NCBI GenBank assembly: GCA_030603445.1
Contig: JAUVXU010000001.1
Location: 107,924-158,712 of the forward strand
DNA: 50,789 nucleotides
Direction: 5' to 3'
Source: Methanomicrobia archaeon
GTDB taxonomy: Archaea; Methanobacteriota_B; Thermococci; Methanofastidiosales; NM3
The position numbers and the translations under genes are program-made. Shown piece after piece: positions 1 to 50,789 of the stretch (position 1 is the stretch's first letter; each line of letters starts with the position of its first letter). Below the pieces are notes generated by a model that worked only from the letters and a program-made list of their open reading frames with translations, ran no database searches and had not been told where the DNA came from.

Positions 1-605
1 GCAGCTGTCTCGTCTGTTTCGTGATGAAACCCTTTTCCGATAAAGTATATCTCCGCACTTCTTTTCCTTGTAGAAGGAGGACGGAAGCGCTTGGAGTAAC
101 CAAAAGAATTTTTTATATCCATAAACAGCTCTTCACTTTCTTGGCTTTGAAATACTTTGGTAAGAAAGTTACCCCCTGTTTTTAGTGTACCCCTTGCTAT
201 TTCGAGTGATTGCATAGATAAGATGGCCGAACGTGACCTATCCAGGTCCACAATCCCAGTAGTTTTAGGGGCGATATCTGAAATGACACATCCCACATTT
301 CCGGCCGTAGATAATATTAGGTCAACTGTTTTTTCGTCTGTAATGTCTCCTTGTAGTATTGTTATGTTCTTGTTGGCCAATGGTTTCATTTCTAAAATAT
401 CAACACTGATAACGCGCCCTTCAGGGCCTACAAGTTCTGATGCCACCTGGGACCAGCCCCCGGGTGCAGCGCCAATGTCTACAACAGTTGTCCCTTTCTT
501 AATTATTTTAAATTTGTTATTTATCTGCTGCAGCTTGTAAGCTGATCTTGCCCGATACCCTTGTAATTTTGCTTCTTTATGATAATGATCTTTTTTTTCG
601 TACAC
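1..605 (-). CDS. rlmE: 23S rRNA 2'-O-ribose methyltransferase RlmE/FtsJ (3' end cut by window)
   Basis: SAM-dependent methyltransferase that 2'-O-methylates the A-loop of large-subunit rRNA. Translating the minus strand gives the FtsJ signature: an N-terminal KEAKLQGYRARSAYKL stretch, the SAM-binding DIGAAPGGWSQVASE, then GDITD, a SDIAPKTTG catalytic Asp segment, GGNFLTKVFQ (catalytic Lys) and the PPSSRKRSAEIY end motif. The reading frame is open to base 1, after HHETDETA, so the C-terminus is missing; many archaeal homologues carry an extra TRAM domain there. There is no in-frame ATG. I place the start at GTG 603-605, preceded by AGGTGA four bases upstream, with a stop codon further upstream at 657-659. 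It is divergent from the DUF99 gene, so 606-719 holds both promoters. Family assignment is secure; the start is inferred. Confidence 0.92.
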   Translation of the reverse strand, partial: MYEKKDHYHKEAKLQGYRARSAYKLQQINNKFKIIKKGTTVVDIGAAPGGWSQVASELVGPEGRVISVDILEMKPLANKNITILQGDITDEKTVDLILSTAGNVGCVISDIAPKTTGIVDLDRSRSAILSMQSLEIARGTLKTGGNFLTKVFQSQESEELFMDIKNSFGYSKRFRPPSTRKRSAEIYFIGKGFHHETDETA

Positions 606-719
606 ACTTTCACCTGTTCCTGCGGTCCTTTTATCATTTTCTATTATTATTTTATCTCAACCGAGTCTTCAATAAACAAAATCGGCAGATATTTATGATA
701 ATATGAGCTAATAATATAG

Positions 720-1283
720 ATGCGCCTGAAAGCAGAAATAAGGATCCTTGGCATAGATGATGCTTTTTTTAACTCCAATGATGACAATGTGCTTATTATT
801 GGTGTTATTTTTCGTGGAGGATTCTGGATAGATGGCCTATTATCCACAACAATTGCAGTAGATGGCCTAGACGCCACAGATAAGCTAATAGACATGGTCA
901 ACTACTCAAAATATAAGGATCTGCGCATAATCATGCTTTCGGGCGTTACATTTGGAGGTTTCAATGTTGTTGACATAGCGAGGCTTTCAGAAGAAACAGG
1001 ATTACCTGTAATTGCAGTCACAGAGAGGCACCCTAATTTTGATAAAATATATTCTGCCGTACAAAATGTGTCAAAACCACAAGAACGGATTGATATAATG
1101 AAACGCGCAGGAGACGTTTATCATGCCCATAATGAAGTATGTTTTCAAGTGCATGGCATAGATGTTGTAACTGCCAGGTCATTAATAAGAAAGACAAGCA
1201 CACACTCCAATATTCCAGAACCATTGAGAGTGAGCCATATTATAGCTTCTGGATTGACGCGTGGCGAGGCTTCCAAGAGATAA
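720..1283 (+). CDS. DUF99 (UPF0215) family protein
   Basis: 187-residue protein of the archaeal DUF99/UPF0215 family. It begins MRLKAEIRILGIDDAFF and has the family's central segment, where 'ITVAVDGLDAT' is followed by 'IIMLSGVTFGGFNVVDI' and the E-E-TGLPVIAVTERHPN block. It ends with VSHIIASGLTRGEASKR. The family is almost confined to archaea and has no proven biochemical function; a relationship to the endonuclease V fold has been suggested, which I cannot test here. The length is normal for the family. An AT-rich stretch with TATTTATGA about 28 bases before the ATG fits a leaderless archaeal transcript. It is divergent from rlmE. Confidence 0.88.
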   Translation: MRLKAEIRILGIDDAFFNSNDDNVLIIGVIFRGGFWIDGLLSTTIAVDGLDATDKLIDMVNYSKYKDLRIIMLSGVTFGGFNVVDIARLSEETGLPVIAVTERHPNFDKIYSAVQNVSKPQERIDIMKRAGDVYHAHNEVCFQVHGIDVVTARSLIRKTSTHSNIPEPLRVSHIIASGLTRGEASKR

Positions 1284-1313
1284 GTTTAGGGCCAGTCCAG
1301 AGCATTAAAAGTA

Positions 1314-1330
1314 ACCGAAAGTTTTTAATT
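1314..1330 (+). promoter_or_regulatory. BRE/TATA promoter of signal peptidase operon
   Basis: ACCGAAAGTTTTTAATT reads as a purine-rich BRE followed by a TATA-like box. It ends 24 bases before the ATG at 1355, so the mRNA is probably leaderless. The first 13 bases recur exactly at 50754-50766 at the other end of the window. Confidence 0.6.
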
Positions 1331-1354
1331 AGTTAAGGATGGTTCGATATTATA

Positions 1355-1912
1355 ATGGCTAATGCTAAGAAAGAATTAAAAGAAGTGCTAAAAGGCATCC
1401 TCTTGGCAATTATCATATACTTTGTCATACAAGTTTCCCTTGTTGTTTCTACAGGTGTGGATAATCCTATTTCAGTTGTTATATCCGGGAGCATGGATCA
1501 CAAGGGATATGATTTTGATCAGTGGTGGGACATAAAGGAAAGCGAATATCATAATTATGGTATAAATAAAGATATGTTCGAGTTATTTCCTTGCACCAAT
1601 GGATTTTCTAAGGGAGACCTTCTTTTAATAAAAAGTATACACCCCACTAATATCAAGGTCGGCGATGTTATAGTATTCCAAAGGGAGAATGATTCTATTC
1701 CAATCGTACATAGGGTGGTGCATATCTCTATGTATCAAGACGTGTTGTATTTCCTTACTAAAGGAGATTATAATCCTGTGGCAGATAATTATTATAGTGG
1801 CAGCATTCAGGGCATAAACGAAGAGCATGTAATTGGCAAAGTTCGTAGCGTCTTTCCAGATATAGGCAACATAACACTTTGGTTTAGAGGGGTTTTAGGA
1901 CAAGATGCATAA
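1355..1912 (+). CDS. Archaeal type I signal peptidase
   Basis: Membrane-anchored peptidase that removes signal peptides from secreted proteins. An N-terminal transmembrane segment (about residues 12-32) is followed by SGSMDH with catalytic Ser46. The later IVHRVVH motif supplies His where bacterial enzymes use Lys, and TKGDYNPVADN supplies the conserved Asp residues. This Ser/His arrangement is the archaeal/ER (SEC11-like) type. At 185 residues it is a normal archaeal size. The 3' end overlaps the Nudix gene by 8 bases, so the two are co-transcribed. Several genes in this window encode proteins with signal peptides that are plausible substrates. Confidence 0.9.
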   Translation: MANAKKELKEVLKGILLAIIIYFVIQVSLVVSTGVDNPISVVISGSMDHKGYDFDQWWDIKESEYHNYGINKDMFELFPCTNGFSKGDLLLIKSIHPTNIKVGDVIVFQRENDSIPIVHRVVHISMYQDVLYFLTKGDYNPVADNYYSGSIQGINEEHVIGKVRSVFPDIGNITLWFRGVLGQDA

Positions 1913-2339
1913 ACAAAAACGGCCTTCATTGGCAGTAGATGGTTTTTTGACCGACGGAAAATACATACTGCTCATACGCCGTAAAAATCCGCCATACGAA
2001 TCTTTCTGGGCTTTACCAGGCGGTTTTGTAGAATACGGGGAAACGGTCGAAAATGCCGTTATAAGGGAAATAAAGGAGGAAACAGGGCTTGTTATTTTTG
2101 CCCCAATTCTAATAGGGGTGTTCTCTAAGAAGAATAGAGATCCTCGTGGCCATGTGGTGTCATGCGCTTTTTTGTGCAATCATACCCTAGAGAACTTCTC
2201 ACCAGGCAGCGATGCAGCAGATGCTAGAATATTTGAGCTTGGCAACATGCCAAAGAACATCGCATTTGATCATCAGGACATAATCAAGCAAGGCAAAAAA
2301 CTTTTAAATGGTTCTGGCTATTTTATGAATATAAAATAG
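1905..2339 (+). CDS. Nudix hydrolase, ADP-ribose pyrophosphatase type
   Basis: Cleaves nucleoside diphosphates linked to another moiety. The Nudix box G-x5-E-x7-REUxEExGU is complete, running from GGFVEYGETV to IREIKEETGL (about residues 38-60). The WALPGGFVE lead-in and the later RDPRGHVVSCAFL segment match archaeal ADP-ribose pyrophosphatases, so that substrate is likely but not proven. The start codon lies inside the end of the signal peptidase gene (8-base overlap), which suggests translational coupling. The downstream lipid synthase begins 16 bases after the stop. 144 residues is typical. Confidence 0.88.
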   Translation: MHKQKRPSLAVDGFLTDGKYILLIRRKNPPYESFWALPGGFVEYGETVENAVIREIKEETGLVIFAPILIGVFSKKNRDPRGHVVSCAFLCNHTLENFSPGSDAADARIFELGNMPKNIAFDHQDIIKQGKKLLNGSGYFMNIK

Positions 2340-2355
2340 TTGGTCGTTTGTCAGC

Positions 2356-2934
2356 ATGTTAGCTCGGTATAGGGGATCTTATCAAAGAATATTTTCTGGA
2401 ATAGGCAGCTTAATGGCCAAAACAGGCCTTTCTCCAAACACATTCACGATACTGTCCCTAGTACCTGCAACAATAATGGGATACTTTTTTTATACTGGAA
2501 ATGTATGGTTGGGTCTTCTGTTTTTTATTGTAACATCTTTTGTGGATGTAATTGACGGCAGTGTTGCAAGGGCAACTGGCAAAGTGAGCGTTTTTGGAAA
2601 GGTGCTAGACCATACAATCGACCGTTACACCGAGTTTATTTTAATTGGCGGCATTGTCATGGGAGGACTTGCATCGTTCTTTTCAGGATGTTTTGCAATA
2701 TCCGGGATGATAATGGCTTCGTATGTACGCGCAAAGGCCGAGTCTGAAGGCGCCAAGAATTGCGATATTGGTTTTATGGACAGGGCTGAAAAGCTAATTA
2801 TAATAATGATAGGATGCATTGTACTAAATTGGAATGATGCTTCGTTGGAGTATGCTTTGATAATTGTTGGCTTGCTTTCGCATGTCACCGTCGTCCAACG
2901 GTTATTATATACAAAAAAACAGTTTGAGGTTTAA
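2356..2934 (+). CDS. CDP-alcohol phosphatidyltransferase, probable archaetidylinositol phosphate synthase
   Basis: Integral membrane enzyme that moves a CDP-activated ether lipid onto an alcohol phosphate. The diagnostic motif D-x2-DG-x2-AR-x8-G-x3-D-x3-D is intact, from DVIDGSVARATGK to GKVLDHTIDR (about residues 64-91), with several hydrophobic helices after it. In archaea, family members of this size (192 residues) that follow this pattern usually make archaetidylinositol phosphate from inositol-3-phosphate. The inositol-phosphate synthase at 16114-17190 would provide that substrate. The gene sits two bases before the PfkB kinase and belongs to the 1355-3836 operon. The alcohol acceptor is inferred, not seen. 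Confidence 0.82.
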   Translation: MLARYRGSYQRIFSGIGSLMAKTGLSPNTFTILSLVPATIMGYFFYTGNVWLGLLFFIVTSFVDVIDGSVARATGKVSVFGKVLDHTIDRYTEFILIGGIVMGGLASFFSGCFAISGMIMASYVRAKAESEGAKNCDIGFMDRAEKLIIIMIGCIVLNWNDASLEYALIIVGLLSHVTVVQRLLYTKKQFEV

Positions 2935-2936
2935 TT

Positions 2937-3836
2937 ATGATAGTCGCTGTAGGCAACCCAGTTTATGATAATATAAATACCCCATATACTTCCACAGGAG
3001 GCAGGGTCCTGTCGGGATGTTCCACAAACACATGCATCATTGATTCCCTTTTGGGGATGAAATGTGCATTAACAGGATGTGTAGGGGAGGACTTCAGGCA
3101 CAGATTTGAGGAAGATCTTGCTTCATTTAAGATAGAACATGTAGTACAGCCTTCAGGTGAAACAGGCGGATTCGATTTGGATTATGATGTTTCAGGGGAT
3201 AGAAAACTAAACTTGCTTGGCATAGCGGACCCTATCAAATACTTTCCTGAGAAATACCTTTCAGCAGATACCATAGTTATAGGCCCGATACTAGGGGAAG
3301 TATCCTATGAACTCCTAAGAGATATACGCGATAAGGCAGATGGATTAATATTTCTTGATCCCCAGGGTTTTGTAAGGCAGATAAGGGACAAGAAGGCAAT
3401 ACGCATAGAGAATCCACATATAAAAGAGATAGTCGCTTCAGTAGATATAGTGAAACCCAACGAGTATGAGGCAAAGATAATGACAGGGTTTGACGCGCAC
3501 AAGGAGACTAAAAAAATATGCGAGACGCTCTACTCATGGGGGGCAAATATTGCTATTGTCACCCTTGGTGAGGCAGGGTCCATGATATATGACGGCGACG
3601 AGTTTATCAAAATCCCCGCATACGAAACGTTTGCAAAGGATCCAACAGGTGCCGGAGATACTTATATGGGCGGATTTATTTTTGAGTATTTCAATAAGAA
3701 AGACCTGCTTGACGTGGGGCTTTTTGCATCATGCACCTCTTCGATAGTAGTTGAGAACGTCGGCCCAAACTTTCCTATAACAGAAGGAGAGATACGAAGA
3801 CGCGTTGAAGTGCTAAAGGACAAATATAATCTTTGA
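2937..3836 (+). CDS. PfkB family carbohydrate/nucleoside kinase
   Basis: Ribokinase-fold sugar or nucleoside kinase of 299 residues. The C-terminal PfkB signature with catalytic Asp is clear as DPTGAGDTYMGGF, and the substrate-lid region near the N-terminus has STNTCIIDSLLG and TGCVGEDF. The segment VDIVKPNEYEAKIMTG fits the ATP-binding half. It is the last gene of a tight operon with signal peptidase, Nudix and the lipid synthase (2-base gap). Some archaeal PfkB proteins phosphorylate myo-inositol or nucleosides. The neighbour would suit inositol kinase, but the substrate cannot be read from the sequence. Confidence 0.85.
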   Translation: MIVAVGNPVYDNINTPYTSTGGRVLSGCSTNTCIIDSLLGMKCALTGCVGEDFRHRFEEDLASFKIEHVVQPSGETGGFDLDYDVSGDRKLNLLGIADPIKYFPEKYLSADTIVIGPILGEVSYELLRDIRDKADGLIFLDPQGFVRQIRDKKAIRIENPHIKEIVASVDIVKPNEYEAKIMTGFDAHKETKKICETLYSWGANIAIVTLGEAGSMIYDGDEFIKIPAYETFAKDPTGAGDTYMGGFIFEYFNKKDLLDVGLFASCTSSIVVENVGPNFPITEGEIRRRVEVLKDKYNL

Positions 3837-3923
3837 ATCTAAATAAATCCTAGAAAAGCATATATTTTTTTAATAGAAAAATTTAAATGTATTTTTAGGA
3901 TAACTAATATGGGTTGATTTTCC

Positions 3924-4151
3924 ATGGTAGTAGCATTTGTGTTATGTGTGACTGAGGCAGGAACGGAAAGGGACGTAGTTGAAAGATTAGAGACGTTTGA
4001 TGAAGTGGACGAGGCTTTCGTTGTTTATGGGGAATATGATGTTATTGCAAAAGTAAACGTCCAAGAAATCAAAATGTTAGATAAGTTCATAACGGAAAAT
4101 ATGCGCTCGATAAAAGAGATCCAGATGACATCAACAATGATATCTGTATGA
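3924..4151 (+). CDS. Stand-alone Lrp/AsnC ligand-binding (RAM) domain protein
   Basis: 75 residues consisting only of the regulation-of-amino-acid-metabolism fold: FVLCVTEAGTERDVVERL, then EVDEAFVVYGEYDVIAKV, then MRSIKEIQMTSTMISV. There is no DNA-binding helix-turn-helix. Such proteins form ring oligomers that bind amino acids and may modulate full-length Lrp regulators. The gene has its own TATA-like box (ATTTAAAT near 3878-3885). The next gene, PRPP synthetase, also has its own promoter and Shine-Dalgarno. Full Lrp domain genes are not seen nearby. Confidence 0.85.
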   Translation: MVVAFVLCVTEAGTERDVVERLETFDEVDEAFVVYGEYDVIAKVNVQEIKMLDKFITENMRSIKEIQMTSTMISV

Positions 4152-4214
4152 TAACCACATGATTTTTATATATCGCTCCTTAGGATGTTGTATGCATTCT
4201 AAGAGGAGATTTCA

Positions 4215-5171
4215 ATGAAAACATTTATTCTATGTTCAGGTGCAACACATTTAAAAGGGGCTTTTGATAAGGCGGGCGCAGAGACTTGTTATTCTTTCAA
4301 CAACTATGATAATAAACGTTTTTTTATGAATTCGGACATATACAGCCGGCTTCCAGTTGATAAGTTCGAAGGAAAGGATGTAGTTGTTGTGCAAAGCGCG
4401 ACGCTCTCAAAGTCCGGAAACGAGTGGTATACGACCCAAGATAGAATATTTGAGCTTATGGAGTTTCTATCTATACTACGCCGCCCCCAGGAAGTTTTGG
4501 CGACAGGGCATAAACAATATTCTTACAAGGATTTGGAACCACCTGCCTCTATTGAGGTTGTCTATACCTGCATGCCTTGTGCCAAGCAGGATCATGCATG
4601 TTTAACAGGAGAGGTAAATTCAGCAAAGCTTGCATTGGATCTTGCCTTGGGAATGGCAGAAAAGGTGCATATCATAGATCCACATCCCCCACTGTCCATT
4701 GATTGGTTTGGCTCACTGGTAAATAAGGGAAAAATACAGACCATCTCTATTGTAAAAGAACTTTTGGCACAAGCCCAAAAAGAAATGCCGGACGCTATTA
4801 TATTGGGCCCAGATGAGGGATCATCCGCACGTCTTGGGATAGAATCATTCTCAAAATCCCGCATCTCTTCTGTAGAATCTACAATTTCAGGTTCATTTGA
4901 TGTGAAAGGAAGCGATGTTATCATATTAGATGATATGGTCCTTTCAGGAGGAACGCTTCGAAGAACGCGTGAGAAACTAAAGGAACTCGGTGCAAACAAT
5001 ATTGGGGCTGCCCTTACACACACAATGCCTGTATGGGGGGGAGAGGAAAATCTTCAGAAAATCAGGGATTCCTTTGGGAACAACCTCTTCGTATCTGATA
5101 CTATTTATACAGAAACGTTCGAAGATATCGCGTTAAGCTGCGTAGGCGAGCTGCTAAGAAGCGTGAAGTAA
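4215..5171 (+). CDS. prs: Ribose-phosphate pyrophosphokinase (PRPP synthetase)
   Basis: Makes 5-phosphoribosyl-1-pyrophosphate from ribose 5-phosphate and ATP, feeding nucleotide, histidine and tryptophan synthesis. The PRPP-binding loop is clear as DVIILDDMVLSGGTL (about residues 235-249). The N-terminal half has VVVVQSATLSKSGNEW, in the position of the 'sacs-n' flexible loop region, and DAIILGPDEGSS corresponds to the conserved 'vspDaGg' segment. It is a divergent archaeal form of 318 residues. AGAGGAGAT just before the ATG is a strong ribosome binding site, and TTTTTATATAT at 4162-4172 is the likely TATA box. Confidence 0.82.
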   Translation: MKTFILCSGATHLKGAFDKAGAETCYSFNNYDNKRFFMNSDIYSRLPVDKFEGKDVVVVQSATLSKSGNEWYTTQDRIFELMEFLSILRRPQEVLATGHKQYSYKDLEPPASIEVVYTCMPCAKQDHACLTGEVNSAKLALDLALGMAEKVHIIDPHPPLSIDWFGSLVNKGKIQTISIVKELLAQAQKEMPDAIILGPDEGSSARLGIESFSKSRISSVESTISGSFDVKGSDVIILDDMVLSGGTLRRTREKLKELGANNIGAALTHTMPVWGGEENLQKIRDSFGNNLFVSDTIYTETFEDIALSCVGELLRSVK

Positions 5172-5314
5172 GGTCTTGGTATTCAAAAGCCCCGGCACTA
5201 AAAAGTCTTGTTTGGTGCATATATGGACATACTAATTTTGCAATGTTTCTTTCCAAGACTTAGGTAACATTTAAAAAGTAATATATTATTGAGTGAATAT
5301 ACTGAGGTTATTTT

Positions 5315-5671
5315 ATGAAAACATTGATTGTCACATTAGGTATTGGAAAAGGCACGTGGGGAAAGGTCAAACGTATCTGCAACGAAGAATGGGATAATAT
5401 ACTCATCCTTGGAAATCAATGGGCAAATGATACATTCAAGTCTGATAAGTCTTATGAATGGATAACACTTGACGACCAAAAGGATGTCTGCCAGCTCGTT
5501 GACGATATTTCCAAAGAGTTGGACAACAAAGAGTTGGGAGAAGTATATGTAAATATCTTGTCAGGAAGCGGAAGGGAACACAATGCCGTACTATCCGCCC
5601 TTGTTAAGAAAAATGTAAATTACAAGATGGCTGTTGTATGTGATGATGGTCTTCACTATTACGGCGAATAA
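5315..5671 (+). CDS. Small Rossmann-like protein, possible stand-alone CARF-type domain
   Basis: 118-residue protein that I do not recognise with certainty. It starts MKTLIVTLGIGKGTWGK and near its C-terminus has GEVYVNILSGSGREHNAVL followed by VNYKMAVVCDDG. A beta strand, a Gly/Ser loop and a helix near the C-terminus recall the nucleotide-binding motif of CARF domains found in Csa3 and other cyclic-oligonucleotide sensors. There is no effector domain, HTH or CRISPR array nearby. TTTAAAAA about 40 bases upstream and GAGGT eight bases before the ATG mark the start. The tiny basic gene at 5686 and trpS follow on the same strand. The CARF idea is an inference. Confidence 0.55.
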   Translation: MKTLIVTLGIGKGTWGKVKRICNEEWDNILILGNQWANDTFKSDKSYEWITLDDQKDVCQLVDDISKELDNKELGEVYVNILSGSGREHNAVLSALVKKNVNYKMAVVCDDGLHYYGE

Positions 5672-5685
5672 GTTGGTGATTACAC

Positions 5686-5829
5686 ATGATGAAACATCGG
5701 AAACATTTATCTAGGACACAAAAAAGACGCGACAAAACAGCGAACAAACGCGTTTTGAAAGGATTATCCACCTCCGTAAAGAAAGAAAAGAGAAAACTGG
5801 CAGCTAAAACATCTAGTGTGACAGATTAA
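5686..5829 (+). CDS. Very small, highly basic protein (47 aa)
   Basis: Short open frame starting at tandem ATGs (5686 and 5689) and ending TAA at 5829. It encodes a 47-residue protein rich in Lys and Arg (starts MMKHRKHLSRTQKRRDKTAN, ends AAKTSSVTD). It lies 14 bases after the CARF-like gene and 19 bases before trpS on the same strand, so it would be part of that run. The basic, Ala/Lys/Arg-rich composition is like small ribosomal or RNA-binding proteins. No clear Shine-Dalgarno is present, and I do not recognise the family. An intergenic chance frame is possible, but the composition and spacing favour a gene. Confidence 0.5.
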   Translation: MMKHRKHLSRTQKRRDKTANKRVLKGLSTSVKKEKRKLAAKTSSVTD

Positions 5830-5848
5830 TTAGGTCACATGATGCGGG

Positions 5849-6973
5849 ATGCATATGACAGAGTTCAAAGTTACCCCCTGGAATGTTGAAGGCGACATTG
5901 ATTATAATAAACTTATAGAGCAGTTTGGGACCCAACCAATTGATGATAAGCTTATTGATAGAGTAAAATCTCTTACAGGTGAAGTGCACCCTTTATTGAG
6001 ACGGAAAATATTCTTCTCTCATCGGGATTTTGACTGGATACTTTCAAAATACGAGAAGGGCGAAGAGTTCGCCTTATATACAGGAAGAGGCCCATCTGGC
6101 CATACTCATCTGGGCCACATACTTCCGTGGATATTTACAAAATACTTGCAAGATGCTTTCGGATGCGAGCTTTGGTTCCAGCTAACTGATGATGAGAAGT
6201 TTGTATTGTCCCCGCAGCTTTCCATAGAAGATACTATAAAATATTCTTACGAAAATGCCCTTGACATCATTGCACTAGGTTTCGATCCCAAGAAAACAAG
6301 GATTTTTTCAGATATATCTTACGCAAAGACCATGTACAAACATGCGCTTCAAGTTGCTAAGAAGGTAACGTTTTCTACAGCCAAGGCCGTGTTTGGATTT
6401 GATAATTCAACTAACATAGGTTTGATATTCTTTACATCTATGCAGTCAGTGCCTGCTTTTCTTCCTTCTATAATGCATAAGAAAAAGATCCCAGTGCTTA
6501 TACCAAGCGCAATCGATCAGGACCCTCATTTTAGGATAACGCGCGATGTTGCAGAAAAGATGGGCTACTACAAACCAGCACTTATCCAAAGCATGTTCTT
6601 GCCGTCACTTGAAGGACCAAATTCAAAAATGTCTGCTTCAAAACAGAATTCTGCAATATTTACTGTGGACACGCCTAAACAGGCACGCAAGAAGATAATG
6701 AATGCTTTTACCGGAGGGTGCAGCACCCTTGAAGAGCAAAGGGTGAAAGGAGGGGACCCGACCGTATGTACTATCTATCAGTATCTATATATTCTCTTTG
6801 AGCATGATGACGAGAAGTTAAATGAGATTAAGAGGCGGTGCATGAGTGGCGAGGAGATGTGTGGAAACTGTAAGAAATATCTTGCAGAAAAGGTCGTTAC
6901 ATTCCTAAAGGCACACCAAGAGCGTCGAGAAGCTGCAAAAGACAGGTTAGACGAGTTCATGATTTCTGATTAG
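5849..6973 (+). CDS. trpS: Tryptophanyl-tRNA synthetase
   Basis: Class I aminoacyl-tRNA synthetase that charges tRNA-Trp. The HIGH-type motif appears as GPSGHTHLGH (about residues 81-90), and the KMSKS loop as SKMSASKQNS. Other archaeal/eukaryal-type TrpRS features are IPSAIDQDPHFRITRDVAEK and GGCSTLEEQRVKGG. The length, 374 residues, is normal for archaea. ATG 5849 or ATG 5855 could be the start. The 3' end overlaps the convergent primase gene by 17 bases. Confidence 0.95.
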   Translation: MHMTEFKVTPWNVEGDIDYNKLIEQFGTQPIDDKLIDRVKSLTGEVHPLLRRKIFFSHRDFDWILSKYEKGEEFALYTGRGPSGHTHLGHILPWIFTKYLQDAFGCELWFQLTDDEKFVLSPQLSIEDTIKYSYENALDIIALGFDPKKTRIFSDISYAKTMYKHALQVAKKVTFSTAKAVFGFDNSTNIGLIFFTSMQSVPAFLPSIMHKKKIPVLIPSAIDQDPHFRITRDVAEKMGYYKPALIQSMFLPSLEGPNSKMSASKQNSAIFTVDTPKQARKKIMNAFTGGCSTLEEQRVKGGDPTVCTIYQYLYILFEHDDEKLNEIKRRCMSGEEMCGNCKKYLAEKVVTFLKAHQERREAAKDRLDEFMISD

Positions 6974-8339
6974 ATGCCCTTTTTTTACGAATGTAATATA
7001 TTATTGGGTTTGTTATTTTCCTCTTCCTCACTAGCTTGTTTTTTGTCAGTGTTCCAAGCACAAAAGAGAGCTCTTTTTCATCAGACCCCAGTGTTTCAGA
7101 GAGTTCCTTTAAGGTCTTTGGACTCTTAAATAATATTTTCAGAACATCCTCCCCCAAGGCGGTCTTGTCCTTCTCAGCTACTTTTTTTAGAATGCCATCT
7201 ACTTTTTCCCAGTCTACGATGCCCCAAGTTACCTCTTTACAAAATTCATCGGGCTGACAGAGTTGTGGCGCGTTTTCAGATATCTTGGAGCAGGATGGCG
7301 GAAGATACCATTTTGATTTACCATAGTCTGTAACATTGGGATGATTTGTCATGCCAAATCCAAGATGGTAAAATATGTTAAGTTTCTCTAACGAGTGTTC
7401 CTTAAAAAGAGGGGGTTCGCATCTGTTTCCCGCTTCTATTATAGTTGGGATGACATCATTTATTAGAAGTTCAACATCATTTTGGGATAGAGTAAAAGAA
7501 GAATCACGATCAAATATCTTTGTTGAGGGCATAAGGCGGGCGTAGGATAGAAATGATGTCAGGAGAATCGTTATGGCATAGTTTCGTTGTCCTGAGGATA
7601 CACCGCCCAAGGCTATTTTCACACAAGGCGGGAAGAGTCCCTCTGAAAGGTTTCCTGGAGCGTGTTCTATTGTCGTTCGAACTTTAATAAGGGACCTTAC
7701 CATAGAAGATATTTGTTCATACACTGGATGGGATATTTCCTCCATTTTAATAGAGGTTTTCTTCATATACTCCTTGCACCGTTTTTTTAGTGTCTTTGAA
7801 TACAGGTCGATTAGCTCCCACTTAGTAACAAACATATAGGAGCCTATGATATATTGTTTTGTAATATTAGTGACATCATAAACATCACTCCACAGGACCA
7901 TGTAGTTTACCTCGCCTCGTTTTTTGTCCTTGAGCCTGAAGAGGTCTTCTCTTGGCACTATAATACCTAGTGATGGGAAGTCTATTGCCTTTAAGGGACG
8001 GGCCCTGTCAGCGTGCTCATCTATATCATAGATGTTTATCAGCGTCTTCATCTCATCGATAACTTCTTGGGAGAAGTAAGTGGTTATTCTTTCTTTCATA
8101 AGATTTTCAAAAGCATTAAGTGCAACCAACACTTCAGGCGCATATGGGGTCTTGGATAAGCTTTGTAGGAGGAGAAAGAGCGAAATTATGTCTTTATCAT
8201 CATCCAGATCTATATATTTTTCATTGTTATTCTCGTTTGATCGAGCTATTGCTAACCTGATTAGGGACTTGTCAATCTTGTTAATATCTATATTTAGATA
8301 GTGTCTGGACTCTTGTGAAAAAGGATTAACAACTACCAT
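6957..8339 (-). CDS. priL: DNA primase large subunit PriL (Fe-S) with extra C-terminal winged helix
   Basis: Large subunit of archaeal/eukaryal-type primase, which together with PriS makes RNA-DNA primers. The C-terminal iron-sulfur region is visible: EGLFPPCVKIALGG (Cys239), Cys307 in GNRCEPPLF, then FYHLGFGMTNHPNVTDYG and LPPSCSKI (Cys350), with Cys361 and Cys367 following; these supply the four cluster ligands. After about residue 380 there is a further winged-helix-like segment (SPKTLKELSETLGSDEKELS and GTLTKNKLVRKRK), making the protein longer (460 residues) than many PriL. The partner PriS is not in the window. It converges on trpS with a 17-base overlap. The upstream 300 bases carry repeats noted separately. 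Confidence 0.85.
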   Translation of the reverse strand: MVVVNPFSQESRHYLNIDINKIDKSLIRLAIARSNENNNEKYIDLDDDKDIISLFLLLQSLSKTPYAPEVLVALNAFENLMKERITTYFSQEVIDEMKTLINIYDIDEHADRARPLKAIDFPSLGIIVPREDLFRLKDKKRGEVNYMVLWSDVYDVTNITKQYIIGSYMFVTKWELIDLYSKTLKKRCKEYMKKTSIKMEEISHPVYEQISSMVRSLIKVRTTIEHAPGNLSEGLFPPCVKIALGGVSSGQRNYAITILLTSFLSYARLMPSTKIFDRDSSFTLSQNDVELLINDVIPTIIEAGNRCEPPLFKEHSLEKLNIFYHLGFGMTNHPNVTDYGKSKWYLPPSCSKISENAPQLCQPDEFCKEVTWGIVDWEKVDGILKKVAEKDKTALGEDVLKILFKSPKTLKELSETLGSDEKELSFVLGTLTKNKLVRKRKITNPIIYYIRKKRASNQKS

Positions 8340-8641
8340 TATTTTCCCTTTCTTTTTTAGTTATTAATTGTTTCTAAAGATAAACACATAAAGTACCCAA
8401 TTGAACATAAAGTATCAGAAAATGAACGTAAGTTCACTTTACCCTTGTTCTCTTTCCATAGGCTTTTATTGCCATTAGTTCAATGTTAATTCAAATGTAT
8501 GTCACACATATACTGTCATACAAAAGGCATTCCCCAAAACTTTCGCAGAGGGGATAGAGGATGTCAGCTTGCATCCAGCACGCATGACAATGTGATCTGT
8601 GTGCGAATGAACATAAACTTTCGATAGTTTATGTGCAAAGC
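8340..8641. other. Intergenic region upstream of priL with short repeats, no gene seen
   Basis: No credible open frame in 302 bases. The part next to priL carries two direct copies of ACATAAAGTA (in CACATAAAGTACCC near 8385 and GAACATAAAGTATC near 8403), then TGAACGTAAGTTCA at 8421-8434, an imperfectly spaced palindrome (TGAAC/GTTCA). The far end has the 9-bp inverted repeat listed separately. The primase promoter must lie in this stretch. Confidence 0.5.
8611..8634. repeat. Perfect 9-bp inverted repeat downstream of the TctA-like gene
   Basis: ACATAAACT (8611-8619), six-base loop TTCGAT, AGTTTATGT (8626-8634). It starts eight bases past the stop codon of the permease on the minus strand. 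There is no following T-run, so it may be an mRNA 3'-end stem or a protein-binding palindrome. The arm resembles the ACATAAAGT copies near priL. Confidence 0.65.
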
Positions 8642-9856
8642 CTAAAGATATGTGAGCAAAACGGGCATGAGAAGAAATGCCATAAGCGTCGTCCTGTTAA
8701 CATTTAATAGGGGGGGCATGATTCCAATGCAAAATGCAATCGTGCATAGCAACAACCCAGTCGGTCCGGAAAGAATGGCAATTATAATGAGTTGCACTCC
8801 CACACCAACTAACGTCACTACACTATATTTTATTGAAGAAATCCTCTTTAGAAGTATTTGTGAGAGCTGCAGCAATACAACAAACGACAGGCCGGAAGCA
8901 CACAGCATTATGGCAAATAAAATGGAGAACTCGCTCTTTGAAAGGGTGTCTAAAAGTGACTGCACGTGGAGCAGGGCGCCGTTTCGTGCCTTCCCGAAGA
9001 GATAAAGCACAATAAGTGCGAATATGGCATTTGCGGTGTTTATTGAGCAACAGGTAGCAATAAACTGCCGTTCCCCTATTCCTTCTTCATTTGAGGATGC
9101 AACATTTGAAACGATTGTTGCCTGGCTTGCCCCAACCCCTGGGATCGTGGCAACAAGCATGCCGGCAAGCGACCCTTTCAAGCAGGAACTAAAAATCGCT
9201 CTTCTCCCCATAAGGATAGTCCCATCTGGGTTTTGGACGGGAATGGAGGTTGAGCTCTTCATACTTAATATTAGGGTGCTTATACCGAAAAATCCTGAAA
9301 ATATCGGGAACAGCGGATCCGGCGATATCCAGGGATTGAATAAAACAACGCACCCATAACAACCGCTTATGAAAAATATAACGATTGCCCACAGTTTGGT
9401 ATTTATTGTCTTGTTGGCATTTATTGTTATTATTGAAAATATTATAAGAAGCAAAGGAATCGTCTTGGTTATTAGTGGATAGAGCGTATTTATCATTAAG
9501 ATAATTATGGGAAGCAGGATAAGGATCGTAATTACAGAAAAAAGGCTTGCTATGCCGGAGAGGCGTATGGCCTCAAACCCCCTGCCGCTTAACACCATCT
9601 TATGGGCAGGGAGAACTGCAAGCGCAGTTTCTGCTTCAGGAACTCCAAGAAGTGTTGCAGGTATGAAGTCTATGAAAGTGTGTGTCACTGACATTGCACA
9701 TATAAACGACGACGCAGCTAGCACGTCTATCCCTGCATAACTTACCATAGAAGCTGCCAACGGGGAGGCAGTGTTTACATGGATTCCAGGCATAAGACCT
9801 GTTAATATGCCACAGCACATGCCCAAAATTCCAAGAAGTAGCACATGCGAAAACAC
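8642..9856 (-). CDS. TctA-like (DUF112) integral membrane permease
   Basis: Polytopic membrane protein, 404 residues, of the tripartite tricarboxylate transporter permease superfamily in its archaeal DUF112 form. The N-terminal signature is clear: GILTGLMPGIHVNTASPLAA, then DFIPATLLGVPEAETALAVLP. The middle repeats the family's inverted pattern with GSLAGMLVATIPGVGASQA. No TctB or periplasmic TctC gene is nearby, as usual for archaeal members, so substrate and coupling are unknown. The start is GTG at 9856, preceded by AAGGAGAT five bases upstream, with TATATA boxes at about 9878-9890. Confidence 0.85.
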   Translation of the reverse strand: MFSHVLLLGILGMCCGILTGLMPGIHVNTASPLAASMVSYAGIDVLAASSFICAMSVTHTFIDFIPATLLGVPEAETALAVLPAHKMVLSGRGFEAIRLSGIASLFSVITILILLPIIILMINTLYPLITKTIPLLLIIFSIITINANKTINTKLWAIVIFFISGCYGCVVLFNPWISPDPLFPIFSGFFGISTLILSMKSSTSIPVQNPDGTILMGRRAIFSSCLKGSLAGMLVATIPGVGASQATIVSNVASSNEEGIGERQFIATCCSINTANAIFALIVLYLFGKARNGALLHVQSLLDTLSKSEFSILFAIMLCASGLSFVVLLQLSQILLKRISSIKYSVVTLVGVGVQLIIIAILSGPTGLLLCTIAFCIGIMPPLLNVNRTTLMAFLLMPVLLTYL

Positions 9857-9920
9857 AAGATCTCCTTATTTATAAAGGATATATAGAATATGCGAAAAGA
9901 AAAGTATAATGTTATTAGGC

Positions 9921-11354
9921 CTAGTTGTTGAAAAGTCGTTTCTTCCACTTTTCTGTGAGATTTTTATAAGTTTCCTCGCTAATTTCTCCGTCTGCGTATT
10001 TTTTTTCAAGATCGTTAAATATGAACGCATAACGGTCATTTGTGTCATCTTGTCGTGCCACAAACTTTTCCTTGTTCGTTAATCCTATATATATTGCAAT
10101 GGCCCCCAAAGGAATGGCAAACGCGTACCATGGGTAGGTTGACATGGCGTTTTCATCTTCTTTACATAAAATAAGAAGCTTATTAAAACATGAATTTATC
10201 ATATCCCTATCTTCAAGTTCAGTGTAGATTGCTTCTGCAGCTTTGAACTTTTCCTTTGCCAGTTCAAAGTTCCCTTCAGCTTCGGCAGCCAATCCTTCGT
10301 TATATAGGTCTTGAGCTTTTATGTAGTTATTACATAGCCCAATATACAATTGAGCAAGCGAGGCGTTGAAGGCATCACCTTTAGCTTCAAATGCCATTTT
10401 TGACATCTCAAATGAATTTAAGGCCTCATTCCACTCCATTGCCCCAAAGTGTGCCATGCCTTCATTATAATATTCTTCACCAAAGTTACGCTCAATATCT
10501 GGTGGCCCAACTTCAAGGGACAGGAAGTAAAAATTATTAGAGACTATTTTTTCATGAGGGGGTGATGAAATGAAGAACTTCAGTTCGTAAATTCCTTCAA
10601 GCGAAGCCCATTGCACATCGACATTTCCTGTTTCTCCCGCATCAAGAGAGAATATACTGTAAGCGATCCTTTCGTTTGTATGCTTGTCATACACTGCACA
10701 CATCACGTCTCCTGTGCCAGTAGTGCCATTGTTTGTTACAGATGCCTGAAAAGTTACGACCTCTCCTTCATTTGGCGCGTCTGATAAAATGCTGACTTCA
10801 TTTAAAATCATGTCAATATATTCCAAAACAGTTGCAGTGACCTCTACAGTTGCATAATGCCCGGAGTTTGACCGTAGGTGAATGGGGATTTTGTATTCTC
10901 CAGGAATAATATCTTGGGATGCGTACACCTCGACACTCACATGCTCTTCTTCGTTGAACACGGCGTTAAGTTCGGACCGGGAGAATTTGACAGTAAAGCC
11001 TTCTGGCGGATTGCTTGTTAGCATAAGACGAGACGTTGTTAGCATAGGTCTGATATGCGAGGGCATTGAGAGATTGTAGCTTCTACTTACATTTAGTAAA
11101 TTATCTGGTGGTGGTGGCGGATCAGGGCCTGTTGTTGTAGTTGGTGGTGGAGAGTAGGTGTTAGGGGGCGAAGTACTTGTTTGCGTATCCTCCCCATTAG
11201 AAATAACTGTTATATCAAAGGTTTCGGTCTGCCCGGGGTACAATGTTATCGATGATATCGATATATTTAGTTGTACATCGTTTTCCGATGCGCTTATTGT
11301 TGCCATCGAACCAAGGATTAATAGCAAGAAAATGGAGGCACTGATTCTTTTCAT
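9921..11354 (-). CDS. Exported, membrane-anchored CARDB/NEW3-type protein with TPR-like region and SHOCT-like tail
   Basis: 477 residues. A Sec signal peptide spans about 1-23 (KRISASIFLLLILGSMATIS). A first beta domain and a Thr/Pro linker (about 57-90) follow, then two immunoglobulin-like domains: NEW3-like to about 180, CARDB-like to about 280 with SILSDAPNEGEVVTFQASV. Residues 290-395 are helical and TPR-like (AMEWNEALNSFEMSKMAF, AEAEGNFELAKEKFKAAEA). A transmembrane helix (about 405-425) leads to a cytoplasmic tail ending in a SHOCT-like hairpin (FNDLEKKYADGEISEETYK). The function is unknown; the layout suggests a surface protein with a cytoplasmic contact site. A TTTTTAAG TATA box lies on the minus strand near 11380. 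Confidence 0.72.
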   Translation of the reverse strand: MKRISASIFLLLILGSMATISASENDVQLNISISSITLYPGQTETFDITVISNGEDTQTSTSPPNTYSPPPTTTTGPDPPPPPDNLLNVSRSYNLSMPSHIRPMLTTSRLMLTSNPPEGFTVKFSRSELNAVFNEEEHVSVEVYASQDIIPGEYKIPIHLRSNSGHYATVEVTATVLEYIDMILNEVSILSDAPNEGEVVTFQASVTNNGTTGTGDVMCAVYDKHTNERIAYSIFSLDAGETGNVDVQWASLEGIYELKFFISSPPHEKIVSNNFYFLSLEVGPPDIERNFGEEYYNEGMAHFGAMEWNEALNSFEMSKMAFEAKGDAFNASLAQLYIGLCNNYIKAQDLYNEGLAAEAEGNFELAKEKFKAAEAIYTELEDRDMINSCFNKLLILCKEDENAMSTYPWYAFAIPLGAIAIYIGLTNKEKFVARQDDTNDRYAFIFNDLEKKYADGEISEETYKNLTEKWKKRLFNN

Positions 11355-11408
11355 TACACAATAACGATGAGCAATACTTAAAAAGTTTTCTTATAGGGAA
11401 AATAGGGC

Positions 11409-11543
11409 TCACTCAGTAGAAAGCTTTCTGAAAATACCACGCTTCTCTTCTTCTTTCATGTGTTTTTTCGCATGTTTCATAAGGACTGGGAGGAATTCTT
11501 TTGAAAGTTTATTTTGTTTTTTTTTCAGAGTAGTAGCCCTCAT
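11409..11543 (-). CDS. Small basic protein (44 aa) downstream of exported OB-fold protein
   Basis: Open frame of 44 codons from ATG 11543 to TGA 11409, 25 bases after the stop of the OB-fold gene on the same strand. It begins MRATTLKKKQNKLSKEF and ends RGIFRKLSTE. The middle is strongly helical and Lys-rich with MKHAKKHMKEEEK. No known family is recognised and the Shine-Dalgarno is weak. Co-directional spacing and non-random charge pattern support a real microprotein, but chance cannot be excluded. Confidence 0.4.
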   Translation of the reverse strand: MRATTLKKKQNKLSKEFLPVLMKHAKKHMKEEEKRGIFRKLSTE

Positions 11544-11568
11544 TGCTTTAATTATTATGTTGGGTTTC

Positions 11569-12747
11569 CTATTTAATTATTTGTATTTCCCATAGTTCAA
11601 AGTCGATGATCTTTGCATCAGGCAGTTTGCAATCTGTGATAATCTCTAAACACACAAGAATAGTGCATCCGGTTTTTAGGGATGTTGCATCCTTTCCCCT
11701 CTTTAGAAGGTCCTTTTTTTCAGTAGCATAAATATGGGCTTGAATAATGCCAAAGGGCGCATCTAACTTTAGTATCTGGTGATTTCCCTTGAAGTAGATG
11801 TCATCTACTGTTGCCATAACAACCACTTTTTTCCCTTTTTCTAGCACAATATCATTATCTGGTCCCCTTGTTCTTTGCACCCCTATGGGTGCAGACGATG
11901 GAACATACAGCACAGTTTGATGGTAGTATTGCCTATACAATCCCCTGGCCGTTATAGTGTCATTTGGAAATACGTCTAGCCCGTTGGTACTGTATACACA
12001 CTTTGTTGCCGTGCCGTCATCTACCTCAAGCAAAATTCCTTTATAATATGATTTTACGGACTTAACAGTTCCTTGTATGAGATATGGCGTTCCTTCGTGC
12101 TGTACCTTGGATAGCGGAGTGATATCTGCTTCATGGATTGTAAGTTTTAGGGGTATGTTGGATATTTTTCCATGATCTTCCACAATCAGAACGAAACCTT
12201 CTACCATATCACCTATTTTTGGGGACAAGGTCGTTTCCAATTCTAAGTCGCCTACAGCTACTCCATTAGGGAGCATTGCCGTAACTTTACCGTTTACTTG
12301 CAACACACTGCCAGCCTCATTTACAGTATAATAGGTTGCACGAGGCAGTGAATCATAGTCGCATGGGAGTATTTCTATATGATCACATTTTTCAATATCG
12401 AGGAAAAAGTGAGGCCAGTATTGGCGTAGATATTCTTGTTTCACACTGGAGAGGATGCCTTGGGCATATACCCAGTCTCCAAGTTCAGGGACTTGCGAAA
12501 GACATTCCTTAAGCCCGTAAAATAGAGGTATCTCAACTTCGTGATCCCCTTTTATTACTAAAAATAGATTGCCTTTAGACTCCAATTTTCTGGATACTAC
12601 ACCCTCCACAGACACGTAAGAACCCACATACGGAGCTAAAGGGCCCCGTGGTTTTATTGGCACGGTATTATCTGCTTCGAAGAAAAGGAATCCGACCCCT
12701 GCAATGGAAAGTAGAATACTTAAAACAATTATTTTCCTGTCTTTCAT
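11569..12747 (-). CDS. Exported protein with tandem OB-fold domains
   Basis: 392 residues. An uncleaved or cleaved N-terminal membrane segment (IIVLSILLSIAGVGFLFF, residues about 5-22) is followed by at least three OB-like units: APYVGSYVSVEGVVSRKLES to GDWVYAQGILSS, then VNGKVTAMLPNGVAVGDLE, then IQGTVKSVKSYYKGILLEV to DTITARGLYRQYY, and a last one with VVVMATVDDIYFKGNHQIL. This strand order resembles tRNA_anti/YhcR-type nucleic-acid-binding OB domains, but outside the membrane it could bind nucleic acid or polysaccharide. Its promoter region overlaps the divergent PAP2 gene's upstream region. I do not recognise a named family. Confidence 0.65.
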   Translation of the reverse strand: MKDRKIIVLSILLSIAGVGFLFFEADNTVPIKPRGPLAPYVGSYVSVEGVVSRKLESKGNLFLVIKGDHEVEIPLFYGLKECLSQVPELGDWVYAQGILSSVKQEYLRQYWPHFFLDIEKCDHIEILPCDYDSLPRATYYTVNEAGSVLQVNGKVTAMLPNGVAVGDLELETTLSPKIGDMVEGFVLIVEDHGKISNIPLKLTIHEADITPLSKVQHEGTPYLIQGTVKSVKSYYKGILLEVDDGTATKCVYSTNGLDVFPNDTITARGLYRQYYHQTVLYVPSSAPIGVQRTRGPDNDIVLEKGKKVVVMATVDDIYFKGNHQILKLDAPFGIIQAHIYATEKKDLLKRGKDATSLKTGCTILVCLEIITDCKLPDAKIIDFELWEIQIIK

Positions 12748-12835
12748 AAATATAGGTCATTTGGCAGTAATAAAAATAAACGCTGATACAAATTATATAA
12801 TAAATGGAAAAATTTATAAAGTGCATTTTCCCAAA

Positions 12836-13531
12836 ATGGGTATGGTATCCACGTTATCTAAGATGACGCATAACGTAATTGATGAGGCAAAAGAGTTCTT
12901 ATCACATAATAAAAATAGAACCTATGTCATATTTACGACTATTTTTCTTATAGGATACCAGTCACTGCAATTCTTCATAGAACATCCAAAATGGTACATT
13001 ACATTTTCTCCTGACCTTACCATTTGGCTGCAAAAGACATTCTCGACCCAGGCACTAGATCATATACTATCTTTTTATTATCCTGTGGGATTTATTCTTT
13101 GCCTGATACTTTTGAATTATATGGTAATTAAGGAGGGCAAAAATGGATGGAAGTGGGGATATGCAATTCTTTGCTGCTGGATTGCACATTTTATCATAGA
13201 GATGGTATATCCCGTCGCGCCGCCATTACGCTGGGATTCTGGGGCTCGGCCCATACGTCTTGAAGTGTTTCCTCTTTCTGATATATTAGTCAGCGTAAAA
13301 TATGGTGGTCTACCCTCAGGCCACTTCGGGTACACATTTATCGGTTTCCTAATAGCACGCTATAAGTTCTTGCAAACGAAATCTAGTGCATATAGGAAGT
13401 ATATGCTATTCTTTTTAGTTAATCTCATACTCACAACTTTTGTTGTATTGTATCTTGGCGAGCACACGTGGGAGGACCTTGTAGCATCAGTATTGATATT
13501 TGGTGGAATATTTTGGATATTCTCGCGATAA
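12836..13531 (+). CDS. PAP2-superfamily membrane phosphatase (AUR1-like)
   Basis: About 231 residues with six hydrophobic segments. Conserved phosphatase motifs are GLPSGHFGYTF (PSGH) and YLGEHTWEDLVAS (catalytic His with Asp four residues on), preceded by APPLRW in the position of the first motif. This is typical of the PAP2_3 / inositol phosphorylceramide synthase-like group, which acts on lipid or polyprenyl phosphates. An upstream in-frame ATG exists at 12704, but it lies inside the divergent gene. AATTTATAAAG at about 12809-12819 is a good TATA box, so ATG 12836 or 12842 with a leaderless mRNA is chosen. The substrate is unknown. Confidence 0.78.
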   Translation: MGMVSTLSKMTHNVIDEAKEFLSHNKNRTYVIFTTIFLIGYQSLQFFIEHPKWYITFSPDLTIWLQKTFSTQALDHILSFYYPVGFILCLILLNYMVIKEGKNGWKWGYAILCCWIAHFIIEMVYPVAPPLRWDSGARPIRLEVFPLSDILVSVKYGGLPSGHFGYTFIGFLIARYKFLQTKSSAYRKYMLFFLVNLILTTFVVLYLGEHTWEDLVASVLIFGGIFWIFSR

Positions 13532-13563
13532 CTTTCAGAAGAGATTAGGCAATGCTCATAGTT

Positions 13564-14037
13564 TTACGGGTTGTAACGTTCTGCGATAGCTGTTGCAAAA
13601 GAGCGCTTTTTATATATTGCAGTCTTTTCTGATTTTATATAGTTCAATGCATCAGTTGGGCAGATGCTGCAACATTTTGGATCGCCGTCGCACAAATCGC
13701 ATTTGAATATCTTATGGGTGTCCTTATCATATCCAATACATCCATAGGGACATGCAATCATACACATTTTACACCCTATGCAGTTGTCTTCAATAACAAG
13801 TATCCCTCCTGTGGCAGGATCTCGCCACAAGGCTTCGAATTTGCAGGCAACCATACAAGGAGCATCATCGCAATGGCTGCATACCACTGGCACGCTAACA
13901 CCCTCTTCTGCCCATATGATGGCGTGTATGCGCGATTTAGAAGGATTGCAACACTTTTCGTGGTGCAAAGAGCACGCCAACTCACACAGCCTGCACCCGG
14001 TGCACTTCTCCACGTTAATTACAATGAGCTTATCCAT
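13564..14037 (-). CDS. Poly-4Fe-4S ferredoxin-type electron transfer subunit (HycB/CooF-like)
   Basis: 157 residues with four cysteine sets: CTGCRLCELAC (about 12-22), CSHCDDAPCMVAC (53-65), CIGCKMCMIACPYGC (87-101) and a CDLCDGDPKCCSICP end set. This four-cluster layout is that of HycB/CooF/AOR-associated ferredoxins, which hand electrons between oxidoreductase subunits. It overlaps the FrhB-like gene upstream by 8 bases, so the two products are probably partners. No hydrogenase, formate dehydrogenase or aldehyde oxidoreductase catalytic gene is adjacent. It is probably a cytoplasmic electron carrier. Confidence 0.85.
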   Translation of the reverse strand: MDKLIVINVEKCTGCRLCELACSLHHEKCCNPSKSRIHAIIWAEEGVSVPVVCSHCDDAPCMVACKFEALWRDPATGGILVIEDNCIGCKMCMIACPYGCIGYDKDTHKIFKCDLCDGDPKCCSICPTDALNYIKSEKTAIYKKRSFATAIAERYNP

Positions 14038-15004
14038 CCTTATTCCTCATGACCTTTTTTTCCTGCATAAAAAGAATATCCTTTAACACTACTTTTTCAT
14101 CTGCTACTATAAAATGTTTTTCTACTGCAGATTTAAACAGCGTCTCTGCTTCCTTGGTCCTTGCAATAACAGTAGTATACCCTTTCCCCGTTCCAACAGA
14201 TCCAAATACAATATCACTCTTAAATGCACAAAAGTCCATACAGTAGTCACACCCCGGCACAACACATCCTTTCAATGATGAGAGTGATATTTTTCGTTTC
14301 TCTCCGTTATCAAGGGTAAGTGTGAATCTTTTTGATATTTCCATTTTTTTTATCTCATCCATCTTGATGCCCCTTGCTTCAATAATGTCACGCAGCGGCT
14401 CAAAGATGAAGTTCTTTGTACAAAAGAGCCCTACTTTGAGAGTTATTTCTGGCAAAAGGCCGTGTTTTTGTGCACTAGTGATGCCAGACATCTGGCATGG
14501 AAGACCTACAAATGCGATTTTATTGTGACGAAAGGGCAGAATGGATAGGGAGGATGTGGCGCTATATTTCGAACCTGCGGCAGTACGGGGTTCTTTTCCA
14601 AAAACGACATCTGGACGCCACTGTTTATCCCTAACATTTACTATACTATGTTTTGTGAGCGATTCAAGAAAAGCTGTGCACGCCCCTCCATCCTGGCAAT
14701 CCTGGCGCAGCGAATCATCTACAGCGCGGGCACGCCACACAGCAACTATATTTCCAATACCATCGTTTTTCTCCTGGTCCTGGATTGGGCAGGTATCAAG
14801 GCAAAGATTGCACACTTCGTCTGAATGGGTCTTCACGCCCAGGGAGTTAAGTGAAGCAGCCATAAGGGGATTGTAAGAGCGGCGTTCTCTGTTCTTAGGG
14901 CATACGGCAGCACACGTTCCACAACGGCAGCATTTGTTAGTGTCAACAATTTCTTTTTTAAGCCCCTGTTCATAGCCACATTGTGACAATCCAACGCCAT
15001 CCAT
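14030..15004 (-). CDS. FrhB/FdhB-like F420-dependent oxidoreductase beta subunit
   Basis: 324 residues of the coenzyme F420 hydrogenase/dehydrogenase beta-subunit family. A ferredoxin-like N-terminus has CCRCGTCAAVCPKN (about 25-38) and CNLCLDTCP, followed by the FrhB core with GGACTAFLESLT and the FVGLPCQMSGI motif, then DNGEKRKISLSSLKG and GCDYCMDFCAFKSD. Family members usually bind FAD and pass electrons between F420 and iron-sulfur partners. The gene overlaps the 4Fe-4S subunit downstream by 8 bases and lies 24 bases after alaX. With no catalytic subunit beside it, the electron donor and acceptor are unknown. Confidence 0.85.
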   Translation of the reverse strand: MDGVGLSQCGYEQGLKKEIVDTNKCCRCGTCAAVCPKNRERRSYNPLMAASLNSLGVKTHSDEVCNLCLDTCPIQDQEKNDGIGNIVAVWRARAVDDSLRQDCQDGGACTAFLESLTKHSIVNVRDKQWRPDVVFGKEPRTAAGSKYSATSSLSILPFRHNKIAFVGLPCQMSGITSAQKHGLLPEITLKVGLFCTKNFIFEPLRDIIEARGIKMDEIKKMEISKRFTLTLDNGEKRKISLSSLKGCVVPGCDYCMDFCAFKSDIVFGSVGTGKGYTTVIARTKEAETLFKSAVEKHFIVADEKVVLKDILFMQEKKVMRNKDG

Positions 15005-15028
15005 AACAAACCACTGTTAATTATTAGT

Positions 15029-15748
15029 TTATACCCGAACTAAACGCAGCTCCAGTCTTTTTCTTCCTCTTCCTTTGTTGATAGTTTTAAATATCTCTAT
15101 CTTGCCTATTTCTTGGGTGTTATGCACATGCGTTCCGCCGCAGGCATCAATGTCAACACCCCCAACTTCTACCAAACGTATGTTTTTGATAGAAGGAGGT
15201 ATAAGGTCAAGACGCGTTATTTTTGGGTCAACTATTGCTATAGCATCTTCTCGTGTAACTTCCCGAACAGTAACTGCCATATTTTTTTCTATATGACTGT
15301 TAGTGTCCTCTTCTATCTTTTTTACAACCTCTTTATCGAGTCCTTCAAGCGTCAGGTCGATACGTGCCTTTTCCTGTGTTATCTGATTTCCAGTTATTGT
15401 TGCACCATACGTAGAATATGCCACTTTTGAGAGGATGTGAAGGGCGGTGTGGTATTTCATGTGGGTGTAGCGCCGCTCCCAGTCAAGTTTAAGCTTCACT
15501 TTGTCGCCTTCATGGATTTCTGATGTCCCTTCTTCTAGGAAGTGAACAATGTTTTCCCCTTCTTTTTTTACACTTTTCACAGTATATGACGTCCCCTGTA
15601 GATTAATTGTCCCTGTGTCCGTATCCTGCCCGCCGCCAAGCGGGTAAAATATGGTCTTGTCAAGCACGACGCCTTCTGGAAAGACTTTAGTTACATAGAC
15701 ATCTGCTTTGGTCATATACGCATCCTTTAAGAAAAGCAGTTTGGTCAT
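15029..15748 (-). CDS. alaX: Alanyl-tRNA editing protein AlaX
   Basis: Stand-alone editing domain that hydrolyses mischarged Ser- or Gly-tRNA-Ala. The zinc site is complete: HMKYHTALHIL supplies HxxxH (about residues 97-101) and DACGGTHVHNT supplies CxxxH. The glycine-rich YPLGGGQDTDTG segment near residue 37 is the AlaX/AlaRS C-terminal signature. 239 residues is the medium AlaX-M type. ACTTAAAT on the minus strand near 15772 is the likely TATA box, about 25 bases before the ATG. It is the first gene of a run with FrhB-like and 4Fe-4S genes, with no known functional link. Confidence 0.92.
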   Translation of the reverse strand: MTKLLFLKDAYMTKADVYVTKVFPEGVVLDKTIFYPLGGGQDTDTGTINLQGTSYTVKSVKKEGENIVHFLEEGTSEIHEGDKVKLKLDWERRYTHMKYHTALHILSKVAYSTYGATITGNQITQEKARIDLTLEGLDKEVVKKIEEDTNSHIEKNMAVTVREVTREDAIAIVDPKITRLDLIPPSIKNIRLVEVGGVDIDACGGTHVHNTQEIGKIEIFKTINKGRGRKRLELRLVRV

Positions 15749-15843
15749 ATATTTAGGGAATCTTTTCTATCATTTAAGTTTTTGGCATAAAAATACAATT
15801 ATAGACAACAATTATATATTTGGTAATTATATTCTGTGGTCAT

Positions 15844-16113
15844 ATGATTATCACAGTTTCATTCTTGGCACAATTAAGGGAAATTATTGGAAATAACAAG
15901 GTGGTACTGAATATGGATTCAGCCACAATAAGCGATGTAATTGCCTTGCTCGAAATAAAATATGGTAGTAAGATAGTTAATGAAATACTTGAAGATGGGA
16001 AATTAAGTGAACTTGTAGTTGTAATGCACAATGGCGATATAACATACGACTTAAAAGAAAAATTAGAGGATGGGGACGAAGTAACCTTCCTTCCCCCTGC
16101 TTTTGGCGGTTGA
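15844..16113 (+). CDS. MoaD/ThiS-type ubiquitin-like protein (SAMP-like)
   Basis: 89 residues with a beta-grasp pattern and a C-terminal diglycine (DGDEVTFLPPAFGG). The terminal GG is adenylated by an E1-like enzyme and then serves as sulfur carrier for molybdopterin/thiolation or, in archaea, as a protein modifier (SAMP). ATG 15844 is chosen because TTATATATTTGG lies about 30 bases upstream and the next ATG in frame (15820) is inside that promoter. It is divergent from alaX. The stop codon ends at the base before the convergent inositol-phosphate synthase. Confidence 0.85.
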   Translation: MIITVSFLAQLREIIGNNKVVLNMDSATISDVIALLEIKYGSKIVNEILEDGKLSELVVVMHNGDITYDLKEKLEDGDEVTFLPPAFGG

Positions 16114-17190
16114 TTACCTTTCCCTTTCTCCGCGGATAAACTCTTCTACCATATCTTTGCACACATCGTCTGGGAATTGTTGTGGTGGATGTTTGAAAGA
16201 GTATGATGATATTGATATTAATTGGCCGGCAATGCCGCGATCAATACCAATTTTTGTTGCACGAACAGCATCAATCATTACACCTGCGGAGTTTGGAGAG
16301 TCCTCAACGGACAGCTTGAGGTCAAGCTCAAAATTCACATCCCCAAACTTCTTTCCAGTCATCTTTATGTAACACACTTTATTGTCTTTTAGGAATGAGA
16401 CATAGTCTGATGGACCAATTCTTAGCGGCACTTTGTATGGAACAAGGGATTGGACCGCTTCTGTTTTAGATATTCTCTTTGAGACTAGGCGCTCTTCTTC
16501 TTGCATGTTGTAAAAGTCGGTGTTGCCGCCTATGTTAAGCTGGTAGGAATCAACGATCTCAGCTCCCCTGTCAATGAAAAGCCGTGAGAGCACGCGATGA
16601 AGGATAGTTGCACCTACCTGTGACTTTATATCGTCACCTGCACACGGGATCCCTGCTTTCTTGAATTTGTTTGCCCATTCATCTGTTGAGCAGATGAACT
16701 CTGGCATTGCGTTTATGAATGCGGTCCCTGATTTGATGCACTCACTTGCATAGAACCTGGCTGCATCTGCAGAACCTACTGGCATATACGACAGCAAAAC
16801 GTCAGCGTTTGCGTCTTCTAGAGTCTTGGCTACATCCACTGTTTTTGCGCTCTTGTCAACGGGTATAACCTCTGAGAGCCTTTTCCCTATGCCATCTAGA
16901 ACAGGGGCCCGTTCAACAGTTATATTGGTTTTCGGGCCGTCTGAAAACTTCTTTGTACAGTTTTCGCCAGCAAATATTGCCTCCTCAAGCGGAAGGCCTA
17001 TCTTTCTATTATCAACATCAAAAGCGGCTACAAGCTCTATATCTGATATTTTATAGTCGCCAAATACATTATGCATCAGTCCCGGAACGAGTTTATCTTT
17101 CTCATCTACGTCTTTGTAATATTCTAAACCCTGAATAAGTGAAGATGCACAGTTACCGATACCTGCAATAGCAAGCCTTATTTTACTCAT
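16114..17190 (-). CDS. Myo-inositol-1-phosphate synthase
   Basis: NAD-dependent enzyme that turns glucose 6-phosphate into inositol-3-phosphate, the head-group precursor for archaetidylinositol and for inositol solutes. The N-terminal Rossmann motif is AIAGIGNCASSLIQGLEYY. The archaeal/actinobacterial type is shown by LSYMPVGSADAARFYA, AGDDIKSQVGATILHR, NIGGNTDFYNM and IGPSDYVSFLKDNK with conserved lysines. 358 residues is usual. AGAGGTGAT lies just before the ATG. It fits functionally with the CDP-alcohol transferase at 2356-2934. Confidence 0.93.
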   Translation of the reverse strand: MSKIRLAIAGIGNCASSLIQGLEYYKDVDEKDKLVPGLMHNVFGDYKISDIELVAAFDVDNRKIGLPLEEAIFAGENCTKKFSDGPKTNITVERAPVLDGIGKRLSEVIPVDKSAKTVDVAKTLEDANADVLLSYMPVGSADAARFYASECIKSGTAFINAMPEFICSTDEWANKFKKAGIPCAGDDIKSQVGATILHRVLSRLFIDRGAEIVDSYQLNIGGNTDFYNMQEEERLVSKRISKTEAVQSLVPYKVPLRIGPSDYVSFLKDNKVCYIKMTGKKFGDVNFELDLKLSVEDSPNSAGVMIDAVRATKIGIDRGIAGQLISISSYSFKHPPQQFPDDVCKDMVEEFIRGERER

Positions 17191-17269
17191 ACCATCACCT
17201 CTTTCTTTTTCAAGCTAAGTTATTTATATATTTTATGGTTATAAAATAGTTCATGAACGATTATTTCAT

Positions 17270-17310
17270 GTGTACTGGCTTTTGCGGCTTATAGGATGAG
17301 GTAAGTACAC
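17270..17310 (+). other. Stem-loop, possible small RNA or 5' element
   Basis: GTGTACT (17270-17276) pairs perfectly with AGTACAC (17304-17310) around a 27-base loop, followed by GGGCATTGTTCCCCCCC. It lies in the 200-base gap between the inositol-phosphate synthase and tRNA-His. The strand is unknown. No match to a known RNA family is claimed. Confidence 0.3.
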
Positions 17311-17341
17311 GGGCATTGTTCCCCCCCTACTTAAAAGGCAA

Positions 17342-17360
17342 AAACCATAAACTTTAAAAG
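17342..17360 (+). promoter_or_regulatory. tRNA-His promoter (BRE/TATA)
   Basis: AAACCATAAACTTTAAAAG, a TTTAAAA TATA box with its BRE side. Identical in all 19 bases to the element before tRNA-Lys. It ends 30 bases before the tRNA. Confidence 0.7.
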
Positions 17361-17390
17361 CATATCATTTGTTGTAGGTACTGTTTTAAT

Positions 17391-17468
17391 GGCCGGGGTA
17401 GGGTAGCATGGTTATCCTAAAGGACTGTGGATCCTTTGACTCGGGTTCAAATCTCGGCCCTGGCCCCA
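17391..17468 (+). tRNA. tRNA-His (GTG)
   Basis: Cloverleaf folded by hand. A G(-1) at 17391 precedes acceptor GCCGGGG, which pairs with CCCTGGC through one G-T. The anticodon stem AGGA/TCCT holds loop CTGTGGA with anticodon GTG. The T-loop is TTCAAAT. Position 73 is C and CCA is encoded (17466-17468). G(-1) with C73 is the histidine identity signature in archaea. Confidence 0.95.
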
Positions 17469-17529
17469 TTATTCTTACTAAGTTTATTTTATCATAGTGG
17501 CGCCTTGTTTTAATTTATATTAATAATCT

Positions 17530-17548
17530 AAACCATAAACTTTAAAAG
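17530..17548 (+). promoter_or_regulatory. tRNA-Lys promoter (BRE/TATA)
   Basis: AAACCATAAACTTTAAAAG again, ending 21 bases before the tRNA. The 19-base match to 17342-17360 suggests a strong, duplicated stable-RNA promoter. Confidence 0.7.
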
Positions 17549-17569
17549 GAAAACATTTGAAGGAAAAAC

Positions 17570-17643
17570 GGGCCGTTGGCTTAGTCTGGTAGAGCAATGG
17601 ACTCTTAATCCATCGGTCGGGGGTTCGAATCCCTCACGGCCCG
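17570..17643 (+). tRNA. tRNA-Lys (CTT)
   Basis: Acceptor GGGCCGT pairs with ACGGCCC. The anticodon stem TGGA/TCCA encloses loop CTCTTAA with anticodon CTT. The T-arm is GGGGG-TTCGAAT-CCCTC. The discriminator is G73, and CCA is not encoded, unlike in the adjacent tRNA-His. No intron is seen. Confidence 0.95.
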
Positions 17644-17712
17644 CTTTAATAATTTCTTAATATGCTTATATTTCCAAAAGGTTTATTTTCTTCAACACAC
17701 CTACTTTTTTTC

Positions 17713-18558
17713 ATGGAAGATAAGCATGTAATCGAAACTATGGGTATGACAAGAGTTGTCATTAAGAATGGTAGAGTGGTTTCGGTTGGCGAACCAAAGC
17801 TTAGATATTGTCCTCTTTTCCACAAGCATCGTGGCATTAAGAGAATAGATAAGGGCTCTGTTAAGAAGAACATAGAGCAACGAATCCGTGAATTTGGACT
17901 ATTTACTGCCGACAGGGACATTGAACAGGAAGCTTTTGTTGGGTTTGGGGCATCTGAGGTATTCATGACAGCATTGCGATGCAACATGTTAGATTCTGTT
18001 GTGAGCGTATGTGACGGGGCAGGTACCGTTGTTACTTCCAATCCTGCGCTAGTACAAGGCATTGGGGCGCGCCTCTCAGGGCTTATGAGCACTTCCCCAA
18101 TAAAAAGGCTTATTGAGAGAATAGAGGACGCCTCAGGGCATGTGCTTTATTCGGACAATGCAAAGATAGACCAGATAGAAGGGGTAAAATGGGCAATAGA
18201 ACAGGGGTTTAGGAACATTGGGGTGACCCTTACTTCTTTAAAGGATGCGAAAGCGTGCAAATGTTTGGAATCAGAAGGCGTTCGCGTCATTACTTTCATC
18301 GTACACGCTTCGGAGTTGTCATTTAAAGGTAATATTGATCACTGCGACCTTGTCACATCATGCGCCTCAAAGGCGTTAAGGTCACAACTAAATGGAAAAG
18401 CATGCTTACAGGCTGGAAAATCTATACCCATATTTGCACTAAGCCAATTTGGGAAGGAACTACTACTGGAACGGGCCAAGGAAATAAAAACACCTATACT
18501 GATGTTTTCCTCAGAACTTCCGGTATGCACCGCCCCTCACCCAGAACCTTTGTTATAG
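17713..18558 (+). CDS. Methanogenesis marker protein 8 family (DUF2099)
   Basis: 281 residues from ATG 17713. The family pattern is clear: KHVIETMGMTRVVIKNGRVV, then EPKLRYCPLFHKHRGIK, VGFGASEVFMTAL, CDGAGTVVTSNPALVQGIG, LVTSCASKALR, and the typical HPEPLL end. In other genomes this family co-occurs strongly with methanogenesis and its role is unknown. Here it stands alone, 69 bases after tRNA-Lys, not among mcr or other marker genes. An alternative in-frame ATG at 17662 is too close to the tRNA and lies within its likely 3' flank, so it is not used. The residue pattern, with conserved Cys at YCP and SCA, suggests cofactor or metal binding, but this is inference. Confidence 0.85.
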   Translation: MEDKHVIETMGMTRVVIKNGRVVSVGEPKLRYCPLFHKHRGIKRIDKGSVKKNIEQRIREFGLFTADRDIEQEAFVGFGASEVFMTALRCNMLDSVVSVCDGAGTVVTSNPALVQGIGARLSGLMSTSPIKRLIERIEDASGHVLYSDNAKIDQIEGVKWAIEQGFRNIGVTLTSLKDAKACKCLESEGVRVITFIVHASELSFKGNIDHCDLVTSCASKALRSQLNGKACLQAGKSIPIFALSQFGKELLLERAKEIKTPILMFSSELPVCTAPHPEPLL

Positions 18559-18669
18559 GTGATAAAAAATGCTAATAGATGCAAATGAGAAGGGTCCTGA
18601 ATTGGCACATGTTGAAGATTCTTTTATATAAATATGGTAAAAATAAGAAATAAAGAGAAAAGAAAGAAT

Positions 18670-19131
18670 CTAAATTCCTTTTGCTTTCTCAACAAGATCT
18701 GTTGCAGACTTCTTTGATATTCCTTTTACTTTTACTAGATCTTCAATGTCTGCTTTACATATATCACTTATATAATTGTAACCAGCCTCTTTGAGGCGTT
18801 CTGCGGTCTTTGGCCCAATGCCTGGTATCTTTTCTAGAGGAATATTTATCTCCTCAGGCTTAGCTTTAGATTTCGGTGCTTTCTTTGCAACTGGTTTTTT
18901 CTTTGGAGTTGGAGTTTCTTCTTCAGGACCCTCAAGCTGGCTCATGATGCTTACAAGCGCCTCGACATTCTCATCATGCAGGCTTTTTCGCATCATATCA
19001 ACTGGAAGCCCTATCCAGAGGGCATCATCAATATTGAGGCCGGATGCATTGAGCTCCTTACGGGAAAATCCCCTTCCTCTTCTTTTCACATTCTTATTTT
19101 GATAAGCAATACGCACTTTTGGTTCTATCAT
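18670..19131 (-). CDS. Ribosomal protein L13e-like domain fused to a helix-hairpin-helix domain
   Basis: 153 residues in three parts. Residues 15-62 match eukaryal/archaeal L13e (eL13): RRGRGFSRKELNASGLNI, LGIPVD-like WIGLPVDMMRKS and HDENVEALVSIM. Residues 66-92 are a Lys/Pro/Ala linker. Residues 97-153 are two helix-hairpin-helix motifs, IPGIGPKTAERLKEAGY and KVKGISKKSATDLVEKAKG, as in DNA/RNA-binding and DUF4332-like proteins. It may be a ribosome component with an added nucleic-acid clamp. The start ATG 19131 is preceded by AGGTGAT. It is convergent with marker 8. Confidence 0.75.
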   Translation of the reverse strand: MIEPKVRIAYQNKNVKRRGRGFSRKELNASGLNIDDALWIGLPVDMMRKSLHDENVEALVSIMSQLEGPEEETPTPKKKPVAKKAPKSKAKPEEINIPLEKIPGIGPKTAERLKEAGYNYISDICKADIEDLVKVKGISKKSATDLVEKAKGI

Positions 19132-19267
19132 ATTATCACCTGAATATTTGATTTAAAAGTAAGGTTGTTTATATATTTTTCTTATATTTTTTAAAAAAGA
19201 GGACAATTCATCAAAATTCGGGCATTAAACTATATTATTTTTAAATGATGCATAACAAGATTATGCT

Positions 19268-19726
19268 ATGAAGGCACGAACAGTATACGCTTTAGCCCTT
19301 TTGTTCGAGATTATCTGGCTATGTGGTATTTTGGCTGCCCCATATATGGAATCAATCGGATTGGAGGGAGTTTCCACGGGAGTGTATAAATCATACGCTT
19401 CTGTCTGCCACCAGCGAGCTGAGCGATCTTTTTTCATATTCGGTGAAAAGATGGCAGTTTGTGCCCGTTGTTTTGGTATCTACGCAGGTTTCTTGGTAGG
19501 CACCGTGGCATACGCATTGTATAGGAAATTAGAAAACAAAAAAATGCCAGATTACAAGGTGGTCTTACTAGCTCTTCTGCCACTTGCAATAGACGGCATA
19601 ACACAACTTCTTGGTTTTCGTGAAAGCACGAACATGCTGCGCCTTGTAACTGGGATGTTGTTTGGGATAATTTTTATGCAGTACTTTATGCCATTGGCTG
19701 TGGTCCGCTTGGGGGAACGCCCGTAA
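19268..19726 (+). CDS. DUF2085 family membrane protein
   Basis: 152 residues with about four hydrophobic helices. The family signature is intact: SVCHQRAERSFFIFGEKMAV followed by CARCFGIYAGF, giving CHQR and CxRC, and later DGITQLLGFRESTNMLRLVTG. The function is unknown; the conserved Cys/His suggest a metal or redox centre at the membrane face. The 3' end overlaps the convergent membrane protein gene by 41 bases. TTTTTAAATG about 25 bases upstream of the ATG is the promoter. Confidence 0.88.
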   Translation: MKARTVYALALLFEIIWLCGILAAPYMESIGLEGVSTGVYKSYASVCHQRAERSFFIFGEKMAVCARCFGIYAGFLVGTVAYALYRKLENKKMPDYKVVLLALLPLAIDGITQLLGFRESTNMLRLVTGMLFGIIFMQYFMPLAVVRLGERP

Positions 19727-20414
19727 GGCGGATGTAGTACAAAGTGAACACAACTGTGAAGAAACCCCCAACAAGCGGTGAGACAAATGATCCAAGATAT
19801 GGAATAAATCCTAGCACGACAATAGCGATTAAGTATACTATAAATATCATAAGCACATCAGGCCATACAGTCTTTGCCAAATCAAACGATTTAGAGAACG
19901 ATTCTGTCAGTTGCATATCATCAAGCACGATGCCTTGCTTCACGAACACTGTGGCTATTATCACTACCACATAACCTATGCAGCACGCAAGTATCCCTAT
20001 GAACTGAAACACTGCAATAATTATGGCGGCAACAATTAGGATAATCCACTTGTCTTTCATGAAATCAAAAGCTTTGTTTAGATTTACTTCTCTTCCTGCA
20101 ACTGCATCAGCAACCATCACAATGGCTATCGCACTTACAAGTATAGCTACAATCTCTGTAATTATGGAAACTAATCCACCCAACATCATCATTTTTCCCA
20201 TGCTAGGGAAAAGATCCCCAAAATTTATATTTCCTCCATTAGAATCAAGGTTATTGAAATAGATTCCAGCATTCTCACTAATTGCTGCATTCCCAATTAG
20301 AGAGATAACGGCTGGGACAAGGAATATCATCAAAATTATAGGATATTTACTAACAATTGTTAGGGCTTCGTTCATGATAGGCCCAACATTTAGTTTGTTG
20401 TTATATTGTGCCAT
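19686..20414 (-). CDS. Membrane protein of the DUF4013/glycerophosphodiesterase-membrane-domain type
   Basis: 242 residues with about five or six membrane segments. The opening KLNVGPIMNEALTIVSKYPI and the AFDFMKDKWIILIVAAIIIA and SFSKSFDLAKTVWPDVLMIF blocks form the two internally similar halves typical of this poorly characterised archaeal family. The function is unknown, perhaps membrane organisation or export. A TATAAAAAC promoter lies just upstream on the minus strand (about 20440). It converges on the DUF2085 gene with a 41-base overlap. Confidence 0.7.
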   Translation of the reverse strand: MAQYNNKLNVGPIMNEALTIVSKYPIILMIFLVPAVISLIGNAAISENAGIYFNNLDSNGGNINFGDLFPSMGKMMMLGGLVSIITEIVAILVSAIAIVMVADAVAGREVNLNKAFDFMKDKWIILIVAAIIIAVFQFIGILACCIGYVVVIIATVFVKQGIVLDDMQLTESFSKSFDLAKTVWPDVLMIFIVYLIAIVVLGFIPYLGSFVSPLVGGFFTVVFTLYYIRLTGVPPSGPQPMA

Positions 20415-20583
20415 ATGTTTTATTATAATATTCTGTTTTTATATTTTTTGTTAAATTTGCTCTAGTTATAACTTAACGTAACGAAATGATAGAATAAAAA
20501 TAAGTTATGGCACTTATCAAAAACAGAATCTGCAGTGGATTTGTTTTTCCCTAATTATAGAAAAAAAGAAGAATAAAAAGGTA

Positions 20584-23010
20584 TTATGGATTAATACCAA
20601 GCGTTTTCTCCTTCTCTGCTATTAGCAGCTTCGTCTTGATGACGGTATCTGGGTTAAGGGAGATAGAGTCTATCCCCTGTTCCACAAGGAACTCTGCAAA
20701 CTCTGGGAAGTCTGAGGGCGCCTGTCCGCAGATGCCTATCTTTTTCCCTTTCTTCTTTGCAGTCTTAATTACCATCTCAATCATGCGCTTGACAGCGATA
20801 TTGCGCTCATCATAAATATGTGCTACAAGCTCCGAATCCCTATCAAGTCCGAGAGTAAGCTGCGTCAGATCATTTGAACCTATTGAAAAGCCGTCGAATA
20901 CCTCACAAAATTCCTCTGCTGCGATGACGTTGGAGGGTATCTCTGCCATTACATATACCTCCAGGCCGTTCTCGCCTTGCACAAGCCCGTACTCTTTCAT
21001 GATCTCGATAACTTTCTTTCCTTCCTCCGGCGTCCTACAAAACGGCACCATGGTCTTAACGTTCGTAAGCCCCATCTCCTCACGAACACGTTTTATGGCT
21101 ACGCACTCAAGACCAAATGCTGGTTTGAAATTCTCGTCGTAGTAGCGTGACGCGCCGCGCCATCCTATCATAGGGTTATTCTCCTCAGGTTCATAAATAG
21201 AGCCACCGATAAGATTAGCGTACTCGTTGGTCTTGAAGTCTGATAGTCGTACAATGACGTCGTTAGGGTAAAATCCTGCAGCTATGCGGGCAACGCCATG
21301 GCTTAGCTTCTCAATGAAAAATTCCCTCTTGTCATCATATCCTCGCGTCTTCTTATCTATTTTTTCAATTATTTTTTTGATTTTCTTATCAGTCTTTGCC
21401 TTTTCCTTGAGCTCGTTGTAGTTGAGGAGTGCTAAAGGGTGTATGCCTATATAGGAATTTATGATGAATTCCTCTCTTGCGAGGCCAACACCATCATTTG
21501 GCATCTGCCCGTGTGAGAATGCCTGTTCTGGAATTCCTGCATTCATCATAACTTTAGTGTGAGTTTTTGGAATACTGTCAAGATTCGTTTCTTGTACCTC
21601 AAAACCGAGAAGACCATCGTATACTTTGCCGGTCTCATCAACACAAGATACTGTGACCTCTTGGCCGGATTTCAGAACTTCCGTTGCGTTCTCTGTGCCG
21701 ATAACTGCGGCTATGCCCAATTCGCGCGATACGATGGCTGCATGGCAGGTCCTCCCGCCTTTGTTCGTAACTATGGCTGCGGCAATTTTCATGATGGGTT
21801 CCCAGTCAGGGTCGGTCATATTCGTAACTAGGACCTGCCCCTTCTTGAAGTGTTCAATATCCTCAGGGGAACGAATGTTATTTACTACGCCTTGGCTAAT
21901 TTTTTCTCCAACAGAGAGGCCTTCAACAAGCACATCACTAGTCTCTTTCAATTTGTAGTTTCTTATAATATTCACATCTTTTCGTGAATGGATCGTTTCG
22001 GGCCTGGCCTGCACGATGAATAATTCTCCTGTCCCGACGTTGGTCCCGTCTCCATCCTTTGCCCATTCTATATCCATTGGCTTTTTGTAGTGATTCTCAA
22101 TAATTACTGCCCATCTTCCAAGTTGTAGTATCTCATCATCGGTAATGACATACTTGAATCTTTCTTCCTCTGGGACTTTGATGTTTTTTACTGGCTTATC
22201 GCCATCACCATATACCATCCTAATGCTCTTTGTACCTAGCTTTTTGGATATGATGGGGCGGTGCGTTTCTATCGTGGGCTTGAAAACATAGTATTCATCA
22301 GGATTTACTGCACCTTGGACGATATTCTCGCCAAGCCCGTAGGACCCCGTAATAAATACTGCATTATCGAATCCGGATTCTGTGTCAATAGAGAACAAGA
22401 CGCCTGATGATGAAGCATCAGAACGTATCATTTTCTGGACGCCTATAGAAAGGTAAACATCAAAATGGTCAAATCCTTTGTCTTCCCTGTATGAGATTGC
22501 CCTGTCAGTAAAGAGGGAGGCAAAACATCTTCTGCAAGATTCAATAAGGGCTTTATCGCCACGCACGTTTAGATAAGTTTCCTGCTGTCCTGCAAAAGAT
22601 GCATCAGGAAGGTCCTCTGCAGTTGCAGATGATCGTACTGCAACATCTGGATTTTCTTCATATCCAAACTTTTTTGGCATTTCCTTGTAATGATCTATTA
22701 TCTCTTCTTCAAGATCCTTTGGAAATTTTGTTTCAAATATAAGTTTTCGTACCTTTTCTCCCCTTTCACGCAAGTTTTTCATATTGTGCGTGTCAAGATC
22801 AGAAAGTACTTCTTTGATACTATCCATCGTACCCGATTCTTCAATAAGGTAACGGTATCCTTTAGATGTAATTGCAAAACCATTAGGGACATTCACACCT
22901 TCCGATGTTAGATGTCTTATCATCTCGCCCAATGACGCATTCTTGCCACCGACAAGAGGAATATCCTCAATACCTATGTCTTCAAACCATTCTACATACT
23001 TCGCGCTCAT
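20584..23010 (-). CDS. ppsA: Phosphoenolpyruvate synthase
   Basis: Converts pyruvate + ATP + water to PEP + AMP + phosphate, the entry to gluconeogenesis. Domains in order: N-terminal ATP-grasp (LVGGKNASLGEMIRHL, AVRSSATAEDLPDASFAGQQ), the swivelling phosphohistidine domain with GGRTCHAAIVSREL (catalytic His), and the PEP/pyruvate barrel ending SIGSNDLTQLTLGLDRDS and GICGQAPSDFPEF (catalytic Cys). About 808 residues. I start at ATG 23010 because GAGGGG lies about 10 bases upstream and MSAKYVEWFEDI is the usual N-terminus; an upstream ATG at 23031 would add seven residues. It stands as a single gene. Confidence 0.96.
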   Translation of the reverse strand: MSAKYVEWFEDIGIEDIPLVGGKNASLGEMIRHLTSEGVNVPNGFAITSKGYRYLIEESGTMDSIKEVLSDLDTHNMKNLRERGEKVRKLIFETKFPKDLEEEIIDHYKEMPKKFGYEENPDVAVRSSATAEDLPDASFAGQQETYLNVRGDKALIESCRRCFASLFTDRAISYREDKGFDHFDVYLSIGVQKMIRSDASSSGVLFSIDTESGFDNAVFITGSYGLGENIVQGAVNPDEYYVFKPTIETHRPIISKKLGTKSIRMVYGDGDKPVKNIKVPEEERFKYVITDDEILQLGRWAVIIENHYKKPMDIEWAKDGDGTNVGTGELFIVQARPETIHSRKDVNIIRNYKLKETSDVLVEGLSVGEKISQGVVNNIRSPEDIEHFKKGQVLVTNMTDPDWEPIMKIAAAIVTNKGGRTCHAAIVSRELGIAAVIGTENATEVLKSGQEVTVSCVDETGKVYDGLLGFEVQETNLDSIPKTHTKVMMNAGIPEQAFSHGQMPNDGVGLAREEFIINSYIGIHPLALLNYNELKEKAKTDKKIKKIIEKIDKKTRGYDDKREFFIEKLSHGVARIAAGFYPNDVIVRLSDFKTNEYANLIGGSIYEPEENNPMIGWRGASRYYDENFKPAFGLECVAIKRVREEMGLTNVKTMVPFCRTPEEGKKVIEIMKEYGLVQGENGLEVYVMAEIPSNVIAAEEFCEVFDGFSIGSNDLTQLTLGLDRDSELVAHIYDERNIAVKRMIEMVIKTAKKKGKKIGICGQAPSDFPEFAEFLVEQGIDSISLNPDTVIKTKLLIAEKEKTLGINP

Positions 23011-23031
23011 AACAGAACCCCTCGTCATCAA

Positions 23032-23452
23032 GTATTTATCAAGTTCTACTTACTTTATTTTAAAAGGTTTTTGTATTTATATAATACAAATATTCTATTA
23101 ATTGAAATTATTTTATAAGATATGTATAGGTAATCTGGTGTTTTATTGTCTTTTTGACATATTATCAACTAATATTGATTATACATTGTACATTGTTTAA
23201 TAATTGTGCCATAACTACGTTAGCAATGAGTTCTTTTTTGTCATTGTAATGAGATACTATTTAATAATTTGCTTTTTCATAATTGCAAAACCTTCTATTT
23301 TTTAATAAAACTATTCTAATTTTTTAAAAAACAAGAAAATATAAGTGTTTTTTCTTATTTTAGTAAAATTAATCGATTTTTATTAAGAAAAACTTAAATA
23401 GAACGATATTACATCTTATTTCAGACAAGTTATTGTCAAGAGGTGAAATGAA
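23032..23452. other. AT-rich intergenic region between ppsA and the 56-aa gene
   Basis: About 420 bases with no open frame I would defend. It holds the ppsA promoter region, a tandem TACATTG (ATTATACATTGTACATTGTT near 23174-23193) and, at the right end, CTTAAATA at about 23393-23400, which is a suitable TATA box for the small gene at 23453. Local A+T is clearly higher than in the genes. Confidence 0.5.
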
Positions 23453-23623
23453 ATGTATGGCATGTTTATGAAAAAAAGGTTCGTTGGCACTTTCTCGTTT
23501 ATGAGAAACGGCGTGAACAAAATTTCAAATGATAACGAAACTATTAAACCCAGCACAGATGAAATAACGTTTAGGGCAGAAACACCTTACTCTGATAAAA
23601 TAACTTTCAACATTATATTTTAA
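23453..23623 (+). CDS. Small protein of unknown family (56 aa) with own promoter
   Basis: ATG 23453 to TAA 23623, 56 residues: it starts MYGMFMKKRFVGTFSFMRNG and ends TPYSDKITFNIIF. AGAGGTGA lies eight bases upstream of the ATG, a better Shine-Dalgarno than many genes here have, and a TATA-like CTTAAATA sits about 55 bases upstream. The N-terminus is hydrophobic/basic. The second half (STDEITFRAETPYSDKITF) has alternating polar residues as in a beta hairpin. I do not recognise it. It precedes the MFS transporter by 115 bases on the same strand. Confidence 0.55.
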   Translation: MYGMFMKKRFVGTFSFMRNGVNKISNDNETIKPSTDEITFRAETPYSDKITFNIIF

Positions 23624-23738
23624 AGAGGCGTATCATCAGTTAACTAAAACAAACAGGACACATGCCATTTACCGGCACTATAGTATCGGGGATTGTGCTC
23701 TGCATTATTAATAATGGGCGCGCGTTTAGGTAGATTAT

Positions 23739-25013
23739 ATGGGTCATGAGAGAACAAAGTTCAAGGATGTGCTACGGGTACGAAATTTCAGTCTGCTCTG
23801 GGTTGGGCAGATAATATCGAACTTCGGCGATCGTTTCAATTATATGGCCGTTATGGGGCTTATACTCTTCAAATGGGAGGGAAGTGCCCTGGATGCAGGC
23901 ATGATGTTTATATTTATGTCACTGCCTGCGCTTATTTTTGGCCCTTTCGCAGGTGTGTTCGTTGACCGTTACAATAAAAAGAAGGTCATGATAATGTGCG
24001 ATGTTATTCGTGCAGGTCTTGTTGGTCTCTTGCCGTTTGTTTCTTCGTTGGCGCAAATATATGTTATAATATTTTTAATATCCTCTGTATCACGCTTTTT
24101 TTATCCTGCCAGAAGCGCGATTATACCAGAAATAGTTGAGAGTGATAAGCTGCTGATAGCAAATTCACTTTCCCAATCTACCTACCAGGTATCGGCAATA
24201 GTAGGGTATGCTATTGGCGGTGCCTTGGTGGCAATTGTTGGGCCAACATGCGTTTTTTACATAGATGGCATATCATATTTAATATCTGCATTCTTAATAT
24301 TCAGTATTGTGCACAGCGCCAGACAGAAATTGCCTGATGCGTCTGGAAATACAATAGGGCGTGTCAAGAACGAGTTAGTGGATGGCCTAAGATACTCTTA
24401 CAATGAGAAGCGCGTGCTGTTCCTTCTTGTATCCTTTACTGCCGTGCTTCTATTTTTTGGAGGAATAAATATCCTTTGGATAATACTCGTACGCGATATT
24501 CTTGGACTAGGGATCGAAGGCATGGGGATAATAGAGTCTGTTGTAGGGGTGGGAATGCTTTTTGGCACCCTTGTTGTGGGGTATGTCGGGCATAGATTCA
24601 AGATAAAGACAATGATTGTCGGCGGATTTTTTGTGTTTTCCCTTTCATTTATGGCAATAGGGGCATGGATGACACTTCTAAATGTTGTGTTTTGGGTGTT
24701 TATGGCTGGGTTTTCTATGTCTTTTGTCAACATACCGGGGGTTACAGTTTTCCAAAAGATAGTGCCTGAAGACATGAGGGGGCGGGTTTTTAGTGTTCTG
24801 GGCACACTAACAGACGTAGCCGCATTGATTTCTATGGCTATTATGGGTGTTTTGGCCAATGTTTTTCCCATACAGGCACTCTTAATCGCATCATCAATAG
24901 GCATGCTAACAGTAGCCATAGTGTCTGCTTTTGCACGTATAAACTTTGAAGATGATTTAGAGGAAACGCACCTTTCACTAGAGATGACATCTAGTGGCAA
25001 TCCCGACAACTAA
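23739..25013 (+). CDS. Major facilitator superfamily exporter (MFS_3/EntS-like)
   Basis: 424 residues, 12 predicted membrane helices. The MFS signature loop between helices 2 and 3 is GPFAGVFVDRYNKKKVMIM, preceded by FSLLWVGQIISNFGDRFNYM, the characteristic opening of the enterobactin-exporter/macrolide-efflux branch. A second-half repeat, VGYVGHRFKIKTMIVGG, is also present, and IVPEDMRGRVFSVLGTLTD is typical of this branch. Substrate unknown; exporters of this group handle siderophores or drugs. AGGTAG lies shortly before the ATG. It stands alone. Confidence 0.88.
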   Translation: MGHERTKFKDVLRVRNFSLLWVGQIISNFGDRFNYMAVMGLILFKWEGSALDAGMMFIFMSLPALIFGPFAGVFVDRYNKKKVMIMCDVIRAGLVGLLPFVSSLAQIYVIIFLISSVSRFFYPARSAIIPEIVESDKLLIANSLSQSTYQVSAIVGYAIGGALVAIVGPTCVFYIDGISYLISAFLIFSIVHSARQKLPDASGNTIGRVKNELVDGLRYSYNEKRVLFLLVSFTAVLLFFGGINILWIILVRDILGLGIEGMGIIESVVGVGMLFGTLVVGYVGHRFKIKTMIVGGFFVFSLSFMAIGAWMTLLNVVFWVFMAGFSMSFVNIPGVTVFQKIVPEDMRGRVFSVLGTLTDVAALISMAIMGVLANVFPIQALLIASSIGMLTVAIVSAFARINFEDDLEETHLSLEMTSSGNPDN

Positions 25014-25424
25014 GAAGCGACCTAGCCTAGCAGCTGATTTAATTAATAAAATGTAAATATTTACAATAATACAAATACATAGTTTTTCCATATCCTTTTG
25101 ATGGAGACAAAAACACGTATTGTAAAGATATGAATTAGAAAGTAACAACTAACAGAAAGACATAAAAGGAAATTTTGTAATTTTTACTTCTTATGCATCA
25201 TTTAATTTTGATGTAAAAAATGCTTCACACAACCTTTATTTATGATGAACAATATTATCATCTTGTAATAGTAAATATGCATCTGGTGGTACAGAGCACT
25301 AATTGCAACAATGTGATTAAAAATTAGATTTTGGTGCTTCCTTCTAGGCAATGTTTGCACTATGGACACTAAATATTATCGACGAAGTTATTCGTCGCCT
25401 GATGGCTATGATGGAGGGTTATAT
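25014..25424 (+). promoter_or_regulatory. Long AT-rich leader region of the nrdD operon
   Basis: About 350 bases with no gene up to 25362. The stretch from 25362 to 25424 could be read as an N-terminal extension of NrdD but looks like leader. ATTAAAAATTAG near 25317 is a plausible TATA box, and ACCTTTATTTATG near 25230 another. The leader ends with the hairpin at 25380-25397 and the GGAGG at 25413-25417. Confidence 0.5.
25380..25397 (+). promoter_or_regulatory. Leader hairpin before nrdD
   Basis: CGACGAA-GTTA-TTCGTCG, a perfect seven-base-pair stem with a four-base loop. It lies 15 bases before GGAGG (25413-25417), which is itself seven bases before ATG 25425. This is a good place for post-transcriptional control of ribonucleotide reductase. 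Confidence 0.6.
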
Positions 25425-27776
25425 ATGGTACTCAAGAAGAACAGAATGACTGAAAAAACGAGGCAAATGCTACTCACTGAAATTTTTGGACAGCACAAGA
25501 TGATGATTGAAAAGTTGCCTCTGGTCATGACAATTCATCAAGATTTGGAAAAGTTTGATCCTACAAAAATAGTCAATGTGTATATAGAAGAAGCGGATCT
25601 GTCTCTTGATACGGCGGAAGTATACACTAATAAGATACTCTTTGTGTTGGAGTCATTGTTCATAAAGGGAAAATTGAAGTATATCACAACGCGCATGATA
25701 CGGGAGCTAATGTGCGTTATTGCGATTATGGAAGGAGACTTTTCCACTCGCGACAAGCTCACTGTGGTTGGCATGCCGGTAAACGATGTGGATAAAATGT
25801 TCTTCGGATTCGGATTTGATAATTCTAATCAGATACCTTGTGAGGAGTTTATACATAAAACCAAAGGCGACATTGTGGACGAACAATACTCCCTTCTTAA
25901 ATTATATAATATTGATACGCCTTCTGGAAATCCTGCATATGGTCACCTTAACAAGGATATATATATCCATGACAGGGACTATCCAGCCCGGCCATTTTGC
26001 TATCAGCATTCGGGTCGTTTCATATTTAGGAATGGACTACGCATCGATGGAAGTGGAAATTTTACAAATGTATCAAAACCACCCAAACGCCTAGATGTTG
26101 CAATACGCCATACATGTGAATTCCTTGGGGCCGCCAGTAGAAATTGGAATGGGGGACAGGGTTTTAGAAATCTTTTCTGGGAACTTGGCCCTTTCATAGA
26201 GGATGAGGCAAAAAGAAATACAGAAACTAAGGAGATATGGGGAAAAGAGGTCCCAGTCGGAGTTATACAAGCTGCGCAAATGCTTCGTTTCGAACCAAAC
26301 CACATTTTTGTTGGTAGAGGCAGCCAGGCAGCATTTTCATCACTTGTGAATTTCGCGCTTCCGCCAAAATATCTCACTGAGGATTGTGATGTGGTGCTTC
26401 CTGGAGGAAAAGTTGTGCGCGGCAATTATGAAGAATATCGAGAAAGCGTTCTTCAGTTCTGGCTGGCCTATACTCACGAGTCTGTAAAGGGGGATGCCAA
26501 CGGGGGCATGTTCCATTGGATGAAGGATGATGTGGGCATCAAACCGTCGTGGTTCAAAGAAGATGATCTTAAAGAGTATATATTTGAGCCTACAATGCGC
26601 TACATAGCCAAGTTTGGGGGACCATATATCTACAATGTGAAGAATGTCCTAGACGAGGAGGTCGCATGTACATCATGCTGTTCTTTGGTGTTGTCTACCA
26701 ATGATCCGGAGGACTATGAACTAGCGCGCCAGGGAACACTTGGAATGGGTGCACTACAATGTGGTTCTTTCAATTTACCTCGTCTTGCATACCTTTCAAA
26801 TGGCGATGATGATAAAGTGTTTGAATTGATGCGTGAACGCATGGACCTTCTAAAGGAGGCTATGATAGCAAAACGTAACTTTATGCGCAAAGTGTTAGCT
26901 TCAGGTCTATCCCCATTTCTCACACAACCCAAAATTCCGGGGGTCGATGAGAGCCCGTACTTTGATTTGGATAAACAATCGGTCTTATTGTCTTTTTGTG
27001 GCTTGAACGAGTTTATGATGGCCCACATGGGTTCGGAGCTGCATGAGAACAAGGATGCGCATAACTTCGGCATGAGGATCCTTATAGAAGCTTTAAATTA
27101 TTGTAAGGAGCTTACTGAACAGACAGGCATCAACTTCGCCATTTGGAGGCAGCCTGGGGAGACCATGACGGGAAAATTCGCCCAAGACGATTGGAACAAG
27201 TTTAGAAGCAAGGCAGTTGTGCAAGGGGATCCAAAATCCGGCAGTGCCTATTATTCAAACTTCACACACTGCAACGTTAATTCAGGAATAGATGTGTTTA
27301 ATAAAATAAAAAATGAAACACCATTCCACGGTCTTACAACATCCAATTTGCTCCACATATGGTTAGGAGAACAAGATCCTAGCCCCGACTCCATATGGGA
27401 GCTTACAAAGAAGATTGTAGATAGGTCTCTTGCTAGTTACTTTGCTTTCACAAAGGAGATCACAATATGTAACAAATGCCACTCCACATACTCTGGCGTG
27501 GTATCCAGGTGCAAGTGCGGTGCCGGGGCATCTGAGTTAGTTGTACAGTCAAGGATAACAGGTTATTATTCAACAGTTGGGACTGTAGAATCAATACTAA
27601 AGTGGAGGGAAGGAAAACATAAAGAGGGTTTAAAGCATGCGCATTGGCAACCTTCTAAATTCTCGGAATTTAATGAGCGTATGGCAAATGCTTGTGGCAG
27701 CAGATTCTCAAAGCTTGAATCAAAACAACAGGCAGACGTTGCTATGATGAAGAAGGAACTTGTAGAAGCGGTGTGA
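25425..27776 (+). CDS. nrdD: Anaerobic ribonucleoside-triphosphate reductase, class III
   Basis: Glycyl-radical enzyme that reduces NTPs to dNTPs without oxygen. An ATP-cone-like N-terminus (LEKFDPTKIVNVYIEEADLS) is followed by the barrel with GSQAAFSSLVNF, CTSCCSLVLS, GTLGMGALQCGSFNLPRL, FCGLNEFMMAHMG and GINFAIWRQPGE. The C-terminal zinc site is CNKCHSTYSGVVSRCKCG and the glycyl-radical loop is SRITGYYS. I choose ATG 25425 (783 residues) because GGAGG stands seven bases upstream. An in-frame ATG at 25362 would add 21 residues of low complexity (SSPDGYDGG). It leads the dNTP gene run; the activase is at 29794. Confidence 0.93.
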   Translation: MVLKKNRMTEKTRQMLLTEIFGQHKMMIEKLPLVMTIHQDLEKFDPTKIVNVYIEEADLSLDTAEVYTNKILFVLESLFIKGKLKYITTRMIRELMCVIAIMEGDFSTRDKLTVVGMPVNDVDKMFFGFGFDNSNQIPCEEFIHKTKGDIVDEQYSLLKLYNIDTPSGNPAYGHLNKDIYIHDRDYPARPFCYQHSGRFIFRNGLRIDGSGNFTNVSKPPKRLDVAIRHTCEFLGAASRNWNGGQGFRNLFWELGPFIEDEAKRNTETKEIWGKEVPVGVIQAAQMLRFEPNHIFVGRGSQAAFSSLVNFALPPKYLTEDCDVVLPGGKVVRGNYEEYRESVLQFWLAYTHESVKGDANGGMFHWMKDDVGIKPSWFKEDDLKEYIFEPTMRYIAKFGGPYIYNVKNVLDEEVACTSCCSLVLSTNDPEDYELARQGTLGMGALQCGSFNLPRLAYLSNGDDDKVFELMRERMDLLKEAMIAKRNFMRKVLASGLSPFLTQPKIPGVDESPYFDLDKQSVLLSFCGLNEFMMAHMGSELHENKDAHNFGMRILIEALNYCKELTEQTGINFAIWRQPGETMTGKFAQDDWNKFRSKAVVQGDPKSGSAYYSNFTHCNVNSGIDVFNKIKNETPFHGLTTSNLLHIWLGEQDPSPDSIWELTKKIVDRSLASYFAFTKEITICNKCHSTYSGVVSRCKCGAGASELVVQSRITGYYSTVGTVESILKWREGKHKEGLKHAHWQPSKFSEFNERMANACGSRFSKLESKQQADVAMMKKELVEAV

Positions 27777-27887
27777 TAGTTGTCACACCTTCTTCAATTA
27801 TACTTAGTTTATATGCTCTCAAGAGGTAAACAGCGAGAATATGCGCATTTGTTTTAGTAACATAACGATAATATTAATAACAGTGAT

Positions 27888-28157
27888 ATGAAAAAAGCAA
27901 TCATGAAAATTATCTTTTTTAAATCCAAAGATTGTCCCCAGTGCCCAAGGGCACAGGCAAATGTTGAGGAAGTAATGGCAGATTTAGAAGTGAAGCATCC
28001 TATCGATTACGTTGACATATCAACGACTGAAGGAAGGATAGAGGCACTCAACAATATGGTCATGAGCACCCCATCTATTATAATTGACGATGAGTTATAC
28101 GGAAAAGATGTATTGCTGGACAAGGGCAGGCTCAAGGAGCTGTTTATAAAAGAGTGA
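27888..28157 (+). CDS. Glutaredoxin/thioredoxin-like small redoxin
   Basis: 89-residue thioredoxin-fold protein with active site SKDCPQCPRAQ (CPQC, about residues 15-18) and the cis-Pro motif MSTPSIIIDDELYG. The position between nrdD and the dUTPase suggests it is the thiol reductant for ribonucleotide reductase or for another enzyme of the operon. The class III enzyme in some archaea uses redoxins instead of formate. The start may be ATG 27888 or 27903. It lies 111 bases after nrdD, so it may also have its own promoter (AATATTAATAAC just upstream). The next gene starts five bases after its stop. Confidence 0.82.
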   Translation: MKKAIMKIIFFKSKDCPQCPRAQANVEEVMADLEVKHPIDYVDISTTEGRIEALNNMVMSTPSIIIDDELYGKDVLLDKGRLKELFIKE

Positions 28158-28161
28158 TTAC

Positions 28162-28674
28162 ATGGGCGCATTCTCAAAGAAAAAGATATTAGACTACGTC
28201 CTAAAACGTAATCTATTTGAAGAATATAAAGATCTTGGCATACAAGTAACATCAAATGGAATCGACATGTCGCTCTCTAAAGTAGAGGCGTTTACAACAG
28301 CTGGCAGAGTTGACTTCTCCAATGAGGAGAGGATAATATCGGAGACCAAAGAAATGCCTTTTGATGAAGCAGGATGGGTACACCTGCCCAAAGGTACGTA
28401 TAAGATAACATACAACGAGGTGGTGTCAATACCTACTGATGCAATTGCAATTGCACGTACCCGTTCATCTCTTCTGCGTTGTGGAGCAACGATAGAGACA
28501 GGCGTTTGGGATGCCGGATATCGCGGTAGATCCTCATCAATGCTTCACGTTGCAAATGAGAAAGGAATTTACCTAAAGAAAGATGCTCGTGTCCTGCAGC
28601 TCGTGTTTTTCGACCTAGACAATGACACTGAAAGTTATTCTGGCACGTACCAAAATGAGAATGTTGTTGATTAG
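28162..28674 (+). CDS. dut: dUTP diphosphatase, archaeal dCTP-deaminase-like fold
   Basis: Removes pyrophosphate from dUTP to give dUMP for thymidylate synthesis. 170 residues. Motifs: VTSNGIDMSLSKVE, IARTRSSLLRCGATIETG, GVWDAGYRGR (catalytic Asp in place) and the RVLQLVFFDLDN C-terminal strand. The WDAGYRG arrangement and the SGTYQNEN end match the dUTPase of haloarchaea and other euryarchaea rather than true dCTP deaminase, and the adjacent dCMP deaminase supports this choice. A bifunctional enzyme cannot be excluded. It starts five bases after the redoxin, and thyX begins two bases after its stop. Confidence 0.82.
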   Translation: MGAFSKKKILDYVLKRNLFEEYKDLGIQVTSNGIDMSLSKVEAFTTAGRVDFSNEERIISETKEMPFDEAGWVHLPKGTYKITYNEVVSIPTDAIAIARTRSSLLRCGATIETGVWDAGYRGRSSSMLHVANEKGIYLKKDARVLQLVFFDLDNDTESYSGTYQNENVVD

Positions 28675-28675
28675 A

Positions 28676-29356
28676 ATGAATGTAGTACTCTTATCACACA
28701 CACCAGAGCCTGAACGTGTTTGTGCGGCCGCCGCCCTTACATCTTACTGGTACAAAGGCGCATCGGAGACGCATGCTGTTTTGTCAGATAAGGAGATAGA
28801 TGATATATTGACAAAGGTCATGGGATATGGCCACGTTTCAGTTATTGAGCATGCATCGTTCACATTCTCTGTGGAGGATATATCACGGGCCTGTTCGCAT
28901 CAGCTGGTGCGCCATCGACTCGCTTCGTATACTCAACAATCCCAGCGCTATGTGAGGGTAGAGGAACTCTCGCCAGTCATACCGGAATCGATAAAATGCA
29001 AACCTGAAGCGATGGAGACTTTTTACAAGAGCATTGATTCTATAAAGGAAACATACAATAAACTTGTTGGGATGGGAATTCCTACGGAGGATGCCAGATT
29101 CATACTTCCAAACGCTACACCTACAAATATTGTGGTCACTATGAATGCGCGGGAGTTGCGGCATTTTTTCAAGTATCGCTGCTGTGAGAGGGCGCAATGG
29201 GAAATACGTGACGTTGCACGTGAGATGTTATCACTTGTGAATAAACTCGCACCTAGGATTTTTAAAAATGCAGGCCCAAGCTGCGTATGCGAGCGTTATT
29301 GCCCAGAAGGGGACATGTCTTGTGGTAGAATAAAGGTGAACAATGATGGCACGTGA
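28676..29356 (+). CDS. thyX: Flavin-dependent thymidylate synthase
   Basis: Makes dTMP from dUMP with methylene-tetrahydrofolate (or an archaeal equivalent) and FAD. The ThyX signature RHRxxSxxxxSxRY appears as RHRLASYTQQSQRY (about residues 65-78). Later, FILPNATPTNIVVTMNARELRHFFKYR holds the second conserved substrate-binding arginines. Starting at ATG 28676 gives 226 residues; an in-frame ATG at 28622 lies inside the preceding gene and is rejected. The 3' end overlaps the deaminase gene by 14 bases. No ThyA gene is present in the window. Confidence 0.93.
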   Translation: MNVVLLSHTPEPERVCAAAALTSYWYKGASETHAVLSDKEIDDILTKVMGYGHVSVIEHASFTFSVEDISRACSHQLVRHRLASYTQQSQRYVRVEELSPVIPESIKCKPEAMETFYKSIDSIKETYNKLVGMGIPTEDARFILPNATPTNIVVTMNARELRHFFKYRCCERAQWEIRDVAREMLSLVNKLAPRIFKNAGPSCVCERYCPEGDMSCGRIKVNNDGT

Positions 29357-29792
29357 TGATGCTACAACATATTTTTCTAAGATTGCCGCACTCGTTTCTA
29401 CTAGATCAACATGCATTAAACAGCATGTAGGCGCGATCTTGGTAAAGGACATGCATATAATATCCACTGGTTATAATGGCGCGCCAAGAGGGGTTTCGCA
29501 CTGTTCTAAGAAGACCTGCCTGCGTCAGTCTCTAACATCATTACAAAATGCACATCTTTGCCGCGGGGTTCATGCAGAGCAAAATGCCATAATTCAAGCT
29601 GCTATACATGGTACATCAACAAAAGGGGCCACACTATATACCACCCACTTTCCGTGCATGTCTTGTACAAAGATCATAATAAATGCAGGCATAAGTGAAA
29701 TTGTATATTTGAAGGATTATGATATGGAAAATGGGGTCAAAATGGACCTCTTGCGTGAAGCAGGCATAAAATTTGGAAAAGTGGTGATATAA
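29343..29792 (+). CDS. dCMP deaminase (cytidine/deoxycytidylate deaminase family)
   Basis: Deaminates dCMP to dUMP, the substrate of ThyX. Zinc-binding and catalytic residues are GVHAEQNAIIQAA (His-x-Glu) and TTHFPCMSCTKIIINAGI (PCxxC). GAILVKDMHIISTGYNGAPRG is the nucleotide-binding start. 149 residues is usual for ComEB/dCMP-deaminase proteins. It overlaps thyX by 14 bases and precedes the activase by one base, so all three are translationally linked. ATG 29346 is an alternative start. Confidence 0.88.
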   Translation: MMARDDATTYFSKIAALVSTRSTCIKQHVGAILVKDMHIISTGYNGAPRGVSHCSKKTCLRQSLTSLQNAHLCRGVHAEQNAIIQAAIHGTSTKGATLYTTHFPCMSCTKIIINAGISEIVYLKDYDMENGVKMDLLREAGIKFGKVVI

Positions 29793-29793
29793 A

Positions 29794-30480
29794 ATGGGAA
29801 TCAAGAGCTTTATTGAGACATCGCTAACAGATTGGGATGGGAAAGTATCAGCAGTGGTCTTTATAGGGGGTTGTGATTTCCGCTGCCCATATTGTCATAA
29901 TTGGCAACTTGTTGAGGATCCGGATACCACAGAAGACTTAGATCTGGACAAGATTGTGAACTATATAAAATCCTCTTCAGAATGGCTTGATGGAGTGGTC
30001 CTAACAGGGGGAGAACCAACATTTTATCCCGGCATTATAGAACTTGCAGAAACATTCAAAGCCCTAGGCATGGAGGTAAAGATTGATACAAACGGATCGA
30101 ATCCCTATATCCTCCATGAATTAATACAAAAAGATCTTATCGACTACATTGCTATGGATGTAAAGAATTCTTTTGAGAAGTATGCTGAAACAAGCGGGGC
30201 AGCAGTAGATATAGATGATATTGAAAGAAGCATAGAGTTGGTAAAGGATTTTCAGCAGTATGAGTTTAGAACAACAGTAGTTCCAGGATTGGTAACAGAA
30301 GAGGATATTGAAAAAATTTGTTCATATATTAAGGGCGCCAGGCGTTTTGTACTGCAGCGCTTCCATCCAGAAAATATAATAAACAAGGAGTTTTCTGAGA
30401 TTTCCCCCCAAATAGATGAAGAAATGGAACATTTAACACAATTGTGTTCTAAATACGTCCCTACGACATGGAGGGGATAA
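29794..30480 (+). CDS. nrdG: Anaerobic ribonucleotide reductase activating enzyme (radical SAM)
   Basis: Radical SAM enzyme that puts the glycyl radical on NrdD. The cluster motif is GGCDFRCPYCHNWQLVE, CxxxCxxC at about residues 27-34. GVVLTGGEPTFYPG binds SAM and KIDTNGSNPYI is the next conserved strand. 228 residues. This is the archaeal/thermotogal-type single-domain activase. It begins one base after the deaminase and follows nrdD in the same gene run, which supports NrdD as its target rather than another glycyl-radical enzyme; I see no pyruvate-formate-lyase gene here. Confidence 0.88.
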   Translation: MGIKSFIETSLTDWDGKVSAVVFIGGCDFRCPYCHNWQLVEDPDTTEDLDLDKIVNYIKSSSEWLDGVVLTGGEPTFYPGIIELAETFKALGMEVKIDTNGSNPYILHELIQKDLIDYIAMDVKNSFEKYAETSGAAVDIDDIERSIELVKDFQQYEFRTTVVPGLVTEEDIEKICSYIKGARRFVLQRFHPENIINKEFSEISPQIDEEMEHLTQLCSKYVPTTWRG

Positions 30481-30496
30481 TATAGAACGGCAGTTA

Positions 30497-30697
30497 GTGG
30501 AGGAACTCTACATTGCCATACGCCCTTATCTTTCCAATGCGCATTTAGTAAGGGAGTTTCTTGATGCGCACCTTTTACTGCAAGCAGACGAGTTTGAACA
30601 GGATATTCTTAAAGAGATAAATAGCAGAAGCGGTCTTGAAAAAACAGATTTCACCATACTGCATACAGCACTCAAGAAAATGCAACATAAAAAGTAG
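30497..30697 (+). CDS. Small acidic helical protein at the end of the dNTP operon
   Basis: 66 residues from a GTG start at 30497 to TAG 30697, 16 bases after nrdG on the same strand. It starts V/MEELYIAIRPYLSNAHLVRE and ends with the basic tail LKKMQHKK. There are two helical, Leu/Glu-rich halves and no Cys or metal motif. No ATG lies upstream in this frame. I do not recognise a family. Its place suggests a role with NrdD/NrdG or deoxynucleotide balance, which is inference only. Confidence 0.5.
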   Translation: MEELYIAIRPYLSNAHLVREFLDAHLLLQADEFEQDILKEINSRSGLEKTDFTILHTALKKMQHKK

Positions 30698-30754
30698 CTT
30701 AAGTCTAATTCAAAATTAGAAAGATTTAAAAAGGAGTTATCTCACTCAAAAACA

Positions 30755-31339
30755 ATGATTGGAGCAGAAGAGTTTATTGAGGTATTTATACCCTTGTTTA
30801 TAATTATCAACCCGCTGGCGATTTTCCCAAACTTTGAGGAGATTACAAACCAGATGGATAAAAATTTTGTTTCAAAATTATCAACCCGCACAACGATTTC
30901 TGCTTTTCTGTTGCTCGCTTTATTTATTTTGATAGGGCGGCCTTTCCTTAATATTATAGGTGTATCTACCTCCGCATTCATGATAGCATGTGGTGTTCTC
31001 TTACTCTATATATCTTTAGGAATGTTATCAGGAAATCCACCTGTTACTCGCAATGTGGAGTTTGACAAGGATTCTATAGTCCCTATGTCCATACCACTCC
31101 TTGCTGGACCCGGGTCTATTGCAACAGTTATAGTTTTTGAGGAATCATACGGGAAGCCTTTAGTTTTCCTCTCCTTAGTATTATGCGTTGTTATATCAAA
31201 ACTAATGTTGCAGTACTATATTCCAATAAGTAAAATGCTAGGAAAGAACGGTATTAATGCATGGATACGTCTCTCAGCAATGTTTTTTGCCGCGATTTCT
31301 GTAAGTCTTATCACACAGGGAATATTATTAATATGGTGA
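30755..31339 (+). CDS. MarC-family (UPF0056) membrane protein, copy 1
   Basis: 194 residues with six hydrophobic helices of the MarC/UPF0056 family. Key segments are EVFIPLFIIINPLAIFPNF (NP motif near the N-terminus) and PLLAGPGSIATVIVFEESYG, the family hallmark. MarC proteins were once linked to antibiotic resistance but their role is unproven. TTTAAAAAGG at about 30725 is the TATA box, about 30 bases before the ATG. It is followed four bases later by a paralogue. Confidence 0.86.
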   Translation: MIGAEEFIEVFIPLFIIINPLAIFPNFEEITNQMDKNFVSKLSTRTTISAFLLLALFILIGRPFLNIIGVSTSAFMIACGVLLLYISLGMLSGNPPVTRNVEFDKDSIVPMSIPLLAGPGSIATVIVFEESYGKPLVFLSLVLCVVISKLMLQYYIPISKMLGKNGINAWIRLSAMFFAAISVSLITQGILLIW

Positions 31340-31343
31340 TAAT

Positions 31344-31916
31344 ATGCTTGCTGCCATTATGGAAGGTGCCCTTGCACTGTTTGTGATAATGGATCCTATA
31401 GGCAACATACCTATATACCTTCCATTGGTTAAGGAATTTAGTGATAAGGAACGCACCCATACAGTTTATGTTGCATCATTGTTTGCATTATTTTTTCTTC
31501 TACTGTTTCTTTTTGGAGGAAATGTAATATTTTCGTATCTTAACATACAGCTGGAGCACATAATGATTGCAGGAGGAATAGTCCTGGCTCTTTTAGGATT
31601 TGGCATGATGTTCGGAAAGGATTTGAAGTCGCACTATGGGAGCGATATTGCGATAGTTCCTCTAGGCATGCCATTAATGTCTGGACCAGGAGCCATAGCG
31701 ACAGTTCTTCTGCTTGTTGCAAAAAATGGCAGCACCATAACTTTGTTGTCAATAATAGTGGTAATGGTCATACAGGCGCCCATTTATCTTGGGGCAAACA
31801 GCATACTGCGTCTTGCGGGCAAAAATGGCCTTAGGATAATGGGAAACATAGCAGCGCTTGTTGCTGTTTCATTTGGTATAAATATCATAATACTAGGCAT
31901 ATCAGGAATTGCATAA
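31344..31916 (+). CDS. MarC-family (UPF0056) membrane protein, copy 2
   Basis: 190 residues and clearly paralogous to the preceding gene: GALALFVIMDPIGNIPIYL (DP motif instead of NP) and PLMSGPGAIATVLLLVAKNG align with its copy-1 counterparts, and LAGKNGLRIMGNIAALVAVSF with KNGINAWIRLSAMFFAAISVS. The gene begins four bases after the copy-1 stop, so the two are one operon and may form a heteromer. The function is unknown. It ends eight bases before a convergent gene. Confidence 0.86.
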   Translation: MLAAIMEGALALFVIMDPIGNIPIYLPLVKEFSDKERTHTVYVASLFALFFLLLFLFGGNVIFSYLNIQLEHIMIAGGIVLALLGFGMMFGKDLKSHYGSDIAIVPLGMPLMSGPGAIATVLLLVAKNGSTITLLSIIVVMVIQAPIYLGANSILRLAGKNGLRIMGNIAALVAVSFGINIIILGISGIA

Positions 31917-31924
31917 ACGCTTCT

Positions 31925-32257
31925 TTATTTGCGTTTCAATGTCCAGATGACCTCTTTATCTACATCATCACAAACATTTTCTGAAAGTCTTATTGGCAAA
32001 AAAATGTTTACAGTATGCATATGTCCTATACCAGGATATAAAGTGAAACTTAAATCCCCAATAGGCCTGCCATTGAGATATATTGTTCTTTCTGCCCCAC
32101 TGCACATAGAGATGATTCCTTTATCCGTGAGTATGGATATTGCTTTAGAAGAGGCGTTACGAGGATCAAGAAATTCATAAGCAGCATCATGGTTCTCTGC
32201 ATTTAGGTAAAATAACATATCGTTTTGAATGTTATTCTCCTTTTGTTCCATCCCCAT
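31925..32257 (-). CDS. Unknown protein, 110 aa
   Basis: No family recognised. 110 residues, no signal peptide or membrane helix. The first part is hydrophilic (MGMEQKENNIQNDMLFYL). The second has FLDPRNASSKAISILTDKG, then SGAERTIYLNGRPIGDLSF and HTVNIFLPIRLSEN, which looks like a mainly beta globular fold. A TATATATC box on the minus strand about 25 bases upstream fits a leaderless start at ATG 32257. It is convergent with marC copy 2. Composition is like its neighbours. Confidence 0.5.
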   Translation of the reverse strand: MGMEQKENNIQNDMLFYLNAENHDAAYEFLDPRNASSKAISILTDKGIISMCSGAERTIYLNGRPIGDLSFTLYPGIGHMHTVNIFLPIRLSENVCDDVDKEVIWTLKRK

Positions 32258-32340
32258 ATTATAGTATTATGTTGATATATACTTTTCTATGTTAAATCAC
32301 AATCAACGGCCTTGCGCATTTAGTTATGTGGTCAAAAGGT

Positions 32341-32883
32341 TTAGAATGAATGGAGAAAAACAAGATTTTCTTCAGTTAGGAAATGTACTGTCTTCTTATG
32401 TTTTACACTAAGGCGCACATCATTTGTTTCTATGATTTTCTCGACATCGGAAAACGCGTCAATAAGATTTTCATTCACGACCTCAAATGTTTTTTCTTTT
32501 CCCTTTGATTCTATTGCATTTATTAGGCATATGTCAAGAATTTCAGCTAAGATATTTTCATGTATTTTCTTGGCACTATAACCTCTTTCGCTTAACCTTT
32601 GATAAAGTGTTCGTGGGGGGCATCGCAAGATGATTATCATATCATTGTAGAACATTTCAGCATAATGGGAATCAATCACGGCATCATCATAAGAACCAAT
32701 ATATGCACGCGCCATAGCAACGTCAATAACATCGGTGTCTTTGTCATCGTCTCGTTCTACAATCCAACCCCTCTCGTGGGCAAGGGCAGAGACATCCAGG
32801 TGGGGAATGTTCCTATCATTTGCTATACGTTTGGCTATTGTCGTCTTACCAGTTCCAGGAGTTCCACCAATACATATCCTCAT
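32341..32883 (-). CDS. AK6/Fap7-type adenylate kinase
   Basis: 180-residue P-loop kinase. Walker A is GGTPGTGKTTIAKRIA (residues 7-22). DVSALAHERGW, DSHYAEMFYND and the lid RCPPRTLYQRLSERGYS follow the AK6/Fap7 (hCINAP) pattern, not that of classical adenylate kinase. In archaea and eukaryotes this enzyme has ATPase activity and helps ribosomal S11/uS11 assembly into the small subunit. The ATG overlaps the stop of the HEPN response regulator (ATGA), so the two are translationally coupled. It is the last gene of the histidine-kinase operon, an unusual setting. Confidence 0.85.
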   Translation of the reverse strand: MRICIGGTPGTGKTTIAKRIANDRNIPHLDVSALAHERGWIVERDDDKDTDVIDVAMARAYIGSYDDAVIDSHYAEMFYNDMIIILRCPPRTLYQRLSERGYSAKKIHENILAEILDICLINAIESKGKEKTFEVVNENLIDAFSDVEKIIETNDVRLSVKHKKTVHFLTEENLVFLHSF

Positions 32884-33701
32884 TTTCTTTTTCCACCCAT
32901 GTATTCTCTCATTTCTTTTATGAAGAGTTCGAGTTTGTTGAAATGCAGTTCTGTCATTGGTTTAGGATGGGCAATATCATTTCGTATATGATTGAGCTCT
33001 ATTAGTCTAGCCTTTATCCATCCTATGTTGATAAAGTAGGGTTCGAATACATTTCTCCAGTTGTCAACACCCTCAAATTCATTCTTGTAAAGTATTATTG
33101 GCACGTAAAATGAGAAATCTGAGTAAAATAGGAGTGGCATCGTTATTTTCTTGCGCAGTTGTGCATTTGTTCTGCGTTGTTCGCATTTTGTTTTCACATA
33201 AGGAGGAATGCCGTTATCCCACCATTCGTTCCCATAATACTTATTAAGTGTTTTTTGTAGGAAAATGTTAAACTCTTCTTCAAAGGAGGATAGCAGTTCA
33301 TACGCTGCAGCATTGCTGTGGCTCTTCTTCTTTTTATCTTGTTTTGATAGTATGTTTTTGACAGCTGTTACGACCTCGTCTTTGCGCAACGGCTTGTTTA
33401 TAAGGTAGTCTTCAGCCCCGCTTCGCAACGTCTGAACAGCAGTTTCTTCGCTTCCATATGCAGTAAGCACTACTATTGGAATATCGGGGTCGTGTTCCTT
33501 GACTCTTTTTAATACCTCAAGGCCACTGATCTTTGGAAGCATTAAATCCAAGAGTATGAGGTCTGGTCTTTCTGAGAATGCCTTCTCCAAGGCTTCTTCC
33601 CCGTCTTGGGCGGTGATAATATCATAGTCTTCTCCAGCAAGAAATGCTTTAAGCAGTTTGATATTATCTGGCGTGTCATCAACTATGAGTATCTTTTTCA
33701 T
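32880..33701 (-). CDS. Response regulator with C-terminal HEPN-like (Swt1-type) output domain
   Basis: 273 residues from ATG 33701, with AGGAGGAG eight bases upstream. Residues 1-118 form a receiver domain: MKKILIVDDTPD, phosphoacceptor Asp52 in LILLDLMLPK, VVLTAYGSEE and NKPLRKDE. A basic linker (about 120-130) leads to a helical domain with NEWWDNGIPPYVKTKCEQRR, DFSFYVPIILYKNEF and finally IRNDIAHPKPMTELHF. There R240 and H245 make the R-x4-H motif of HEPN RNases, in the RNxxAH form of Swt1-type HEPN. No HTH is present. The gene overlaps the kinase gene by 23 bases and AK6 by 4. The receiver is certain; the HEPN call is strong pattern matching; RNase activity is inference. Confidence 0.82.
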   Translation of the reverse strand: MKKILIVDDTPDNIKLLKAFLAGEDYDIITAQDGEEALEKAFSERPDLILLDLMLPKISGLEVLKRVKEHDPDIPIVVLTAYGSEETAVQTLRSGAEDYLINKPLRKDEVVTAVKNILSKQDKKKKSHSNAAAYELLSSFEEEFNIFLQKTLNKYYGNEWWDNGIPPYVKTKCEQRRTNAQLRKKITMPLLFYSDFSFYVPIILYKNEFEGVDNWRNVFEPYFINIGWIKARLIELNHIRNDIAHPKPMTELHFNKLELFIKEMREYMGGKRK

Positions 33702-35682
33702 TATTTGTCTCCTCCTTTTGAGAAATGGGAAGCGTAAATACGAATTTGGACCATTCATTCATTTTGCTTTCTACCCATATCTTTCCACCAAGCATTTCAA
33801 CGTACTTCTTGGTGATAGCAAGCCCAAGCCCTGTTCCTTCAAAGTCCCGTGTATCTGTTCCATCTATTTGACGGAATTCGTCAAAGATGACTTCAAAGTC
33901 CTTTTTATTTATCCCGATCCCTGTATCAGAAACTTCTATTTTCAAATAATCTTTATTGTCATCATAATATGATACTGTTGTTTTAACTAGTCCACCTTCT
34001 TTATTAAATTTGATGGCGTTTGTAAGAAGATTTATCAATATTTGGCGTAATTTGGTCTTATCTACTTTTATTTCTGGAATTATATCACTTTCAATTACCA
34101 TAGTAATGTTTCTGTCTTTGGCAATAGGCGTCATAAGTTTGTATACTCTTCTAATGAGTTCATCTAACTTCACTTTCTGATACACTACTTCCATCTTGTT
34201 TGCCTCTATCTTGGAGAGATCAAGCATATCATTTATCAATTGAAGAAGATTTTCGCTGTTTTTTAGAATGGTCTGAAGGTAATCTTGCTGTTCGTCAGTA
34301 AGATTTTCTTCGTCTAGAAGCACATCACTAAAACCTATAATGGCGTTGAGCGGTGTGCGTAGTTCGTGGGATATGTTTGATACGAACTGCGATTTAAGCC
34401 TAGATGCTTCCTTTGTTTGCAAGTTGGCCTCACGTAGTTCTTGAACGAGTGCATTTAGGCGTTCATTTGCTAATTGTAGCCTTCTGGTACGTTCTTTTAC
34501 CTTATCTTCTAATATAGTATAGGAACCCTGTAATTCTTTTCCCATCTCGTTGAAAGATCTTGCCAAAAATCCAAGCTCATCATCCGAGGGTATGTTTATT
34601 TGATAACTCAAATCTTTCTTTGCAAGTTTCCTCGTCCCACGCACAAGTTCGCGTAGCGGCCTAGTTATGGTCTGTGTTACCATAATGGCGGCGATAATAG
34701 ATACAAAGATGGCAACGACTATAAGTAGTATAAATATATTGGTGAATGATTCAACATTGGAAAATACCACATCTCTTGGTATTACCTCAACAAGAACAAG
34801 GAATTCGTCTTTATTATTTGGATCAATGAATACTGGGGTGTATGTGATAATCCAATTTTTTTGATCTGTTAGTGTCCCAGATTCACCGGATATGATATTT
34901 TTATCTCCAGATAATACAAATGTGGCTATCTCCACTATTTCACCAGTTTTTATGTCTTCTCCTACTCTATGGGCGAGATATACGTTTGTATTTGAGATTA
35001 AAAACAGAGAAGATCGCTTCTTTGGTGTGTCATTCAAATCAAATGAATATTTAACTGGATTTAAGAAGAATTCAGCTGACATAGTGGTCATGATTATTCC
35101 TCTATTGTTTCCAAGTGTATCAAATACAGGGGTGGCATAGGTTACCAGTGTTGTTTTTGATGTGGGAGAAGTTGATGATACAGTAATGTAGCTTTGATCA
35201 TTCTCGAGCTTCATAGTTTCAAGGAAGTACTGTTGCGATGCAACGTTTGTAAGTTCATCATAAGGTTTATTAAAAAATGATAATCCGTCCCCCTCGATAC
35301 ATATAATTTCGTTACCATTCGCATCTATAAAGGCAATTTTTTCATATATCTCTCTGCTTTCACAAAATATGAGAAAATGTTCCTGGAGTAGTTTGCGCCA
35401 TCTTTCTATCTCTGACGTACTGTGTGTGGCCTTTGCAAAAAAATAATCTCTTATGGCCGGACTTTTCGAAAGAAATATCACGTCGCTTTCATTATAATTT
35501 ATAAAGTCATATATCTTCTCTGCCGACGAAAAAAGATCAAATTGAGTATTCTCAAGTGTTATTGCTTCAAATGACTGCGTTGCAAGATTTATGGAATAAA
35601 ATCCTGCAATTGTAATTGGTATAACAGATATAAGGAGGAATGTGATGATTAGTTTATGCGAAATACGAGAAAATATGCGCAT
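33679..35682 (-). CDS. Membrane histidine kinase (CACHE-like sensor, HAMP, HisKA, HATPase)
   Basis: 667 residues. TM1 about 11-33 and TM2 about 317-339 bracket an extracellular double-CACHE-like sensor (IAFIDANGNEIICIEGDG, YITVSSTSPTSKTTLVTYA). Then come HAMP (about 340-392, TRPLRELVRGTRKLAKKDL), a coiled coil, HisKA with SNISHELRTPLNAIIGFSD (phospho-His439), and HATPase with LTNAIKFNKEGG, VSDTGIGINKKDFE and GTGLGLAI. It senses an unknown small ligand outside the cell and phosphorylates the overlapping HEPN response regulator. It heads the operon. The bacterial-style architecture may have been acquired by transfer, as often in archaeal two-component systems. Confidence 0.95.
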   Translation of the reverse strand: MRIFSRISHKLIITFLLISVIPITIAGFYSINLATQSFEAITLENTQFDLFSSAEKIYDFINYNESDVIFLSKSPAIRDYFFAKATHSTSEIERWRKLLQEHFLIFCESREIYEKIAFIDANGNEIICIEGDGLSFFNKPYDELTNVASQQYFLETMKLENDQSYITVSSTSPTSKTTLVTYATPVFDTLGNNRGIIMTTMSAEFFLNPVKYSFDLNDTPKKRSSLFLISNTNVYLAHRVGEDIKTGEIVEIATFVLSGDKNIISGESGTLTDQKNWIITYTPVFIDPNNKDEFLVLVEVIPRDVVFSNVESFTNIFILLIVVAIFVSIIAAIMVTQTITRPLRELVRGTRKLAKKDLSYQINIPSDDELGFLARSFNEMGKELQGSYTILEDKVKERTRRLQLANERLNALVQELREANLQTKEASRLKSQFVSNISHELRTPLNAIIGFSDVLLDEENLTDEQQDYLQTILKNSENLLQLINDMLDLSKIEANKMEVVYQKVKLDELIRRVYKLMTPIAKDRNITMVIESDIIPEIKVDKTKLRQILINLLTNAIKFNKEGGLVKTTVSYYDDNKDYLKIEVSDTGIGINKKDFEVIFDEFRQIDGTDTRDFEGTGLGLAITKKYVEMLGGKIWVESKMNEWSKFVFTLPISQKEETNNEKDTHS

Positions 35683-35804
35683 TGATTCACAAAGTGATTT
35701 TTTTATATTAAATCTTTCGGTATCGTGGGCTTGAATACAAATTTTCTATTTTTTTTAAAAAGAGGTAGGCAATATTTTATATGTTTAGACAGAATTTTTT
35801 ACAC

Positions 35805-36215
35805 ATGCATCTCCTGTTGCTTGCGTGCTCACAAAAGAAAGTGAATACAAAAGATGCGCTTCCGGCAATTGAACTTTATGATGGTCCGGCATACAGGATT
35901 GTTAGAAAGATGGGAAGGGAAGGTAAAATTCCAAACTATTTAGATATTTATATTGTTTCTGGCAAGTATGGCCTTATTCCTTCTTGGCAGAAAATAAATA
36001 CTTATGATCAGAGATTGACATATGATATCATCGTTAAGACTGGTGCACACGCAAAACTTAGGGAACTGCTCTATTTGCCCTATCAACAGGTGTTGGCGAA
36101 TATGGGAAAAGAGTATTTGTCTTATTTTGAGGATATTTTGGGTGGAGCTATTTTAGTAAAAGGAAGAATTGGGGAAAAAAATTCCCTAATGAAAAAATGG
36201 CTTTTGCAACTTTGA
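35805..36215 (+). CDS. DUF6884-like protein
   Basis: 136 residues from ATG 35805. It starts MHLLLLACSQKKVNTKDALP, then AIELYDGPAYRIVRK and IYIVSGKYGLIPSWQKI. A 'xxCSxKK' start, the LYxGxxxR segment and a 'xSGKYGLI' strand are the pattern of DUF6884 and distantly of YaaA-like proteins; activity unknown. ATATTTTATATG about 30 bases upstream is the TATA box, so the in-frame ATG at 35781 is rejected as lying in the promoter. It is divergent from the histidine kinase operon and ends one base before the secreted protein gene. Confidence 0.65.
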   Translation: MHLLLLACSQKKVNTKDALPAIELYDGPAYRIVRKMGREGKIPNYLDIYIVSGKYGLIPSWQKINTYDQRLTYDIIVKTGAHAKLRELLYLPYQQVLANMGKEYLSYFEDILGGAILVKGRIGEKNSLMKKWLLQL

Positions 36216-37367
36216 TTAGTTTTCGTCGGTGCCATGCTCTCGTTCTTCAAGCTCTTCTTGGTAGAGATCAAGAACCTCCACCATGGCTTTGATAGCTATA
36301 CCTGGGCATGATGAGCATCCAAAAAGCGTGCCAATTATTGCTCCTGCGGCTATGCTCCCATACAAGAACATGAGGACCTCCTCGTCATCGTGTAGGTTAA
36401 TCCCACTACTACCGATGAGGGGATCTAACGGATCGTGATCTGCCATATCACCTACACCGTCATTATCAGTATCGCGAGAACATGGATCATATCCAAGGAG
36501 AATTTCCTGATAATCTGATATGCCGTCCCTATCAGTGTCTTGTAGGTACATATTTGTACCAAGCCTTTTTTCATCCTTATCAGATAGGCCGTCCCAATCT
36601 GTGTCATTATCTTCTGTGTAGAATGGGTTATCTGTCAGTGTTTCTCCCGGATTAGGGGGTTTTGTTTCTGGGGGCATGTTATCTGTTGGTTTATTTTCTA
36701 TAGGGGGAGTGATACCAACAGGAGGCGCAATAAGGAGGCCATAAATATTATCCGCTGCACGGGTTTTTGGATTTTTCTTAAAATAATTGTACTGTTCCAA
36801 AAGATAAGTTTCGTATTCTCTTATTGTAGAATGAGCTCCAAACTGCAACAGTTGTTCCTTCTTGTAGAGAGAACTTGCGTAATCTATTAGGAAAGGCACC
36901 TCGTTATTTAGGTATGTTTCTATAGTTCTTAACTGTTCGTTAAGTGTTCTTCCTTTTGGGAACATGTCAAGTATTATAGGCTGGCTAACCATATCGTAAT
37001 TTGCGTTATTTAGGGCTTTTTGCATAATCGAGTCAAAGAGTTTCATGGCATCTTTATCGTTTGCGTACACGAAAAGCGCTGTGATGCTTGCATTCAACTT
37101 GGCACTTGCAATTATCGTTTCCTCAATAAGTACACGCCTTTTATGCAGTGGCATATACTTTGACGTGTCCATGGCTTCCTTATATAGAGTTACATACGAA
37201 TTTGCATCCTGTGTGTAGGCATTAAATGCAGTGAGGACCTGTTTTGGGTCTTTTGAATTGCGTGGAGGAGGAGCAATTCCTCCTCTTGGACGAGCAAGAA
37301 CAGGTTCGCAAAACGATGCACAAAGGAGCATGAACAATATAATTATTCCAATTTTTTTGTTTCTCAT
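36216..37367 (-). CDS. Secreted, membrane-anchored protein with calcium-binding thrombospondin type 3 repeats
   Basis: 383 residues. Signal peptide about 1-25 (IGIIILFMLLCASFCEPVLA). A helical domain to about 210 has no recognisable family. A Pro-rich linker (residues about 215-245) is followed by TSP type 3-like Ca2+ repeats, DTDWDGLSDKDE, DTDRDGISDYQE and DTDNDGVGDMADHDPLD. A hydrophobic Cys-containing segment (AAGAIIGTLFGCSSCPG) and an acidic tail end the protein. It probably sits at the cell surface with Ca2+-rigidified stalk repeats. Its stop is adjacent to the convergent DUF6884-like gene. Function unknown. Confidence 0.75.
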   Translation of the reverse strand: MRNKKIGIIILFMLLCASFCEPVLARPRGGIAPPPRNSKDPKQVLTAFNAYTQDANSYVTLYKEAMDTSKYMPLHKRRVLIEETIIASAKLNASITALFVYANDKDAMKLFDSIMQKALNNANYDMVSQPIILDMFPKGRTLNEQLRTIETYLNNEVPFLIDYASSLYKKEQLLQFGAHSTIREYETYLLEQYNYFKKNPKTRAADNIYGLLIAPPVGITPPIENKPTDNMPPETKPPNPGETLTDNPFYTEDNDTDWDGLSDKDEKRLGTNMYLQDTDRDGISDYQEILLGYDPCSRDTDNDGVGDMADHDPLDPLIGSSGINLHDDEEVLMFLYGSIAAGAIIGTLFGCSSCPGIAIKAMVEVLDLYQEELEEREHGTDEN

Positions 37368-37495
37368 GCTTTCACCACTTTATTAGCTGGTGATAGATTA
37401 CTTAACCAATAACATAGAAGAAATATTTAATTTTGTGAGTTTTTTAGTCTCCAATATCCAAAGGTATTTATTTTATATGCAGCTAGCATAACGAA

Positions 37496-40300
37496 ATGGC
37501 ATCGTCTTTTACATTACTTCATCCAAAATTGCGCAAAGTCATCGACTCTAAAAAGTTTGTCACACAGACACTACCTCAGGCAAAGGGAATACCTGTGATA
37601 CTTAATGGAGAAAATGTACTAATCATAGCTCGAACAGGTTCTGGGAAAACAGAGAGCGCTATGTTCCCTATTTTTTCAAAGATTCTTGGCATGAAAGACA
37701 AAGTTACAGGTATAAAATTATTATATATTGCACCCTTGCGAGCCCTTAATAGGGATCTTATAGATCGTATTGGTTGGTGGGCTGATGAAATAGGCCTTAC
37801 AGCTCAAGTACGCCACGGGGATACAACACAATATCAAAGAAGAAAACAAGCCCTATCGCCACCAGATATTCTCATTATAACTCCGGAGACATTACAGGCA
37901 ATGCTTACAGGGAAGCTTATGCGCGATAATCTAAAAACCGTTCGCCATGTTGTTATTGATGAAATTCACGAACTTGCGCCAGATAAAAGGGGAATGCAGC
38001 TTTCTGTGGGTCTTGAGCGCTTGCTCAGGATATCGGGCGAATTTCAGAGAATAGGTCTTTCAGCAACGGTAGGTTCTCCCGAAGAAATAGCAAGATTTCT
38101 TACTGGAATGCGCCCGTGCAGGATAATAGATGCTACTGAAAAGAAGATGTTCGACATCAAAGTTGAATACATCAAAGTTAAACCAGAAGATGAAGAATTC
38201 GCACAAAGCCTCTCTACAAGCGCGGAGAATGCAGCTCGTGTGAACAGGATAAACGAGCTTGTGAATGAGAATGAGAGCGTGCTTACGTTTGTCAATACCC
38301 GTGAGATGGCAGAGGCTCTGTCGTCCAGATTCAATATATTCTCTGATGAGGTGGATGTACACCATTCGTCTCTTTCAAAAAAAGTGAGGATAGAAACAGA
38401 GAAGAAGTTCAAATCGCAGCACATAAAGTGCATAATTTGTACTTCATCAATGGAACTCGGAATCGATGTTGGATCAGTATCACTTGTGATACAATACATG
38501 TCGCCTAGGCAGGTATCGCGCCTTATACAGCGTGTTGGCCGTTCGGGCCATAAATACAATGAAAATCCAAAGGGAATTATTATTTCTGTAGATGCAGACG
38601 ACATCTTAGAAGCGGCGGTCATTGCGCGACGTGCAAAGGAAAACGAGCTTGAGGAAATAAAAGTATGTAACAAACCATTGGATGTTCTTGCCCACCAGCT
38701 TATTGGTCTTTCTATGGAGATAGGGGATGTGAACAAAGATGAGGCTTTTGAGCTTGTCACACGTGCAGCACCCTACATTTCCCTTAAACGAGAGGAGTTT
38801 GAGGATGTGCTTTCCTTGTTATCTTCACTTCGTCTTGTTTGGCTTGAAGATGAATCTTATCATAAGTCGAAATTTGCACTCAAATACTACTTTGAAAATC
38901 TCTCTGTCATCCCGGATGTAAAAAAGTTTAGAGTAGTGGAGATAGCATCAAATCGTTCCATCGGAGTACTTGATGAGGAATTTGTCATTGAGCGGGCGAA
39001 CATAGGAATGACTTTTATTATGAAGGGCCGTGCGTGGAACGTGATAGATGTTGGGGATGATATCCTAATTGTTGAGGAAACTTCCGGTATGGCAGCAGCA
39101 CCGGCATGGGAAGGAGAACTTATCCCAATTCCTTTCGAAATTGCCCGAGAGGTCTTTCATCTACGGGAAAGGATAGCTGAACATGCCCACGAAATTAACT
39201 TCTCTGAGGAAATTTGTAGAAAATACCCTATGAACGAGGAGGCTTATAATATTGTGGAGCAGTATGTATTATCCCAAAAACCAAAAGGAATCCCAACAGC
39301 CAATGGCATATATTTGGAGTTCTTGCAATCTCTTGCTATTTTTCACACAGGGTTTGGTTCTGTTATCAATGAAACAATTGGCAGGGTGTTAGCTGCGCTT
39401 TACTCCACAAAGTTTGGAACAAGCGTTGCTATGAAATCGGGTGCGTATCATATTGGATTCAAGTTTCCGTCCAATGTCACGCTCGAAGATGTTACATGCA
39501 TACTTGACTCACTACGCCCCGAGGACATTCGACCAATCCTGGAGCTTTCCCTTAAACGATCTAATATGTTTTTCTGGAAGTTCTCGCATGTGGCCTCACG
39601 CTTTGGCGTCCTTTCAAATGATGTTGAAAAGTTCAAGATAAAATCTATAATGAATTCTTATGAGGACACTCCTGTATATCGCGAAACGTACAATGAATTA
39701 TTTAGTAAAAAGCTAGACGTTTCAATGGCCGAGACTATTGTAAGAGACTACAAAGATGGAAAGATACTCCTTAGTGTAAAGGAGCGCAAGCATGCTTCTC
39801 CATTTGCCCAAGCCTTACTTGCAAAGTTTGGTTATGGTGAGTTAATAGGGCCCAGGAGGCCAGAACGCGAGATACTAAAACTTCTTAAGAAGCGCTTGGA
39901 AGATCGCCGCATAAGGCTTTTTTGTATCTATTGCGGCAGATGGCACGCTTCGGTAAAGATAGGACATATGAACGAGAGCCCCAAATGCCCCCTTTGTGGA
40001 GCGCGTTTTTTGGCGATAATTGATAAGAAGGATGAGAAGACAAGAAAAGCTGTAATCAAGCGTATGAAAAAACAAGATATTTCTGAAGAGGAAGAAGAGC
40101 TTGTCATACGTGCGAAACGAACTGCTGATCTAATCTTGGTGTATGGGAAGAGGGCTGCAATGGCGTTATCTGCCCGCGGGATTGGGGCGCAGACCGCTGC
40201 CCGCGTTCTTGCAAAGATGCATCCAGATGAGGAATCGTTCTTAAAGGACGTGTTGGAGACTGAAAAGACATACGCTAGAACCAGGCGTTTTTGGGATTAG
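37496..40300 (+). CDS. lhr: Lhr-type superfamily 2 DNA helicase
   Basis: 934-residue ATP-dependent 3'-5' helicase of the large-helicase-related family, active on repair or replication-restart substrates. Motif I is IARTGSGKTESAMFP, motif II (DEIH) VVIDEIHELAPDKRG, motif III GLSATVGSPEE, and the second RecA domain has CTSSMELGIDVGSVSLV and RLIQRVGRSGH. After the winged-helix and Lhr-core regions, a C-terminal zinc ribbon (FCIYCGRWHASVKIG, CPLCGARF) and helical tail are present. TTATTTTATATG about 25 bases upstream suggests a leaderless start. It converges on hxlR with a hairpin in the gap. Confidence 0.93.
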   Translation: MASSFTLLHPKLRKVIDSKKFVTQTLPQAKGIPVILNGENVLIIARTGSGKTESAMFPIFSKILGMKDKVTGIKLLYIAPLRALNRDLIDRIGWWADEIGLTAQVRHGDTTQYQRRKQALSPPDILIITPETLQAMLTGKLMRDNLKTVRHVVIDEIHELAPDKRGMQLSVGLERLLRISGEFQRIGLSATVGSPEEIARFLTGMRPCRIIDATEKKMFDIKVEYIKVKPEDEEFAQSLSTSAENAARVNRINELVNENESVLTFVNTREMAEALSSRFNIFSDEVDVHHSSLSKKVRIETEKKFKSQHIKCIICTSSMELGIDVGSVSLVIQYMSPRQVSRLIQRVGRSGHKYNENPKGIIISVDADDILEAAVIARRAKENELEEIKVCNKPLDVLAHQLIGLSMEIGDVNKDEAFELVTRAAPYISLKREEFEDVLSLLSSLRLVWLEDESYHKSKFALKYYFENLSVIPDVKKFRVVEIASNRSIGVLDEEFVIERANIGMTFIMKGRAWNVIDVGDDILIVEETSGMAAAPAWEGELIPIPFEIAREVFHLRERIAEHAHEINFSEEICRKYPMNEEAYNIVEQYVLSQKPKGIPTANGIYLEFLQSLAIFHTGFGSVINETIGRVLAALYSTKFGTSVAMKSGAYHIGFKFPSNVTLEDVTCILDSLRPEDIRPILELSLKRSNMFFWKFSHVASRFGVLSNDVEKFKIKSIMNSYEDTPVYRETYNELFSKKLDVSMAETIVRDYKDGKILLSVKERKHASPFAQALLAKFGYGELIGPRRPEREILKLLKKRLEDRRIRLFCIYCGRWHASVKIGHMNESPKCPLCGARFLAIIDKKDEKTRKAVIKRMKKQDISEEEEELVIRAKRTADLILVYGKRAAMALSARGIGAQTAARVLAKMHPDEESFLKDVLETEKTYARTRRFWD

Positions 40301-40321
40301 ACGCATATTATTCGTTTAGCA

Positions 40322-40355
40322 AGATAAGATACGTATAATTGTATTTATCTTATCT
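40322..40355. terminator. Inverted repeat between convergent lhr and hxlR
   Basis: AGATAAGAT (40322-40330) and ATCTTATCT (40347-40355), a perfect nine-base-pair stem with a 16-base loop, in the 71-base gap between two convergent genes. AT-rich and symmetrical, it is a plausible bidirectional transcription end signal. Confidence 0.5.
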
Positions 40356-40371
40356 CTATTTATGGAATTTC

Positions 40372-40737
40372 CTAAAGAACGCATTCTTTGCATGTCGTAA
40401 GGCCGCATTCCTTATTGCCCATTTTCCATTTAAGGCCCCATCTTTTCATTTCTTGCACGACACAGAGCAGCTCTTCACCTTTCTTTGTAAGCGCGTATTC
40501 GCTTTTTATTGGAACAAAAGAACTGTCAACATTTTTTTGAACAAGTTCTATTTTTTCCATCTCTTTCAATCGTCCCGAGAGAACTTTGGGAGTGATATCT
40601 TGCAACCCATTTTTTATTTCATTGAAGCGCTTGTACTTTTCCTGCCCTTTATATAGTTCCAGAAGGATGAGCAGCGTCCATTTTTTCCCAATCATATCTA
40701 TGGTTTTGTATACAGTGCATTCTTTCATAGTATACAT
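40372..40737 (-). CDS. HxlR-family winged-helix regulator with cysteine-rich tail
   Basis: 121-residue MarR-like DNA-binding protein. The N-terminal CTVYKTIDMIGKKWTLLIL is the HxlR signature with its conserved Cys. ITPKVLSGRLKEMEKIELV is the recognition helix and wing, and YALTKKGEELLCVVQEM the dimer helix. An extra C-terminal tail, KECGLTTCKECVL, adds three cysteines. HxlR proteins such as HypR and YodB sense oxidative or electrophile stress through Cys, so redox or nitrosative sensing is plausible. It is divergent from hcp with 93 bases between the start codons and two palindromes in that gap. TTTATATAC on the minus strand is its TATA box. Confidence 0.86.
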   Translation of the reverse strand: MYTMKECTVYKTIDMIGKKWTLLILLELYKGQEKYKRFNEIKNGLQDITPKVLSGRLKEMEKIELVQKNVDSSFVPIKSEYALTKKGEELLCVVQEMKRWGLKWKMGNKECGLTTCKECVL

Positions 40738-40746
40738 TTGGAAACT

Positions 40747-40754
40747 TACTAGTA
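40747..40754. promoter_or_regulatory. Candidate HxlR operator 1
   Basis: Palindrome TACTAGTA, ten bases upstream of the hxlR ATG and overlapping the region between its TATA box and start. It would allow autoregulation. Confidence 0.45.
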
Positions 40755-40768
40755 TATAAAGGTATATT

Positions 40769-40778
40769 TACTATAGTA
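40769..40778. promoter_or_regulatory. Candidate HxlR operator 2
   Basis: Palindrome TACTATAGTA, immediately upstream of the TATAATTATA box (40781-40790) that serves hcp. It shares the TACT/AGTA half-sites with operator 1. Confidence 0.45.
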
Positions 40779-40830
40779 GATATAATTATAATACTGGCTT
40801 GTGTTATGTATTATGATGGAGGAATCAAAA

Positions 40831-42426
40831 ATGTTTTGTTACCAATGTGAGGAAACGGCCAAAGGGACGGGATGCACAGTCTCTGGGGTCTGTGGGAAAA
40901 AGGGAGATGTTGCTGATTTACAGGACAAGCTCATATACATGTTGAAAGGTATTTCATACTATGCAGTAGAAGCCAGAAAAGAAAATATAGAAGATGAAGA
41001 GGTTAATAAATTTATAATGGATGCTATCTTTGCAACAATAACAAATACCAACTTTGATGCCAAATATTTTGAGTCCATGATAGACAAGGCGTTTGAGTTA
41101 CGCGATAGGATTGGAAAAAATGCGGGAAGAACGGATGCGCCTAATGGGGCAATTATAACTAAAGACGAACTGATGAGCAAGGATGTCGGGGTCCTAAATA
41201 CAAAAAATGAGGATATAAGGTCCCTAAGGGAGCTTCTCATATACGGCATCAAGGGATTAGCTGCTTATGCGTATCATGCAGACGTGCTGGGTTACAAAGA
41301 CCCTAAATTATTTGCGTTTATGCAAGAGGCCCTTATGGCAACAACAAAAGATCTCTCGGCAGATGAACTTGTGGCCCTTGTCATGAAGTGCGGTGCTATG
41401 GGGGTAGACGTAATGGCGTTGCTTGATAAGGCCAATACAGACACGTATGGCAATCCTGAGCCAACAAAGGTAAATATAGGGGTGCGTAACAATCCGGGCA
41501 TACTTATCAGCGGCCATGATCTTAAAGACCTGGAGATGCTGCTAAAGCAAACCGAGGGAACCGGAATAGATGTATACACTCATGGAGAGATGTTGCCATC
41601 TATGTCATATCCTATGTTCAAGAAGTATCCTAATCTTGTGGGGAATTATGGGGGCGCATGGTGGAAACAAAAAGAAGAGTTTGACAAGTTCAATGGTCCT
41701 ATACTTCTTACAACAAACTGTCTTGTCCCGCCCAAGGAATCCTATAAGGATCGCGTCTATACTACCGGGGTAGTTGGATATGAAGGCCTTGTCTATATCC
41801 AAGAAGTAGACGGAGAGAAGGATTTTTCACAAATTATAGAACACGCAAAGAAATGTGCTTCACCCCAAGAGATTGAAAGAGGAGAGATATGGGGGGGCTT
41901 TGCCCATACTGCTGTGCTGTCTGTAGCAGACAAGATAGTTGATGCAGTCAAGGCCGGAAAGATAAAGCGCTTTATTGTCATGGCGGGCTGTGATGGCCGC
42001 CATAAACAGAGGCAGTACTACACGGACTTTGCAAATGCCTTACCAAAAGATACAGTAATACTTACTGCAGGATGCGCCAAATATAGATACAATAAATTGG
42101 ACCTAGGTGACATAGACGGCATCCCAAGGGTTCTTGACGCTGGACAATGCAACGACTCTTACTCGCTTGTCGTCATAGCATTGAAGCTTGCCGAAGCCTT
42201 TGGGCTGGATGATATAAACAAGCTTCCAATATCATATAATATCGCTTGGTATGAACAAAAGGCAGTACTGGTGCTTCTTGCGCTGCTACATCTTGGCGTA
42301 AAAAATATAATGTTAGGCCCTGTGTTGCCCGCATTCGTTTCCCCCAATGTTCTTAACGTTCTTGTGGAGAAGTTTGGCCTAAGGCCAAACAGCGATGTTG
42401 AGCAAGATATTCCTGCACTTATTTAG
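40831..42426 (+). CDS. hcp: Hybrid-cluster protein (hydroxylamine/NO reductase)
   Basis: 531 residues. Hcp contains a [4Fe-4S] and an oxygen-bridged hybrid cluster and detoxifies NO or hydroxylamine in anaerobes. The N-terminal cluster ligands are Cys3, Cys6, Cys15 and Cys21 ([21 protein letters not shown]). Hybrid-cluster ligands are in [47 protein letters not shown] and [14 protein letters not shown]. Start ATG 40831 is chosen for the Shine-Dalgarno GGAGG nine bases upstream. It is divergent from a Cys-rich HxlR regulator that probably controls it, and ends in a hairpin/T-run terminator. Confidence 0.95.
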
Positions 42427-42430
42427 TATT

Positions 42431-42470
42431 TTGGTGGCTTTGCCATCAATATTTTTTAATTTTTTTTTTA
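42431..42470 (+). terminator. Hairpin plus T-tract after hcp
   Basis: TTGGTGGC-TTT-GCCATCAA forms an eight-pair stem (one G-T) at 42431-42449, five bases after the stop codon, followed by two T-runs of six and ten. It looks like a bacterial intrinsic terminator; archaeal RNA polymerase also stops on T-runs. Confidence 0.7.
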
Positions 42471-42560
42471 TTACATTTTATAAACAGTAAGAAATGAGGA
42501 TTTATCCTTTTATTATGTGAAATGGAGGGCGCGAAATGGCGTATTAGGGGCCCCGTATCC

Positions 42561-43253
42561 TTATAGGGATATGACAGTTTTCTTTAATTCTTGCAACGAA
42601 GTTATAACAGCATCCGCAGCAGCTGGTGAGTCTTCTCCATATCTACATAAAAACACTGCATGGATCCCGGCGGCTTTTGCCCCTTCTATATCGGCCTTTT
42701 CATCATCGCCGATGTATACCACTTCATCAGCTTCTAATCCTAAATTTTCTAATGCCCTGTTAAATATGATCTGATTTGGTTTTGCAATGCCAATGTCTTC
42801 TGAGATGACAGAGACACAAAAATATTTATCTATCCCCATATGGGCGAGTTTTCTGCGCTGCTGTCTGCTGCCCCCATTTGAAATAATGCCCAATTTGTAT
42901 ATGCCTTTGAGTTCCTTTAGGCATGCAAGCGCGTCGCCATACAAAGACCAGTGGCGTTCATAGAACTCCATATATTCCATAAACCGTTCGTAAGCCTCAC
43001 GTTCTGAAAGAAGAACATCGAACTGCTTGAATACATATTGTGCACGCAGCGAACGGATCCTCTTAAATGTTATCTCTCCATTAACATACTTTTCGAAGTA
43101 GTAGCCGCTGGCATATTCCCAGCATGAAATAAATTTATCGATGTTATCGATCTCTTCTGAACGGGTGGTTGCATACTCATAGAGTGCTTTTTCTTGGGCA
43201 GATTTGTGGTCTAATAAAGTGCCATCGATGTCAAATAGTACTGCACTAATCAT
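42561..43253 (-). CDS. HAD-superfamily hydrolase (YjjG-like, subfamily IA)
   Basis: 230-residue phosphatase. Motif I is LFDIDGTLLDHKS (nucleophile Asp), motif II IISNGGSRQQR, motif III KPNQIIF, and motif IV YIGDDEKADIEGAKAAG. A helical cap lies between motifs I and II, as in YjjG/pyrimidine-nucleotidase and phosphoglycolate phosphatases. The substrate is not determined by sequence. The 3' end contains the small inverted pattern TATCC/GGATA. The gene stands between hcp and the succinyl-CoA synthetase operon on the minus strand. Confidence 0.88.
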   Translation of the reverse strand: MISAVLFDIDGTLLDHKSAQEKALYEYATTRSEEIDNIDKFISCWEYASGYYFEKYVNGEITFKRIRSLRAQYVFKQFDVLLSEREAYERFMEYMEFYERHWSLYGDALACLKELKGIYKLGIISNGGSRQQRRKLAHMGIDKYFCVSVISEDIGIAKPNQIIFNRALENLGLEADEVVYIGDDEKADIEGAKAAGIHAVFLCRYGEDSPAAADAVITSLQELKKTVISL

Positions 43254-43310
43254 ACTATAACAAAAAAATTACTCATTAAAAAAAGTTTGGGAAAAGAAAA
43301 GAAGATGGAC

Positions 43311-44165
43311 CTACAACAGGTCCTTGAGCAACTGCGGAACTTCGTGCGGCATTGTTGCAACTGGCACGCCCACTGCGTTTAGTGCTTTTATCTTGCTCTC
43401 AGCAGTTCCGGTGTTTCCAGAGATAACGGCGCCTGCATGCCCCATCCTCTTGCCTGGTGGTGCAGTCTTACCTGCGATGTATGATACCACTGGTTTTGTT
43501 ATGTATTCTTTGATATATTCTGCTGCAAGCTCTTCTGCGTTGCCACCAATCTCGCCTATCATCACTATTGCTTTTGTGTCCTTATCTTGCTCAAAGCGCT
43601 CAAGTGTGGAAATGAAGTCCATTCCTATGACAGGGTCGCCTCCTATTCCCAGAGCTGTCGTTTGCCCCAGATCGTTGCGGGTCATCTCATCGATTATTTC
43701 GTATGTCAAGGTGCCGCTTCGAGACAATAGGCCTATTGGGCCTTCCTTGAAAATATGGGGCGGGAGGATTCCAAGAAGCGCTTTTCCAGGTGAAATAAGT
43801 CCCGGGGTGTTTGGCCCAACTATATCTACTTCCTGTTCCTTTGCATGTTCTATAATAAACATTGCATCCTGCACGGGGACATGTTCCGTGATACAAACAA
43901 CAGGAGATAATCCTAAAGAAATTGCCTCAAGGGCCGCATCTTTCATAAATCGCGATGGAACAAATATTATTGAGGCATCTGCTTCAACTTCTTCTACGGT
44001 ATCATATATTGGTATGTCGCCCATCATTTGTCCGCCTTTACCTGGCGTTACGCCACCCACTATTTTTGAACCGTATAACTTCATCCTGTTTGAGTGGAAC
44101 TGGCCCTGGCGGCCTGTTGCACCTTGCACAACTATCCTTGTTTTTTCATCTACGAGTATGGCCAT
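43311..44165 (-). CDS. sucD: Succinyl-CoA synthetase alpha subunit
   Basis: 284 residues. CoA-binding N-terminus RIVVQGATGRQGQFHSN, the GPNTPGLISPG segment, and the phosphohistidine loop GKRMGHAGAVISGN (active-site His). It forms a complex with the beta subunit encoded just upstream (5-base gap) to interconvert succinyl-CoA and succinate with ADP/ATP (or GDP/GTP). In a methanogen-type metabolism it serves an incomplete TCA path for biosynthesis rather than a respiratory cycle. It is the last gene of the pair. Confidence 0.95.
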   Translation of the reverse strand: MAILVDEKTRIVVQGATGRQGQFHSNRMKLYGSKIVGGVTPGKGGQMMGDIPIYDTVEEVEADASIIFVPSRFMKDAALEAISLGLSPVVCITEHVPVQDAMFIIEHAKEQEVDIVGPNTPGLISPGKALLGILPPHIFKEGPIGLLSRSGTLTYEIIDEMTRNDLGQTTALGIGGDPVIGMDFISTLERFEQDKDTKAIVMIGEIGGNAEELAAEYIKEYITKPVVSYIAGKTAPPGKRMGHAGAVISGNTGTAESKIKALNAVGVPVATMPHEVPQLLKDLL

Positions 44166-44170
44166 TTAGT

Positions 44171-45286
44171 TCACACCCCTTTGACTGCTGCTTTTGCAGC
44201 TTCCTGCATGGATTGGTATAGTTCGTATCCTTTTTCGTTTAATATCTTTCTTGCTTCTTTTTCGTTGGTACCCATCATCCTGACATAAACAGGCACTGAG
44301 GGATCAAATTCTAAAATTCCTCGTGCTATCTCGTCACACTTTGTGATACCGCCGAATATGTTGATAAAGATGGACTTTACTCCTTTCTTCAAATTTATTA
44401 TCTCTAGGGCTTTTTTCATGTTCTCTGCGCTAGCCCCGCCCCCGATATCAAGGAAGTTTGCAGGTTTTCCTCCGTAATGATTTACAACATCAAGTGACGC
44501 CATTACAAGTCCTGCACCACATCCTATGATGCCTACGTCGCCATCAAGTTCTACATATGCTAGTCCTGCTTCCATGGCTTTAATCTCAATTGGAGTGTAC
44601 TCCTGCGAGTCTTTAAAATCCTCTTTAAATTCTGTCTGTCTGAAGAGCGAGTTGTCGTCAATTACGAGCTTGGCATCAAGTGCCTCAAAACCATTTGGAG
44701 TAATAGCAAGCGGATTTATTTCGATAAGTTCTGCATCCTTGTCTTGCATTATCTGCCCTAATTTGTAAATTATAGTTGCAAGGGATAGCATTTCTTTCCC
44801 TTTATATCCCATTTTCGAGGCAACATTGCGGCATTGAAATTCCTGAATCCCTATTATAGGATCTATAAGTACGCGCTGTATTTTCTCAGGTGAAGTGGCT
44901 GCCACCTGCTCTATATCCACCCCTCCTTCTGTAGATGCTAGAAGGGTCATCTTCTTCTTGTTTCGGTCAATGACGAATCCAACGTAAAGTTCCTTTTGTA
45001 TTTCAGAAGGCGTACATACAAGGAGTTTCTTGACAGGAAGTCCTTTTATTTCCATATTGAGGATTTTATTTGCCATTTCCATGGCCTCATCCTCTGTTTT
45101 TGCAAATTTGATACCGCCTGCTTTTCCTCTTCCTCCAACTAGCACTTGCGCTTTAAGAATTACAGGAAGGCCAAGTTTGTACAGCACTGCCTTTAAATTT
45201 TCTACATTTTCAACCATGTATCCGGTCGAAGTAGGTATATCGTACTGTACAAAGATATCTTTTGCTTCATATTCCATTAACTTCAT
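44171..45286 (-). CDS. sucC: Succinyl-CoA synthetase beta subunit
   Basis: 371 residues. ATP-grasp N-terminus (MKLMEYEAKDIFVQYDIP, LKAQVLVGGRGKAGGI), followed by PLAITPNGFEALDAKLVIDD and the C-terminal NFLDIGGGASAENMKKALEI and FINIFGGITKCDEIARGI signatures. Binds nucleotide and, with SucD, catalyses substrate-level phosphorylation. Preceded by AT-rich DNA with several TATA candidates near 45310-45340; AGGTATGTCTT lies before the start codon. Gene order is sucC-sucD. Confidence 0.95.
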   Translation of the reverse strand: MKLMEYEAKDIFVQYDIPTSTGYMVENVENLKAVLYKLGLPVILKAQVLVGGRGKAGGIKFAKTEDEAMEMANKILNMEIKGLPVKKLLVCTPSEIQKELYVGFVIDRNKKKMTLLASTEGGVDIEQVAATSPEKIQRVLIDPIIGIQEFQCRNVASKMGYKGKEMLSLATIIYKLGQIMQDKDAELIEINPLAITPNGFEALDAKLVIDDNSLFRQTEFKEDFKDSQEYTPIEIKAMEAGLAYVELDGDVGIIGCGAGLVMASLDVVNHYGGKPANFLDIGGGASAENMKKALEIINLKKGVKSIFINIFGGITKCDEIARGILEFDPSVPVYVRMMGTNEKEARKILNEKGYELYQSMQEAAKAAVKGV

Positions 45287-45548
45287 AAGACATACCTCTA
45301 TACCATTTTCTAAAAATTAAATATTTTTAATTTAAATATCTTTTGGAAACTTATTTTAACTATTTGCCTTTATAATACATATATTTCAATAAAAATTTTC
45401 TAATAAAAATAGTAATATGAAGTTATAGGCATGTTTAACCAGAATATTTTTGACATAATGATAATAAAAATTATTCTATTTATGCCCACTAAACTGAATA
45501 TAATGGAAAAAAGAATGGAAATGACAGAATAAAAAATAGAATAAACAG
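45287..45548. other. Intergenic region, no gene seen
   Basis: 262 very AT-rich bases between sucC and the lipoprotein gene, containing the sucC promoter (TTTAAATATTTTT type sequences near 45325) and T/A runs. No frame or structure is worth calling. Confidence 0.4.
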
Positions 45549-45965
45549 CTATCCTATATCACAAATTTTCCATTTCTCATTCTCAAATACAAGTTTGAAT
45601 GAATAAGGTATGCGTGACACTTCAGTGGAACCTTTTGGATAAATTTTAAGATCAGCGTCAACAACTGCAGATAGCCCCGTTATATGAGATGAGATGTTTT
45701 CTATCTCAAATATTAGGTTTATGGCCTCTAGATCTTTAAATGTATCATTTAGGGTTTCAAGAATGGCCTTTTCACCCCCGGCACTGTCGATAACTGCTGA
45801 TGAGAGGGTTCTAATTACTTTTTGTGCATCACGTTCGTTTAACCCGTCATAATATATGCGGATAACGTCTTCAGGTGTTTCCTCTTTACTATTCGAATCT
45901 ATGCAAGCGCAGGAACCCACAACCAGAATAAGAATAAGTAGTGCCAATATTGGGTATTTTCCCAT
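45549..45965 (-). CDS. Lipoprotein with NTF2-like (DUF4878-type) domain
   Basis: 138 residues. A hydrophobic signal ends in a lipobox-like VGSCACID (Cys at about 19), so the protein is probably lipid-anchored outside the cell. The rest is an NTF2/DUF4878-like fold: TPEDVIRIYYDGLNERDAQK, the LSSAVIDSAGG-K-A-I helix, and SFKLVFENEKWKICDIG at the end. The function is unknown; such domains are often substrate- or partner-binding. A short gene with its own T-rich downstream region; no operon partner. Confidence 0.7.
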   Translation of the reverse strand: MGKYPILALLILILVVGSCACIDSNSKEETPEDVIRIYYDGLNERDAQKVIRTLSSAVIDSAGGEKAILETLNDTFKDLEAINLIFEIENISSHITGLSAVVDADLKIYPKGSTEVSRIPYSFKLVFENEKWKICDIG

Positions 45966-46213
45966 AAGTTAGCTCTTATTGTATGCTTAAATATTTTTTG
46001 TTAAAAATGTGCACTTTATTCATGCGATGGATTGTTAATTCCCCTAATATATGCTCTTTTCATGTAATTTTAAATATTTCTTATTAAAAATCCTACAATT
46101 CCTATAATTTACTTCTCAATTGTATATTTATGTGGATAAGGATTCATAACTATTGCACATCGCTTGTTATTTTTGCAATAGATATTAATATGTTCCAATA
46201 ACATATTATTTTC

Positions 46214-47158
46214 ATGGCACTTGTTGCTGAGATGATATCCAAAAGTAAGAAGGACCATCTTATAGATGACCTTAAGAATACATATTTGCACGAGGAGAAA
46301 GCAGAGATAAACGGCTGTTGTATAAAACTTATAACAGATAATACAAGTTTTAAAGAAATGTGGCAAGACAACTTCAATCACATCTCTGAATTTATTAGGC
46401 CGCACGGCCGTATATTTTCTCTAAACGACCCTAGTAAACCATCTCTTGATTTGTATTACGAGCCTATCTCTAAAACGTGTTTCTTGTACAATTGCACATA
46501 TTATGGCTACGTAAAAAGCTTGGCACTGGCTATTGCTGGTGATTTTTTAGAAGAGTACCACTCGATACATTCCCGCTATTCTGTGCATGGCGCAGCAATA
46601 GATGTTTTTGGAAAAGGCATAGCCCTTATTGCTCCATCAGGGACTGGCAAGACAACTCTTTCGTACGGCCTGCTACTTGATTCACATTCCCGTTTAGTGA
46701 GCGATGACTGGTTCTATGCCCAGATAATGGGCGATCTGGTAATTTGCCGTGCATCAGAGAAAAATGTCTATATCCGCGATTCCATACAAAAAACCTATCC
46801 TGAGTTTAAGAGCGTCATACAATCAGCGAAGATGGATAACACTAACAGGGGCATTATAGATATAGGGGATGTGTTAGGCGACACTAAGAAAGCAGATTCC
46901 ACAATAATGGCCCACACAGTATTTTTAGAGCGCGATATAGACGATGACGTTTTCTATAACATGTCGGTCAAGGAGGCACTCTCCTACTTAGTAAAGCATG
47001 ATTTTTGTAATCCCCACATGATCATAAGCAATAAGCGCAAGGTAAGTATTCGTAAGAAATTTTTTAAGCAGTACTTCGAACGCACTAAGATTTATATGCT
47101 AAATACGATAGAAACTCCAGCCCAATCACTTGAACACCTAAAACGCCTTATACACTAA
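46214..47158 (+). CDS. PEPCK/HPr-kinase-like P-loop protein
   Basis: 314 residues. The core YSVHGAAIDVFGKGIALIA leads to Walker A PSGTGKTTLSYGLLLD and SDDWFYAQIMG (Walker B-like DD), the pattern of the HprK C-terminal/PEPCK-like kinase superfamily, here without the HprK N-terminal domain. The N-terminal 110 residues are unfamiliar. Archaeal homologues are of unknown substrate, and no HPr or PTS gene is present. It lies before a CPBP-like membrane protein on the same strand with 55 bases between, and may be part of the same transcription unit. The start is leaderless; ATATTAATATG is upstream. Confidence 0.65.
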   Translation: MALVAEMISKSKKDHLIDDLKNTYLHEEKAEINGCCIKLITDNTSFKEMWQDNFNHISEFIRPHGRIFSLNDPSKPSLDLYYEPISKTCFLYNCTYYGYVKSLALAIAGDFLEEYHSIHSRYSVHGAAIDVFGKGIALIAPSGTGKTTLSYGLLLDSHSRLVSDDWFYAQIMGDLVICRASEKNVYIRDSIQKTYPEFKSVIQSAKMDNTNRGIIDIGDVLGDTKKADSTIMAHTVFLERDIDDDVFYNMSVKEALSYLVKHDFCNPHMIISNKRKVSIRKKFFKQYFERTKIYMLNTIETPAQSLEHLKRLIH

Positions 47159-47213
47159 TTTGGAAGGAAAAACCTTTTATGTTCCTTTTTTTCTTAGATA
47201 GTGTGGTGGAGTA

Positions 47214-47903
47214 ATGGCAGAGATATTACAAATTACCGTTATTGCAATTGGTTTGGGCCTGTTATCCGTGGCCCTACTTCGTTCGATTATACCAAGTTTA
47301 TACAAGCAGGACAGGAGGCTTGCCCAGTTAATCTACCTTAATTTTTTTTGGGTAGCGGTTTTCTTTGTTGTGTATCTTTATGAGAGAAATACTATATCAT
47401 CTCTTGGATTCACACTGGGAACTAGCCCAATAGTTACATTAGAGTATACTATTCTAGCAGTTCTTGTTACACTGTTTTTGTACATATTCTCTGCACGCAG
47501 GGAAAAGAACAAAGGCACGCTTCGTGTAGAGGAGGGTTTTCTGGTAATCGACAAAGAAAAGGTCGATTTGAGGATGATTTCCTATTTCGGATTTGCACAG
47601 ACATTTCTTATGCAAATAATGTGGGTCGCATTGCCTCTTGAAATATTTTTCAGAGGCTACCTTATAACACGCATTGCGATGTCGTTCTCAGACTTTGCAG
47701 CAGTATTGTTATCGTCACTGGTATTCTTTGTTGCATATTTTGATAGACCTATCTTCGGAAATATTAACCTAATACTTGCGTTGATGTGGGGGTACTGCTT
47801 CATAGCAACAGGGAGTATTATCCCTGGACTTGTGGCGCATATGTTTATAAACACTATGAGTTTCTACTTTGCTAGAAACATCGCAATTTCAAGAAGAGTA
47901 TAA
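47214..47903 (+). CDS. CPBP-family membrane protein with degenerate protease motifs
   Basis: 229 residues with about seven membrane segments. The C-terminal half is a CPBP (CAAX protease/bacteriocin-processing, Abi) domain: ALPLEIFFRGYLITRI in motif 1, SSLVFFVAYFDRP in motif 2, and VPGLVAHMFINTMSFYF in motif 3. Normal motif 1 is EExxxR, but here the first Glu is Leu, and the motif 2 His is missing. Only the motif 3 His/Asn remains, so peptidase activity is doubtful. GGTGGAG stands just before the ATG. The kinase-like gene precedes it and a HerA-like ATPase follows. Confidence 0.72.
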   Translation: MAEILQITVIAIGLGLLSVALLRSIIPSLYKQDRRLAQLIYLNFFWVAVFFVVYLYERNTISSLGFTLGTSPIVTLEYTILAVLVTLFLYIFSARREKNKGTLRVEEGFLVIDKEKVDLRMISYFGFAQTFLMQIMWVALPLEIFFRGYLITRIAMSFSDFAAVLLSSLVFFVAYFDRPIFGNINLILALMWGYCFIATGSIIPGLVAHMFINTMSFYFARNIAISRRV

Positions 47904-47947
47904 AGGGATAATAGTCCTTATATTCTATTTGTATTTTGGGCGATACA

Positions 47948-50530
47948 ATGGAGAAAGACCGTATAGTGCTAAACGATAAACTGCACCTATTGCAGGATGA
48001 CATCAATGTGTATATTGGTAGAAAGCAATCAGTTTTTAATAAATATAAGGACAAGGCAGGCCTGTACATAGGGAAGGTGGCAGAGAGTGAAACGCTGGGT
48101 ACAGACCAATACAATAGGAATATACTTTTGGACTCAATTTCCCCGCATGCCATATTTATATGTGGTATGAGGGGTTCAGGAAAGTCCTATACTCTTGGTG
48201 TTATTGCAGAAGAGATGGCAGCCAAGAACAGTGGTGCAGGCGTCATTATTATAGATCCTATGGGCATTTTCTGGTCTATGCGCAATGCTAATAAGGTGGC
48301 CCAGGAGAAGAGCTTCCTTCGCAAATGGGGCATGTCTGCAAAGAGCTTCAAGAATGTTTCTGTTTTTCTGCCGCCAGGCTATACAAAAGATGTACCAAAG
48401 GGAACATACGATCATGAATTTACCATCCGCCCTTCAGAGATATCTATTGAGGAATGGTGTCTTACGTTTGGCATCGACCGCTTTGATACAATGGGACTGC
48501 TTATCGAACGCGTGGTAGACCGTGTGAGAAAGGGATATACCACATTTGATGAGGCAGCTATACCTGAAAGGGGCGATGATTATGATATCTCCGATCTAAT
48601 TGATTGTATAACTCTTGAAGAGTCTATACGTTCAAAATCACACGGTTTCAAGCAGACAACGCGCCGCGCACTAATTGCCCGTCTTAATGGTGCTATCGAG
48701 TGGGGAATATTCTCGAAAAAAGGAACACAGCTAAAAGAGCTTTCACGCAGAGGGATGGTGTCTATTATTGACGTGTCCTTCTTGGGAGACAATGTTCGTT
48801 CACTAGTGGTAGGCATACTTGCACGTAACATATTAAACACCCGTAAGATGGTATCGCGTCATGAAGCAACAGGCAACCTAAAGAACGTTTTTGGAAGCAT
48901 ACCAGTAACATGGCTCATGATAGATGAGGCCCATATCCTCGTTCCTTCTTCCGGACAAAAAACAGCTGCTACGGATTCTCTCATAGAGTATGTAAGGCAA
49001 GGACGCCAACCTGGTTGCTCACTTGTGCTTGCTACCCAGCAACCATCAGCCATTGACTCTAGAGTACTATCACAGACAGACATCTTGATATGCCACAAGC
49101 TAGTTTATGATGATGATACAAAGGCAGTGTTTCGCAGAATGCCTTCTGAGATGCCTTCGGCTTTCAAAGACTCCCATTTTATCAAGAGCCTTCCTATTGG
49201 AATGGCAATTATTGGAGACAAACAAGAACAGACATCACGTGCGTTCCTAGCGCGAATCAGGCCCCGCATCTCCCAGCACGAAGGCCGTGAGTGCACAGCA
49301 ACTCTAGAGGCTGATTCAGACATTGTGCGCTCTAATCTAAAGGAACTACTTGTCGAACGTTATAATGCGGGTGGGGAAGAGGGCCTGCCCGAACTTGTAG
49401 CAAGTATAGAAGAGGACTACAACGTGCAACTGAATCTAGATGAGCTTTTAAATGAACTTTCTGTTGAGGGTAAAATAGAGCGAGAGGTCGTTGAAATAAA
49501 TGAATCAAAAAGAGGCAAGAAGCGCAAAAAACATGTTGAGCAAGAAATGCCTGCGACTGAAAATGATACGTTAGATGAGGAAAAATTGGTTTCTGAAACA
49601 TCTTCTATTTGCACTGATAAACCTGAAGGGAAGACACAACCTGACTCTAACCAAGGGCAGTCAATTTCTTTAGAGGTAGTTGAACCAATTATAACAGACG
49701 ACATAATTATGCAATACCTTGAGTTGGACCAAGTTAGCCAAGAAGAAGATACTACTCGCGATGTAGACTACTCTAAAGTAAATATAGTGCTAGAGTACAT
49801 AGGCATAGATGAGATAACAGAACTTGCAGAGAAGAAAAGGAAGAAGCGCCGTTTATTTGGAAAAACTGAGATGATAATATGCCATTATCTTATTTATTAT
49901 CCTTTTTGGCGCGTTATATACGACTATTTTCCGAAAAATAAGAGATATACGTCACTTGAAACATATGTCGATGGCATCACAGGGGAACTAGTCATAAAAG
50001 AAAAAACACTTACAAGAACCAAAGGCGTGCGTGATATTGTGAATCTCAAGAAAAACGAGAGGGATTTCATGCTTTACATTAACTCTCGGGAGAATCCAAC
50101 AAATGAGGATATACAGAATGAACTTGGAATGACCTACAAAAAGGTCGATAACCTATTAGATAGTCTTATATCAAAAAATCTAGTCAAAATTAAGAAGGTG
50201 GGACAGCATAGCGAGGTGCATTCTACAATTGATTTTAATGTAGTGGAGGGCCCCAATGACAAACGCTTTAAGAACCTCGATTTAGAGATTAAAGAGGAGC
50301 TTGTAGAAACCGATGCGCTTATAAATTTTATAATTCCCGAATCCCAGGCCAGAAAGTCTATTGAGATATTTAGTGGCACTAAGATATGGCGTGTTGATCG
50401 TACATATTATCCTTACTGGGTGGTGGTGTATGATAATGGAGAGCGAAAGCGCGTGGAGATCTTTGATGCATTGAACGGAAGTATAGATAACGATGCAAAG
50501 AGCATGCTGCGCTTCAGACTTCAAAGTTAA
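47948..50530 (+). CDS. HerA-like ATPase with C-terminal winged helix and duplicated YYPxW module
   Basis: 860 residues from ATG 47948 (TTG 47936 is in frame but lies close to the TATATTCTA box). The HerA/FtsK RecA domain has Walker A GMRGSGKSYTLGV (about residue 72) and Walker B TWLMIDEAHILVPSS, then SLVLATQQPSAID (sensor) and the RQGRQPG arginine segment. About residues 490-620 are a charged, Glu-rich linker. The end has two similar beta pieces: YYPFWRVIYDY with YVDGITGEL, and YYPYWVVVYDN with IFDALNGSI, on either side of a winged helix (NPTNEDIQNELGMTYKKV). No NurA nuclease is adjacent. Probably a DNA-translocating ATPase of unknown task. Confidence 0.8.
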   Translation: MEKDRIVLNDKLHLLQDDINVYIGRKQSVFNKYKDKAGLYIGKVAESETLGTDQYNRNILLDSISPHAIFICGMRGSGKSYTLGVIAEEMAAKNSGAGVIIIDPMGIFWSMRNANKVAQEKSFLRKWGMSAKSFKNVSVFLPPGYTKDVPKGTYDHEFTIRPSEISIEEWCLTFGIDRFDTMGLLIERVVDRVRKGYTTFDEAAIPERGDDYDISDLIDCITLEESIRSKSHGFKQTTRRALIARLNGAIEWGIFSKKGTQLKELSRRGMVSIIDVSFLGDNVRSLVVGILARNILNTRKMVSRHEATGNLKNVFGSIPVTWLMIDEAHILVPSSGQKTAATDSLIEYVRQGRQPGCSLVLATQQPSAIDSRVLSQTDILICHKLVYDDDTKAVFRRMPSEMPSAFKDSHFIKSLPIGMAIIGDKQEQTSRAFLARIRPRISQHEGRECTATLEADSDIVRSNLKELLVERYNAGGEEGLPELVASIEEDYNVQLNLDELLNELSVEGKIEREVVEINESKRGKKRKKHVEQEMPATENDTLDEEKLVSETSSICTDKPEGKTQPDSNQGQSISLEVVEPIITDDIIMQYLELDQVSQEEDTTRDVDYSKVNIVLEYIGIDEITELAEKKRKKRRLFGKTEMIICHYLIYYPFWRVIYDYFPKNKRYTSLETYVDGITGELVIKEKTLTRTKGVRDIVNLKKNERDFMLYINSRENPTNEDIQNELGMTYKKVDNLLDSLISKNLVKIKKVGQHSEVHSTIDFNVVEGPNDKRFKNLDLEIKEELVETDALINFIIPESQARKSIEIFSGTKIWRVDRTYYPYWVVVYDNGERKRVEIFDALNGSIDNDAKSMLRFRLQS

Positions 50531-50789
50531 TAATCCTTTTTTTTGCATATATCTACTGCATGGCTAAAATGTTTTATAATAAAATATTTTGGTAATATCG
50601 TAAGTCTCAACACATCTTTTACATGTTCTTATATTTCAAATCCCCTCCATTTTCAACAGCATCATGTGCATGCAGCCATGGAGTCAGCGTACTTGTTGTA
50701 CCATATATGCTTATTTTAAAAAAACACTTCCAAAACATCCATTTGCAACGTTTACCGAAAGTTTTTTATAGGCTTTAATAAAAGCGAAT
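50531..50789 (+). promoter_or_regulatory. Right-edge intergenic region with promoter of an off-window gene
   Basis: 259 bases with no credible gene. ACCGAAAGTTTTTTATA at 50754-50770 is a BRE/TATA element, so a transcript probably begins about 50790, just past the end. Its first 13 bases match the signal peptidase promoter. Confidence 0.55.

Follow-up and report, generated by a model that had tools for sequence, protein, structure and literature searches.

Ire1 and RNase L carry KEN domains of the HEPN superfamily, in which a membrane or ligand signal switches the RNase by dimerisation. The KEN domain of these proteins is governed by a kinase-like domain within the same protein. Two-component systems can also direct their output to RNA instead of DNA, as found for ANTAR regulators such as EutV (PMC3369931), which bind terminator hairpins without cutting them and are not HEPN proteins. 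The main text of a 2018 census of archaeal response regulators (Galperin et al. 2018; PMC5847659) describes most of them as lacking a DNA-binding output and their mode of action as an open question. The outputs given in that text include HalOD, MetOD, NitrOD, REC-KaiC, and REC-glycosyltransferase, and its output table contains no HEPN domain. Swt1-like HEPN domains (PF18731) belong to the Abi2/Swt1 clade of the 2013 HEPN survey (Anantharaman et al. 2013; PMC3710099). According to the main text of that survey their partners include PIN, DUF499/AAA, TM helices, transglutaminase, and REase, and a receiver with a cognate histidine kinase is not among them; a receiver is mentioned there only for another protein, one that has a TM domain in common with a HEPN family.

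Here we analyzed a 50,789-nucleotide stretch of DNA, referred to as the window, from an archaeal genome of 1.62 Mb. The order to which this genome belongs consists of Methanofastidiosum and its relatives and is represented by 21 genomes. The window encodes a sensor histidine kinase next to a response regulator in which a receiver (REC) domain is fused to a Swt1-like HEPN domain. Like the lineage-specific and enzymatic-output regulators of archaea (PMC5847659), this protein joins REC to an output domain confined to one archaeal lineage, while its predicted output is RNA cleavage. It would share with ANTAR regulators an output on RNA and with the KEN proteins a signal-switched HEPN-type RNase, but the signal would arrive by phospho-relay to a receiver. 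A REC-HEPN fusion is undescribed in the main texts of the 2013 HEPN survey (PMC3710099) and the 2018 archaeal census (PMC5847659), and the term 'REC-HEPN' was not found in the literature searched. The protein is a two-component regulator with a new output that is probably ribonucleolytic.

Gene organization and domain content of the locus

The locus consists of three genes on the minus strand, in the order histidine kinase, response regulator, and AK6/Fap7 (Table 1). The kinase and regulator genes overlap by 23 bp and the regulator and AK6 genes by 4 bp (ATGA). By eye, the ATG of the regulator is preceded directly by GGAGGAG; an alternative longer frame of 292 amino acids opens at position 33758. 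The BRE/TATA-like stretch found shortly before the kinase ATG suggests a leaderless three-gene transcript. A sigma-70 promoter scan is uninformative for an archaeal host.

Several neighboring genes recur elsewhere. A DUF6884 gene (35781-36215) diverges from the kinase gene and adjoins a gene for an exported protein with TSP3 repeats (36216-37367), and these two genes are neighbors in G004 (L026) too. A tandem pair of MarC-family membrane protein genes (30755-31916) is also paired at L026, and a 110-amino-acid ORF without a Pfam match (31925-32257) occupies the same place in G001 (L028; 38% identity).

Table 1. Positions of the genes, domains, and motifs of the locus within the window
Feature	Position	Strand	Extent	Basis or remark
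Sensor histidine kinase	33679..35682	-	667 aa	Pfam, hydropathy, orthologue comparison
dCache_1-like sensor domain	34834..35529	-	kinase residues 52-283	Pfam E=6.6e-10, 39.4 bits; curated cut-off of 45 not reached
Phospho-accepting histidine H439	34366..34368	-		SHELRT H-box, HExxT motif
REC-HEPN response regulator	32880..33701	-	273 aa from ATG	
REC domain	33339..33701	-	residues 1-121	Pfam PF00072, E=1.7e-30
Phospho-acceptor Asp52	33546..33548	-		invariant
Swt1-like HEPN output domain (predicted)	32898..33314	-	residues about 130-268	PF18731, AF2 model
RNDIAH (HEPN Rx4H motif, R240 and H245)	32967..32984	-		alignments
AK6/Fap7-type kinase	32341..32883	-	180 aa	protein P0003
BRE/TATA-like candidate archaeal promoter, CCGAAAGATTTAATATAAAA	35701..35720	-	~20-38 nt upstream of kinase ATG	by eye

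We found that the kinase contains, from its N-terminus, a TM segment (about residues 10-30), a dCache-like extracytoplasmic domain, a second TM segment (about residues 309-335), and HAMP, HisKA, and HATPase_c domains. The TM segments were placed by hydropathy, with two hydrophobic stretches bracketing the sensor, and HAMP, HisKA, and HATPase_c are clear Pfam matches. The H-box (SHELRT), N-box, and G-boxes are kept across 14 kinase orthologues. Orthologues in other families retain 24-30% identity in the sensor part compared to approximately 50% in the kinase part, which suggests that the signal may differ from family to family. An HExxT motif such as the one found here usually marks kinases able to dephosphorylate their partner as well.

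The active-site residues of the receiver (D8, D9, D52, T80, and K103) are invariant among 12 aligned sequences, and a Pfam scan of the regulator matched no HTH family. An earlier note on this DNA, made from the letters alone, had described three overlapping genes, a membrane CACHE-like sensor kinase, a normal receiver with Asp52 and no HTH, and a C-terminal domain resembling Swt1-type HEPN with R240-x4-H245. Each of these descriptions agrees with our data, with the dCache_1 match lying under its curated cut-off.

The product of the third gene, P0003, contains the P-loop GTPGTGKT and resembles solved chains of archaeal Fap7 (4cvn, E=1.6e-20, aligned over P0003 residues 1-139) and human AK6 (3iij, E=1e-13). 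Its C-terminus has diverged. Since P0003 scores 110 bits against NCBIfam PRK03839 and does not reach the equivalog cut-off of 152, we filed it as AK6/Fap7-like.

Conservation and predicted fold of the HEPN domain

HEPN_Swt1 (PF18731) matched the regulator with E=2.9e-7 and 31.2 bits, above the curated cut-off of 27.5, and the HEPN domain alone reached 33.0 bits. All 14 aligned members of the order match PF18731 at E<0.01; two Theionarchaea members score 20-21 bits, which is under the cut-off. R240 and H245, within the motif IRNDIAH, are invariant in the 15 order relatives whose contig reaches the motif (15/15), which fits the HEPN pattern Rx4-6H with a polar residue after R. That polar residue, N241, is likewise invariant within the order. 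Since the domain and its motif were found again in 16 related genomes and dN/dS between close pairs is 0.01-0.07 for both the REC and HEPN domains, the regulator is not a chance ORF. The kinase-regulator pair is under strong purifying selection.

In order to separate motif conservation from close kinship, we compared the domain with 30 distant Swt1-HEPN sequences, which came from plasmids and other archaea and, in one case, from an unrelated fusion within the order. Two proteins were fetched twice (L075/L119 and L077/L137), leaving 28 distinct sequences. Mean column identity to the HEPN domain of the window is 26% across this set. Both R and H are retained by 28 of the 30 sequences (26 of the 28 distinct ones), and 24 of the 30 have N after R. 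In distant Swt1-HEPN relatives R and H rank with the best-conserved positions of the domain. The exceptions, L131 and L135, form a separate TIR-like pair.

HEPN domains are described in the main text of the 2013 survey as two alpha-hairpins with an insert between helices 2 and 3 and a motif that closes helix 3 (PMC3710099). The AlphaFold2 model of the HEPN domain, built with 14 sequences, has a pLDDT of 90.9 and a pTM of 0.85. It comprises a long helix (domain residues 5-39), a second helix (42-57), an insert with short helices, and two further helices (101-118 and 126-143), with R115 and H120 of the domain (R240 and H245) lying where the third core helix gives way to the following loop. By helix order, which was compared without superposition, the predicted model follows the canonical HEPN arrangement. 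The likeness to published Swt1-like HEPN domains (PMC3710099, main text) comprises a Pfam score above the cut-off, the Rx4H motif, helix order, and the insert.

A Foldseek search of the domain model against the PDB returned nothing significant (best E=2.5), and HEPN was absent from the matches. A profile search of PDB sequences likewise found no Swt1-like HEPN, returning weak S2 and THO matches alone, which we read as chance. Because no Swt1-like HEPN was found in the PDB and a positive control was lacking, we regard the Foldseek result as uninformative and not as a refutation; the HEPN fold is assigned from family models, helix topology, and the motif. The full-length REC-HEPN model has a pTM of 0.55, so the interface between REC and HEPN is not readable from it.

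Distribution within and beyond the order

We found the REC-HEPN regulator in 15 of the 21 genomes of the order, spread over families f1 (the family of the window), f2, and f4. A kinase orthologue lies beside it in every one of these 15 loci across the three families. In G015 the kinase sits at a contig edge and the regulator would fall beyond that edge, and in G003, G010, and G011 neither kinase nor REC-HEPN was found. One of these, G010 (f4), encodes a DUF262-like protein with an internal Swt1-like HEPN domain (L069:563-3274). In f3 (Theionarchaea), the HEPN domain of the order is carried on a different N-terminal half and REC is absent; no full-length kinase orthologue was found in this family. 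In these proteins (L053:5131-6414 and L054:5116-6411) the N-terminal half spans approximately 285 amino acids without a Pfam match and RNDLAH is intact in the HEPN domain, a case of a swapped input half in a sister family. In the HEPN domain tree the domains of the order fall together on a moderately supported uniting branch (86/72), and f1, f2, f3, and f4 each form a group.

We also asked whether the fusion extends to other archaea, using a PF18731 search of 396 genomes that reached beyond the phylum and an A3 profile search of 918 genomes from three other archaeal phyla, two sets that partially overlap. None of the loci examined from these more than 900 other archaeal genomes, among which eleven of the weakest places of one A3 search were not included, contained REC in the same frame as HEPN. 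The HEPN domain of other archaea is joined to many different partners. Plasmid relatives amounted to 16 records, and REC-HEPN was present in none of the four examined; phage and viral collections yielded no relatives. The fusion may exist in bacterial chromosomes, which lie outside the searched set.

Some of the other architectures merit description. L136:1456-3006 combines an N-terminal archaeal Swt1-like HEPN domain (R-x5-H) with a C-terminal stretch resembling a Ras/Rab-like small GTPase and is possibly a GTPase-linked HEPN protein. L131 and L135 are long proteins with TSP3-like repeats and a TIR-like C-terminal end; their HEPN motif is decayed, with K in place of R and E or Q in place of H, and the domain is apparently retained as a non-catalytic part. 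In L074:1477-3384 and L072:1411-3378 a PglZ-like gene is followed directly by the gene for a BrxL-like AAA protein that has a Swt1-like HEPN domain at its N-terminus, a locus that is BREX-related in appearance.

Proposed mechanism and alternative readings

We favor, with some confidence, the reading that the pair is a two-component system with a phosphorylation-gated ribonuclease output. An extracytoplasmic ligand would be sensed through the dCache-like domain of the membrane kinase, which would autophosphorylate on H439 and hand the phosphate on to D52 in the receiver. With D52 phosphorylated, the attached Swt1-like HEPN domains would be rearranged, most likely because a HEPN dimer is either driven together or released, and this would switch metal-independent RNA cleavage through R240 and H245 on or off. 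The HExxT motif suggests that the kinase could reset the switch by removing the phosphate. In this way a signal would bring about RNA decay or growth arrest with no need for new transcription. The relay steps up to D52 rest on intact conserved residues, and for the later steps we infer from the biochemistry of other HEPN proteins (RNase L, PrrC, and RloC; PMC3710099). Whether an outside signal switching the ribonuclease directly through the receiver amounts to an undescribed stress or dormancy switch across the Methanofastidiosum order is a proposal on which we are evenly divided.

An undescribed, sensor-controlled RNase module was also the proposal of the earlier note. Its kinase-regulator core is supported by family models, predicted fold, motif, and gene order. 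The earlier note had named a fold unlike HEPN, loss of the R and H residues among orthologues, and a gene order found nowhere else as observations that would speak against it. What we found for the kinase-regulator pair is a predicted HEPN helix order with the motif ending helix 3, invariant R and H, and adjacent genes in all loci that carry the regulator.

The main rival is that the HEPN domain has no catalytic role and serves in RNA binding or dimerisation, with phosphorylation controlling its binding to a transcript or partner protein in an ANTAR-like manner. According to the main text of the 2013 survey, there are HEPN domains that bind RNA but do not cleave it, and binding-only families include a subset of MtlR and eukaryotic Swt1, whose HEPN domain is thought inactive (PMC3710099). 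The main text of the 2018 census also concludes that archaeal regulators act mainly by protein-protein contacts (PMC5847659). However, the survey text states that the motif is usually lost in such domains (PMC3710099), whereas here R240, N241, and H245 do not vary within the order and distant relatives also show high conservation of R and H, and we consider a binding-only domain unlikely.

It is considerably less probable that the pair is an anti-virus or abortive-infection device in which infection is detected by the kinase and the cell is then killed or arrested by the HEPN domain. The HEPN domain does match the PADLOC candidate family PDC-M34B (E=3.5e-17, and 1e-17 for the B profile), the HEPN-like component of a candidate defence system that also has a partner gene and that is not named in the literature searched, and other archaeal Swt1-HEPN domains reside on apparent defence proteins (PglZ-linked AAA, DUF262-like, and TIR-like fusions). 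Yet the pair is a single chromosomal copy, is conserved in three families that the domain tree keeps apart as groups, and is under strong purifying selection, and its extracytoplasmic cache-like sensor is better suited to small-molecule sensing. With a neighborhood free of defence genes and relatives absent from phage and viral collections, we rejected a defence island.

The least probable of the three rival readings, and to us a hardly tenable one, gives the module a role in controlling ribosome assembly, in which AK6/Fap7 is the functional partner of the HEPN regulator. Four f1 genomes have the pair, and in every one of them AK6 adjoins it and overlaps the regulator by 4 bp; the copy at this locus is the only AK6 found in the genome of the window. 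Against this, AK6 lies elsewhere in f2, f3, and f4. The pair of f2 and f4 is without an adjacent AK6, which is found on a different contig or at a distance of tens of kb (G012 C1: 109796 vs 173709), and the gene after the regulator outside f1 is unrelated to AK6. Within f1, AK6 also evolves faster than the kinase-regulator pair (47-51% vs 66-77% identity). Since AK6 is apart from the pair in other families, it is not part of the core of the module, and gene order rules out the link as a general feature beyond f1. The coupling to AK6 put forward in the earlier note thus survives as an overlap in four f1 genomes, its ribosome-assembly part being weak; AK6 is an operon partner at the family level, and a functional link within f1 is possible. 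A type II toxin-antitoxin system was rejected, with no antitoxin family in the immediate neighbors scanned and a distribution that is conserved and family-grouped across the order.

Under the preferred reading of a phosphorylation-gated ribonuclease, the output domain described here has a predicted enzymatic activity that is testable. If RNA is cut upon phosphorylation, this system would join the two-component phospho-relay to HEPN-type RNA cleavage, which have so far been known mainly apart. If true, the answer of the cell to its signal would be RNA cleavage and not transcription, and the system would offer a way to approach stress control in an order of archaea that is uncultured.
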